A program made the position numbers and the translations under genes. The notes below the pieces were generated by a model. The model made no database searches. It was not told where the DNA came from and was given only the letters and a program-made list of their open reading frames with translations. From assembly GCA_964036665.1 (NCBI GenBank), contig OZ038528.1, forward strand, positions 7,570,501 through 7,634,500: 64,000 nt of DNA. Reading direction: 5' to 3'. Position 1 is the first letter of the stretch; each line of letters begins with the position of its first letter. The stretch is from Gordius sp. MW1. Its lineage: Eukaryota > Nematomorpha > Gordioida > Gordea > Gordiidae. Below are positions 1 through 64,000 of this stretch, one piece after another.

Positions 1-639
1 TTAGTTCCTAAATGCAAGGTGTTTTACCATTTTAAGCATAAAATTAGATATAAATTATTTTTTGGCCAATTTTAGTGCTTGTATATCAACAAAAATTTAA
101 GCCTGACACGGCTTCAATCATCGCCTTGGCCATACTCTGTCAGCTGGTACCTAACGGTGCGATGAAGGACCGCCGATTGTATATAATTCTGTTCAGTAGC
201 TGGCGTGATGATCGAAAAGTGGCTTTTTGACGAGAGACGACGCGTTGGTACGTAACGTTTGCTTGATATTTGCTTGTGTGGATCAGTGTACAATAGAGCA
301 TTGTCAGCTATATAAAGTGTCTGATTTTAATGGGATGTGATTGACCCAGGTTGCGAGTGATAGGAGCTAAGAACTTAAGCCCTTGTATTATCTGGCTCAA
401 CCGTGCCCAGCATCGGTTCACTGAGTCGTTTAGGTTGTCCGGTTCGTAGGAAAATGGCAAAACGCGGTTGGATATCGGTGCGTCATATTGATGGGATGAA
501 AGGTACTAATATTGTGGTCGAGTCCAAAGTTACTTGGTTTGTAGTTCATCCCAGGCGATTTCGGAGCTTCATTTTGCGAGGTGTGCCGAGTCGTATTCTA
601 TTATCATTTTTTAAATTTTATAGGTAATTTTTGACGTTG
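1..639. other. Unassigned, somewhat GC-richer stretch
   Basis: No gene or known repeat was recognised here. Positions 110-600 are richer in GC than the surroundings. A 74-codon open frame at 403-627 has no recognisable domain and no visible splice context. It could be diverged exons or an old repeat. Confidence 0.3.
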
Positions 640-1146
640 AAGTGTTATAATAACGAGCTTGTTAAAACTTGGTTATGTACTTTTGAAATCGTTAGGTAGG
701 CACAAATGACGCTAGGTTGCTTAAAACAATCTCAAGTCACCAACTTACCATGTAGAATTATTCTAACTAATTCACCACCAATTTATAGTTAGGCAGGATG
801 AGAAACTGCGAAATTGAAATTTGCTTTAGTAAGATTTATAACTCCAACAGAACTTAATCTAAATAAGTGATAAATATATTAAATCATTCACTTGCCCAAA
901 GGGCCTTCCATAATTAAGTAAATGTACTGTAATTGCCAAATTTTAAAACTTTTTGCGAATCATATTTACTTCACTTAGGTGATGTTTTAATATCAAATAT
1001 ATTCCTATCATATTGATATATATTTAATCCAGTCTTGTTAACGCTCCTGTAGCGCCGCTACAATTTTTCAAAAAAAGCTGGAGGTACCCTCCTTTTTAAA
1101 AATGAGGAGCGGGCGCGGGAGTAGCTCCTTTTAGGGCTGGAGCGGA

Positions 1147-1410
1147 TAAAAGTCACAGGCATCCCTTTGCTAGTTGACCATTTAAAATAATCAAAAGTAG
1201 ACAGGTTTACATACCTCGGCTCAATGCTACATCAACAGGGAGGTTGCGCAAAAGAAGTCAACGCACGTATCATGGCTTAAATGGCGAAGTTGCAACAAGA
1301 AGAAGATACCAATATGAGCTAAAAAATCCAGGCCGGTGCTACTCTAAGGGACTAAAACATGGGCATTAAAGGCCACGGAGGAAAAGTTTTTGTAAGCCAC
1401 TGAGATGAGA
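1147..1410 (+). repeat. RTE LINE scrap inside the hAT
   Basis: This 264-bp block is absent from the equivalent place in the sister hAT at 14,090-15,212. Reversed, it is nearly identical to 6,452-6,727 of the decayed RTE LINE. Its plus frame gives VDRFTYLGSMLH followed by QGG and VNARI, the conserved late-RT block of RTE elements. It shares damaged codons with the 6.5-kb copy, pointing to direct copying from that locus and not from an active LINE. Confidence 0.75.
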
Positions 1411-1763
1411 ACCGCTCCTCCGCTCCTTAAATTTAGTATATAAATTATATTATCTTTTAAATATTAATAATATTTGTTAATTAAAATTTAATGAAAATAT
1501 AATTTTATTTTATTTAAATTTATTCATTATTAAATGTTGAGCCGAGTTTTATATTGATTTTTCATCTTATCATTTGAAACATTAAACATCAGTTTTTCCT
1601 TTTTATATTGAAAATTTTTTAAATTGTAAGTCATATTAATATTCATTTTATAGATATACTAGCTGTGCCCGGCCAAGCGTTGCTTTGGCTCAGTCCTTAA
1701 GTGGTTAAATAAGTATAACCTATTAATAAGACTTATATAAAATAAGGTCATATATGAAATAAT

Positions 1764-3307
1764 TTATAATGTGAAAGGTCCTAATGCTAATGCAAATAAA
1801 TATCCATGCCATTCGACTGAATACATCCAGCAACGCACAGACCCAAATACCTCATGCTTAACAATGAGATTAATCATTGATTTAAGTTTTTGCCGGAAAA
1901 CACGGGCGGTAATGTCATGCCTATCGAGAGGTAATTGACCAGGAAACAAAAGGTCTTTTATGTCGTCCCACGCTGGGTTGCATGTAAGAGTTATAAATAG
2001 GTCCGGACGACCGTATTTACGAACATACGCAATTGAATCTTGAGCGTATTCATGTATATGGCGTGGACTTCCTGTATAAGATGAAGGCAAAATGGTTAAT
2101 CTCCCAACGTTAATGGTATTAGAGTCGTTACGAAGAGCATCTCGCAAATGGATATATTCTTCTGCGCGAAGTTTAGTCTGATTTAAGCGGATGTATAGCA
2201 AACGCTCCGATTCAATTTTGGCATACATATCCACGATGTATTGGTGGAATAATTGCCGGCATTTTAAAATAAAATTGTCCCCGTCCGCTCGAATCATTAT
2301 TCTGTATGAATAATAGTTCATAGCGCTGCATTTTGAGTTTGTAGGTTCGCCATTGATTGGATTTATCATCTTAACGTTAAAGTGATATCCGTCAGCACCA
2401 TCCAAAATATAATTGGATATTGTAGGGGGTCATAGCAGCGATGAGTATCAGAAACTTTTGTCAAAGCATTGTTTCTCCTATGAAGCACAATGTCTCTAGG
2501 TTGAAATTGATCCCCAACTATAACAATGGCGACTTCATGTATAGTTGGGGCATTAAATCTTCTCCCATGTTCTCCCGGAGGAGTTTTGTCAGCATGAATG
2601 ACTATTTTGTGGGTATCTGAAGGCATTATGTCCAGTGCAGTTTTGAATAAACGCACTAAATTATTATTAGCATGAAGCAGCAACTGAAGCTGTGAAACGA
2701 TGGATCTTTTTAAACCGCTAAAAATGTCGAGGCGTGCACCTAATTCTATCTCATCATCTCCGATAAAATATAGTTGTAGGAATTTATGTTGGCCTTCTGG
2801 CAATGGAAGGAGGGAGCCGGCTTTATGATAAATTTAACCTTTTACCTTGAATGTAGGCATGAATTGTGTGGTTACAACATCAGCGCCAAACGACGTCATT
2901 TGGAAACAGGAGTTGTATTTCCTGATGTTAGATAGAAAATGTTTAGAATCAGTGGTATAACCAGCCAGCAATGTTTTTAATGGCTCAGGCGGTTCTGCAA
3001 GGGGAGGCAGTTTAACTTTTCCGGCTGCGCAACACATTCCAGTCGTTTCTCCAGCAAATTTCAAGGCATTGCAATGAGGACACACAATAGACATAGTACC
3101 AATGAGAACATGGCGACGTAAACTTTCAATATTAGATAGGTAAGAAAATGCTAGGCGGTTGCCTGCGGGTAATGGCTGAGCACGTGAAGGTGGCTGAGGC
3201 AGAGTTGCAGACTGTTGAAGTTCATTTTCAAGCTCAAGAGCACGCAATCGGCGCACTCGATCCGTATTTCGTGTTTTACGTCCAATAGATGTTTTCTTGG
3301 GGCGCAT
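1764..3307 (-). pseudogene. Helitron Rep/helicase, N-terminal remnant
   Basis: Three minus-strand segments (3,307-2,834, 2,803-2,366 and 2,405-1,764) give the N-terminal region and Helitron-like N domain of a rolling-circle transposase. Recognisable pieces are a Cys-rich block (CPHCNALKFAGE) near residue 75 of the first segment and GRPDLFITLTCNPAWDDI in the last. The frame changes between segments. Sequence stops at YSVEWH, just before the expected HUH motif, and the catalytic tyrosines and helicase domain are missing. A full Helitron protein is usually well over 1,000 residues; about 500 remain. It would bind and nick DNA if whole; here it is inert. Confidence 0.85.
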
Positions 3308-3359
3308 GAATCTAAAGTCGATATACTAAGAAAATGAAAAATACATAAATAAGTCGAAT

Positions 3360-4560
3360 TTTTTTTAAAGTAAAACTTGTTTTTATTAAATGAAACTTTG
3401 TATGCTAAAAAATTATTAAAGTAAAAATGTAGTGTAATAATAGTATAATGTTTCCCTATGTATTAAAAACATTTAATAGTATTTTACAAAGATAAGTTTA
3501 AAGTTTGAAGTTTTAATCAAATATGGTTAAAAAGATATAACAAATTTAAATGTGGGGTAAAAAATACCATAGAAATGCTCTTAGTTTGGAAAAATATTTC
3601 TAATATAAAATTGTTAAGGTTACTTAAACAGCAGTGATTTCAGTTGTCTCTAATGCATGATGTGTTGTGTTCTTGGGTTTAGACTTTTCAGAAATATAAG
3701 GCAACATATGGAGAAATTATTTGTAATATCTTGAAGTGGGCTGTTTTTATTAAATGAAACTTTGTATGCTAAAAAATTATTAAAGTAAAAATGTAGTGTA
3801 ATAAAATTGAGGTTACTTAAACAGCAGTGATTTCAATTGTTTCTAATGCATGATGTGTTGTGTTCTTGGGTTTAGACTTCTCAGAAATATAAGGCAACAT
3901 ATGGAGAAATTATTTGTAATATCTTGAAGTGGGCTTAAAAAATTATTAAAGCAAAAATGTAGTGTAATAAAATTGAGGTTACTTAAAGTGATTTCAGTTG
4001 TTTCTAATGCATGATGTGTTGTGTTCTTGGGTTTAGACTTTTCAGAAATATAAGGCAATTTCAGTTGTTTCTAATGCATGATGTGTTGTGTTCTAAGGTT
4101 TAGACTTTTCAGAAATATATGGCAACATATGGAGAAATTATTTGTAATATCTTGAAGTGGGCTTAAAAAATTATTAAAGCAAAAATGTAGTGTAATAAAA
4201 TTGAGGACTTAAACAGCAGTGATTTTAGTTGTTTCTAATGCATGATGTGTTGTGTTCTTGGGTTAAGACTTTTTAGACTTTTCAGAAATATAAGGAAACA
4301 TATGGAGATATTATTTAATATTTTGAAGTGGGCTATTTTTATTAAATGAAACTTTGTATGCTAAAAAATTATTAAAGTAAAAATGTAGTGTAATAAAATT
4401 GAGGTTACTTAAACAGCAGTGATTTCAGTTGTTTCTAATGCATGATGTGTTGTGTTCTTGGGTTTAGACTTTTTAGACTTTTCAGAAATATAAGCCAACA
4501 TATGGAGAAATTATTTGTAATATCTTGAAGTGGGCTGTTTTTATTAAATGAAACTTTGTA
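3360..4560. repeat. Tandem array inside the Helitron
   Basis: A unit of up to about 200 bp containing TGCATGATGTGTTGTGTTCT, then an AAATATAAGGCAACATATGG block and an ATTATTAAAG block, recurs about six times with internal deletions (spacings roughly 60-200 bp). Copies are similar enough to suggest recent local amplification. Open frames here are incidental. Confidence 0.8.
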
Positions 4561-5045
4561 CTCTTGATGCGCGCTTTGATCATTATAACAATATTTTCAC
4601 GTCAAACGTTTAGATACGTAAACCTTTAAAGAGCACGCGTCTTTTTTATATTATAAAAGTTTTGATGTTTTACGGTTTTTAATTATTTAGTTGTAACAGA
4701 TATATATATAATGTAAAAAATAACCCAAAGGTGAATAAAAATAGTGAAATATGTGACAAAAGATTAGTAGACAAACATTTAAAACTATGAGCACAACTCT
4801 AACATAAAATAATAATCGAGATAAGCGTTGTAGCTGACGTCCGCTAGATGGCGGTAATTAAATTAAAAAACATGGTTCCCGCTGGCGTAGGTTGATAAAA
4901 AGTATCTATAAACCAACTACAATGCTAAGGCAATAATCTGGCCAAATTTGGTGGCAATCGGTTGAGAACTCTAAAAGTTATTAGCGTACAAAAAAACGGG
5001 ACTTAGATTTTTATATATATAGATAATAAAAAATAGTTTTATTTT

Positions 5046-5533
5046 GGATTTAGTAGATATTATAGATGAGGAAACCAAATTTCCATTTCCACCTTACAAA
5101 AAAATATTCAAGCTTTTAGATGATACATACAGATGATGAAGTCAACTTAAAGGCGAAATCCCTATTGTGCATTAACAACAAAAGGATTTCTTTCTCTAAA
5201 ATCAGCAGCTATAATTTAAAAAAACACCTTAAGATAAAATTAATATTTCTTTATTTTATAATAATTTTTTTTTAAATGGTTTTAATTATTTTTTGGCAAT
5301 TCATTACATTAGTTGAGCTTGGGTTGTCAGATGATTCTTTTATATTTATATTTATTGAACAATTCCATGAATTAAAAAATATTTGTATTAAATACAATAC
5401 CCCGCTTCTCTCTAGTGCTCCCGTGGAGCGCCTATCTAGTATCGCAAAACAGGTCTTAGGGGAGAAGCGTGGGTGTTTATTAGATTCTAATTTAGAATAT
5501 TTATTACTTTTAAAAGCTAATAAAAGAATATAA
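5046..5533 (+). pseudogene. hAT transposase pieces (BED-finger start and C-terminal dimerisation end)
   Basis: 5,046-5,225 is a damaged version of the start seen at 14,503 (acidic EEETKFPFPPYKK, then CxxC). 5,330-5,533 encodes the end of a hAT transposase: APVERLSSIAKQVLGEKRG, then LEYLLLLKANKRI, matching the hAT C-terminal dimerisation signature (SxxxERxFS...kR..L.....e.L+.LK.N). The catalytic core between them is deleted. It is preceded by an intron-like T-rich stretch with ..TTTAAATGG. Non-functional. Confidence 0.75.
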
Positions 5534-6064
5534 ATAATTTTAATATAAATATATTTTGATAAAAAAATATGATTTTGTTTCGTGTACCTTCTGAAAAAAT
5601 GAAAATTAAATGAGCGGTTATGGAGCGGCACTCCATTAGTTGGAGCGGAAGCGCTCCTTTTAATATGTAGTAGCGGGAGCGGGAGTTCGCTCCTTTTGAG
5701 AAGGTAGGAGCGGGAGCGGGAGTCGCTACTTTTAAAAAGGAGCGTTAACAAGACAATACCTTAAATGTAAATCGTGCAAATTAAAATTCACAATAATTTA
5801 TTAAAATCTAATGATCAATAAAAAGCTGAGATCTCGCGGTTTTAATCTCGTATCGTCTCGTCCCAAAATTTTCGTCTTAATCTCGGTCAGTTTTTTAAAT
5901 TCACGTCTCGTCGGAGACCGAGAATTTTCTCCCTTTTTCCGCATCACTCTTTTTGTCAGATATATTTGCAGTAAGAGATTATTTGCGATCGAAGGAAATT
6001 TAATCGACGATGATACTAATGTTTCCATCGTTGGATAAATGCATATAAGTCTGTTATTTTTAAG

Positions 6065-8340
6065 TTACCTTAATATATAATTATGACAGCCAAAATTATT
6101 CAATCGGCCAAATCTTATCTTCTTCTTTATTATGTATTTCGTCCCACAGTCGTGTGGGGTTTGTTTTGATAAGTTTCTTCCACCATAATCGGTTAAGGAA
6201 CATGTCCTCATTTCTTTTTTCAACTTGGTCTTCTTGCCCTTTCCACGTGACACGAGGTCGTCCTATTCTTCTCTTCCCTGGCACTTCCATGTCAAATATT
6301 TTTCACTTTTTATCATCATCACCTTTCTTAGTATATGACCATACCCTTTGACGATTTGCGTTATGTCCTCCATGACAATATAACCATTTTTGCTCTGAGA
6401 CTGTAATTCGTCATATGGTTGGAATAGTATAATCCAAGCTCCACTGTGTCATTCTCATCTCAGTGGCTTACAAAAACTTTTCCTCCGAGGCCTTTAATGC
6501 CTTAGTCCTATAGAGTAGCACCGGCCTGGATTTTTTAGCTCATATTGGTATCTTCTTCTTGTTGCACATTGCACCATAAATACTTCGCCATTTAAGCCAT
6601 GATACGTGCGTTGACTTCTTTTGCACAACCTCCCTGTTGATGTAGCATTGAGCCGAGGTATGTAAACCTGTCTACTTTTGATTATTTTAAATGGTCAACT
6701 AGCAAAGGGATGCCTGTGACTTTTATCTGCATGTATACCGTTTTTCGATTATTTAATCCATATTCAACTAAGTGCCTTGAGTACGGTTTCTTCGAATACT
6801 TTCTCATTTGACGCTTCGCATACGTATCATTCGGCTTATATCATACACCAAATGGTGACCATAATTATATTGAACAAAAAGGGAATTACAGATCCTTGAT
6901 GTAATCCAATTTCAATCCTAAGAAGTTTAGAGTTCTCAAATTTCGTTTTTACGACTGAATTTGAGGCTTTACAAGTAATTCATTAGATGCGTCAGGGATA
7001 TTTTGTTTTCTCAGAGACCACAATTTTAATCGCAAGGAACCGTGTTAAAAGCTTATTAATTGTCTTAGCGCGAAGCTTAAGTCGATTGTGGATTTGTGGG
7101 CCATAAATCCGAATGGTTAGGTGATATTTCCACATTGTTCTTTACCCTTGTTACCAAGATTTCCATAACATTCAAGGAGTGGTATTAGCTAAACTCCTCT
7201 ATTTTAAGATATGTATTAACAGGAGCCGAGGGAGTTAAAAAATAATTAAAAAGGATTTGTTACACTCCTGACTGAGGGTCTCCTTTGCGAGGTCTCTTTT
7301 GCTTTTGATTAAAGGTATAATCGTACTTGCCTCCCAATGATATGGAATCGCCCTTTTCATGGTGGTGACTCCTTCTACTCGGCATCTGACTCATGCTTCC
7401 AATTGCATCTGGGTCATTAAATTTTCCTTTTTTGCACCTTGATTATTTGTGTCCTAACTTCATTCTCCTGAAAGAGTTCGATCCTACTTTTGTTTGGAAT
7501 CGCCAATGGAATCTTTATCATTATATTCATAAGTTCCCTGGAATATCCTTTCCATCACCTCCTACAGCTTGAAATGTATGACCCTTCTCGTTTTTGACTA
7601 TTTTAAGGACTTCGACATAGCGACTTTTCTCCTTTCTTATCTTGACCAGTTTGTACATAGGCCTGTCGCCCCCTTTATGATCCAGTTTGTTTGCCATCGG
7701 TGAAGGCAGCATCGCTAGTGCAACAGCCTTTTTGAGACTCCCTTTGCTTATTTTCTTGACACTCCTCACTTTTTTGATTTATGCCACCGTCTATATAGAA
7801 TTTTCGTCCGATAATATATCTAACCGATTGATGTCAACACCATAGTTACCAATTCAGAGCTTAGACTCCTTTAGTCTATTCTAGAACCGGCGCCACTTGA
7901 CTCTGTCCTAAGTTAGCGTCTCAAAATGGTCCTTTAAATTTTGATACAACTTCCTGGTACCCAAGTATGTGGAGGCTTTCTGATAAAATTTATCGTTCGT
8001 CGACATATCCTTTAGCATTTCGTATCAAATTTGAGGTTTCTAAAACTTATTTCTTTTCTAAAATACTATTCTTTCAAAATATATAACAATTGGACGAAGT
8101 GGCAATTCCTTCTCTCGGTATTACTTTGCAATCCCATAAATCCTTTCGTCGTATAAGCAGATAGACAATTTGGTTAAAATGCTTTCCACTTCTATAACTC
8201 ACAAGGTAATCTTCGCATTTTTTTAAATTAAGCGTTAACAATCGTCATGTCGTATGCTTGGAATATTTGAAAAAGTTTTTGTCCTTCTTTTCTTCTGGCC
8301 ATGCCCATAGCCTCCATGATTTCGTTCTTTAATTCCATAT
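6065..8340 (-). pseudogene. RTE-clade LINE, 3' two-thirds, decayed
   Basis: Read on the minus strand: 8,320-8,000 carries endonuclease remnants (FKKCEDYLVSYRSGK, then CKVIPREG); 7,769-7,527 the EN-RT linker (KKAVALAM, GGDRPMYKLVKIRKEKS); 6,960-6,850 the RT block IEIGLHQGSVIPFLFN; 6,727-6,452 the late-RT block with YLGSMLHQQGG; 6,290-6,096 the C-terminal KRRIGRPRVTW motif typical of RTE ORFs. Many stops and frame changes are present. The element continues upstream beyond the hAT insertions, at 9,213-9,262 and 13,024-13,560. Confidence 0.85.
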
Positions 8341-9212
8341 TAGGGATCTGCAACGACCTTTTTAGGAAGTAGGCCAGCGCGTACCCGTTTTGAAAACTTG
8401 CAGGCCTACCCGAGACCGTCAGTAATCATTTGTGCACTTCCGCCTTTATCCGTTTAAGAAGTTTTCCAGCCCGTCCGTATTTTTTCAAGTGCACCTTGCC
8501 CGGCTTTCTATTAAAATTGGCCCGTAGGCCCGGCCCATTAAAAAACCAAAAATTTCATAAAATTATCCCGATATCGGTGGATTTAAATATTTTTACTATA
8601 TTCCACTTCATGATCCTTAAAAATATATTATATAATTTTTTAACTTCAAATATTGTAATTTGTTCGACATTTTTACTATTATACTCTGATTTTTTATACA
8701 AAAATGGGATTGTAAAAAAACTTTTTCCTACGTTAAAAAATCAAAAGTATATTAAGTATTTAGGATATTTGTGCAATCAGATATTATATTGTACTTGTCC
8801 ATAGTTGCACACACAGACTTTTCTAAAAATTTTAATTTATAAAGATTGGTAAAAGTAATTAATGCATTAAAACTCTAACATATTAAATTTAATTAGTTGG
8901 CAATTCAAACATAAATTTTAAATTGTATCAAACTTAAATTGTTATTGATTAGTTGAAGCTTTAATAATTTATAGTGTGGTTTAAACTAGAAAAAAATAAA
9001 ATAGAGTATGAGCTAATTGTTTCAAATTTAAATAGCACGATGCAAAAGAAAGGAAGGTGAGAAGTAAGAATTTTCCAAAATAAGTGCACTGATTAAATAA
9101 AAATAATGAATTTCCATATATTCTCTAGTGGACGGTTAAATTAAACATAAATTCTAGTACCGTTGGCAGAATTATAGGCTCGTTTGAACCTGTTATGAAA
9201 CTGCAGATCTTA
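8341..9212. mobile_element. hAT element, CGGGCC family, 872 bp
   Basis: Ends are TAGGGATCTGCA and TGCAGATCTTA. Flanking 8-mers TTCCATAT (8,333-8,340) and TTCCATAC (9,213-9,220) form a 7/8 target duplication. Subterminal sequence is rich in GGCCCG/CGGGC-like motifs (8,375-8,540). No transposase remains. It splits the RTE LINE. Confidence 0.8.
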
Positions 9213-9710
9213 TTCCATACACCCATTTGAAGAGCATTGCACTTATAACGATTAGGAGGCCTTAGAGAACTGCACGTGTGACCCGACCCGGACCCGAATT
9301 GATATCGGATCGGGTCGAGGTTCGGGTTAAAAATTTTAAAATACTTTGGGTCGGGTTCGGGTTAAAAATTTTAATATGCTTTCGGGTCGGGTCGGGTTGG
9401 ATTTAAAGTGTCGGGTCACGGGTTATGAATTTTACCCGCGTTCGTGATGACGCGCGAAAGCGAAAAAAGCGAAGTGAATTTTTGGGCTAATTTATCAAAC
9501 TTTTCATTTTTTATTAATGTCTTTATATTCACCGAGAAATTTATTATATATCAATGGTATTTATCGATAAGATCGTAATAATTCTATAAACATATAAAAT
9601 TATATAAAAAATACATACACACCAAATTCAATTTTTCTTTATATTCACCGTAAAATTTAGCATATATCAATGGTATTCATTGATAAGATCGTAATAATTC
9701 TATAAACATA

Positions 9711-11814
9711 ACTCGGGCCTTCGGCCCTCGTGGGAAGGGGGAGGGGAGAAGGGGAGGGGAGAAGGGAAGGGGGGACGACTCATCTTTACTTCGTATAAAT
9801 GTATCATATTTGCTATGCATTATGGGCGAGAAAGGTGGGAAGGGGCGAGAATGCCTATAGGGGGGTATTAAATGCCTAATCATTAATTAATTTATACAAA
9901 TTTTCCATTTATAGGCAAAATGTAATATAGGCAAAATGTAATATAGGCAAGGGTTAGGGTTAGATTTAGTGTTTGCATCTAGTTGCGTATTACATTAGTT
10001 TTTACGGCCTTTAGTGATTATGGGTCTAACAAACATTATATTATAAAACATCACAATGTTAAGAATTTGCAGAATTGTTGGGAGAAATTTTTGTTGAATT
10101 TGAACAATTTTTAATTAAAAAAATCAAAAATTTGGCGAATGGTCATTTTTTCTCCATTGGTCAGTACCAACAGATACTCTATAAGTCAATGATAGCCAAA
10201 AAAACGAAAAAAAAATTTGATGCTTACTTTGGCCAATGGTCATTTTTTTCCATCGGTCAGCAGCCAGCACACGGTAAAAATGGATATAAATTCATAAGAG
10301 TAAAAAAAAACGAAAAAAAAAATTTCGAATCACATTTTGGCCAATGGTCATTTTATTCCATTGGTCAGCAGCCAGGACACGGTAAAAGTGGATATAAATT
10401 CATAATAGTCAAAAAAAACGAAAAAAAAATTTTCGAATCACATTTTGGCCAATGGTCATTTTATTCCATTGGTCAGCAGCCAGCGGACGGCCAAAAAGTC
10501 ATAATAGCAATGGTAGGAACAGGAACAATCATAATAGTCAAAAAAAAAACGAAAAAAATAATTTCGATTCACATTTTGGCCAATGGTCATTTTTTTCATT
10601 GGTCAGCAGCCAGCAGACGGCCAAAAAGTCATAATAGCAATGGTAGTAACAGGAACAATCATAATAGTCAAAACTAAAACGAAAAAAAAAACCTGGAATC
10701 ACATTTTGGCCAATGGTCATTTTTTCCATCGGTCAGCAGCCAGGGGACGGCCAAAAAGTCATAATAGCAATGGTAGTAACAGGAATAATCTTAATAGTAA
10801 AAAATAAACGAAAAAATAAACTCGGATTCACATTTTGGCCAATGGTAATTTTTTTCATTGGTCAGCAGCCAGCGGACGGCCAAAAAGTCTTATTATCAAT
10901 GATAGTAACAAGAACAATCGTAATAGTCAAAACTAAAACGAAAAAAAAACTTGGAATCACATTTTGGCAAATGGTCAATTTTTCCATCGGTCAGCAGCCA
11001 GCGGACGGCCAAAAAGTCATAATAGCAATGGTAGTAACAGGAACAATCATAATAATAAAAAAAAACGAAAAATTAAACTTGGATTCACATTTTGGCCAAT
11101 GGTCATTTTTTTCATTGGTCAGCAGCCAGCAGACGGCCTAAAAGTCATAATAGCAATGGTAGTAACAGGAACAATCATAATAGTCAAAAATAACGAAAAA
11201 ATAAACTTGGATTCACATTTTGGCCAATGGTCATTTTTTCTTTGGTCAGCAGCCAGTGGACGGCCGAAAAGTCGTATTAGCAATGGTAGTAACAGGAACA
11301 ATCATAATAGTCAAAAAAAAGAAAAAATAAACTTGGATTCACATTTTGGCCAATGGTCATTTTTTTCATTGGTCAGCAGCCAGCAGACGGCCAAAAAGTC
11401 TTATTATAAATGGTAGTAACAAGAACAATCATAAGAGTCTAAAAAAACTCCGAGATTCTAACCCAAACTCTTGTAGTGGAGGGCATAGGGTAATTATAGC
11501 AATTAATATCAATGTTACCCAATTCAAAAACGAATAGATATACTTATGCATTAATTTAACGTAGCAATTAAAACCCGACCCCGCCCGAAAGCGAGGGAGA
11601 TAGAGATGAGGGGTGGGGCACCTCTTATGCATTAATTTAAAAAATAACACAGCGAGGGAGATAGAGATGAGGGGTGGGGCACCTCTTTCTCATGCATTAA
11701 TTTAAAAAAGCGATAACCTAATATACCCAATGCAAATAGATAGGGAGGATACAACGGACGGACGACGGACGGACGGACACCAAAAAACGAGCCCATAAAT
11801 TGCATAGCAATTAA
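9711..11814 (-). mobile_element. Tandem-repeat Helitron/Helentron-like element, copy A
   Basis: The element starts ACTCGGGCCTTCGGCCCTCG (a GGGCC/GGCCC hairpin) and ends with GGACGG repeats then GAGCCCATAAATTGC, ATAGCAATTAA. Between them is a tandem array. The empty site survives 119 bp upstream at 9,594/9,595 in a duplicated host segment, so the edges are set to within 1-2 bases and there is no target duplication. A terminal hairpin, no duplication, AT-rich site and a satellite-like core fit the Helentron-associated (HINE) plan; that placement is inference. Related copies are at 33,244, 36,855, 47,197, 48,922 and 63,319. Confidence 0.7.
10140..11440. repeat. Tandem array of CCAAT-hairpin units
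   Basis: About ten units each contain CATTTTGGCCAATGGTCA, a short T-run and CATTGGTCAGCAGCCAG. Unit starts near 10,333, 10,441, 10,572, 10,702, 10,831, 10,959, 11,088, 11,217 and 11,342 show an early 108-bp type (GGACACGGTAAAAGTGGATA) followed by 125-131-bp units (GGACGGCCAAAAAGTCATAA). CCAATGG and CCATTGG are inverted, so each unit can form a hairpin. Long open frames across it are by-products of the repeat. Confidence 0.9.
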
Positions 11815-12570
11815 TAAAATTATATAAAAAAATACATACACACCAAATTCAATTTTTTAACCATTGCGCGAAAGTACAAAATGATTTGTATCGAATTTTC
11901 GTTCGCTTTTTGCCGCAGGCGAAAATAATCGTCTGCGGTTTCTCTATGAACACCTCATATTTACACTTGTTATTTTCGTGATATATGATAAAATTCACTA
12001 TGAATATAAGATATTAAGAAAAATAATGAAAAGTTTGATAAATTAGCACAAAAATTCACTTCGCTTTTTTCGCTTCGCGCGTCATCACGAACGCGGGGTT
12101 ACATTGCAGAATACACGGGACATATCTTTGAAAATAATGCTAGTATGTATAATATTTTTTAATTAATATTTAAATTTAAAATTGAAGATCATTCATTAAG
12201 TTAGTATAAATTCTTTTTGTTTTTTTTATATCTGATTGTTTTAATTTGAACGCAAAGTTAAATTTGACTCGTGAAAGGCAAAATAAATCAATAAAACATT
12301 ATTTTTAAAGTGTATTTAAATAGTGTGAAGTGGTAGTTCAATATTAATTTAAACTACATAAATATATATTCATAAATCAAATAGGATTATGTTTAAATAA
12401 TTCATTTGTGAAACTCTTTATTTCAAATTGAATGTGACCTGATTCTGTATGCTATCATTTATATATATATCTATAATAAATCTTGTAAATAAATTTAGTA
12501 ATCAAAATCTGTGGAATTAATTAGTTTCTTAAATCGCACTTTAATTTGTTGATTAAATTTTAAACACCCT

Positions 12571-12733
12571 CATGGGAGTAGCCAGGAAATTGAAATTAGA
12601 GGGGGCAATAATGATTAAGGGAGGGGCAAAATGACCATTTTTTTAATTTTAGCCATAATTTAATAAAACACCTAAGATTTTTTAAATTTAAAAAGGGGCA
12701 GCCACCCCTCCCTGCCACCCCCTGTCTACGCCC
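12571..12733. mobile_element. Small MITE, GGGCGTAGCCAGG family
   Basis: Inverted ends CATGGGAGTAGCCAGG and CCTGTCTACGCCCAT enclose a G-rich/C-rich interior. The sister hAT near 39,112 lacks it, giving an empty site. Relatives are at 39,531-39,655, 41,151-41,612 and 45,646-45,814. Confidence 0.65.
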
Positions 12734-13023
12734 ATCCACATCGCAATTTTTTTTATTCTCGCGTTGGATACCATATTTGAAACACGTTCGAAAGGAATTC
12801 GGTTAATTTTTTTTAACACTTTCGGGTCGGGTCGGGTTAGGGTTAAAAACATGCTTTTGGGTCGGGTCGGTTTTGGGTTGAAAGTTTTAAAGTGCTTTTG
12901 GGTCGGATCGGGTTAAAATTTTTTTAATGCTTTCAGGTCGGGTCGGGTCCGGGTTAAAAATTTTAAAAGAATTTTGGGTCGGGTCAAGTTCGGGTTAAAA
13001 AAAAATGACTTTGCAGTTCTCTA

Positions 13024-13560
13024 GGAGCTCTTTGATCAGTTATCCTCACCCTTATCAACCTGTCTGAACATCGTATGACTTCCACCACCTTGTTCTTTTA
13101 TGATGATGACCCATTGTGGAATAACTTATATTCTTATCCTAACTCCCGAAACCTAATTATATTCTCCTTCGTCTCTCGTAGGCAGTAAAGTTGTTTGGTC
13201 GACCTTTGGTCATAGTCGACTAAACCTTAACAGACCAAAGATTTTTAATCTGTTTTTTTAGTCGATCTCTAGGCTTAGACAGAATTTTAAAAACCAGACC
13301 ATAATTGACCGTTATAGTTGAAGCAAAATTTTGACCAAAAACCCATGTCTTATTACAACACTAGTAGACAAGCGATGTATATTTTTCTTCCCTTTAGCAT
13401 TTGTGCAATCTCGATGCTTTTTCCCATCAACATTCCCACATTCTTACATGTTGCTACCAGTCTATCCACAACTAAATTCCTTAGAGCCCCTGCATTGTGA
13501 GTCAAGCTGTAGCCCTACTGTATATTTTCGATTGCATGGACGGGAAATGCAAGCGCTCGT
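13024..13560 (-). pseudogene. RTE LINE, 5' endonuclease part, decayed
   Basis: On the minus strand 13,452-13,375 reads NVGMLMGKSIEIAQMLKGRK, then IYIACL, the N-terminal endonuclease signature of RTE elements (NVGTL.G+S.E....L..R.+D+.CLQE). Together with 9,213-9,262 and 6,065-8,340 it belongs to one LINE interrupted by two hATs. Broken by many stops. The next insertion begins at 13,571, and 16,379 onward may be its 5' flank. Confidence 0.7.
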
Positions 13561-14089
13561 CTGCTGTAAATAGTGATGCGGAAACACCGAGAAAATTCTC
13601 TGTCTGTCTCGTCTCGTCTCGAAAAAAAAAACCGAGACGAGAATTCGAAAAATTGACACAAGATCGAGACCAGAATTTTGATGTCGAGACGATACGAGAT
13701 TTTTCGGCGAGTTCTCGGGTTTTTATGAATTATTAGATTTTAGTAAATTATTGTTTTGCATGATTTACATTTAAGGTATTACATTTAAAATCAACAGATT
13801 GAAATATATTTTATATTAAAAAAAGCACATAAGTATTGTAAATATTATATATTTTTGCAAAAGATTTAAAATTTAGCTATTTCTATTTATTTACCTAAAT
13901 ATCGATGGCCATTAGGGTATGGAAATAATTTAATAGTATATTAAAATATACATCACATATTTTTGTCCATAGCATTATTAGGCTTAGAATGAGTTCTGAT
14001 GGAGTAGTAAACTAAAGCATATTTGAATTTCGCAGTTTCTCATCCTGCATGTTGTGGTACTTATAAATTGGCGGACAATTAGTTTTCAT

Positions 14090-15212
14090 CAGTCTTGTTA
14101 AGGAGCGGCGCTACAGGAGCGGCGCTCCGGAGCGCCACATTTTTTCAAAAAAGGCTGGAGCGCCCCTCCTTTTTAAAAATGAGGAGCGGGAGTGGGAGAA
14201 GCTCTTTTTAAGGCTGGAGCGGAGGGGCGCCGCTTTTCCGCTCCTTTAAATTTAATATATAAATTATTTTATTTTTTAAATATTAATAATATTTGTTAAT
14301 TAAAATTTAATGAAAATACAATTATATTTTATTTAAATTTGTTCATTATTAAATGTTGAGCCGAGTTTTATATTGATTTTTCATCTAATCATTTGAAACA
14401 TTAAACATCAGTTTTTCCTTTTTATATTAAATTTGTTTTGGAAAATCTTGTAAGTCATATTAATATTCATTTTAAAGATTTATAATAAAAAATAGTTTTA
14501 TTATGGATTTAGGAGAGATTATAGAAGAAGAAACCAAATTTCCATTTCCACCATACAAAAAATATTTCCAGCTTATAGATGATACAGATGATCAAGTCAA
14601 CTTAAAGGCGAAATGCCTATTGTGCATTAACAACAAAATGATTTCCTTCTCTAAAATCAGCAGCTTTAATTTAAAAAAACACCTTACGGTAAAATCAATA
14701 TTTCTTTATTTTATAATAATTTTTTTAAATGGTTTTAATTATTTTGGGCAAATCATTACATTAGTTGAGCTTGGGTTGTCAGATATGATGCTCTTTTATA
14801 TTTTTATATTTATTTTAATTTTGTCATTAGATGTTCAACCTCCTCTTATACATTTTTTTCTAAATTTAAAGTCTTTTTTTATATTGAATTGTAACATCCA
14901 AATTAAAAATAATATTTTATTATGGTAAAATTTTATTTTGATCAATAAACTTGGAAAATAATTATTCATTTTTATTTTATATTAATAAAATAAGTAAAAC
15001 AAAATAATAAAAAAATAAATAAATATGATTTTGTTTCGTAAACCTTCTAAAAAAATGAAAATCAAAGGAGCGGTTATGGAGCGGCACTCCATTAGTTGGA
15101 GCGAGAGCGCTCCTTTTAATATGTAGTAGCGGGAGCGGGAGTTCGCTCCTTTTGAGAAGGTAGGAGCGGGAGCGGGAGTCGCTACTTTTAAAAAGGAGCG
15201 TTAACAAGACTG
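14090..15212 (+). mobile_element. hAT element, GGAGCG family, copy 2, 1,123 bp
   Basis: Ends CAGTCTTGTTAA / TTAACAAGACTG are flanked by GTTTTCAT (14,082-14,089) and GTTTTAAT (15,213-15,220), a 7/8 duplication. GGAGCG arrays lie at 14,101-14,250 and 15,065-15,200. It retains only the start of the transposase gene. The junction 14,482/14,483 is the empty equivalent of the Helitron site in copy 1. Confidence 0.9.
14503..14928 (+). pseudogene. hAT transposase N-terminus with BED-type finger
   Basis: The frame opens MDLGEIIEEETKFPFPPYKK, continues with CLLC near residue 50 and SSFNLKKHL near 70, the pattern of a BED zinc finger (CxxC...NLxxHL...H). The sequence diverges right after HL at a GTAAAA that could be a splice donor, so the last zinc ligand is not seen. 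The remaining frame is AT-rich filler. The catalytic and dimerisation parts are gone from this copy. Confidence 0.65.
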
Positions 15213-16378
15213 GTTTTAATAATAATACAAGTTAAGCTAAGGTGGCTCGAGATATTTTGAGCAGTTTAGCGTCATTACTGCCTGCCTAACGAATTAATAC
15301 AATTGAGTATTCGAGGACACTGCTATATATTAAATCATGAGTTTTCTATAAGTTGCTTCAACTAAGAGTATACTTTTCGAATTTCTGAACTTTAATAGGA
15401 CATTATGTGAAGACATTGATTGTGCCTTACTTTTCACAGTATAAATTAAGATTAGGTGCATTAGAATTTCCAATATTTTTTATAAATGTGGCAATTGTGC
15501 ATTATAAAATAAATACACGAACTTATACTGAATTAAATAAAAACTTTTTATAGCAAAGTTAGTTTGAATAAAAAGGTAATTATTTGGAATAGAAATTTGA
15601 TTATAATGATTTTTGTCATTAAATAAAATACGTGTTCTTTATATTAAAGTTTAAAATCTTATGTTCTTAATCCTATTAATGCCGCTTTTATTGTGGTTGT
15701 TAGAACGTTTTAATATGTGCAACTAGTTATCAATTCTGTAAATAATAATATTATCATTAAAAATCACTCGCACTTTGTGTTTAAAAAGCTATAATAAACA
15801 TGCAATAAATTTTATGGACTTAATGGATGATGTTCATATCAATGAACTAAAACGTTTTCCATAAATATCTTAAGGTCTAATTTGATGCTTTAGCCAGGGT
15901 TAATCAAGGGTCTCAATTAACTAAGTTAAATATAAGAGAACTTATAAATTTCTTAGTCTATTTTTATTTAACAGACAGAGTGAATTTGATACAAACGTTA
16001 TAAATTGCTCGGACTATTAACTTGCACTTTCCATAATGTATTATCTTATGAATTAGTTCATATCTTTATATTGTCAATGAGATGTCGTGTCACTCTAAAC
16101 CCTTAAAAAGTTTGTGTATTAAAGTTCCTTAAAAAATATAAAGGTTTGCCATTTGGCTTTTTTTTAAACATTTATTTAATATTTTTAATAAAACGGGAGA
16201 AATTTTTATTTCGCAAATTTTTTTTAAAAAGTCGAGACAAGTCGACAATTCTCGTCGAGATTAGACGAGATTGAGATTTATCTATACCGAGACGAGACGA
16301 GATCAAGATTTTCTTAATCGCTCCCGAGACGAGATTTTGCTTTCGAGACCGAGACGAGATCGAAACACTAGCTGTAAA

Positions 16379-16980
16379 GTAATATTTAAAACTATCATTG
16401 TTTTGGAGTAGAATTTTTACACCAGGTTTCCGATATGACGCCAACCATTTACTTTTTGCACACGAGCTGGAATCGTTATAAGTAGTGTTAGTTCAAATAA
16501 ATCTTATACAATTTATAAACTGTAACTATCATTTATGCATAATTATAAAACCTCTACTCTTGAATAATTATTTTCTTGGTATGCTAATTCTATTAAGGAA
16601 GATAAGACTCTAATCTAGGGGGAGAATACTTATTTTGGAAGTACAAGGCCTTAGCAAGGCCATACTAAGCAATTTTAATTATCATATAACCTAGTAAGTA
16701 TATTACTAAAATATATTAATTACAATGCAATTTACAGTCTATATTTTTCAATTTCATCACAAAAGCTAATGAAATATTTTTATACCGCTTGCTTTGCCAT
16801 TTTTGACAGCATCTGTCATTCGAGTATGTGTTTTTAGAAAATACATTTCTGTCACAAAAGCATGTTTTGCTTGCACTATGTTGCCATGTAGAGCTGTTGA
16901 AGTTATTTTCCCCGTGAATTAGTTAGGTTGCTGTTATTTTCAAAAATAACTGAGTACGATTCTAGGTACTTACCTACAGT
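16379..16980. other. No gene seen
   Basis: AT-rich sequence following the hAT at 13,571-16,370. The first 100 bases may be 5' flank or leader of the interrupted RTE LINE. No coding or RNA signal was recognised in the rest. Confidence 0.3.
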
Positions 16981-17295
16981 TAGTGGTGGGAAAAACCTTA
17001 GGTTGGGCTGACCTTAGGCTATGCTAAGGTCAGGTTTGAGTTAAGGCTTTTTTATATTAAAACCTCGGGGTTTTAAAATACCTGAACTTAAACCTTTTTA
17101 GGTTAGGCTTAGGTTTTTCAGACACCTAAAATTTTTTTCAAAACCTCAACTTAAAGTTTTGGACTATATTTTAACTCTAGCCCAAAACCTTAGGTTGGAA
17201 GGAATCCTAAGCCCCATCCTTTAGGTTGGGTCCGTCTCGTCGGTTTTTTAAGACGAGACGAGACCAAGATTTTTCTCGGTTTTTCCGCATCACTA
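16981..17295. mobile_element. Short hAT-like element with two different subterminal arrays
   Basis: The left end TAGTGGTGGGAAAAACC and right end GGTTTTTCCGCATCACTA are inverted repeats. The left 240 bp are built of ACCTTAGGTT motifs, while the right 60 bp are TCGTCTCG motifs of the CGAGACGAG family. Flanking 8-mers (CCTACAGT, ATATTTAA) do not match, so either the flank has decayed or two ends were joined. Confidence 0.5.
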
Positions 17296-17365
17296 ATATT
17301 TAAATCCCATTACTAACCCAATTATAATCATAAACAAATACTAATCATTTAGAGATTTAAAGATA

Positions 17366-17397
17366 AAGCCAAAGCAACGCTTGGCCGAGCTCAATTA
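17366..17397 (+). repeat. Helitron 3'-end relic
   Basis: AAAGCCAAAGCAACGCTTGG and the following CCGAGCTC resemble the reverse complement of the 3' terminus of the Helitron at 1,659-5,023. No partner 5' end was found nearby. Confidence 0.45.
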
Positions 17398-17399
17398 GT

Positions 17400-19189
17400 A
17401 ATATATAAATTAAATTTATGATTTACGACTGGCTCTAACACCCAATTGTCCACAATAACTTACGCCTGCGGAGTTCTATCTAGTGACCAAACGACCTTTC
17501 ACCCTTAATTGGTTTTAATTAGCGAATAATGGGTTTGTATAATAACCCACAAAGTTCACAAACGCTGTCCTAATTTTTTTAAAGATCTATTTTTGTATTC
17601 AAGCCAATCTTTTATATTGAAATATTCACACGTTTTTAGACTCCTAACCATACTGTTTCAAGGTGATAATTTTTTATTGCCACTATTAATTTATTGAGCC
17701 ATGATAATAGCTTTCGCTACACGTGGCAAAGACTGTATTTTCTAAATTTCGCCTTCAACGTGATGATTGGGCCGTTATCACATTAAAACCATTTATTGAC
17801 AGCGACATATGAGAAATTTGACAGAAATCGTTTATACATTTCGATAAAATAAAATTATTTATTGACGATTACGCGAAAGTTAAAAGTTATTAGCATTAAT
17901 AAACTCTTATGAAATGTAATAAGCGATTTATGTCCTTCTTCATGAATATAAATTTATTGATATCTGATATTTTTTGACTTGTGTTAATATCTATTCCCCT
18001 AAATCACACGTAATACTTCTTCCAGAATATAAATTGAATATATAACATAGTAAAATAGAGGATAATTGTACTAACCTGGATAATATAGACATAAATTTAC
18101 AATGGCGTAAGCTGAAGTGCTTAAGGGGGGGGATTTGAATATTTTTTGATAAATATTACTATTTAACAAAAATTTATTTAAATTATTTACATTAGTCTTA
18201 AGCAGGATTGATCAAAAGGGGGGGGGGGGGTGTGGGGTTTAATTTTGTATCAAAAAATTTCGATTAAACAAAAATAAATTAATGCTATAAAAGCATTAAC
18301 AGTGATTATTTTTTGTGATCTAATTCCGCAATTTGCAAAGTGCCCAATTTTTCTGAATATACCAATCTCTCTCCATCTCCTCCACTCCCGCCCTATTCTT
18401 GTGTGTTGGCCAGTGATGAGGTCGGGAGTGGAAGAGAAGGAGAAAGGGAGAGATTGATGAGTTAGTAAACATCGCGTAGTAGTATGTACTCTAATATACT
18501 CCGTTTTTCCAGACAAAGCGGGAGTAATTTTAATGCAAGAGGGAGGTTCAAATAAACGTGGATAAAACTAAAAGTAATGGTGTAACAAAAAAATAAAATT
18601 ACAATCATATAGATCAATAAATGGTCTATAAGATTATATAAATATCTTTAAGTATAAGTTAAAAATGGCATAGGAACATAGCCTCAAAAAACGTTACAAA
18701 TACCATTTTTGCGCCTTTAGCCTCATTTATCACTAAATCTGGACGACTAGGAAAAGAACTAAAACATGTTTTTGTTTGCGTAAAATTCTTTATCAGAAAT
18801 ACTTGTCAGATTGCAGGATCTTTTTTTTTGTAGACGTGTTTATTAAAAATTTACTCCTAATAATTTGAAATAATTGAACAAATAAAAATTTTATAAAGAA
18901 ATTTACAATATGAATTTTCAGGCATTAACAAAAAAGAAGTTACACGTGCTTATATTTGAATATCAAGAAGGAACTATCCTATATAATGTACACGAAAAAT
19001 AAATTTAAAACAAAAAAATTACATAATAAATTCAGATTCAGCGGTCAAAATGAATGTATGCGAAAGGTTATAGGATTGAGTTTACAAATTTTTTTTTTTA
19101 AGATGAAGTTAATTTATTGATATATATCTAAACATAGTATTAAATGAAACAATTATATAATAATTATATTTAAAAAGAAACATCATATG
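17400..19189. other. Intergenic, repeats only
   Basis: AT-rich with G-runs at 18,125 and 18,218. Positions 18,110-18,370 share a repeat with 29,690-29,870 and 32,462-32,590, the two sides of the first Ty3/gypsy fossil. A 30-codon open frame at about 18,910-19,002 is too short to judge. Confidence 0.3.
18364..18457. repeat. Imperfect hairpin
   Basis: CTCTCTCCATCTCCTCCACT and the following CCCG are mirrored by CGGGAGTGG...GGAGAAAGGGAGAGA about 35 nt later. Arms of about 30 nt, mostly purine against pyrimidine. Confidence 0.55.
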
Positions 19190-22050
19190 AGTAATATGTC
19201 TTCATCTTCCTCTTTTAGAAGAGGCCAGGAATCCAAAAAAGATTTGAAATTAAATTTTGCAATTAAGATAGCTATTGATTGTTTCAATAAAAATGCGGGG
19301 GAATGTTTGGAGGGAGGGGATCGCCTGCCTATTTCTTTAAATAAAGCCAACGCCATTTTTCCATAGGGATCCTGAACAGGAGGAAACTATTGGGATAAAA
19401 ATATTGGAGTCCAAAAAGGCCTTATATTTTTGAAGCTCTTCAGCGAGGGCCATGGGGTCATAATTAAGATTAGAGGGGGCAAATAGGTCTATGCATGTAA
19501 AATCCCACTTTAAAAAGAGACCATTTTCCCATGGGACTAACGAGGAACCGTCAGGACGCATTCGACCTTCAAGAGCAGGATCCGAAGGTTCAAGTATGGA
19601 GGAAATATGGGCCTTTCTAAGGGCTGATTGGATAATAGAATTAATTTTAGAGTGTCGCAAGTGTCTAAATTTATTTAGTCTGCAGTGTAACGGGTGGCGT
19701 GCTTCTTCATCCACTGGCAGGTTGCAATTTTTACAGGCATATGCCTTGGTGTATTTTATTCCCAGGCGTAGCGCTATATTGTAGGATAGCTCGCAATCCT
19801 CTAACATCATATTGGAGAACTTGCTAGGATACGCCTCTAGCCATTCATGTCCAGATTTATCAAACACCAAAGATCTAAGGTTGTAATGTTGTTTGGTATC
19901 GCAGCTCGAAAGGAGATAAGCAACGAAGCGCGAATGCATCCCAATTCTTTTGATTTGGTGTTTGTGGTGGTGAGCTTTCTGGTAGAACATTTAAATTCCA
20001 AAGGGATAGGGCCTGTATAAATGTTTCATCAAGGGATATGAGATTAGTTTGGCTACGATGGATTTTGAGGATAAGTGGGAGGATATAAATAAGGCCAAGG
20101 ATAAGGAGCTTGATGAACGAATTCCCAGACCCCCAGATTTTGTTGGTAATGTGGCTTGTAGCCAGGTGTTAGTATCGAATGATAAGTTCAGGGTGGATTC
20201 AATGACAAATTTTATGTGGGTTTCGAAATTATGTAAAATATGTGTATGCAAAAATGCGCTTGTGGATCGGAAGCAAAATAATATTTTGGCTATATTAAAG
20301 TAGTTTTTCAATATGTAAAATGCGTGATGGGCGGGCATAAGCTTAAAAATTTCATTTTTGCATTTTAAATTTTTAAGGTTATCGTCGAGATAACTTCTTA
20401 AGCACTCAGGACCGCCTATTGGAGAACCTAGTAAAAATACCTCGTCCTTCTCAAGGCGTAGAAAAGATCCAAAGGACGGGTGGATGTCGGTTGTGCTGTC
20501 AAAATAAATTTCGCATTTTGTCGCGCTTAAAGATAGGTTAAGTTTTATGTAGTATTCATTAATGATGTTAAGAGCTTTGATTAGCTCTTCCGTAATGCCT
20601 GATAGAGTGGCATCGTCGAGATACCATACGTTTAATTTTTAATTGCATTTTTCGTTGATTTCATCTATTAATGGTTTGATGGCCATACAAAATAAGGGGG
20701 GGGGCCAAGGGGGTCCCCCTGTTGAATGCCCTCCGCTAAATTAATTAAATAATGCCCGAATTTTAGAATAGAGGGTGTCCCTTAACTTAAAAGGATATAA
20801 TTAGCATATTTAGGAGAAGTCTCGATAAAAGTTTTATAAAGGAATCTCTGTTTAAGTTATTAAAAGCGTTTAAAAAATCTAATTTTAAAAAAGACTCATT
20901 GGGTAATAGATTTTCGAGGGTCAATCTTGCGACGTGTGTTGCTATTTCACACCCTCCTTTGACCCCGAAGCCTAGCTGGTGAGGCATTAGCGATAGGGTT
21001 AAATTTGGTTTAATTGCTTTGCAAATTATTTTAGAGATGATTCTTCTAAAAACTCCGCCGATAGCGATCGGTCTCAATGTTTTGTTTGGTTTTTTGATAG
21101 CAAGTAACTTTGCAACAAAGACTATCGGTCGTACTTCCCGGGGAATGTTGCCATTAATGATTAGATTGCAAAAATTTGTTAGGGCAGTGAGTAAAACTGG
21201 AGAGTTAATGTTTTCAACTTTTATGAGATCTTGAAGATAGATTGGTTTAATGCCATCCAAACCTGCAGCAGAATCCATGGGAAAAGAATGGATAGCTTCA
21301 CTTATGTCTGAGGACTTTAAAATTATGCTGGATGGTGTAAGGGGGAAGGTATATTGTGAGTAATGTTTGGGGTGTTTTGCTAAGAGTTGTTGATATGACT
21401 CCTGACTAGGGGTTACAATTGGATTATTATCCTCCAAAAGTCTCATAGCCCCTTTGATGTTAAAGAAATTAATTTTCCTTGAGATCCTATTTGCCGTTTG
21501 TTTTGGAGTAAAAGGCTTTAATTCTCTCTCTGAATGTGTGTAAGGCTCAAGGGTATCATTTACATCTAAATTTAAAATATCCTTTTCAATTTTCTGTGAT
21601 AAATTAGACTCTTTAGTTTGAGATGGAGCCAAAATATGATAAAAAAATTTGATAAGTTTTTCCAATGCTGTGATGTTGTGTGGGTCACTAATAATGCTGT
21701 TAAGCAAATTTATCAAAAATTGTTGCATGCAAGGTCTGGCTCCTCTTGGAATTCTTGAAATTGTGGGGGGGAAGTCATGTGCCAAAAGGACTTTACTCCA
21801 AGTTGAATCCAGAGGCTCATCGCTGTAATAAACACTATTAGGAGTAGTTGGGAATGTATTAGAGTTAGGTGTAATATCAATATTATTATTAGATTCAATT
21901 TCTAATGCTGTAGGAGGACATATTATATTTGGGGGGGGGCCAGCTTACGAGATGAAGGGCATTTAGCCAATAATGGGCCATGGTGGACAAAACATTTTTT
22001 TTGTTTAAACAAATGTTTCTCTTACATGTAGGGCATAGAGATTTAAGTGC
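19190..22050 (-). pseudogene. Non-LTR retrotransposon with zinc finger, RT and C-terminal endonuclease-like domain
   Basis: On the minus strand, in order: a zinc-finger start CPTCKRNICLNKKN (about 22,035); a long segment 21,785-20,787 with RT blocks LRPIAIGGVFRRIISKII, MPHQLGFGVKGGCEIA and KLDFLNAF; GIQQGDPLGPP (about 20,720) and the catalytic WYLDDAT (about 20,620); a thumb-like stretch MPAHHAFYILK (20,338); then 19,990-19,337 with a CKNC...H...C knuckle and RPDG...WDFTCIDLFAPSN, resembling the RPD...D core of restriction-like endonucleases. Several frame changes and stops interrupt it. Finger, RT and RLE order suggests an R2-like plan; clade assignment is inference. A second copy lies at 49,860-51,125. 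Confidence 0.8.
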
Positions 22051-23514
22051 TACTATGGGTGTAAATTTAGTACAAGTTTGATATTTAGGGTACGTGTTTA
22101 ATTGATATTATGCCTTTAGTAAAAAGTGATGTAATAGCTTAAGTCTGTTTATTTTTAGATTTAAGTGGTATACAGCAAAATTAGAAGGTTGTTATGCAAT
22201 ATAAATTTTAATAAGGTGGTATCAGGGAGTTCATAAATGAGCATAGTAAAATTGTATATTGCCTGAATAATAGATCATATGAATAATAAAAATTGTATAT
22301 TTCTCAAATTTGATATCTGTTTAAAAAAAGGATTGAACCTTTTATCCAGGGAGATCATATGAATAATAAAATTGTATATTTCTCAAATTTTGATATCTGT
22401 TTAGAAAGATTAAACCTTTTATCCAGGGGGATCAGGGTTTATTTGTGAGAGTATATAATTGATTGTTGCCTGAGTAGCAGATTTTTTTTTCTAAGGTTGG
22501 TGTAAAAGGAATTAAATATGCTTCTATATTAGTCTTGTTTGTATTGATTTCTAAATTGTACATAGTTTGTATTGGTTATATAGGTAAGCTGGTTATATAA
22601 GTTTGATATTAATGGAGAAATGCGTTGAAGTGTATATCTTCATGCTTAAAGAGTGGTATGTTTTAATGTGGAATTAGTGGATATAAGAGATTAATTGATT
22701 GTGAAGTTGTATAATGGATTTTCTTTGGTATAGGCTTGATTTAAAACCTCTATTTCTTCATGGAGCCTTGAATTAGGTGGTAAAATGTAATTGTCTCAAG
22801 TTATAAGGGGATCATTATGATTGTCCATATTGGCTTTAATCTTATCTTCTTTTGCACGTTATGGTATGTTAAAAGTATTTCGGAATAGGTAATAAGAAAA
22901 AGAAAGTATTACTTTGAAATCATGATCGCAAAGAGCAGTTTTCAAAAATTAAGCTTTCACGTTGCGATATATTGTCATAACTCAAACAAAATTGTATCAA
23001 GCGAATAATTGAAGGATAATGACAAAATACTTAAAATTGCGTTCGATTCGATTAGTCAATTTTATCAAATTTATATTCATATTCTGTTTTATTCCCATTT
23101 AGGACGCTTTATTTAGCTATGACAATGTCCATTTTTCGCTTCGACCAATCAGCCAAATACAAAATGAAGGATGTTTAAAAGGAGAATTGTGTGGTAAACA
23201 TAAATTAAGCATCGTAAAGCAATCTACACCATCAAATCTAGATGATACATTAAAGTGGTAAACATAAATTAAGCATCGTAAAGCAACCTACACCATCAAA
23301 TCTAGATGGTGTCCATAATAGGTGACATGGTTTTGACCATTGAAATATTTGATGCTTTTACATATTTAAATTTTTTTTATAATGTTCATTTAAAAGATTG
23401 AAAAACTATAGTATTTTGGCAAATTCGTCAGTTAAGTCTAACTTCAAACTGTCGCATAAATTTAAATATTTTGTTATCTCCTGAAACCTATTACGGCGCA
23501 TTCCGTATGAGACC
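22051..23514. other. AT-rich intergenic with local duplications
   Basis: No gene seen. Two tandem duplications are present: about 82 bp at 22,262-22,435 (ATGAATAATAAAATTGTATA core) and about 65 bp at 23,191-23,315 (GTGGTAAACATAAATTAAGC core, then CATCAAATCTAGATG). Confidence 0.5.
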
Positions 23515-23752
23515 AGCGCGTTCGTGAGAAATTTATAATCAACTAGTAGAATTCTAAGACTGCTTATAAAATTATAGGCCCGTGCGAACCCGTTCTGATA
23601 ATTTCGTGCCCTTTGGAGCTCCTTTGTAAAATCTCAATCGTATCCAAGCTCATTAATAAAAATATAATTCCTGTCCCGTTTTAAAAACTTCTAGGCTCGC
23701 TCGAGTAAGTGCGTAAATTTTTTAAGTACCTTTACATACCCGTGTAGATCTT
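23515..23752. mobile_element. hAT terminus, CGGGCC family
   Basis: Degenerate CCCGT/GGCTCG motifs end in ACCCGTGTAGATCTTTA, the reverse of the TAGAGATCTGCACGGG-type terminus. The partner end was not located, so this is a fragment. Confidence 0.5.
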
Positions 23753-24639
23753 TATTTTACAATAACTAATTTTCACAGAGGGTTTTGTATTTCACAATAA
23801 ATGATTGGTACAAAGCGTTTGGTTCTTTACAAAAATTGAAACGACATGGTAATTTCCGACACACACAGCAAATGTTCAATATATGACAACTACAACGACG
23901 ACAGTAACGACTAATTTTTAGAGAAAACAAAAGGTAATTAGAGTAATGAGATTTCAAACAGGGTTGAGAAAATTAGAACAGATGTTAATTAAATAATTAA
24001 AAAAAGCGTCGGAAAATATTACGGCCTTCGCCTACGCGTTAGTCCGCGGTGAGTGAATCTCTCTTAGAACTATCCCCTGACTTTTACTAGTTCTTTAGCC
24101 AACCCATAAAAAATGATTAAAGTTAACTTAATTAAAATCACTAAACTATAAATCGTAGAATACCACAAGTCCTATAAATATCATTGAGCTTCTCTATACG
24201 TTTAAAAAAAATTATCAATCCTATCTTACCTATGCCAAAATTCAATATAGCTTATTTCTACCGTTCATTTAATTTACCTCATATAAATACGTTAAGCATA
24301 TAAATAAAAAATGCTCCATATTTATGTTTTTACGTGCAATAATATTTAACTTATTAATCAATTGTTGAATATTTAGTGCAAAGTTTGTGCATGAGTTACA
24401 AATTATGTGTACATTCTTAAAATCGCGCTGACACAAATTGATACAATATCATGCACATATATTTACCCAGTTTTAATTACGCAAGGAAGACATTTACTCT
24501 AATCTTAGGCTTAAATTTTCTATTTAATTTTAAACCCAGGCTCTATCCATAGACTTTAGTCGCTTTAAAGTCACTATCTTGTGGGAACAGTAGCAGATTG
24601 GCATATCATAGAAAACATGTGTAATAAATTTTTTTAGTT
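23753..24639. other. Region upstream of the mL49 gene
   Basis: Gene-poor AT-rich sequence. A 63-codon Cys-rich minus-strand frame (23,957-23,766) has no recognisable domain. The promoter of the mL49 gene should lie here, but no distinct motif was identified. Confidence 0.3.
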
Positions 24640-25412
24640 ATGTTGCGAAATTCGTGTAACTTATTTCAGGTACATTTCAATTTGTTATGATTAATAAATC
24701 ATTTTTCATATTTTCACTTGAATTGAAATACCATTTCATTTGTAAGTAGAATTTGGCGTGTAAGAACATCAGTCAAATTATAAAATATTCACAATTTGAT
24801 GATCACAATTTTTCAACGCCTGAAAAACCAGCTTGGAAGCATATGGGAAATCGAATGGATCCTGACATTGACATGCTTGAAGGATTAACTAAATATCAGA
24901 AATCTAAAGATGATTTTAGAGTAAGGTGTCAATTTTTATATTACAAATTGTAGTATGTTGAGAATGTTATCAACATTTGTATACCAAAATGTGTTCCAAC
25001 TCCATTAGTTGGAAAAAGTAAAACATTTCCATCTGGTTGGATTCCTCCTCCAAGTTTGAAAATAATTATTTTGTTATGATAAATTTTTATAGCTTCTGCC
25101 CCTAAACTTCCTTATTTTGTTGAAAGAACAAAAAATCACCTTTTTCCTGTTTATCTCGAATTAAGATTTAATGGAACTCAAAAAGTTACATTAGTAAAAA
25201 AAATAAAAGGGGATATTTGGGTAAGTTTTATTGAATATTTATATAATTAGCATTAGGCACTTGAGACAGATTTGATGGCTTATCTTTTGCAATTTGAAAA
25301 AGATAAAGCATTTCCTTCACCAACACAAGTAAATGAGATTGCACAAAAGATTGGTATTAAAGGAATTTGGGTGGAAGAAATCAAAAACTTTCTTATTGAA
25401 AAAGGCTTTTAA
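24640..25412 (+). CDS. MRPL49: Large mitochondrial ribosomal subunit protein mL49, five exons
   Basis: Proposed exons: 24,640-24,669, 24,750-24,920, 24,954-25,053, 25,093-25,220 and 25,257-25,412, all joined by GT-AG and in phase, giving 194 residues. Introns are 80, 33, 39 and 36 nt. The family core is clear: YVENVI, FPSGWIPPP, PYFVERTKNHLFPVY, KKIKGDIW followed by ALETDL, and EIKNFLIEKGF at the C-terminus, as in animal mL49. The start MLRNSCNLFQ is basic and free of acidic residues, fitting a mitochondrial targeting peptide. The product would be a structural protein of the mitochondrial large subunit. Exon 1 is the least certain; its splice to 24,750 keeps the frame, whereas an ATG at 24,687 does not. 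Human mL49 is 166 residues. No inactivating change is seen, so this looks like a live host gene. Confidence 0.88.
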
Positions 25413-26198
25413 AATATTATTTTCATACAAATTGTTACTCGATGAGTTCTTGATATAATTTTTAAATGTGAAGTTGTTTTAATGTTTAATAGTTTTATGT
25501 GATATTTGTTCTTGTTTCATAACAAGTTTTTTTTAAAGGGCCCTCAGATTATACCTTCAAAATTATTATATCTAAATAAGATAATTTAAATTTATATTGA
25601 GATTTGTTTAATATTATGCTGACACTCGGGGCATGTGTACCCACCTATAGACTTATGTTTATAATGGTCTATATTAAGAAAATTTGGAAAGTTTAGAAAA
25701 TGGCGTGGGTGAAAAAACCTTTTTTCACCTAAGATGTTTTTTTATTGGGTATTTTGATATTTCTCCTTAAGCTCACCCCAATCCTCTTAATTATTAATGT
25801 GCTCCGCCCCTTTTTATCCTCTTCCCAAAGGTAATGAGTATTCCTGAAAATCTCGAACGCGAGAGCATTTGTGAGATATATTTGGCCCCATTTTTAACTT
25901 CTTATAACTATCGAACTATTAATTGAAATTATCTCAGATTTTAAATATATGTTTGTAAAGGACTCTTAATTAATGGGATAAATTGATAAATAATTAAACA
26001 TTATTACAAAAATTATTAACATTTTCCTGAAGTCCTATTATTTTTTTTAATTTCAATCCCTCGCCTCATTTTACCTCTTAACATCATATACCATGAACTG
26101 AATCAAAATTAATATGATTTTCTATTAAAAGAAAGTCGGAAGCATAAAAAATATAATTGCACAAACATATGACGTTATAAAAAGATATACAAACATTT
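25413..26198. other. 3' flank of mL49, no gene seen
   Basis: AT-rich. A perfect short palindrome GGTGAAAAAA-CC-TTTTTTCACC is at 25,708-25,729. Nothing else recognisable. Confidence 0.3.
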
Positions 26199-26394
26199 AT
26201 TCGTGGGTTACACAGGACCCCTCTGGCCAAAAAGATGCTATATTTTAAAAAGTAGTGGGCCAAAAGTTTTAAATTTTTCCCAAATTTAGTTTTTGGTAAA
26301 ATTCTAGACTACTGAAAAGGCCAGATCAATTCGTATTTAAACGCGTTTTATATTTAAATTTATAACTATTAGGGGTCCGTCGTGTCCCACGAAT
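26199..26394. mobile_element. Small inverted-repeat MITE
   Basis: ATTCGTGGGTTACACAGGAC at the left is mirrored by GTCCGTCGTGTCCCACGAAT at the right, 196 bp in total. No coding content and no clear target duplication. Confidence 0.55.
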
Positions 26395-26704
26395 GCTCTC
26401 GAGGGTTAATGAACCCGAACCGCCCCTAAGGGATCGGGGTTTTAACCCAAGCGACCTTACCCGAAAGCGTTTCAAATTATTTTCAAAAAATTCTTTAAAT
26501 TTTTAGTGAAAATTTAACCCAAAAGGAAAAATCGCGGCATGCTAAAGCGATATGAATCAGCTTGAACCAACTAATTTATTAAAGCTATTTATTTGAATTA
26601 TGAATAAGTATTAATAATAAATTTAGGTCATTGGCTTTTTCTCTTCTAAAATTTGTTGTATTAATATCTTATCTTAAACAAGTATGTAATTAAGATTAAC
26701 TAGG

Positions 26705-26895
26705 GTCGGTAGGAAAGATCTACACGGGCTGGCCCGCTGATGGGTTAAAAGCTTGGCCCGCGGGTGGGTAGACGGGCTTGAGGTGCGTAAAAAAACTATA
26801 GGCTCGTGCGGGCCTAGAAGTTTTCAAAACGGTTACGGACGGGCGCAAAATTTTTATATACAGGCCTGAACTTTTTACAAAAAGTTTCCAACCGA
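26705..26895. mobile_element. hAT terminus, CGGGCC family
   Basis: AGATCTACACGGGC followed by GGCCCGC, GGGCTTG and CGGGCCTA motifs. It faces away from the terminus at 23,515-23,752, so the mL49 gene lies between two outward-pointing ends. Partner end not found. Confidence 0.5.
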
Positions 26896-27276
26896 GAAAA
26901 ATCTTGAGTTGTTGAAAAATTGTGTCGAGACGAGACGATACGAGATTTTATTAGCAATCATAATATAGTAAATTTGGTTTTCTATATTATAATTTGTAAT
27001 TCACATTAAAATGTTAAATATAATTACAATACTTTTAATATGGTTTAATTTGACACCCAATTAGCCGCGTATAATTCAAATTTAAAATGTTAGCTTGTTG
27101 AATAAAATATCAGTGGCCGCTAGGGCATATAAATAATATTTAAATATATTCATCGCTTATTTATATCCTTAGCATTAATATATAAAATAGTCATACAGAC
27201 TTAAAATGTTTAATCAAGTAGTGAGTATAAACAAAGCATTTTAAAATTTCGAAAAAATATATTATCCTGTCTGATA

Positions 27277-27606
27277 CAGTCAAAACCGTTTAATTGCAAA
27301 GCCTAGCCTGAAATTTTTTCGCAATTAACCGATATTTCACGATTAAATGATGGAAATAAAAGTATATGTATATTATATTAAATATTCATTTCTTACGCTT
27401 CGCAATAAAACGATATTTTATATAATTTTCTGGGTGATTTAAGGACTTGAAAATGTTTTTGAATGTCCGATATTGTACTATTAAGCGATTTGTCAATAAA
27501 CGATGTTTTTGTTAATATTATCGTTTAAAAAAAACAAAATGGCGGTTAACTTCGCGATTAAAAGATTTTTGCGAGAATCCGATTTGCGATTAAGAAGTTT
27601 CGACTA
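27277..27606. mobile_element. Tc1/mariner-like (pogo-type) MITE
   Basis: CAGTCAAAACCGTTTAATTG at the left corresponds to the reverse of GCGATTAAGAAGTTTCGACT at the right, with many TTAAnCG(C/A) motifs between. A TA precedes the left end. The pogo/Tigger resemblance rests on the CAGTC-AAAC terminus only. Confidence 0.5.
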
Positions 27607-28149
27607 TTGAATCCTTAGTTAATTAATCAAAATAATTACATTGATTTGGCTAAAATAAATTTATATTTTTGGAGAAACCCAGTGGCCCTGCCGAACATTT
27701 GCCTTCAAAACATTAAATAAATCATGAGTCTAACAAGAGTTTGTTATGCTTCTCAAGGTACACCGCTGAAATTCTCAAGCCATAAATCATATAATTCATT
27801 TGTTTTGCCAATTACATTAACTTATAAAATAGGCTTGGCAGGTTAAATCTAATCCTCTAAACTCTCTAGGTTTTCCACTACACTAGAATATATTAACATA
27901 AGCGTAAAAAAATATTTTACACCTAATTTTTTCAAAAAATGGATCAAGTAAATTTTGAGGTCCTACACTACAAATGCTTTACTTTTTAATTTAAAATCAT
28001 TTGCTATAATATATGTGCAATTCATAGATCAGCTAAAAAACTCTTCTATTCCTATTTCAGTAATAGTTACTTTATTGGTGTTTTTGCAACGCTATCGTGC
28101 AACTAAATACATATGTAACACTAGCTTACCTTTCAGGTTTATTTAACAA

Positions 28150-28479
28150 CTTGATGAAACCGGCAAACGTTGTTTTGCCATTTACCCGGGTGTATTAAAT
28201 TGTGTTGGAATTTTAGGGCATATATGATGATAAAGCGGTTATTGAAGTAAAAATAAAGTTGGATGTCTATATGTTCTACTTCTATTGTTCTATTTCCGTA
28301 TACATTGCCACGCGTACGAATACTCGAAAACTAGAGGACCGATTTGGCTCGAACAAATCTTAAAACATGCTCTGAAGTGTCAGGAATAAACTGTGAAATT
28401 TTGAGCCAAATCGGTCTGGTAGTTTTTCAAAATTGGTGGCGGCATATATACACACATAGTTTCATTTTTATATATAAGA
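28150..28479 (-). mobile_element. Non-autonomous Helitron, unit 1 of a head-to-tail pair
   Basis: On the minus strand the unit starts TCTTATATATAAAAATGAAA and ends with hairpin GGCAAAACAACGTTTGCC, then GGTTTCATCAAG, a slightly changed CTAG terminus. Its 5' edge abuts the 3' edge of the next unit with no spacer. No coding content. Confidence 0.8.
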
Positions 28480-28753
28480 CTAGATGAACCCGGCAAACGT
28501 TGTTTTGCCATTTACCCGGGTGGATTAAATTATGTTGGAATTTTAGGGCATATATGATGATAAAGCGGTTATTGAAGTAAAAATAAAGTTTGATTACTCG
28601 AAAACAATTGGACCGATTTGGCTCGAACAAATCTTAAAACATGCTCCGGAGTGTCAGGAATAAACGGTGAAATTTTGAGCCAAATCGGTCCGGTAGTTTT
28701 CCAAAATTGGTGGCGGCGGCATATATACAATAGTTTCATTTTTATATATAAGA
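28480..28753 (-). mobile_element. Non-autonomous Helitron, unit 2 of a head-to-tail pair
   Basis: Same 5' TCTTATATATAAAAATGAAA and 3' hairpin, with an intact CTAG at 28,480-28,483. It lacks about 55 bp present in unit 1. The pair as a whole lies between A (28,149) and T (28,754), as expected for a Helitron insertion. Confidence 0.85.
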
Positions 28754-29370
28754 TATAGGAACATTCAATACATTCTTTAACAACGAACTGATGAAGGTTA
28801 TAATACTAGCACTTGTCTTAATTTATCTAAAGCCATTACTTTTTTTGCCAATTTTAAAAGGATATGAGCTAGTTTAAAAATGTTAGGGACATGTTTCGAA
28901 AGGTTTTTGTCTAAAAAATGGTTCGCCATTTGAAAAAATATTTTATTTGTATATTTATTTAAAAGATGATTAATTCAAATTGTATTGAATTTTTTTTTTG
29001 AAAGTCGAGACATGTCAAGATTTCTCGTCGAGACGAGATCGAAATAATACCAACGGGCCTGGAATTATAATAGGCTTGCACCGGCCTATAATTTTATAAG
29101 CGGTCTTGTATAAGAATTAATGTATTTGCTGTTTTATCTAAAAAATTTGTTTAAATTGATTTTTTAATATTAATTCCTGTCGCATACATTTATTTTGACC
29201 GCTAAATTTGAATTGAATATCTTATTTTATTTGTTAAAAAACTTTTTCCTTAAGATAGTTGCTTCTTGATATTATATTGAAATCGATTCATTGAATATTT
29301 GAATTAATTATAATGATAAATGTTGTTTTATTAATTCGCAAAAAATTTAACGGAATAACCTTGAATGTAA
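28754..29370. other. Intergenic with short hAT-end scraps
   Basis: No gene seen. A CGAGACGAG-type scrap is at 28,998-29,045, followed by a short GGCCT-rich scrap at 29,050-29,105. Confidence 0.35.
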
Positions 29371-29575
29371 TAGAGATCTGCAGGAAGCAGGCCCGCGGGC
29401 GGGTACGGACGGACCTGAAGTGCGCAAAAGAATTACGGGCAAGCTCGGGCGAGCCTAAAAATTTTCAAAACGGGTACGGACAGGCCTGTGGTGCTTAAAA
29501 AAAATCGGGCGGGCTTTGACGGGTCTAGCAGTTTCTAATACTGGCACGAACGGCCGACCTGCCAAAAATGGCCGG
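29371..29575. mobile_element. hAT terminus, CGGGCC family
   Basis: TAGAGATCTGCAGG followed by repeated GGGCGGG, TACGGACGG and CGGGC motifs. Only one end is recognisable. Confidence 0.55.
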
Positions 29576-29870
29576 GGGGGGGGGAGTTTTGGATAAATAA
29601 TAAAGACATTCCGTGTCAAATCGCGACGTTATACCTATCTAACAATTTAAATGAAAATAGGAGTTGGGCGACCATATTAGAAAATGGTCAACAAAAATTT
29701 AATAAATAATACAATTAGCAAAATATATTAAGATTAAGTACATTAGTCGTAGGCAGGCTTGCCCAAAGGGGGTGAATCAATTTTGTGCCAAAATATTTCG
29801 ATTAAACAAATTTTAATTAAAATTAAATTTATTCAATATCTACTGATAAAAAATTTATTGACATTGTTAT

Positions 29871-32461
29871 TGCTGTAGCTCGCCTTTTCCCATACTCAAA
29901 TTAAGCCTTTTCCCATACTCAAATTAAGCCTTTTCCCATACTCAAATTAACTCATTAGTGCTTTTCCTTTTTAGTTAATACTCCCACACTCTCACCCATT
30001 AGTTATAATATCATTAGTTACTTTCCCACACTCTCACCATGATTTGAGTTCGCATTCATTATTGTAATTAAGTACATTATTATTCCCACGCTTTTTCCTA
30101 TATATTACCAAATTATCGCATAAATGCATTCTTGGATTTTTTCCCTTTCTTACGCATTTTATTACGCTATAAAATATGGCGCGGTCGAATTCCAATATAC
30201 AATTCCATCAATATAATCCTACCGATAGTTTTGACTTATACTTGTCACAATTCAACCATTTTCACAATGTTATCGGTTGCGATAAAAAATCCTTATTTCT
30301 ATCCGTTATAGGTACCGAAAATTTCGAATTACTTACAAACCTTATTGCCCCCCAGGACCCTGCAAACCTTCCTTTTGAAGAATTATGTTTAGCCCTAAAA
30401 AACTTTTATTCTCCCAAATTAAACCCAATCGTACAACGCTACAAATTTAATAAGTTGTCCCAAATGGATGATGAAACCATCGATGCATTTACAGCAAGAT
30501 TAAAGGGGGTGGCAATCCATTGCGAATTCGGATCGAACCTTGAAAGTAGCCTCCGTGATAGGTTTGTAGCTGGATTAAAGAAAACAAAGATTGTTGAACG
30601 CCTTTTAGGCATAGAAAATTTGACATGGCAAATTGCGCTGGACACCTCTCGCGCCATGGAAAGGGCAGAACTACAATCGCAATTATTGAATCATTCGGAA
30701 ACAATTCATTTGGTAAAACCCAGGTCCTTAAATTATTGTTATTCATGCGGGGGGAATCATAATCGGGCCATGTGTAAATTTCGAACTGCAGTTTGTTTTA
30801 AATGTCAAAAAAAGGGACACATTGGAAAAATATGCAAGAGCGAATGCAGTGTTACGCATCATCAAGTGAATTATTTGAAGGGATATTCGTCATTTCCCAC
30901 TTATACATTAAAGGTAAATGATCTAGATGTTAATTTTGAAATTGATACAGGGTCATCAGTGACAATGGTGAATGGAGGAAACATTGTAGTACGGAACGTT
31001 TCTCCACTCAAAACTATCTTAAAGAGCTATAATGGTACAACCATACCAACGAAAGGGAAAACCGAGGTGACAGTATCTGAAAATGGCAAACGATTTAAAT
31101 TGCCGTTAATCGTATCAGAAGGCCATGGCCACAACATATTAGGACGCGATTGGTTGCAACATTTTCCCCATATCCTAATTCAACTGGCACATAAATGGAT
31201 TAAAGATGATACCACTCCCTCTTCAATCAATATGGTTAATTGTTACAATAATTTGAATGATATTACTAACAAATATTCTTCGTTATTTGATAATAAATCC
31301 ACCGGAGTTATTGATTTTTATACAACACTTAAACTTAAACCCGAATCCTCTCCTAAATTTTTTCGGCCCAGACCAATCCCTTATTTTATTAAAGAAAAAG
31401 TGGATAAGGAGTTAGACCGACTAGTTAATGAAGGGGTTTTGAAATCTGTAAAATATGCCGACTATGCAGCGCCCATTGTTACTGTTCTTAAAAAAAATGG
31501 GGGATTACGAATTTGTGGAGATTTCCGAAATTTGAATAATAATCTAGTTGTTGAAAAATACCCTCTTCCCCGAATCCAAGACTTGTTTTCTAAATTAGCA
31601 GGTTTTAGATATTTCTCCATATTAGACCTAAAGGAAGCTTATTATCAAATTAAAATTACTGAAAAATCACAAAATATTTTAACAATTAATACCCACAGAG
31701 GACTTTTTCAATATACTCGACTTCCATTCGGAATTGCTTCTGCCCCAGCGATATTTCAGCGCTTCATAGACTCATTATTTAGGAACATTAATGGTGTAGT
31801 ATGTTATTTAGACGACATTATCGTGTCTGGGAAAACAATTGAGGATCACAATAAAAATCTCGAAATAGTGTTTAAAATATTGGATGAGGCTAATATAAAA
31901 TTAAAACGAGAAAAATGTAATTTTTTACAAAAATCAATTGAATATCTTGGACATATAATAAACGAGGAAGGAATTCACACAACTAACAAAAATACTAAGG
32001 CAATTATAAATGCTCCTGACCCTACATCAATTAAAGAATTACAATCTTTCTTAGGCATGGCTACCTATTATGCTAAGTTTATACAAAATTTTTCGACTCT
32101 AGCACAACCGTTGTATAAATTATTAAGAAAATCAGTGAAATGGAATTGGACACAAGATTGTATAAATGCCATTAATAAAATAAAGAAAAAAATAATTAAT
32201 GCTCCTGTTTTAGTTCATTTTAATCCTCAATTACCATTGCTACTCTCCACCGATGCTTCAGCGGAAGGTATCGGCGCCGTTTTATCACATGAAATTAAGG
32301 GGTACGAGCATCCCATTTCTTTTGCCTCGCGCACACTCAACGCTGCGGAGAGAAATTACAGCCAAATTGAAAAAGAAGCGTTAGCCATTATATTTGCATT
32401 TCAAAAATTTCGAGAATACATTTATGGCCAAACCTTCACTCTAGTTTATTACGCTATAAAA
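29871..32461 (+). mobile_element. Ty3/gypsy LTR retrotransposon fossil, incomplete copy
   Basis: A 304-bp 5' LTR (29,871-30,174) is followed by gag with a CCHC knuckle, an aspartic protease (DTGSS), reverse transcriptase (YLDD) and the start of RNase H. Integrase and nearly all of the 3' LTR are absent. GTTAT flanks both ends (29,866-29,870; 32,462-32,466), so the target duplication survives. The copy is broken, with about one major loss. Near-identity to the copy at 54,047 shows a recent insertion. Confidence 0.92.
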
Positions 32462-32599
32462 GTTATTATTGTACTTAGAAAAAGCATTTAAATTATTTTT
32501 TATGACCTAATTCCGTTTGTTATTTTTCTTCCAAGGACGCATTTTGCAAAAGCTCCTTTTAATTTTTCTGAATATGCCAACACGGGGCATTGTTTGAAC

Positions 32600-32690
32600 T
32601 AGAGAAAAGATTATGTCTTAACCCGATAGGTACCACTAACGGTTCGGCTGAACCAATTTATATAAAAAAATTTTTGGGGCATCTATTAGC
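32600..32690 (-). repeat. Conserved motif shared with 58,878-58,960
   Basis: Read on the minus strand, GATGCCCCAAAAA, AATTGGTT, GCCGAAC and GGTACCTATC recur in the same order at both sites. It directly follows the exon array of the FLYWCH gene. Function unknown; it may be the end of a repeat. Confidence 0.5.
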
Positions 32691-33079
32691 ACATTTAATT
32701 ACTTTCACTATTAACATTGGTGGAATTACATAAAGATATAATTGGGTTTGAAGCAACAACTACTGTATAAAGTTAAAATATTAGCACATTTAATTACTTT
32801 CACTATTAACATTGGTGGAATTACATAAAGATATAATTGGGTTTGAAGCAACAATTACTTTATAAGGTTAAAATATTAGCACATTTAATTACTTTCACTA
32901 TTAACACTGGTGGAATTACATAAAGATATAATTGGGTTTGAAGCAACAACTACTGTATAAAGTTAAAATGTTAGCACATTTAATTACTTTCACTATTAGC
33001 ACTGGTGGAATTACATAAAGATATAATTGGGTTTGAAGCAACAACTACTGTATAAAGTTAAAATATTAGCATTAATTAA
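32685..33079 (-). repeat. Four 95-bp tandem units, each an exon plus an intron
   Basis: Period is exactly 95 bp (starts 32,685, 32,780, 32,875, 32,970; the next partial unit begins at 33,065). On the minus strand each unit has acceptor TTTATACAG (or close), a 60-nt open stretch, and donor AAAGTAATTAAATG. Exon and intron parts are equally conserved between units, which points to recent duplication. Confidence 0.85.
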
Positions 33080-35915
33080 TTTCACTATTTGTATAATCAC
33101 TCAGAGTCATCATTGAATTAGTACTAATAACTACTAAAAAATGTAATAATATTACTACCTTGAATCACCTGAGACATTAGAGGGCAAACATTGTCTACTA
33201 CTATTCAGCCTAGAACGCAAACTTTCTATCCTACTAATATAAAACTCGGGCCTTCGGCCCTCGTGGGAAGGGGGAGAAGGGAAGGGGAGTAGGGGAAGGG
33301 AAGAGGGGAAGGGGGAACTCTTCTATACTCCGTATAAACGTAGCATATTTGCTATGCAATTTATGGGCGAGAAAGGTGGGAAGGGGCGAGAATGCCTATA
33401 GGGGGTATTAGATGCAAAATAATTAGTTAATTAGTTATAGGCCCTTGTAGGGGAGGACATAGGGTAATTATCAATGTTAACCAATTCAAAAACGAAAAAA
33501 AATTTCGATTTATTTGGCCAATGGTCATTTTTTTATTGGTCAGTAGCCAGCGGACGGTCAAAAATTCATATTATCTTTGGTATTAACATGAACAAATATT
33601 AATTTAATTTAAAAAAATTAAAAAAAAAATTTGTCCCCTCCCTGACTTGAACCCCACACCTCCAGTTCACAAGCCGGCGCTATAACCACTATACCATGGT
33701 GGCTTTAAAATAGTAGAAGTTATTATGTTATTTATATAGATAATGAAATAATAAAGTTGTGTTTTATGTTTAGAAAATCAATATATTTCGTCGGTCAGTA
33801 GCCAGCGGACGGTCAAAAAGTCATATTATCAATGGTATTAACAAAAACAAAATATTAATTTAATGTAAAAAAAAAAAATTAAAAAAAAAGTTTTTTTTTA
33901 GTTTTAAAAAAGGGCTAAATTCTTAAACTACCAGCCCGATTCGCTCGAAACTTTACCCGTAGGTGCCCAGGGCGGCCGGGGGTAAAATAACCTTTTCATA
34001 TTCCTAAAATACCTTTTCATTTTAAAAATATCGGACATTTCCCTGCCACACATGCGGTGTAATATCTATGACACATAGAAAAATTTTACTAATTATATAA
34101 ACTTACGCGCGCCATCTAATAAAGTACAATTCGTGTTTGAGTTTAATAGTAGATTCAATTTAATTAGAAATAACGGGCTATGATTATACCTTTGAAGGAG
34201 GTTTCGAATTTTGTGTTAGTTTCTATCGATATATTTTATCGTAAATTAGAATCTAATACCTATATTATTTTTTTAAATATTACTTTTTAGGTTTTCTATG
34301 AAATCACAATCTAATTAAATGAAATATATTAACTTAATAAAAAAATATATAAGCATTTATAAGGTTAAAAATATATATTACATAGTTGGCTGTCTGTTAG
34401 ACCATCTATAATAAATTTTTAGGTTATATATAAAATTTGGCCAATGGTCATTTTTTTTCATTGGTAAGCAGCCAGGACACGGTAAAAGTGGATATAAATT
34501 CATAAGTCAAAAAAAACGAAAAAAAAAATTTTCGAATCACATTTTGGCCAATGGTCATTTTTTCCATTGGTCAGCAGCCAGGACACGGTAAAAGTGGATA
34601 TAAACTTATGATAGTCAAAAAAAAAACTAAAAAAAATTTTCGAATCACATTTTGGCCAATGGTCATTTTTTTCCATTGGTCAGCAGCCAGGACACGGTAA
34701 AAGTGGATATAAATTCATAATAGTCAAAAAAAACTAAAAAAAAATTTTCGAATTACATTTTGGCCAATGGTCATTTTTTTCCATTGGTCAGCAGCCAGGA
34801 CACGGTAAAAGTGGATATAAATTCATAATAGTCAAAAAAAAACGAGAAAAAAAAATTTCGAATCACATTTTGGCCAATGGTAATTTTTTTCCATTGGTCA
34901 GCAGCCAACGGACGGCCAAAAAGTCATAATAGCAATGGTAGTAACAGGAACAATCATAATAGTCAAAAAAAAACGAAAAAATAAACTCGGATTCACATTT
35001 TGGCCAATGGTCATTTTTTCATTGGTCAGCAGCCAGCGGACGGCCAAAAAGTCTTATTATCAATGATAGTAACAAGAACAATCATAAGAGTCAAAAAAAA
35101 CTCCGGGATTCTAACCCCAAAACTAGTTAAATTGCATAGCAATTACCAAAATTTAAATATAGATATACTTATGCATTAATTTAACGTAGCAATTAAAACC
35201 CGACCCCGCCCGAAAGCGAGGGAGATAGAGATGAGGGGTGGGGCACCTCTTGATAGAGATGAGGGGTGGGGCACCTCTTTCTCATGCATTAATTTAAAAA
35301 AGCGATAACCTAATATACCCAATGCAAATAGATAGGGAGGTAACGGACAACGGACGGACGGACGGACGGACACCAAAAAACGAGCCCATAAATTGCATAG
35401 CAATTAAAAAAATAAGAGACATATATATTACAGATATTACCTGGGATAAATTGTTTGGAGTGGGAGGCAAATTTAGCACCTCTTCACTTGAGTTTGTACT
35501 TGTAACCCCTATAAAAAATCATAAAAAAGCACTATAAATTACTTTGACTATACGTAGGATCACATGACATTATAGAATTTGTGGCAGTAACTACTTTATG
35601 GTTATAAATTTTATAATGGCACTTTAAATTACTTTCACTATTAACATTTGTGGACACATCCATCATAAAATTAGTACCATCAACTCCATTATCAGAAAGA
35701 TACATATTAGGTCTTGGGCCTGCTATATATATAAACACTTATGCAAAAAATTTACTTATATGTGGAATGTTTAGATGCTCCTTTGAATACATGTTTCCCT
35801 CAAGAATTGCTCTGCCTGAGCAACGATAATTGCGGCATTTCAAGTATATTTGACCATATTTCCCTTCCTTATATTTGGTGTAGTAGTAATCGGCATGAAA
35901 ATATATAGGCTTCAT
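32703..35915 (-). CDS. FLYWCH-finger gene candidate with tandemly amplified exon-intron units
   Basis: Proposed minus-strand exons: E1 35,915-35,756 (FLYWCH-type finger: LKCRNYRCSGRA with C-x5-C, then H-x3-PH); E2 35,722-35,633; E3 35,593-35,543; E4 35,508-35,441; E5 near 33,230-33,169; E6 33,133-33,080; then four near-identical 60-nt exons at 33,047-32,988, 32,952-32,893, 32,857-32,798 and 32,762-32,703. Introns after E1, E2 and E3 are 33, 39 and 34 nt; those between the 60-nt exons are 35 nt. Most junctions are phase 1, so units can be gained or lost without shifting the frame. E2, E3, E4 and E6 share (V)TxTNS or STNVNSE with the 20-residue repeat, so all look like copies of one module. The E4-E5 intron holds a 2.2-kb element, the E4/E5 phases do not match, and the donor after E6 is altered, so it may be partly decayed. 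FLYWCH fingers bind DNA and occur in host regulators and MULE transposons; which applies is unknown. Confidence 0.5.
33244..35407 (-). mobile_element. Tandem-repeat Helitron/Helentron-like element, copy B
   Basis: The same start (ACTCGGGCCTTCGGCCCTCG), the CCAAT-hairpin array (34,430-35,085, six units, 108-bp type first) and the same end (GAGCCCATAAATTGC, ATAGCAATTAA) as copy A. It lies in the intron between E4 and E5 of the FLYWCH gene; without it that intron would be about 44 nt. Positions 33,900-34,430 are an extra AT-rich insert absent from copy A. Confidence 0.75.
33632..33703 (-). other. tRNA-derived sequence with A- and B-box
   Basis: On the minus strand GCCACCATGGTATAGTGGTT (A-box TGGTATAGTGG) is followed by CCGG-CTTGTGAA-CTGG, an anticodon-like arm showing GTG, and a B-box GGTTCAAGTCA. 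The acceptor and T stems do not pair well, so this is a tRNA pseudogene or SINE head inside the repeat element, not a working tRNA. Confidence 0.5.
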
Positions 35916-36059
35916 TCTTTGCGTCAACGTATACACGCAGATTTAAATTGACAAATTTGAAATTGTGAGAAATGGTGAAGGTTTGGTGGCAATTGGTGAA
36001 GTTATTATTTTGAAACTTTACCTTTTTAATTGAAACGGCGCTAGGCATATAAGCTTTGC

Positions 36060-36398
36060 CCAGTGTAACCTTTAGGTGACGTTCAGCTTTAAGGCAAATT
36101 TTAAAGTCTTTAAATTACTCATAAATTTTAAATTACTATCAAAATGTTGCAAAAATTATAGAGATTTTAAATATGTAAATTAAGTTGCAAAAACTTATTG
36201 TTGAGTGTACATATATATATTGAATATAAGAAGGTAGGTCGGAATTGCGATTTTTACGATTTTTGAACGAGTATAATTCAAGAACCAATGAAGAAGAAGT
36301 AATAAAATTGTATCAGATAATTTATCCCAATACAATTTTTTAAATTTAATTTAAAAAATGTTTTTATCTTCAGAAGTGTCACCTAAAGGTTACACTGG
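36060..36398. mobile_element. MITE, CCAGTGTAACC family, copy 1
   Basis: Perfect 21-bp inverted ends CCAGTGTAACCTTTAGGTGA(C) / (G)TCACCTAAAGGTTACACTGG. The interior is related to 60,680-61,027. Upstream bases (ATAAGCTTTGC) and downstream CGGGTT are also shared with that copy, so the true repeat may be longer. Confidence 0.7.
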
Positions 36399-36854
36399 TA
36401 CCTGTCGGGTTTTAAACGGGTTATTATTTCTTGCAACAAGCGACTCGCCATTCACCTTTCACTAGCAGCACTTGTAGCTGCTAAATCATTTATAATTCTA
36501 ACTTTATATAAAGTTAATTTTATATAACTAAAATTGGTGAAGGGGACATGGAACTTAAGAAAAATTCTATTTACGATCTCTTGACTTTTTATAACTATAG
36601 AAATAGATGGCGGACCTTTTACTCAAAAATTGAAAATGGTACCAAGTTTCCGAAGAGTTCACCACTTAACATCATGTTTATTTTTTGTAAACAATGTTTA
36701 TAAATAAATTTTTTAAATAATGCTATTATATATAATTTTAATTGATATCGAAATGTATAATTAATTAACATCTTTCGTTCATTTATAATTAAAATACTTT
36801 ATTTAAAGTTATATAAAAAAGGATCACATGGGTAAAATACATTGATAAATAAAA
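36399..36854. other. Intergenic repeat-like sequence
   Basis: No gene. Positions 36,540-36,680 (GATCTCTTGACT, ATGGCGGAC, ACCAAGTTT in order) recur, diverged, at about 60,275-60,390. Confidence 0.4.
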
Positions 36855-38096
36855 ACTCGGGCCTTCGGCCCTCGTGGGAAGGGGAGGAAGGGAAGGGGGG
36901 AAGGGAAGGGGGACCGAAACTCATCTATACCCCGTATAAAAGTAGCATATTTGCTATGCAATTTATGGGCGAGAATAGGGGGTATTAAATGCAAAATGAT
37001 TAGCTAATTATTTATACAAATTTTCCATCACTTTGGCCAGTGATGATCTTTTCTAATGGTTAGCAGACTTAAATAACTAGCCTATAATTATAATCAAGAA
37101 AAAATCGATTTTAATTTCACTTTGGCCAATGGTAATTTTTTTCATTGGTCAGTAGCCAGCGTACGGCCAAAAAGTCATATTATCAATGTTATCAACAAGA
37201 ACAATATATTAATTAAATAATAAAAAATAAAAAAATTTGCCCTCACCGGGGTTCGAACCCACATCAGTAGAAGCATAGGCTTTTGTAGGGCACAGGGACC
37301 CATACCAGTAGAGGCATAAGCCCTCGTAGGGAAGGGCATAGGGTAATTATCAATGTTAACCTAATATACCAATTCAAGAACGAAAAAAAAAAATTTGAAA
37401 TCACACTTTGGCCAATGGTCAATTTTTTCCATTGCTCAGCAGCAAGCGGACGGCCAAAAAGCCATATTATCAATGGTATTAACAAAAACAATATATTAAT
37501 TTGAAAAAAAAACGAAAAAAAAATTACGATTTATACTTTTGCCAATGGTCATTTTTTTCATTGGTCAGTAGCCAGCGGACGGCCAAAAAGTCATATTATC
37601 AATGGTATTAACAAGAACAATATATTAATTTAAATTAAAAAAAATAAAAATTTTGCCCTCTCCGGGATTCAAACCAGCATATAAGAATTTGCCCTTGCCG
37701 GGATTCGAACTCACATCAGTAAAGGCATAGGCTTTTGTAGGAGGGGGGGGGGGCACAGGACCCATATCAGTAGAGGCATAGGCCCTTTTAGGGGAGGGCA
37801 TAGGGTAATTATCAATGTTAACCTAATATACCAATTCAAAAACGAAAAAAAAAATTCGATTTATACTTTGGCCAATGGTCATTTTTTTCATTGGTCAGTA
37901 GCCAGCGGACGGCCAAAAAGTTATATTGTCAATGGTATTAACAAGAACAAAATATTAATTTAATTTAAAAAAATAAATAAAAAATTTGTCCTCTCCGGGG
38001 ATTGAACCAGCAAGTCAGAAGAAAGACGGTATAAGAACGTTGGAGGACGGACGGACGGACAACAAAAAGCGAGCCCATAAATTGCATTTCAATTAA
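36855..38096 (-). mobile_element. Tandem-repeat Helitron/Helentron-like element, copy C
   Basis: Same hairpin start and GGACGG...GAGCCCATAAATTGC end as copies A and B. It carries four degenerate CCAAT-hairpin units separated by tRNA-like T-arm blocks (GGGGTTCGAACCC at 37,247; variants at 37,665-37,710). No coding capacity. Confidence 0.7.
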
Positions 38097-38185
38097 AAAT
38101 ATTTAGATCAGCACACCGCATTTTTGGGACAAGAGGAACCTTTGTATACGACATCATCCGGACCCTTATATATACTTTAAGCTGC

Positions 38186-38310
38186 AACGGGCCTGTTTAG
38201 GTCAGTTTTACAAGCCCGGGCCCGGTTCGGCCCCGTCAACATTTTATACTATAGGCCCGGGCCCGACCAGCTAATTTGATTCAAAGGAGCCCGGCCCGGG
38301 TCCGTACAAA
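38186..38310. repeat. hAT-like GGCCCGGGCC scrap
   Basis: CAAGCCCGGGCCCGG and GGCCCGGGCCCG motifs mark a terminus of a CGGGCC-type hAT with the outer end eroded. Confidence 0.4.
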
Positions 38311-38479
38311 TTTTTTAGATTTTAATTTTACCGAAAGAATAAACAACTTATAAGTGTTAAAAAAGTTAATTATGTAAAAATAATTATCAATAATTTCTGG
38401 TCAGACGAGTTCTTCTATCTTTTATATGGGGACCTACGGGAAAAAATTTTTTTTCCACTAGTGACACTGAAGTTTGAAT

Positions 38480-39278
38480 TAGAGACCTGCACGGGTGACC
38501 TGAAATCCCACCGGGTAGTGTTTGAGTTACAAAATTAAAAATACTTTCGGGTTGAGTTGAAAATTTTTAAATACATCTGCATCCGGTCGGGTTGGATTTA
38601 AAGTGTCGGGTCAGAGGATATGAAACTTACATTGCAAAATAATAGGGACACATCCTTTAAATTAATGCTATTATGTATAATATTCTAAATATAGAAATGT
38701 ATAATTAAAGATCATTCATTCAGTTAATTAATTTCATTCTGTTTATTTAAAACTGATTGTTTTTATTTGGATGCAAATCTAATCTGTACTCGTGAAAGGT
38801 AAAATATATCAGCAAAACAATATTTTTAAATTGTATTTATATAGTGTGAACTGTGAAGTGGTGGTTCATTATTAAATTAAATTACATAAATATGTATTCG
38901 TAAATCAAATCAGAATAAAAGTTGATTTTAATTCATGAAATGTTACATTTGCATAACTATATATTTCAAATTAATAGCGGCCCGATATTGTAGATGGTAT
39001 CATATCTGTACATCACTTATATAAATCATTCAAATAAATTTAGTAATCAAAATCTAAGGTATCATTAGTTGCATAAATCGTACTTTAATTTGTCGATTAA
39101 ATTTTACACACCGATATTTTTCCTACTCTCGCGTCGGATATCAAAATTTGAAACGCGCTCGGGAGGGATTCGGCTAAAAAAATTAAACGCTTTCGGGTTG
39201 GGTGCGGGTTGAAAATTAAAAAAAAAATTTGGGTCAGGTTGGCTTCGGGTTTAAAAAAAATGACTTTGTAGTTCTCTA
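38480..39278. mobile_element. hAT element, GGGTCG family, copy 2, 799 bp
   Basis: Ends TAGAGACCTGCACGGG and TTTGTAGTTCTCTA. The interior is collinear with the flanks of the nested insertions in 9,263-13,023, so it preserves the empty sites for the TTAC element and the small MITE. Flanking 8-mers GTTTGAAT/GTTGTGAT match at 5 of 8. No transposase. Confidence 0.75.
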
Positions 39279-39530
39279 GTTGTGATACATAATTCCACCA
39301 AATAGATTAAACCCTTATTTAAAGTTAAAATGCTATGAATAATGTTACTTGGCTTCTTTGCTTTTCCACCATTTTAAATTTTAGTATTGATAAAAAAGCA
39401 GTGATATTTTATAAAGAAAACTTGAATAAAGTATGATTATGAGATTTGTTTTTAAATTTTTTAGTGACTATATATTTATAATCTTACATAACATCCAATT
39501 ATTTCACTCTTCTATTGCCAGAGGGTATAA

Positions 39531-39655
39531 ATGGGGAGTCAAGGCTGGACATCTGCCCCACTCCAAATCTAAAAAGATCTAAAAAAAATTTTGCCCAACC
39601 TAAACCATTACTTGCCCCCTCTAATTTGAATCCTGGCTACGCCCATGGGATTATT
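39531..39655. repeat. Fragment of the GGGCGTAGCCAGG MITE family
   Basis: The right end CCTGGCTACGCCCATGGG and the C-rich interior match 45,646-45,814. The left end is degraded. Confidence 0.5.
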
Positions 39656-39874
39656 TGACTTAAAATGCGCGTTGAGATATTGATGAATGATTAAATTTAG
39701 ATGGAAATATACTATTTAACTTTCCTTGATAATTTAATAAACATCGAATAATACCTTAAAACATTATTAAGTAATTTGTTTATACTAAATCTAATTGATT
39801 TTGTAACGGGCTTTTAACGGTCCTTACGTATATCTAGGCCGGCCGCCCCCAGCCCGTTAGGTTATATCAAGGCC

Positions 39875-40330
39875 TAGTGCTTCGATCTCTCTCCGTCTCG
39901 AAGCAAAATCTCGTCTCGTTTCTGTCCAAAAAATCTAGGTCTCGTTTCGACGAGAATTCTCGACTTGTCTCGACATTTTAAAAAATTGTTATACTAATTA
40001 AAAATTTCTTTTGATTTATCAAAATTATTAAAAAGTGATAAATTGTGAAAAATCCAAAGTGAAATATTTTATTTTATGAAAAAACTTTAATACACAAACT
40101 TGATAAAAATTTAATGCGACATGTCATTGACGATATTATCATATTCTGTATGTCAGATATAAATACACTTAGAAATTTATATGTTTACCTTTATTTGACT
40201 TGGTTACAAATTTGGGCTAAATGAGACCCTTTATTAACACTGGCTGAAGCTTATAGCTCAAAGTAGATCCTTTTTAAACTAATTTAAGGTATTAAATAAA
40301 AATACTAAGAAACGTTTGCGAGAAGATAAG
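39875..40330 (-). mobile_element. CGAGACGAG-family hAT, right-end part, reversed
   Basis: Starts TAGTGCTTCGATCTCTCTCC with TCTCGTCTCG arrays to 39,965. 39,980-40,330 is the reverse of the interior near 15,900-16,180. Positions 43,680-43,990 look like more of this same reversed copy beyond later insertions. Its other end is missing. Confidence 0.55.
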
Positions 40331-40866
40331 TAAGTAAGTTAGTGATAAGGAAGTGTTAAATAATTGCGAGCTAATCGAAATAATACATTAAGTCAATTAA
40401 CATTTAGTGGTGAATTTAATGTAGTATACCGCGAGCTATATGTGATAATACAATTAAGTCAATTAACGTCGCGAAGTTTAATAACAATAATATTATTTAT
40501 AAAATTAATAAATAATTGCACGTTAAAACGTTGTAAAGACATAAAAGTAACATATTATTGGGATAATATGTAAAGGTTCTACATGTATATTGTTTTAACA
40601 AAAATCATAATAATCAAAAAGTAATTACTATGATATTATAGTTTATAGTCCCAATATATTCTAAAAAATTTATTTTCCTTTTAACATTGCCATTAAATAT
40701 TTTTTAGTAGTATATGTTGGCGTATTTATATTGCACAATGCCACATTTTTTAGAAATTATAATATTCGAATACGCCTTCTAAGGCCACTTTATAATGTAA
40801 AAAGATTTTACAAAACAATGTTATATTATAATATAATGTGTTTTTATTTGAGAGGTGTATTATGAG

Positions 40867-42002
40867 TAGTGATGTTATGCGGCGCGCCATTTTACACCCA
40901 CGCCTTTATAGAAAGAAAGAGACTAAGAAGCCACACCCTTATAAAGGTCCCTCGTAAGACGCGCTTGCCTAGTGTAAGGTCCCTTTTTTATTACTAATCC
41001 CCTCCCCCATGGTCCTAAATTGTAGAAAATAGAACCGCCACATGTGCCATTACATTAGTCACATTACATCACATTGATGACACAAATAAGGCATGAGGGT
41101 TGTACTATTTACTTTTTTTTAACATAAAATAGCAACACTGGTGGATAAATCAGTGGCGTAAATGAGGGGGAGGGGGACGGAAAATTCCTGAAAAGTTTTT
41201 GATTAATAACTAAATTAAATGGGTTAAAATATTATAGTTTAGTTACATCAAATACTTTAAAAAACTTATAAAAACCTAGAAACAATAGAAGGATTTTTTG
41301 AAGGAGGGAGTTATAAAATTTTCATGGTTAAATTTTTTTGTAACTATTTTTTGGATAAAAATGATTTTTTTGAAATAAAATGTATGTTGTGCTTTTACTT
41401 GTTACAGATAAAAATTAGTCGAAAGATAAAAAATAATTTATAATTTGTGTAAAAATTACAAGGGCTTAAGAACATTATATTTTTGGAGAGGCATAACAAA
41501 AACACCAAGTTTAGATACAATTTATTTGATATTTAAACCCTCCCTTCCGTTTACACCCCCCCCCCCCCCCCAAAAAAAAAAAAAAAATTAAACAATCCTG
41601 CGTACGCCCCTGACTTACTTGTTATAATAAAAGTAAAAGTTGAATGTCCTGTCCGGTACTTAGCAAAGTCTTTAATTTACTATTAGTTTACTTACACTTT
41701 ATAGATAGGATAGCTTAGATTAACAAATTTGACCACACTGCACGCACAACAGCATACATCGTGTTGATGATGATGACATTAACAACTAGCTAATAACACC
41801 CCCTTAGCATATATCTAAGGGTCCATCGGGTCTCTATGAAAAAAGAATAGACTAGCTAATGGTCGGTATTCAACACACCCACACTCAATGTATTCACCAG
41901 AAAAGGAGACTAACAGTGTGGGTGTGGCTCTTTTCCTTGGGACTACAATACCCCCACAGCACACCCTAGGGCGCGCTATCTAGCGCGCCCGTCACAACAC
42001 TA
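40867..42002. mobile_element. hAT element, GGCGCGCC-ended, 1,136 bp
   Basis: Ends TAGTGATGTTATGCGGCGCG and GCGCGCCCGTCACAACACTA are inverted repeats inside a perfect 8-bp duplication ATTATGAG (40,859-40,866; 42,003-42,010). No transposase. A G-run/C-run MITE lies at 41,151-41,612. Confidence 0.88.
41151..41612. mobile_element. Nested MITE, CAGTGGCGTA/TACGCCCCTG ends
   Basis: CAGTGGCGTAAATGAGGGGG at the left and a C-run then CGTACGCCCCTG at the right, typical of hAT MITEs with GGGG interiors. Flanking 8-mers do not match. Interior AT-rich, non-coding. Confidence 0.55.
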
Positions 42003-42451
42003 ATTATGAGCATAGACTAGATAGACTGCTCATGCCATACGTTGCATATGGTTAATTGTGTGTCAAATTTTCCTCCATTTTGAGGAGAGCAATTGGGGTT
42101 TTTTAACCATGTAATTTGCCCTATAACAGTCAATTTACCTTTCTCACTAGTTTTTCAGTTAAAACGAACGTAAATAAATTAATATTAAACAAAATAGCAA
42201 TTAAAATTGATGGCGCTATATTATTAAACAAACTTTAATTGCATTTTTTAATTTTTATGTATTTTTTAAATGATATTTATTAAAATGCTGTTTTTAATAT
42301 CTACCCCATTCAACATTTTTTATTTACCTTTTTAAGATTATTTAATTTGCGAAAATTACGAATTTCTATATGTTCACCACTTTACAATGTGCCTTTCAAG
42401 ATGGCGGAAAAAAGGGTACACATTTTGTGCGTTGATAAGCAGTCTATCTAG

Positions 42452-43655
42452 CAGAGGTCAGATTTGTTTAAATTTTTTTGCCCGAACCCGGCCCGGTTTG
42501 ATTTTATGATTAAATTGCCCGCCCGGCCCGCCCGAACCCTTCTCAGTGTCCGCCCGGCCAGGCCCGAAGCGCAAGAACTCCCCGAAATGCCCGCCCGGCC
42601 CGGCCCGAAGCGCAAGTAAAAGTATTACACTTTTTATTATTAAACATGTTAAAAAATAAAAAAATGCAGGATATCACACAAATGAACACTTTGAATTGAA
42701 ATACCACGAGACTTACTTGAAATTGAATGGATTAAATACTGTAAAGTAAATGTGAAAAAGAAAATAATAGCGAAGCGATTAAATTTTGAAAATGAATATG
42801 AAAACGTTTTTAAGAGAGTTGGATGTTTGTCTAGACTGCACGTGTACGCACATGCGCACATGCGTTCGTTAGTTAGCAATAAAAAAAGGAAAGGACGTAA
42901 AAGTAATAGTAAAGTAAATATTCAACAAATTTATTAAAAATGCGATACTCTCAACAAGGGTTAAATAAAGGGTACAGACAGAGATCAGAAGAATGCCCGG
43001 CCCTTAATAAAGCACACTAAAAAAATAGAATTTTAATTAGCATTTCGAATCAATCAAATTGTGTTGTGTTGAGCCCACGGTCATGGAGGGATAAAAATAT
43101 GCATCTTTCATATTATTACAAGTGTGGTTTGGTTAACACTTCAGAGGTTGGGTCAAAAATGTTAACACGGATGGTATTTGGGGTATTAATTACCCCAAAC
43201 TAATAGCTATAACTTAGATATTTTATAATTTAAACTTGTTAAAATTTGTTAATATATTAATTTGTCTATTTGATCAAGTGGTTTTAATTTTATGCCTATA
43301 ATTATAGAAAACGAATTTATTTTGCACAGCATTTTTAAACGGCTTGGGGTCATTACCATTATAACCCCACCCGACCTCTGAAGTGTTAAAGGTGAAGCTG
43401 TGTAAGGCAATTCAATCTAGCTAGAAATTTTCAAAAATAATCCATTTTATATAAAAAGTCACACCCTACCCTAGCCCTACAATAATTTATTTATGCCCGA
43501 ATCTTATCAAAGCGTGCCCGCCCGGGCCGCCCGAAAAGTAAAACGTGCCCGCCCGGGCCCGCCCGAAAGGTAAAATTAAAGACAGTTGACCGGCCCTGCC
43601 CGGCCCACGGGCTGGGCCGGGTCGGGCAGCGGGCCGGGCCGGGCAATCTGGTCTG
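42452..43655. mobile_element. hAT element, GCCCGGCCCG family, 1,204 bp
   Basis: Inverted ends CAGAGGTCAGATT / AATCTGGTCTG are flanked by a perfect duplication CTATCTAG (42,444-42,451; 43,656-43,663). GCCCGGCCCG arrays occupy 42,480-42,615 and 43,495-43,640. No transposase. A TTAA-flanked MITE is nested at 43,137-43,385. Confidence 0.9.
43137..43385. mobile_element. piggyBac-like MITE
   Basis: Inverted ends CACTTCAGAGGTTGGGT / ACCCGACCTCTGAAGTG lie directly between two TTAA tetramers (43,133-43,136; 43,386-43,389). 249 bp, non-coding. TTAA duplication supports the piggyBac assignment; the CAC start is less usual for it. Confidence 0.75.
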
Positions 43656-44254
43656 CTATCTAGTCTATGATTATGAGTTAAAGCATAAAAATCTCTCGAA
43701 AATTATATTGTATTCTATTACGGTGTGATCAAATACTCGAATAAACTTCAAAACACTAGGGTGCCTAAATATATCGAGCCACCTTAGATTAAGAAGGATA
43801 ATTATTCAAATTAATTAACTACCAGTTTAATATTGCCACATCAGGCAGCATGAGAAATTGCAAAATTGAAATATGCTTTACTTATATTTACTAGTCCATC
43901 CGATCTCATTTTAAGCCAAAATATTTTGTAATAGATAATAGCGCGATGGATATATATATGTGATAAATAGATTATTAATTTTCCACATAATTTAACGGCC
44001 ACCGGGCTGGGCCGTGCAGGTCTCTACAACTAATTACCCATCTTATGAATAATGGTCGTTTTTATAACCATATTATTTTTCTAAGGACACTATTTTTTTG
44101 CCAATGCTAATTAAGGGTTCCAGCTAGTTCATATATGTAAATGACCTGCTATTAAAGGTTTTCATATAAAAAATGGTTGTCATTTTGATTTTGTTTAATT
44201 TTTTTATTTATATAATGATTTAAATAAATTAGTGGAAAAACTGAAAAGAACATA

Positions 44255-44395
44255 AAGTCGAGACATGTCGAGATTTCTCGTCAGTACTGAACGAGACCAA
44301 GATTTTTAGGTTGAGACGAGACAAAATTGAGAATCACATAAGGGCACCCGAGATGTGATGAGATTTTTCAAGACCGAGACGAGATCGAACCACTA
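44255..44395 (+). mobile_element. CGAGACGAG-family hAT right terminus
   Basis: GTCGAGACATGTCGAGATTT to GACGAGATCGAACCACTA matches the right end of 13,571-16,370. The body upstream is only partly recognisable (44,100-44,250). Confidence 0.6.
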
Positions 44396-45479
44396 AATAA
44401 AATGCACCTTATAATCTTTCAACAATATAGATAATGCATAATAATGAGTCATATATACATTAAATATAAATACAACACAACATACTATCAAATCTCTAAC
44501 CACCTACCTGTTTAGATGTAAAGTCTAATTTTAGATGTTCTGACACATATTCGCAAGTCAGTAGTGATTTTCGCACCTGCATACCTGGCGAAATGCACAC
44601 GTGGCGAATTTACTAATATTAGTAGAGCTGTTAAAGTTCATCTTAGATATGAACTAGTTCAAATTCATAGTTCATTTTGGAGGAAAAAATTAGTTCAAGT
44701 TCATATTTTTAAAAATTAACTAGTTCTAGTTCAAGTTCATTTTGGAAAAAAACAGTTCAGTTCATAGTTTAAATTTTACAAAATGAACTAGTTCAAGTTT
44801 AGTTCATAATTCAGTTCAATTTTTTTATTATTATAATATATTTCTCTGATCTGAGGGGATTTTGAAAAACGTTTATTTGAACCAAAATCAGCTTTATAAA
44901 TCTAATGCCAATCCGCAACTTAAAAATTCTATGAATCAAAATTTTATTGATGATTGAGTTTAATTATTTAACTTATTTTTGTTTTAATTTAAATTGGAAA
45001 TAGTCCATTATAAAAAATTTAATAAACATCTTTCATATACCAACAAGCTTTTTTTTATACAAAACTAAATCAGCTATATAATTTTGAAAAACAATTCTAT
45101 GTGTAAAACTTCTATTTTTCTTTTCAAACAATATAATATATATAATTACAATTTATAATAGAAATCATGGGGAAGTAGATCGGAATTGGACTTGAATAAA
45201 ATATTATTTTTAAAATAGATAATAAAATATTTCAAAAAGTTTTTTTTCCTAATATTTACGATTCTTTTTTAATTTATTTATCTCAACTGTTGAAAATATA
45301 TTTTATAAAGTTAAATTTTTAGCTTTAAATGATTAGCTGAATTAATTGTAGCGAGTGAAAGTTTTTTTTTCAAACTTATCCTAGTTGTAAATTACGAGGA
45401 ATAACAATCTAATGCATTTTATATTTAGATGGTGAAATAATTTTCAAAAATAAAATTTTTTAAAAATTTTATTTGATAA

Positions 45480-45571
45480 ATCGGGTCGGGTTCGGGCTCG
45501 AGTCTGACCAAAAATAAAAAAATCTTTCGGACCGGGCTCGGGCAGAAGAAATTTTATTTTGCTAAGCTCTA
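45480..45571. mobile_element. hAT right terminus with CGGGCTCGGG motifs
   Basis: TCGGGTCGGGTTCGGGCTCG then GGACCGGGCTCGGGCAG and terminal TTTGCTAAGCTCTA. The partner left end was not found. Confidence 0.45.
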
Positions 45572-45645
45572 GCTATAATTGCTGATGACCATAACATTTG
45601 CCTTAAATTAGTTAAAAAGGGTTTAGCTCAAAATACCAAGTCAAA

Positions 45646-45814
45646 CTGGGCGTAGTCAGGTTTTGGATTGGGGGGACGAAACGTTTAAAAGTTCAATTGG
45701 GGGGGGGGGGCAAAACATAATTTTTTTAATTTTTATCGGTTTTTGCATTGAAAAAAGTTGTTTTTGTCAATTGGGGGGGGGGGGGGGAAAGGCGGGACCC
45801 TGGCTACGCCCATG
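45646..45814. mobile_element. MITE, GGGCGTAGCCAGG family, 169 bp
   Basis: Ends CTGGGCGTAGTCAGG / CCTGGCTACGCCCATG, with flanking AAGTCAAA (45,638-45,645) and GAGTCATA (45,815-45,822), a 6/8 duplication. The interior is two G-runs. Confidence 0.65.
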
Positions 45815-45822
45815 GAGTCATA

Positions 45823-47021
45823 TAGGTAAACTTATAAATTTCTATGTGTATTTATATTTGACATAGTGAATTTGATATAAATGTTATAATTTGCAAAAAC
45901 TAAAAAAAATTATATTCTATACTTTAGGCTTTAATAGTCTTATTTTCATATTGCACTTTCTATGTTAATTTAATAATTTCAAATTTATAAGTTTTATTCA
46001 AAATTTAATAATTGGTTTATATCTTTACATTGTCAATGACATGTTGAACTAAATCTTTATCAGGTTTGTGTATTAAAGTTTTTGAAAAAATAGTAATCCC
46101 ATTTTTAATTTTTTTTACTTATATAATAATTTTATAACATCAAGAGATATTTCTATTTAGTATAACATTTTTTTACAAAATCGAGACAAGTCGAGAAATC
46201 TCGTCAAAACAAGACCAATATATTTAGACTGAGATGAAATTCTGTGGAACCGGTCAAAGGAGCACAGAAATAGGAGCGAAACTCGTCATGATTGCTCAGA
46301 TTTGCTCAGGGTTTTTTGATATGGTGAATTTGTAACAAGTAATATATATGTACATAAATTTTTAGAGAATTTATTGGAACTTATCTCATATTATTCATCA
46401 GAATTTAACATATTGTCTTAGCACAAAATATTTTATATTAACATGTCCTAGTGAAATCAAAGTAAATATATGAATATATAAAGATTGTATTGGAACATTT
46501 CTCATCATGTATATCAGAATTTAACATATTGTTTTAGCAAATACCTTATCCTGATGTTATACTTATAATAAAAGTCATTTATGTATGGAAAGACTTTATT
46601 GTATAATTTAGCACTTATATTTTTTAAATACCAACTATGGATTTTTATAAAATTACATATTTTATTTATCCTGATGTTTTTTCTTACTTATAATAAAAAT
46701 CAATCATGTATGAAAATTGTATCATTTTGTTTATATGATATAATTGCATGATGTATATTGACATTTTATGAGATGATATGTTTTTTAAAAAAAATGAGGG
46801 ACTAATTTCTTGATTTGGGTTAGGGTTATTTTAAAATTAATGCACCCATCTTTGTGCAAATTCTTCTTCGAATTAGGTTTGATAGTTTTGCCTTGATTTA
46901 TTTTCAATAAACAAAGTGTGCTCCTTTTTTTCCTGATGAGCTCCTTTGACCCCCACTCGAAATTCTCATAATCGCATTCGAGAGATTTTGCTTTCGAGAC
47001 GGAGACGAGATCGAAACACTA
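45823..47021 (+). mobile_element. CGAGACGAG-family hAT right half, with nested MITE
   Basis: Interior similarity to 15,950-16,150, then arrays at 46,180-46,250 and 46,970-47,021 ending GATCGAAACACTA. Between them, 46,252-46,951 is bounded by GGTCAAAGGAGC / GCTCCTTTGACC, a 700-bp MITE. The left end of the host hAT is not identified. Confidence 0.55.
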
Positions 47022-47196
47022 AAAACAATCAATTTCGGCTTATAAAGTCATTTTAAGCAATAATATTTGTGATGAACCAGTGGGGTAAATGAGAGGGGGG
47101 AGGGAACCCCCCCCCCCCAAAAAAAAAAAAAATTTATTTTAGATCTAAAGCTTATATTTTATAGTTGTGCAACGTAATGACCAAGTAAGATACTTA

Positions 47197-48640
47197 TTAA
47201 TTGCTATGCAATTTATTGGAATTAGCTCCCACTCCAGATGAAGTTCTTGAGATATTATCGCTGGGCTGGGAAAAAGAAAATATAAAATTATCAAATGCTA
47301 TGCAATTTATGGGCTCGCTTTTTGTTGTCCGTCCGTTGTACGTCCGTCCTTCCAACGTTCTGACTTGCTGGTTCGATACTCGGAAAGACAAATTTTATTT
47401 TTTTTTTAAATCAAATTAATATTTTGTTCTTGTTAATACCATTGATAATATGACTTTTTTACCGTGTCCTGCCTACTGACCAATGAAAAAAATGACTATT
47501 GGTCAAAATGTGAATCGAATTTTTTTATGGTTTTTAAATTAGTATATTTAGGTTAACATTGATAATTACCCTATGCCCTCCCCTAGAAAGGCCTATGCCT
47601 CTACTAATATGGGTTCGTGTATCCCCCCCCCCTACAAAAGCCTATGCCTCTATTAATGTGGGTTCGATTTCCGGCGAGGGCAAATTCTTAATTGCTGGTT
47701 CGATACCCGGAGAGAGCAAACTTTTTTTATTTTTTTTTAAATTAAATTAATATATTGTTCCTGTTAATACCATTGATAATGTGGCTTTTTGACCGTGTCC
47801 TGGCTAATGACCAATGAAAAAAATGACCATTGGCCAAAGTATAAATCGAAATTTTTTTTTCATTTTTGAATTGGTATGTTAGGTTAATGGCAATTACCCT
47901 ATGCCCCCCTACAAAGGCCTATGCCTCTACTGATATGGGTCCCTGTGGCCCTACAAAGGCTTATGCCTTTACTGATGTGGGTTCGATACCCGGAGAGGGC
48001 AATTTTTTTTTAATCTTTATTATTTAAATAATATATTCTTGTTAATACCATTGATAATATGACTTTTTGACCGTGTCCTGGCTACTGACCAATGAAAAAA
48101 ACGACCATTGGCCAAATTGTGACTCGAAGTTTTTTTCTCTTTTTTTTTAAATTAATATATTGTTTTTGTTAATACCATTGATAATATGGCTTTTTGGCCG
48201 TCCGCTAACTGCTGACCAATGGAAAAAAATGACGATTGGTCAAAGTGTGAATCGAAATTTTTTTCTCGTTCTTTTTGACTCGTATGTATTTATAGACCGT
48301 CTCTTGGTACTGACCAATGGAAAAAATGACCATTGGCTAAATTGTGATTTGAAATTTTTTTTTCGTCTCTTATGTATTTTTTTTTTGACCGTGTCCTGGC
48401 TGACCAATGAAAAAAATGATCATTGGCAAAATTGTGATTCGAAAATTTTTTTGTTTCGTTTTTAAATTGGTATATTAGGTTAACATTGATAATGACCTTA
48501 TGCCCTCTCCTAGAAGGGCCTATGCCTCTATAGATGTGGGTTTGAATCCCGGCGAGGGCAAATTCTTAATTGCTGGTTTGATACCCGGAGAGGGCAAAAA
48601 TTTTTTTTTTTTAAATTAAATTAATAGATTGGCTATCTCA
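47197..48640 (+). mobile_element. Tandem-repeat Helitron/Helentron-like element, copy D1
   Basis: Reverse orientation to copies A-C. TTAATTGCTATGCAATTT, GGGCTCGCTTTTTGTTGTCC and CCGTCCG open it; about six CCAAT-hairpin units follow, separated by tRNA-like T-arm blocks. The hairpin 3' end is missing. Confidence 0.6.
48501..48560 (+). other. Mini tRNA-like module
   Basis: A 60-nt block begins TGCCCTC and ends GAGGGCA, a 7-bp acceptor-like pairing, with a B-box-like GGGTTTGAATCCC before the 3' arm. The same arrangement recurs near 47,571-47,690, 47,905-48,003 and, reversed, at 37,240-37,330 and 37,680-37,805. D and anticodon arms are poorly formed. Confidence 0.45.
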
Positions 48641-48921
48641 TTTATATGAAAGAACCATGCATGTTCAATTTCGAATAGCTTATAGTTTCTCTAAACAAAT
48701 AAGGTTAGAGTTGGATTTTGCAATAACAAGATTTAAAAGTTTTATAACTCGTTTTTTATGGAAAACCGTTGATATATTTATAACGAAGGAATCAAGAGTG
48801 GATAAATAGTGTGAATTTATATAATAAATCTCAATGGATTCAGTTAAAATATTACTACGAAAATTTTGCCTCTTGGCAATTCGAGGTCTATAAGAATTGA
48901 TCTAAATCACAAAAAATTAAA

Positions 48922-49276
48922 AATGCAATTTATGAGCTCGCTTTTTGTTGTCCGTCCGTCCGTCCAACATGTATCTTAATTGCTTTCTCGAATCCCGGAG
49001 GTCAATTTTTTTTGAATTAAATAGAAAATTTGTATAAAAAAATAATTAACTAATCATTTTGCATTTTATACCCCCCTATAGGCATTCTCGCCCCTTCCCA
49101 CCTTTCTCGCCCATAAATTGCACAGCAAATATGCTACGTTTATGCGAAGTATATATGAGTTTCTTTCCCCCTTCCCCCTGCACCTCCCTCCTCTCTTCCC
49201 TTCCCCTCCTCCCCTTCCCCCCCCCCCCCTCCGCTTCCCCCCCCTCCTCCTTCCCACGAGGGCCGGAAACCCGAGT
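48922..49276 (+). mobile_element. Tandem-repeat Helitron/Helentron-like element, copy D2 (short)
   Basis: AATGCAATTTATGAGCTCGC with GTCCGTCCGTCC leads almost directly to the pyrimidine-rich head and terminal hairpin ending AAACCCGAGT. It is the reverse of the head at 33,244-33,440 and lacks the tandem core. Confidence 0.65.
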
Positions 49277-49559
49277 TTTTTATAATGACTTTCTTTTTTT
49301 AATTTTAATATTGAAATAAAAATGCTATAAAAGGGGCCAATCCATTTAATCTTTTTTTTGACATAATATGTCTTATATAAAAGCTAATAGGTAAAGAAGA
49401 GTTGTGATGTTGGGCAAAGATTAAGGGCGTCCAAGGGATTCTTTGGACGAAATCTTTCTATAATTTATTTTCATTCGCGTTTCTGGCAAAACAGCCAAAG
49501 AATTCGGAGGAAATATTATTTAGAAATTTGCCAAAACTTGTTTCTTGTCGAAAAACCGT

Positions 49560-49780
49560 TCATTTTCTTTGCATTTTGAGGTTTTTTAAGTTAAAATCAT
49601 ACAACTTAGCCTTAGGTTCGACTACTATTACTAAAGTTTCTGCTAACTGTCTGACTTGCTGAGGATCTAGGTCCTTTTTTTGCATTGCTTGCATAATATA
49701 TTCAGATTGGCGTAGAAAAGTGAGCAAAGTTGCAGCTTCTGTTGCAACATCGTGATCATACCAGCTTGCTTCAATTTCTC
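49560..49780 (-). pseudogene. Unassigned coding-like remnant
   Basis: A 73-codon minus-strand stretch with balanced composition: SWYDHDVATEAATLLTFLRQ, then MQKKDLDPQQVRQLAETL. No family recognised; it may be a fragment of a mobile-element structural protein or of a host exon. It lies directly upstream of the LINE at 49,860, in opposite orientation. Confidence 0.3.
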
Positions 49781-49859
49781 ATTATTTGGTTTTTCTTCCA
49801 TTTCTGCATTAAATGTTACAAAATGCTAAATTTTTACTAGCAATACAAGTCACAATCAC

Positions 49860-51125
49860 CCCACCCCTTTTTTTATCTTTTTTACGCCTTGAGAAAAAGG
49901 TTTTTATCTTAGGATCTCCAATAAGCGGTTCAGAACCCCTAAGAAGTTACCTTGACGATAATCTTAGTAACTTAAAATGCAAAAATGAGATTTTTCGGCT
50001 CATGCCTGCTCATCATGCTTTTTATATTTAAAAAAACTATTTTAATATCGATAAAATTTATTTTGTTTTCGCCCACAAGCGCTTTTTTGCACACACAAAT
50101 TTACATAATTTTATCCACATCAAATCCGTCGTGGAAAATACTGTTAACTTATCATTTAATACTAATACATGGCTACAGGCCACTTTACCTACAAAATCGG
50201 GAGGCTTGGGAATTCGCTCACCCTCCTTATCAATAACCTCATTTATATCCTCCTCCTTTCTTTAAAATACATTGTGGCAAAATTAACCCCATACCCCTCC
50301 GATGAAACGTTCGTCAAGGCCCTATCCCTCTGGAACCTTAATGTTATTCCAGAAACCTCCTATCCACAAACATCAATTCAAAGGATTGGGTTGCTTGTTT
50401 GGTTTCGCGCTCCGTTGCTCACCTACTTACAAGCAGCGATACCAAACAACATTACAACTTTCTGTCATTGGTGTTTGATAAATCTGGCCACGAATGGCTT
50501 GAGACTTACCCCAGTAAGTATTCAAACATGATGTTGGAGGATTCCGAGCTAACTTACAGTATAGCTCTACGCCTTGGTATCAAATACACCAAACCATATG
50601 CCTGTAGGAAATGCGACCTGCCAGTTGACGAAGAAGCCCGTCATCGTTGAACAAATACAGACACATGCGGCACTCAAAAATCAACTCCATCATCCGGCTA
50701 AAATTCCCTCCAGTCTTGAGCCGTCAGACCCTGCTCTTGAGGGTCGAATGCGCCCTGACGGCTCCTCACTTGTGCCTTGGGAAAATGATCTGTTCTTAAA
50801 ATGGGACTTTACATGCATTGATTTGTTTTCCCCTTCAAATCTCAGTTATGACCCAATGGCTCTCGACGAGGGGCGTAAATTAACAAAATACAAGGCCCTT
50901 TTAAACTCAAGTATTTTTATCCCCATAGTTTCATCCTGTTCCGGCTCTTATGGGAAAATGGCATTGTCCTTTTTTAAAGAAATAGGCTGACGATGTCCTT
51001 CTTCAAAATATTCTCCCGCATTTTTACTAAAACAATCAATTGCGATTTTAATCGCAAAATTCAACTTTAAATCCTTTTTGGATTCTATTTCTTCTTAAAA
51101 AGAGGAAGATGAAGATATTTTAGCT
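49860..51125 (+). pseudogene. Second copy of the endonuclease-type LINE, 3' part
   Basis: Matches the C-terminal half of 19,190-22,050: LRSYLDDNLSNLKCKN, MPAHHAFYI, GLRL-like thumb, CRKCDLPVDEEARH knuckle, RPDGSSLVPWENDLFLKWDF, CIDLFSPSNL, and the tail KEEDEDIL. Several frame changes and a lost segment around the knuckle. The RT catalytic motifs are not included. Confidence 0.8.
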
Positions 51126-52053
51126 ACTTAACTCTCTTATTTAATTTTTTTTTAATATACTAAATTTGTATTACATTTTACCGTATTATAATTTGCCATA
51201 TATTAATAAACTTTTATATATAAAAAAAAACATTTCAATTAATACTTCATGACGTTTGAATAGATTAAATGGATTGACACTTTTATTAGCGATTCATCGG
51301 GAATTAGCTCCTACTCCAGATGACGCTGGACAAAAGAAAATAAGAAATTATTATATAATGACTTTCTTTATGTTTTATACGAGATTTTATAATTTTGATG
51401 TTGAAATAAAAATGTTATAAAATTTTTTGGAAATTCCCCCCCCCCCCGGAGAAAATCCTGGCTACGCGCCTGTGATGAACTAATTCACTTATATTGTAAA
51501 GTCCAAGTTCAAGTTCAAGTTTAGAATATTTAAAAAGGAACTAGTTCAAGTTTATAGTTCTACTTTAAAAAAAGGAACTAGTTCAAGTTCATAGTTAATT
51601 TTTGGAAAGGTAACTGGTTCAGTTCAAGTTCAAAAAAAAGAGAACTAGTTCTTTGAACTAGTTCAAAACGAATTAGTTCTTAACAGCTCTAAATATTAGG
51701 CAATAAATAATCCAAAATTAAGCAACATATAATTTTCTCACTATATTTTGAATATTTTATGTGAGGAATATAAATAATTTTGTATTAAAAATTATCTCTA
51801 CCAAGTTATATACCATTGTCACTCTTATTGTATACCTAGGCATACAAATTTTGTATCAAATTGTTAAATTTTACTATATATTGCAATTCTAAAGAAAAAA
51901 AATATAATATTTATTGCATTATGAAAATGAATTATATATTCTATAAATATATAGATAATCACACTTTTTTGCAACTATTTCGATGTTTCGCCAGCTGTGC
52001 ATTTCGACAGGTGTGCTGGATTCGTGATTTTGAGTAGAATGTCATCGGGGCAA

Positions 52054-52114
52054 ATACATACATACATACATACATACATACATACATACATACATACATA
52101 CATACATACATACT
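52054..52114. repeat. (ATAC)n microsatellite
   Basis: About 15 uninterrupted tetramers ending 10 bp before the start codon of the HIRIP3-like gene, so inside its 5' leader or promoter. Confidence 0.95.
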
Positions 52115-52123
52115 GTGGAAAAT

Positions 52124-52779
52124 ATGGAATTAAAATCGTTTATTGATGATTCAATATCATCTTTATCTTCTGATGATGTTCCATTGTCTAATTTGAGTAA
52201 AGATGTTGAAAAGTAAACCATATCAAATTTTGTATTATTTGTAGAATTTTTACAGAAGAACATGGTAGTGAAGCTTTGAACCCAAATTCCTTACCCGATC
52301 CCATAGACAACTTAGCTTTATACAAAAATTTAAATGTCAAGCCAGACAGTGTGGATTCCGATACTTCGTTAGAATGCGATGTTACCACTAAATTGAATTC
52401 ACATCCCATTCATAAGAAAGTATTTATATTTACAAAATGTTAATGTTTTTAGAAAAAGAGCATTAAAACAAGTTCATTGGATAGATGGAAGAAATACATA
52501 TCATTATGTGGTATTAGAAAAAATTATAAATCATTTTTTATGGATTGCAAATCTGATGAACAAAAAGTAGCAAAGGCCAAACTTTTATTAAAAGACACAT
52601 TTAGAGAAGTTAAAATGGAAAATTGTAAATTATAGAAGCTAAAGACTTGAATGTTATTTTAAGCTCCTATTTCTATTGAAAATTGTAAAAAGGTTAAAAG
52701 GAAACGTGATGAAGCTCTAGAAGTTTCAGAACTTGATATGTGTAATATTATTGACAACCCAGGTAAATTGCTAGGCTAA
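52124..52779 (+). CDS. HIRIP3: HIRIP3-like histone chaperone, four exons
   Basis: Exons 52,124-52,212, 52,245-52,419, 52,453-52,624 and 52,664-52,779 join in phase through GT-AG introns of 32, 33 and 39 nt, giving 183 residues. The first 90 residues are acidic and Ser-rich. The conserved C-terminal block follows: RWKKYISLCGIRKNYKSFF (about 98-116), LLLKDTF, then CKKVKRKRDEALEVSELD and MCNII near the end, matching the HIRIP3 C-terminus with its CHZ-type histone-binding motif. HIRIP3 proteins bind H2A-H2B or H2A.Z and partner HIRA in the nucleus. Human HIRIP3 is 556 residues, so this is a compact form or an upstream exon is missed. Exon 3 would hit a stop without the last intron, which supports splicing there. 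No inactivating change seen. Confidence 0.8.
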
Positions 52780-54046
52780 TGTGATTTACCTAAATACATA
52801 TATAATATATTACACTTGGAATAATTTACACTATATTAAAATAATTTTACATCTTTTAAGATCCAGAAGTTATCATTTTTATTGTGTATTTTTCCCCGCC
52901 AAATATTAAAAAAAACTAATTTATGCCATAAATGTTTATTGATGTTTTTGGTATGGCAATTTTATAGGTTATATTTTGTGGTGATGGCAATAGTCTTATG
53001 TACTTTTTTAAGCTAAATAAATTATGCTTTTCTTAATGTTTAGCAAATTGTTGCATGATAATATTTTTAAAAAGTAGAAAGGTATTCACTTTTAGAAATC
53101 TTAAATATATAGTTTTTGTTAAATTGAATAGCTATTGTTAGAATTAATTCATATTTTTATTTGCCTTTTGTTAATTATTTTCAAGTAATGAGTAGCAGTA
53201 GGTTATTCTTTTTAAACACAGCAATTCATTTTTAAGTGTTTGACTTCAAATCATAGTGTTCAATTATAACTCATATATGGGACATTCTATGACAAATCAA
53301 AACGTTTTCGACCGACCATTTCAGATCAGGATAATTTTTGGTGAGGGTGTAGGCCTCATTTATTAGAGTAATTTCTGAAATTTTTAGCCATTTTGGGCCA
53401 ATGCTTTTTAAGTTATGTGCGTTTAAAGGGCCAAAATCACGTTAGGGAGCGTTTTATGGATTTTACTTTTTTTGTCATATTTTTGAATGTAATTGCGTTA
53501 CTGACTCAAATTTTGGTGCATTTTGTTCCTAAAAAATTCTTTAGAAATAATTTAACCAAAAACCTCAAACTTTTGCAGTTAATTTTTTGTGAGTGAAAAA
53601 TCTTAAAAACATATTTACCCTTTATATGAAATTACCAATTTTACAATGTCCGCTCCTTTATGCCCATTATCATATTTTAATCATAAAATGTTTGGGGTCG
53701 GCTACGAGATGGTCAAGAATTCGAAAAATTACATTTCCATCAAAAATATTTATAGATGGCGGTATAATCAATTATCACAAGAACATATTATGATATTTAT
53801 TTTTTATAAAATTGCAAATTTATAAGGAATATATGGTAAATAAATAATATTGGAATAAAAATAAACTTAAATTTTGATATTTTTTTTATGCGCAATAGGC
53901 AATTATCCGAGTTTGAAAATTAGATCTTGAATTTTAACTTAAATGATATAGGGGTAGACTAAAATTAATATGAGATTGAAATAAATAAATACTAATATGA
54001 TGGCAAAATTGCTCATATATTTTTATATTTCTACTATAATTCATGC

Positions 54047-54350
54047 TGCTGTAGCTCGCCTTTTCCCATACTCAAATTAAGCCTTTTCCCATACTCAAAT
54101 TAAGCCTTTTCCCATACTCAAATTAACTCATTAGTGCTTTTCCTTTTTAGTTAATACTCCCACACTCTCACCCATTAGTTATAATATCATTAGTTACTTT
54201 CCCACACTCTCACCATGATTTGAGTTCGCATTCATTATTGTAATTAAGTACATTATTATTCCCACGCTTTTTCCTATATATTACCAAATTATCGCATAAA
54301 TGCATTCTTGGATTTTTTCCCTTTCTTACGCATTTTATTACGCTATAAAA
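54047..54350 (+). repeat. 5' LTR of the Ty3/gypsy fossil
   Basis: Begins TGCTGTAGCTCGCC, contains three copies of CCTTTTCCCATACTCAAATT, and ends CGCTATAAAA. Identical by eye to 57,681-57,984 and to 29,871-30,174. Confidence 0.95.
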
Positions 54351-57300
54351 TATGGCGCGGTCGAATTCCAATATACAATTCCATCAATATAATCCTACCG
54401 ATAGTTTTGACTTATACTTGTCACAATTCAACCATTTTCACAATGTTATCGGTTGCGATAAAAAATCCTTATTTCTATCCGTTATAGGTACCGAAAATTT
54501 CGAATTACTTACAAACCTTATTGCCCCCCAGGACCCTGCAAACCTTCCTTTTGAAGAATTATGTTTAGCCCTAAAAAACTTTTATTCTCCCAAATTAAAC
54601 CCAATCGTACAACGCTACAAATTTAATAAGTTGTCCCAAATGGATGATGAAACCATCGATGCATTTACAGCAAGATTAAAGGGGGTGGCAATCCATTGCG
54701 AATTCGGATCGAACCTTGAAAGTAGCCTCCGTGATAGGTTTGTAGCTGGATTAAAGAAAACAAAGATTGTTGAACGCCTTTTAGGCATAGAAAATTTGAC
54801 ATGGCAAATTGCGCTGGACACCTCTCGCGCCATGGAAAGGGCAGAACTACAATCGCAATTATTGAATCATTCGGAAACAATTCATTTGGTAAAACCCAGG
54901 TCCTTAAATTATTGTTATTCATGCGGGGGGAATCATAATCGGGCCATGTGTAAATTTCGAACTGCAGTTTGTTTTAAATGTCAAAAAAAGGGACACATTG
55001 GAAAAATATGCAAGAGCGAATGCAGTGTTACGCATCATCAAGTGAATTATTTGAAGGGATATTCGTCATTTCCCACTTATACATTAAAGGTAAATGATCT
55101 AGATGTTAATTTTGAAATTGATACAGGGTCATCAGTGACAATGGTGAATGGAGGAAACATTGTAGTACGGAACGTTTCTCCACTCAAAACTATCTTAAAG
55201 AGCTATAATGGTACAACCATACCAACGAAAGGGAAAACCGAGGTGACAGTATCTGAAAATGGCAAACGATTTAAATTGCCGTTAATCGTATCAGAAGGCC
55301 ATGGCCACAACATATTAGGACGCGATTGGTTGCAACATTTTCCCCATATCCTAATTCAACTGGCACATAAATGGATTAAAGATGATACCACTCCCTCTTC
55401 AATCAATATGGTTAATTGCTACAATAATTTGAATGATATTACTAACAAATATTCTTCGTTATTTGATAATAAATCCACCGGAGTTATTGATTTTTATACA
55501 ACACTTAAACTTAAACCCGAATCCTCTCCTAAATTTTTTCGGCCCAGACCAATCCCTTATTTTATTAAAGAAAAAGTGGATAAGGAGTTAGACCGACTAG
55601 TTAATGAAGGGGTTTTGAAATCTGTAAAATATGCCGACTATGCAGCGCCCATTGTTACTGTTCTTAAAAAAAATGGGGGATTACGAATTTGTGGAGATTT
55701 CCGAAATTTGAATAATAATCTAGTTGTTGAAAAATACCCTCTTCCCCGTACGAATTTGTGGAGATTTCCGAAATTTGAATAATAATCTAGTTGTTGAAAA
55801 ATACCCTCTTCCCCGAATCCAAGACTTGTTTTCTAAATTAGCAGGTTTTAGATATTTCTCCATATTAGACCTAAAGGAAGCTTATTATCAAATTAAAATT
55901 ACTGAAAAATCACAAAATATTTTAACAATTAATACCCACAGAGGACTTTTTCAATATACTCGACTTCCATTCGGAATTGCTTCTGCCCCAGCGATATTTC
56001 AGCGCTTCATAGACTCATTATTTAGGAACATTAATGGTGTAGTATGTTATTTAGACGACATTATCGTGTCTGGGAAAACAATTGAGGATCACAATAAAAA
56101 TCTCGAAATAGTGTTTAAAATATTGGATGAGGCTAATATAAAATTAAAACGAGAAAAATGTAATTTTTTACAAAAATCAATTGAATATCTTGGACATATA
56201 ATAAACGAGGAAGGAATTCACACAACTAACAAAAATACTAAGGCAATTATAAATGCTCCTGACCCTACATCAATTAAAGAATTACAATCTTTCTTAGGCA
56301 TGGCTACCTATTATGCTAAGTTTATACAAAATTTTTCGACTCTAGCACAACCGTTGTATAAATTATTAAGAAAATCAGTGAAATGGAATTGGACACAAGA
56401 TTGTATAAATGCCATTAATAAAATAAAGAAAAAAATAATTAATGCTCCTGTTTTAGTTCATTTTAATCCTCAATTACCATTGCTACTCTCCACCGATGCT
56501 TCAGCGGAAGGTATCGGCGCCGTTTTATCACATGAAATTAAGGGGTACGAGCATCCCATTTCTTTTGCCTCGCGCACACTCAACGCTGCGGAGAGAAATT
56601 ACAGCCAAATTGAAAAAGAAGCGTTAGCCATTATATTTGCATTTCAAAAATTTCGAGAATACATTTATGGCCAAACCTTCACTCTAGTAACAGACCACAA
56701 ACCACTATTATCAATATTTAATCAAACCAAAAACGTACCTCAAGCTGTATCGGCGCGACTTCAACGATGGGCTTTATTTACAACACCGTACCAATTTAAT
56801 ATTAGATATAAGAATACCAAAGAAAACGCTCGTGCAGATATGCTCTCAAGGTTAGCTGTTCCGGACGAAACAATATCTCAAGAGGGAGATATTTGTGCTA
56901 TTTACGAAGAAACATTTATTCAAGTCCTTACCACCCTCGTTCTAATGGAGAAGCCGAACGTTTTATTCGAACCTTTAAAAATTTCCTATATAAGTCGCAA
57001 AATTTTAAAAATGATAAATTATTTAATTTCTTGTTTTCTTACAGGAATACTATCCATCCTACAACTGGTTTTACCCCAGCAGATTTGTTAATCAAAATTC
57101 ACCCCTTAAGTTTGTTTAGTTTTTTAAAACCACACATGATGGTAGGGGAACTTGAAGAAGATAATTTTATTAGAAGAAAATTTTTAATCGGTGACAAAGT
57201 CTGGGTGAGAGATTTTACAAGTAGTGACAAATTGTGGTGCAAAGGAGTCGTTCGTAAAATACTTGGTCCCGTTTCTTACGTAATCGAAACAGAAGAAGGT

Positions 57301-57680
57301 ATGATGTGGAAAAGACATGGCGACCACATAAGGAAACGATCGGATACAATCATGGAAGAAGACTTGCCTACACAGGTGACAACGCCCTGCCCCTCTCCTT
57401 CTACAGACTTGGCAAATGATTCACCATTTGACGATTACAGCAAGGAGCAAGCTAGTTTTTCACGTACACCACCTATGACGCCCTCCATTAATACTCTTCC
57501 ATCTACGACCCTTCCTTTTAACTCGCCACCATCCACATCTTCGACGATACCACTTACGTCCCCGCCCCGTTTGCCGATCGATCCTGACGTAGTTGGACTA
57601 CCTTCACCTACACTACCACGACGGTCGACCCGAATTAAATACCCGATGCAAAGATACGGAATCGATTAAGGGGAAAGAAA

Positions 57681-57984
57681 TGCTGTAGCTCGCCTTTTCC
57701 CATACTCAAATTAAGCCTTTTCCCATACTCAAATTAAGCCTTTTCCCATACTCAAATTAACTCATTAGTGCTTTTCCTTTTTAGTTAATACTCCCACACT
57801 CTCACCCATTAGTTATAATATCATTAGTTACTTTCCCACACTCTCACCATGATTTGAGTTCGCATTCATTATTGTAATTAAGTACATTATTATTCCCACG
57901 CTTTTTCCTATATATTACCAAATTATCGCATAAATGCATTCTTGGATTTTTTCCCTTTCTTACGCATTTTATTACGCTATAAAA
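57681..57984 (+). repeat. 3' LTR of the Ty3/gypsy fossil
   Basis: Same length and sequence as the 5' LTR, followed immediately by the CATGC target duplication. Confidence 0.95.
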
Positions 57985-58877
57985 CATGCTAAATATAAAA
58001 AATTTAGGCAGGATGAAAGGTGTTTTAAAAATTTTTGCTTGCTAGTTGTTACCATTTTTTATTTTAATCAAAATTAAAGTTATTTTTAAACTCTGTTTGC
58101 CCATCGCATGGGTAAAAGTTCAAAATTTAAGTAGATTTTTAATCCAATATTATTATTTCCATAAATTCTTTATAAATTTGCAATTTGATAAACATCATAA
58201 AATGTTCTTGTGATTATTGCTTATACCGCCATCTATAAATATTTTTGGTGGAAATGTAATTTTTCGAATGCTTGACCATCTCGTAGCCGTCCCATACTTT
58301 TTATGATTGAAATATGATAATGGGTCATAAAGGAGTACACACTGTGAAATTGGTGATTCAATATACAGGGTAAATATGATTTTATGATTTTTCACTAATT
58401 TGACCACAAAAAATTAACCGTAAATGTTTGAGGTTTTTACTTAAATTATTTCGATAGAGAATGTTTTTAGGAACAAAATGCACCAAAATTTGAGTGAATA
58501 ACGCAATTACTTTCAAAAATATGACAATAAGATTAAAACTCATAAAACGCTCCCTCTAACCTGATTTTGGCCCTTTAAACGGTATAACTTAAAAAGTATA
58601 GGCCCAAAATAACTAAAATTTTCAGAAATTACTCTATTAAATGACACCCTCGCCAAAAATGATCTTGATCTGAGATGGTTGGTTGAAAATCGTCTTTTTT
58701 GACGAATCGACATGGAATGGCCCATATGACCTGAGAATGAATCTATTTGAGTAGACCACTTTTCCTTATAATTAGATGGATTAAGTGTAGTTTTAGTTTG
58801 TTGGAGAACCATTAATTGATTAAACATAATGAAAATATGTATAAAATAAAAAGTTTGGTGGTTGTTATTTTGAGTTT

Positions 58878-58960
58878 TACATGTTTTATCAACCTGATAG
58901 GTACTATTAATTGTTCGGCCAAACCAATTTCTATAAATTTTTTTTGGGGCATCTCAATAT
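58878..58960 (-). repeat. Conserved motif shared with 32,600-32,690
   Basis: The reverse complement carries GATGCCCCAAAAAAAATTTA, AATTGGTT, GGCCGAAC and GTACCTATC in the same order as the block after the FLYWCH exon array. Confidence 0.5.
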
Positions 58961-59017
58961 GCTCTATAGATGACTAAACAATTTATAAATTCTTGAATAA
59001 TTGCCTAGTTCCGAATA

Positions 59018-60660
59018 AAGGTGTGTCACGTACAGGTTATACTGGGAGACTTAAGAATAAACTAATTTTAAGATTTTATCAAATGCCTATGATAAGTGAA
59101 AAAAAATTAGATAATTATATTGCAACAATGATCAACAATGAATGTGAGGTCTGACGTTGCAGTATGGGCATAAAATTATGGTTGCTTAGCTGCATACGGA
59201 GCAGCATCGTCGAGTGCACTTTTTCCGTTGATGGCAGTCTATCGCGTCTCAGACCTTGGAAAATCTAGTTAGTTTATTTTGGGAAGTCGGCCCTATTTTT
59301 AACAATAATTTTGGACAATTCATTTTTTAAAACCGCAGATTTTAATGATATCCTTGTTGAGACAATACAGCTGGCAGGTTTTGTGGTAAACGACATTTAA
59401 TCCAAATAATGGGAAGCACCAATTTCTGTCCCGAAAAGATACTTTTGTGGTATCAACATTTAATCAGAGCATTCTACGCCGCCCTTGAATTATTAATTAA
59501 GGCATTTCCTGAAATGGGTTATTACTATCTTCTTAAAAATGTAACAGGTTTAATAATTAAAAAGTCTTGTTATGATTATCGTGCCAACGTACTGTCATGA
59601 AGTTAGAAATATTCCATTGCGGAATAAATCCTTTTCTTTTTAACGGACTTTATATAGATCAATAGGCATTTGAGACGATTAAAACTGTCTTCTTAGCTCC
59701 GATATTCACTTTTAAAGACAATTTAATAGTCAAGCGATTGTAATTATATATTATTAGAGTATACATTAAAAGAGACAAATTAAAAGGTAGCTAAGTCATT
59801 TCTGACAGCGACTTCGAATCCAATTTTATTTGGCTTGAACAACGATAACGTGGCCTCTTGGTACTGTCCCAACGTAATAAGATAGTCGGTTTTAGGGGCC
59901 TCACACCACATCTTAAAAAGTAATTTAAAAGGCTTGCATTTTATGAATTGCTTTGCTGTGTGATGTCCATAAAAGACATCTTGGAATTGTACATTGAAAT
60001 ATGGGTCGCACTCTTTTATTGATTTTAAATCTATCATTTAGAATACCTGAAACCTTGAAAAATTTGTGTGTTTGGACTGTTTAAAGTTGTCTGATTATGT
60101 CTTGAATTCGATTTCTACTGTTAAAGATTTTGACATTTTTGGGATACTAATTATCAGTTAATAAAATTGTAATATACATTTCATATTCGATCGTTAATTT
60201 TAAATCATGGGTGTGTTTATTTGCATATATATTAAAGATCTAAAGAAAAATAATAAAAGTTTCATATTATTTGAAGGGGAGTAACGACACTCAAAATTCT
60301 ATTTTCGATCTCTTTATAATGGCGGACTTAATGCTATAAACCTGAAAATGGGACCAAGTTTTTAAAAAGTCCGCCATTTAGTATTAAAATCATGTAGTAA
60401 ATTCCAAAAATATCATAACCATAATGAATCATAGAAATGTAGACCTCTATCTTAGGCCGCATTAATTATGTCATATTTGGATATTAAGAGGTACAATTTC
60501 TATCAAAAAATTAGAGAATACCGAAAATATCGTTTTACCAAGACTTATAGCATAAAAGCGCAAAATTTCTTGACTATTTTACCCCACCCCCTTTATTCTA
60601 TCAACTTGTGCAAAGAAAAATTATTAATAGATTCATAATTAAATAATTAAAAAGGTTACC
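59018..60660. other. Intergenic with two unassigned open frames
   Basis: 59,018-59,051 is a lone end of the CCAGTGTAACC MITE. A 63-codon plus frame (59,409-59,600) and an 85-codon minus frame (60,037-59,780; DVFYGHHTAKQFIKCKPFK, MWCEAPKTDYLITLGQYQE) have coding-like composition but no family was recognised. The latter begins after a TTTCAG and could be an exon. Confidence 0.3.
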
Positions 60661-60679
60661 ATAGGCACATAAGCTCTGC

Positions 60680-61027
60680 CCAGTGTAACCTGTAGGTGAC
60701 GTTCCACTTTAAGGCAAATTTCAAAGTCTTTTAAGTACTCTTATGAATTTGAAATTACTATCAAAATGTTGGAAAAATTATACAAATTTTTAATATGTAA
60801 ATAAGTTGCAAAAACTCGAGTGTACATAAATATTGAATAAAAGAGGGCAGGTCGGAATCGCGATTTTTATGATTTTTGAACGAGTATAATTTAAGAACCA
60901 ACGAAGAAGAACTAATATATCAGAAGATTTATCCCAATCTTTCAAATTTAATTTAAAAAATGTTTTTATCTTCATTAGTTTTTAAGAAAAGTGGTTCTAA
61001 AGTTGCGTCACTTACAGGTTACACTGG
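60680..61027. mobile_element. MITE, CCAGTGTAACC family, copy 2
   Basis: Ends CCAGTGTAACCTGTAGGTGA / TCACTTACAGGTTACACTGG; 348 bp, interior collinear with 36,060-36,398. The left flank ATAAGCTCTGC is shared too. Confidence 0.7.
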
Positions 61028-61639
61028 TACGTCGGGTTAATTTATTTTTTTATAAACCAGGGTACTGTATTTGATATTGTAAATTTAAATGTTTTTTATA
61101 TTATCGAATAAAGAATTTTCCTTATGTTTTTCAATATTAAAAAAAACAAGGATATATATCTTATATTATAAGTTATTTATTTTTATCCTTAGAGCCCCAA
61201 TTAAAAATTGAGAAGAGTCTTTAGGAAGAATAATTGTAATCACAATTTTCATTCGCCTTCTTTCTTAAAACCTTAATTTTTGATTAAAGTAAAATTAAAA
61301 GTCAACATGCAATTATTATGTCTATTATAAATCATCATTTTGAATTAGAGGGGAAAATTTTAGAATTAATATACTTTTTTTAAATTGAAATAAATAACAT
61401 TTTGTATTACATGGAAATAATTATTATTAGCTTAAAGAGTTTATCGTCAATTTCCAAAAAATACATTTTAAAGATTCTTAAAATTATTTTTGTTTGTTTA
61501 TATTTTGAAATAAGAGTTGGTACATTGACTGTTTTTTAAAAGGGCTTAGTTGCTAAACAATGGATAATATTATTGGTGACAATATATTGAACTAATAATA
61601 TCTTTTATTAAATGAAACTATATACTACTATAAAAATTA
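61028..61639. other. AT-rich, no gene seen
   Basis: No coding, RNA or repeat signal recognised. Confidence 0.3.
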
Positions 61640-62226
61640 TATGCGAGGTTTGCATTTTTTTCATTTGTACCCTAACTTCTTCTTCCTGAAATAGTTCGAC
61701 CATATTCATGTTAGGCTCTATATCGGAAAGGGGTTCTTTGTCATTTGCAACATTCATGAGCTCGTTGAAATATCCTTTCCAACACCTCCTTTGGCTTGGA
61801 TAATGTATGACCTTCTGAATTTTTGATTACTTTAAGTACCCCGACGTCACGACCTTTCTTCTCCCTGGCCAATTTGTACATAAGCTTGTCACCCCCTCTT
61901 TGATCGAGTTGGTTGGCCATCTCTGTGTACGCCGTATTTTTCGCTATGGCAACCGCCTTCTTCGCAAAACTTTTTGCCTCCTTATAATCTTGATAATCCT
62001 CCGACTTTTTTGATACATGCCACCGCTTATATAGCGCTTTCTTGGTTTCGATGATGTTTCTAACGGATTGGTCCCACCACCATAGTTCTCTATTCAGCGC
62101 TTTGCCCCCTTTGGTCTGCCCTAACACCTGAATGGCCGTTTCTTTTAGATGAGCGGTGATCATTGTCCAATTGTTGTTCACGTTCCGTTCCAGAGTCTTG
62201 GCATTGAAAAAAAAAATATATATCAT
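61640..62226 (-). pseudogene. RTE LINE fragment (endonuclease-RT linker)
   Basis: A 161-codon open minus frame: ETAIQVLGQTKGGKA, ELWWWDQSVRNIIETKKALY, KEAKSFAKKAVAIAKN, GGDKLMYKLAREKKG, the linker between endonuclease and RT in RTE LINEs. Better preserved than 7,769-7,527. Both neighbouring domains are missing. Confidence 0.85.
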
Positions 62227-62351
62227 TTAATTGCAAATCTTCTTAAACCATCACAGGTAGGGTATGTTATCCAGGTGACTCACAACTTGTTAAAATTAAA
62301 GTTAATGATTTGTAGTTAAAACTTGATATTGACCTTAAATCCAAAGTTTAA

Positions 62352-62723
62352 TTGTGTTTTGAGAGCTGTCAAATTCTTATAACAATGAATTTAAATGTAT
62401 TATATTTGTTGAAAAGGGTTTTTATCCAATTTTCAACTAATATCTTTCCCAAATTTACTATATTTATATATATAATCAGCCTAAACTCAAACCAAATATT
62501 AACTTCATTCGAATCTTTTTTTACAAATGTTATTTATATACACCTCTACGTAGTAGGGAAACGTTCTAGACGGAAAAATATATCAATCTTATACGCAAAA
62601 GCAACATCTCCAAAGGCTGAGGAAAATGTAGAAGAAAAGAAGTTAGGCTCAATACGGGAATCGGAAGATCATAAAGCAATATTCAAACGTATAAAATGTT
62701 TGGTCTCGGATGATTCCGAGTAG
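62352..62723 (+). other. Unassigned open frame, possible terminal exon
   Basis: A 124-codon plus frame. The last 55 codons (KRSRRKNISILYAKATS, EENVEEKKLGSIRESEDHK, KCLVSDDSE) are hydrophilic and look coding, preceded by TACGTAG, a possible splice acceptor. The upstream part is hydrophobic and AT-rich, probably not coding. No family recognised. Confidence 0.3.
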
Positions 62724-62909
62724 ATTGCTATTTTTACCGCAGCATATTGTAAATAATTTGTATATATAAATATTGTTAGTGCATTAAATTAAATAATTAC
62801 CACTAATAAAAATTTTGTGAATCGCTGATATTGTAGCTTAAACATTGAAAGTGTTTCACGAGAAAAATAGCTTCTGCTTAATTTTTATCTTTTGAGTGAC
62901 TATTGTTGA

Positions 62910-62975
62910 AAATTTTAAAATGCTTTCGGGTCGGGTTCGGATTGATTTAAAAAATGTCGGGTCGTGTCGAAGATT
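62910..62975. repeat. GGGTCG-motif scrap
   Basis: TTTCGGGTCGGGTTCGGATT and GTCGGGTCGTGTCG resemble the subterminal array of the hAT at 9,263-13,023. No terminus preserved. Confidence 0.45.
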
Positions 62976-63318
62976 ATTAATTGTATAGAAATTATTACGG
63001 ATTACGCTGAACAAAATATTTTGAACCAAATATTACCCTTTGAATTTGTGATTTAGTTTAGGCCAAGAAGGAGAGAAAGGCTCTTTTCTCTTGCCCCACG
63101 CAAAGAACGTTTTATAGGAGGCTTCAGCTCTTCTTGACGAGCAAGAGCACTAAGCTTAAAGAGAACACTCTTTAAATGGTGATGTATTTAAAAAAATTGT
63201 AACATGTGAAAGTGTTTCAAAATTTACTTTGTAATCCAAGCTGACCCCATTTAACAATAGCCTTTTTATTTTCCTTAACTTTTGTCGATAATAGCCAGGA
63301 TGTGAATATATAATAAAC

Positions 63319-63500
63319 CAGGGGCTTCGCCCCTGGGGGGGGGGGGAGGGGGATCGAGGGTTCGAGTTGGAGTTCGTTTTGTTACATGCGCCTACTTTTC
63401 GGGTATTGTTTTTACAAAACTCAGCTATACTTTATAAACGTAGCACATTTGCTATGCAATTTATGGGCGAGATAGGTTTTGAAGGAGCAGAATGTCTATG
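63319..63500 (-). mobile_element. Head of a tandem-repeat Helitron/Helentron-like element
   Basis: A variant hairpin CCAGGGGCTTCGCCCCTGG, a G-run, then ACTTTATAAACGTAGCACAT and TTTGCTATGCAATTTATGGG match the heads at 9,711 and 33,244. The rest of the element is absent. Confidence 0.55.
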
Positions 63501-64000
63501 CGGGGAGAGGAGGCATTGGTTAGGCAGCGAGTCAGATACTTGTACAGCGTTATAATTGATTTTACATACGTTTTCATAATTATATACCTCAATAAATAAA
63601 GTATTCATAAATGTTTTATTAGCTTTTTAAGTCTTTTTATACAAAAATAATAAGTTACTATTATGCATTTTATACTTTATTTTGAGGCATAGGTTTTGTT
63701 TCACTCGTTCTTATTTATCAAATTCTAAACTAATCAAAATGGCGAAGGGAAAGCAAATAGAGGGGATGACCTTGGAAAGCCAATAGTCATCCTTCTAAAA
63801 CGTACAACCTTAAATTGAGTGTTTTTTGATACTGTATAAATTTAAACAATTTGGTGTAGGCGACCCATAATTTGAATTATGACTATAGACTATTCAAATC
63901 ATGCCATATGTATAGTATAAACAACAAAGCAACAATGAAATCGTAACATTTTACCTAATTTAGCGAGTTAAAGAATGGACTATGGTGCGAATATTAGGAA
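63501..64000. other. No gene seen
   Basis: AT-rich sequence with no recognisable coding or repeat signal up to the window edge. Confidence 0.3.

Follow-up and report, generated by a model that had tools for sequence, protein, structure and literature searches.

On the minus strand of a 64,000-nucleotide stretch of the hairworm genome (Gordius sp. MW1; this whole stretch is termed the window), a FLYWCH-like finger is followed by small exons and a tandem array of 95-bp units. The original prediction took this for a FLYWCH-finger gene whose variable-length tail grows by joint duplication of an exon and its tiny intron. This raises the question of what kind of element carries the array and how its units multiply. 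Tandem Repeats Finder delimited the array to 32684-33089 (period 95, 4.3 copies, 95% match, 0 indels). Four units extend across 33047-32703 on the minus strand, each composed of a 60-nt open stretch and a 35-nt spacer. Every one of the four 60-nt stretches is preceded by AG and followed by GTAATT. The phase-1 frame is open in all of them, reading VVASNPIISLCNSTSANSE and close variants, and the remaining two frames contain 1 and 4 stops, respectively, in 4/4 units. The four exact-period units of the original prediction were thereby confirmed. The upstream exons it had named exist as well, and finger exon, E1b/E2, E3, E4, an E5 remnant and E6 could be located (L038 designates the copy at C1:19.7 Mb):

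36037, minus strand: 5′ end of the transposon copy (CGTTTCAATT...), a boundary common to copies; the flank upstream is unlike the flanks of other copies
35756..35930, minus strand: E1, finger 1 (FLYWCH-like, C-x4-C ... H-x4-H), below the Pfam FLYWCH cut-off
35633..35722, minus strand: E1b fused to E2, 90 nt, by comparison with L038
35543..35593, minus strand: E3, 51 nt, phase 1, by comparison with L038
35441..35508, minus strand: E4, 68 nt, out of frame, by comparison with L036, L037 and L038
33245..35406, no strand assigned: foreign repeat-rich insert of about 2.2 kb inside the E4-E5 intron, by comparison with L031, L036 and L037
33169..33230, minus strand: E5 remnant, acceptor side altered at the insert edge, stops in the expected frame (copy comparison)
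33080..33130, minus strand: E6, 51 nt, with TT in place of the GT donor (copy comparison)
32988..33047, minus strand: exon part of array unit 1 (this and the next three from Tandem Repeats Finder and frame reading)
32893..32952, minus strand: exon part of array unit 2
32798..32857, minus strand: exon part of array unit 3
32703..32762, minus strand: exon part of array unit 4
32484..32683, no strand assigned: junction to other dispersed repeats, starting at 32683 (42 genome-wide matches, itself included)

In E1, the start ATG of the family is changed to ACG, with a new in-frame ATG 5 codons further on, and 6 nt are deleted in frame. The intron separating E1b from E2 in L038 is gone. The length of E4 is not divisible by 3 and is 4 nt less than in L036, L037 and L038 (72 nt in L038). 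Sequences matched on either side of the insert lie 28 bp apart in L031 and are contiguous in L036 and L037. The E6 donor site reads TTAATT, compared to GTAATT in L038, the sole other copy matched. Because the E4 frame and the E6 donor are altered, in-frame splicing through E4-E6 into the array is impossible for the window copy. Moreover, this copy is devoid of a second finger and transposase, as no window match of at least 80 bp to the 3′ part of L038 was obtained. The window finger alone reached 16.2 bits for FLYWCH (Pfam cut-off 23.6) and found nothing when used as a protein search query. An Rfam search of window positions 30000-40000 gave no match. A search for nematode SL1 RNA returned 0 matches, and control genomes likewise gave 0, which makes this negative uninformative. 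The COX1 reading frame on C12 shares 97% identity with Gordius sp. VVA-2019 and 92% with Gordionus alpestris, in keeping with a gordiid hairworm as the host.

The element in the window is a decayed, 3′-truncated copy of a multi-copy Mutator-like (MULE) DNA transposon, with just the 5′ part present; a functional host gene bearing a variable tail was not substantiated. The array unit is present at 10 genomic places (35 matches) and finger 1 at at least 147, a lower bound derived from scoring 150 of 381 candidates; at 21 of these 147 places the identity is at least 90%. Since unit and finger occur at many places, they do not represent a single host gene, a candidate rejected also in view of the transposon ends. 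Sixteen distinct copies, the window copy among them, share the 5′ boundary (2 mismatches or fewer) and have different 14-bp flanks. Two short copies display both features expected of MULEs, a target-site duplication (about 8-11 bp) and terminal inverted repeats. Their target duplications are exact and 8 bp long (ACTAAATA and GTGGGAGG), and their inverted repeats are degenerate, being alike at 30/40 and 29/40 positions when read end to end. The L038 sequence diverges from that of these two some 20 bp short of their 3′ terminus, and no 8-bp duplication was found at this copy, whose 3′ end differs.

Fuller copies display the parts absent from the window. In these copies, the array sits between two fingers, which are followed by a MULE domain. 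Arrays at C1:19.7, at C3:10.6 and at two C8 places have PF10551 matches 0.8-2.0 kb downstream, the one at C3:10.6 being below cut-off. Removal of 13 predicted introns of 29-67 nt from L038 results in a 625-aa reading that runs from finger 1 through small phase-1 exons and finger 2 into the MULE domain, as far as a frame break close to the C-terminus. The product predicted by this splicing scored 39 bits (1.2e-9; cut-off 27.6) for MULE (PF10551). In the same product, FLYWCH matched two stretches (22.6 bits against a cut-off of 23.6), and it reached 39.4 bits for finger 2 of L065. The nearest database protein, P0001, begins at finger 2 and shares 30% identity over 374 aa. Finger 2 and the MULE domain display the Phantom-type layout of a FLYWCH finger plus MULE domain, to which finger 1 is an addition. 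For 27 of 39 finger-2 matches (the best of 150), a finger-1 match was detected at most 6 kb upstream on the same strand. In the transposase part of L038, a 36-nt intron must be removed to join EVKGCLFHYAQA, a stretch that aligns to an uninterrupted relative, which makes very short introns plausible in this host.

Between the fingers, an unbroken chain of phase-1 exons with introns of at most 70 nt was traced in 8/12 copies (4/5 subfamilies). At this limit, 0/100 shuffles of each copy yielded a chain, and neither phases 0 and 2 nor the reverse strand ever did; the shuffles break the tandem structure, which the phase and reverse-strand controls preserve. For the four first linkers, a phase-1 chain was found in 0/200 shuffles each. 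The failures at 70 nt (4/12) were the 98-bp-array copies L055-L057 and L067. An intron limit of 100 nt, chosen after these failures were known, allowed 11/12 copies to pass, with shuffles passing in 1/100 cases for L040 and 1/100 for L071. At a limit of 45 nt, only one of the first four linkers passed. In an alternative test, in which the last exon may run into finger 2, 7/12 copies passed and L066, L055-L057 and L067 failed. The upstream exon stretches of the window recur in other copies, whose exon chain outperforms the shuffled, wrong-phase and reverse-strand controls; the upstream exons thus exceed chance.

In the 91- and 155-bp arrays, 18/18 exon parts are multiples of 3, and their introns vary from 33-35 and 36-40 nt; one exon part has a stop and two are without GT. 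Individual units are damaged (3/85 not multiples of 3, 2/85 with a stop, 6/85 without GT). At the same inter-finger place, different subfamilies carry units of differing length (78-157 bp). Close copies with 98-bp arrays possess 9, 3, 6, 6 and 8 units. In L059, 6/8 units share the pair T50C and A59C, and T50C occurs in 0 of the 60-nt units of the other four copies. This comparison of arrays across copies supports the proposed joint duplication of exon and tiny intron, and the junctions are symmetric phase 1, as had been anticipated, with a number of units that varies between copies. The amino acids of the units displayed pN/pS values of 1.49 and 1.54 with wide intervals, giving no clear sign of constraint.

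In finger 1, the putative ligands C32, C37, H54 and H59 are invariant in 14/14 aligned sequences, although with a His spacing of x4, and L052 and L060, which were left out of the alignment, have one altered Cys and one altered His. Fingers tested against Pfam FLYWCH scored 16.2, 19.7 and 24.1 bits (cut-off 23.6). The best model of the predicted finger-1 fold reached a pLDDT of 82 and the other four 60-66. A comparison of this fold with the PDB gave no match at E 0.001, WRKY domains coming first at E 0.049; WRKY and FLYWCH are related folds. The dN/dS of finger 1 was 0.11-0.28 in 10/10 pairs from 5 subfamilies (bootstrap upper limits 0.31-0.69), indicating that this finger is under purifying selection.

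Taken together, the feature is most probably a decayed, 3′-truncated copy of a Phantom-like hairworm MULE, whose fuller members would link two fingers and a transposase via turnover-prone phase-1 micro-exons. The transposase encoded by such members would be extended at its N-terminus by the FLYWCH-type finger 1 and a long linker, joined in one protein by splicing. This Ser/Thr/Asn-rich linker would be spelled by many tiny phase-1 exons and lead on to an ordinary FLYWCH finger (finger 2) and the catalytic MULE domain. Its exon-plus-intron units would duplicate and collapse in tandem. As the exons are symmetric phase 1 and each intron would be removed, gain or loss of units would alter linker length alone. 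In the most likely working model, both fingers bind DNA or partners and the linker may act as a tether that is little constrained in length and sequence. Selection would preserve only its frame, leaving the arrays free to turn over.

A possible, if rather doubtful, alternative is that finger 1 and the micro-exon array form a separate regulatory product of the transposon, e.g. a short DNA-binding repressor, and that the transposase begins at the ATG of the finger-2 exon. This exon begins with CAATG in L038, L066 and L065 and with CAACTATG in L071, and its own ATG lies where ordinary transposases start, near the N-terminus of P0001. Furthermore, among deletion copies with no transposase in their matched parts, L046, L047, L049, L050, L051 and L053 retain finger 1 at 97-100%; in three others of this group, L061-L063, the finger end is broken (83%). 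Against a separate product, however, finger 1 and linker of L038 contain no closing stop before the last donor, and the phase-1 frame continues to finger 2 in the copies passing the chain test. That the arrays are simple minisatellites located in a transposon part without coding function, with an incidental open frame, is improbable. MULE relatives with minisatellites are described in the available part of PMC6446971, the unit amino acids lack clear constraint, and the absence of stops in L065 was not significant alone (P 0.18 and 0.36 in neutral simulation). However, complete chains arise from phase 1 on the coding strand only, the 18 exon parts keep their multiples of 3 despite varying introns, and finger 1 is under purifying selection; a minisatellite without coding role was rejected on the basis of these chains and this selection. 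A fast-evolving gene of the host whose tail varies, perhaps transposon-derived, is highly improbable. In its favor, the window copy retains an open finger and four intact units. Against it, the start codon, the frame of E4, the acceptor of E5 and the donor of E6 are altered in this copy, which also carries a foreign insert, is truncated into another repeat and belongs to a family dispersed with transposon ends.

The favored reading, a MULE with a micro-exon linker, can be set beside known elements. Tm1-A, a Phantom-type MULE of root-knot nematodes, has 7 exons, 496 aa and 9-bp target duplications, and 8-10 bp are given for the Phantom group (available parts of PMC3169594 and PMC6446971). According to the same parts, Phantom-type MULEs of the Mutator superfamily share with the hairworm family introns and a FLYWCH finger followed by a MULE domain, whereas the hairworm family has, in addition, a finger of H-x4-H spacing at the N-terminus and a linker of tandem phase-1 micro-exons. 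No earlier report of this extra finger and linker appeared among the open-literature keyword matches listed, nor in the available parts of PMC3169594 and PMC6446971. Like the hairworm family, Rehavkus and aphid Phantom elements are MULE-like with tandem repeats, whose positions are given as the C-terminal part, ahead of the 3′ TIR, or behind the transposase ORF (available part of PMC6446971). In contrast, the hairworm repeat lies between two fingers and can be read as exon-plus-intron units.

If correct, this would be a transposase with two DNA-binding fingers on a length-variable tether, and the effect of tether length on transposition would be directly testable. Genes composed of numerous tiny symmetric exons have so far been host oddities of unclear origin. 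In the present case, a transposon carries this layout and its many copies represent different stages, so that comparing near-identical copies within one genome allows unit gains and losses to be counted. It is conceivable, albeit unlikely, that MULEs of this clade act as mobile generators in which micro-exon arrays arise. At least 5 subfamilies would have amplified different exon-plus-intron units at the same inter-finger place, by local duplication needing symmetric exons and tiny self-contained introns, and could hand ready-made arrays to host genes. In this way, the origin of multi-micro-exon genes known from elsewhere would find a mechanistic explanation.

Schistosome micro-exon genes (MEGs) and the hairworm family both possess many tiny exons. 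MEGs belong to the host, code for secreted proteins and have long introns of up to 5 kbp (available part of PMC10526429). In contrast, the predicted introns of L038 measure 29-67 nt and belong to a transposon gene, which departs from the short-exon/long-intron pattern of MEGs. Aphid bicycle genes are host effector genes with arrays of tiny symmetric exons. The suggested parallel to such fast-evolving secreted families was not supported, and a family of this kind was rejected as an explanation. The hairworm gene lies in a transposon; what its arrays have in common with MEGs and, in their tiny symmetric exons, with bicycle genes is a likeness of architecture alone.

The 95-bp array and its finger exon form a real and unusual structure, which lies within a broken transposon copy and not in a host gene. 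The finger exon lies ~2.7 kb upstream of the array (E, exons counted from this finger, hereafter finger 1):

35930-35756, minus strand: FLYWCH-like finger exon
35722-35633, minus strand: smaller exon-like stretch, downstream of the finger exon
35593-35543, minus strand: smaller exon-like stretch E3
35508-35441, minus strand: smaller exon-like stretch E4
33230-33169, minus strand: smaller exon-like stretch E5
33130-33080, minus strand: smaller exon-like stretch E6
33047-32703, minus strand: four 95-bp units, each a 60-nt open stretch and a 35-nt spacer

The 35-nt spacers start with GTAATT and end with AG. The original prediction described these features accurately overall, except for the length of E4 and the donor of E6. 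E4 is 4 nt short compared with the copies L036, L037 and L038, and the E6 donor is TT, where L038, a fuller copy at 19.7 Mb of contig C1, has GT. The start codon of the finger is ACG instead of the family ATG, with a new in-frame ATG five codons on, and six bases are absent from the finger with the frame kept. About 2.2 kb of foreign repeats occupy the intron that precedes E5 and change the acceptor side of this exon, compared with 28 bp between the same matched parts in copy L031. At 32683 the sequence passes into other dispersed repeats, without finger 2 (an ordinary FLYWCH finger) and without transposase. The window copy of the transposon is decayed.

Perfect terminal inverted repeats of 21 bp (CCAGTGTAACCTTTAGGTGAC) bound a 339-bp element at 36060-36398, which is separated by 22 bp from the transposon copy on its upstream side; L036 contains a relative (87%). 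Two closely alike LTR-retrotransposon-like copies (29882-32491 and 54058-57760) have the same 23-bp triple repeat and near-identical reading frames. The former contains reverse transcriptase and RNase H, and its end adjoins the 95-bp array. The window also holds a Helitron helicase-like reading frame (1764-2405, minus strand; PF14214, 1.2e-48) and a reverse transcriptase fragment (20787-21785; PF00078, 28.6 bits, slightly below the cut-off of 29.6).

In the genome (212 Mb, 12 contigs), the window spans C2:7570501-7634500. A genome search revealed 35 matches to the 95-bp unit, spread over 10 places on contigs C1, C2, C3, C5, C7 and C8. With the finger peptide, scoring of 150 out of 381 candidates gave 147 matches, so that the genome holds at least this number; 21 of the 147 showed at least 90% identity. 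The 5′ boundary CGTTTCAATTC is common to 16 distinct copies with at most two mismatches and differing flanks; two cousin copies differ from it by six mismatches and a deletion. Two short copies read to their 3′ ends, C4:8.2 Mb (2341 bp) and C5:16.69 Mb (2373 bp), have target duplications of exactly matching 8 bp, and their terminal inverted repeats are degenerate (30/40 and 29/40 positions alike). L038 departs from both ~20 bp short of where they finish on the 3′ side, and no matching 8-bp duplication was found at its ends. The window feature is one copy of this dispersed element. A host gene, the setting originally proposed, is very unlikely in view of the dispersed copies, the common 5′ boundary, the decay of the window copy and the MULE domain in fuller copies; setting and likely role differ from those predicted.

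COX1 of the genome is 97% like that of Gordius sp. VVA-2019, which puts the genome among gordiid hairworms. COX1-like pieces on C1, C3, C4, C5 and C8, besides the mitochondrial-looking C12 (24 matches altogether), suggest many nuclear copies of mitochondrial DNA.

The arrays behind finger 1 vary among subfamilies, with units of 117/118 and 92-95 bp in F (including L038), 81-84 and 98 bp in H (L054-L057, L059), 91 bp in I (L065), 155-157 bp in G (L066, L067), 86 bp in J (L071) and 78/84 bp in copy L064. Within the sequence stretch examined per locus, 16 of 29 distinct finger-1 loci outside the window displayed an array and 13 none; two additional loci (L032, L034) have 95-bp units without a finger match. 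The five H copies contain 9, 3, 6, 6 and 8 units, their fingers being 95-97% identical to the F query finger; L054 and L055 each have one unit with a length not a multiple of 3. In L059, the pair T50C+A59C occurs in six of eight units, and T50C in none of the 60-nt units of the other H copies. The first unit of L054-L057 is the same variant, and unit count varies inside the array. The common variants of L059 and this constant first unit argue for joint, local copying of exon and intron, and the duplication originally proposed was right in kind. Among the matches listed, from a search mainly of open literature with subscription journals mostly outside it, there was no report of such arrays inside a transposon.

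In L066 (C8:26.465 Mb) and L067 (C1:14.689 Mb) the unit is a double exon of two ~60-nt halves, repeated four times; the halves seem to have been joined by loss of the intron between them before the pair was repeated. L056 (C8:0.63 Mb) and L057 (C8:19.5 Mb) have a finger 1 97% like F and DNA 95% like F up to the second exon, whereas their finger-2 matches reach 57% to the query, compared with 85-87% in F copies. Judged from these identities, both look chimeric.

The linker between the fingers was searched by script for a complete phase-1 path from finger-1 donor to finger-2 acceptor, using exons of 42-160 nt without stop and GT-AG introns of 28-70 nt. All of the first four linkers tried contain a full chain: F (L038; 9 exons, 630/1046 nt), G (L066; 8 exons, 714/1082 nt), I (L065; 13 exons, 777/1287 nt) and J (L071; 6 exons, 423/674 nt). 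Dinucleotide shuffles of these four gave a chain in 0/200 each, and phases 0 and 2 and the reverse strand gave none; with introns limited to 45 nt, only J passes. The test was extended to 12 copies with both anchors settable, leaving out L054 and L059, in which finger 2 was not placeable. At 70 nt, eight passed (L031, L036, L037, L038 and L040 of F; L065, L066, L071), and L067 and the 98-bp-array copies L055-L057 gave no chain. With a limit of 100 nt, chosen only after this failure, 11 of 12 passed, the longest H introns measuring 94-97 nt; L067, with a stop in one unit, gave no chain even then. Shuffles passed in 0/100 for every copy at 70 nt, and at 100 nt in 1/100 for L040, 1/100 for L071 and 0 for the remaining copies. 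Phases 0 and 2 and the reverse strand yielded no pass in any of the 12. The best script chain may not equal the true exons; in F it has a 141-nt single exon, compared with two exons and an intron in the hand model. In 85 scored units, mutually dependent and with cores picked by us in the expected frame, the exon part was a multiple of 3 in 82 and open in that frame in 83 (other frames: 11 and 5), with AG immediately before it in 74 and GT immediately after it in 79.

For finger 1, dN/dS was 0.11-0.28 in all 10 pairs of five subfamilies (L038, L066, L065, L064, L071), with bootstrap upper limits of 0.31-0.69 and saturated dS in some pairs. Finger 2 gave 0.11-0.27 in three pairs, which exclude L066 because of a frame break in its finger 2 and L064, whose finger 2 is outside the sequence examined. 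Linker exons, with wide intervals, gave 0.48-0.57 for E5 (three pairs) and 0.39 for E8 (one pair). No clear amino-acid constraint on the unit repeats was detected by pN/pS in L065 (1.49, interval 0.80-3.4), F (1.54, open interval) or L066 (0.41, n=4, 0.09-1.8), and the absence of stops in L065 was not significant by itself against a neutral simulation. The simplest reading is that in the linker the frame is important and the residues are of little importance.

Among the best 39 of 150 listed finger-2 matches, 27 are preceded on their own strand by a finger-1 match no more than 6 kb upstream, 88 to 5835 bp away (24 via the 87 strongest of at least 147 finger-1 matches, three via the other 60); this includes all of the top 16. 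At C1:19705782, C8:4375577, C8:4358388 and, with 26.9 bits and thus below cut-off, C3:10604712, PF10551 is matched 0.8-2.0 kb to the 3′ side of an array. L038 was read over its whole length. Removal of 13 predicted GT-AG introns (29-67 nt) gives 625 aa until a frame break, in the order finger 1, linker (197 aa, 41% Ser+Thr+Asn), finger 2 and MULE domain. The product scores 39 bits for the MULE domain (cut-off 27.6) and, over two stretches, 22.6 bits for FLYWCH, slightly below the cut-off of 23.6. The element is a MULE. Removal of a 36-nt intron in the transposase joins EVKGCLFHYAQA, which aligns gap-free to ARIMGCLFHFTQC of the nearest database protein, P0001 (464 aa), and so supports, without recourse to the array, that introns this short are spliced out. 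P0001 is 30% alike over 374 aa and begins at finger 2; by this comparison, finger 1 and the linker look like an N-terminal addition to the transposase.
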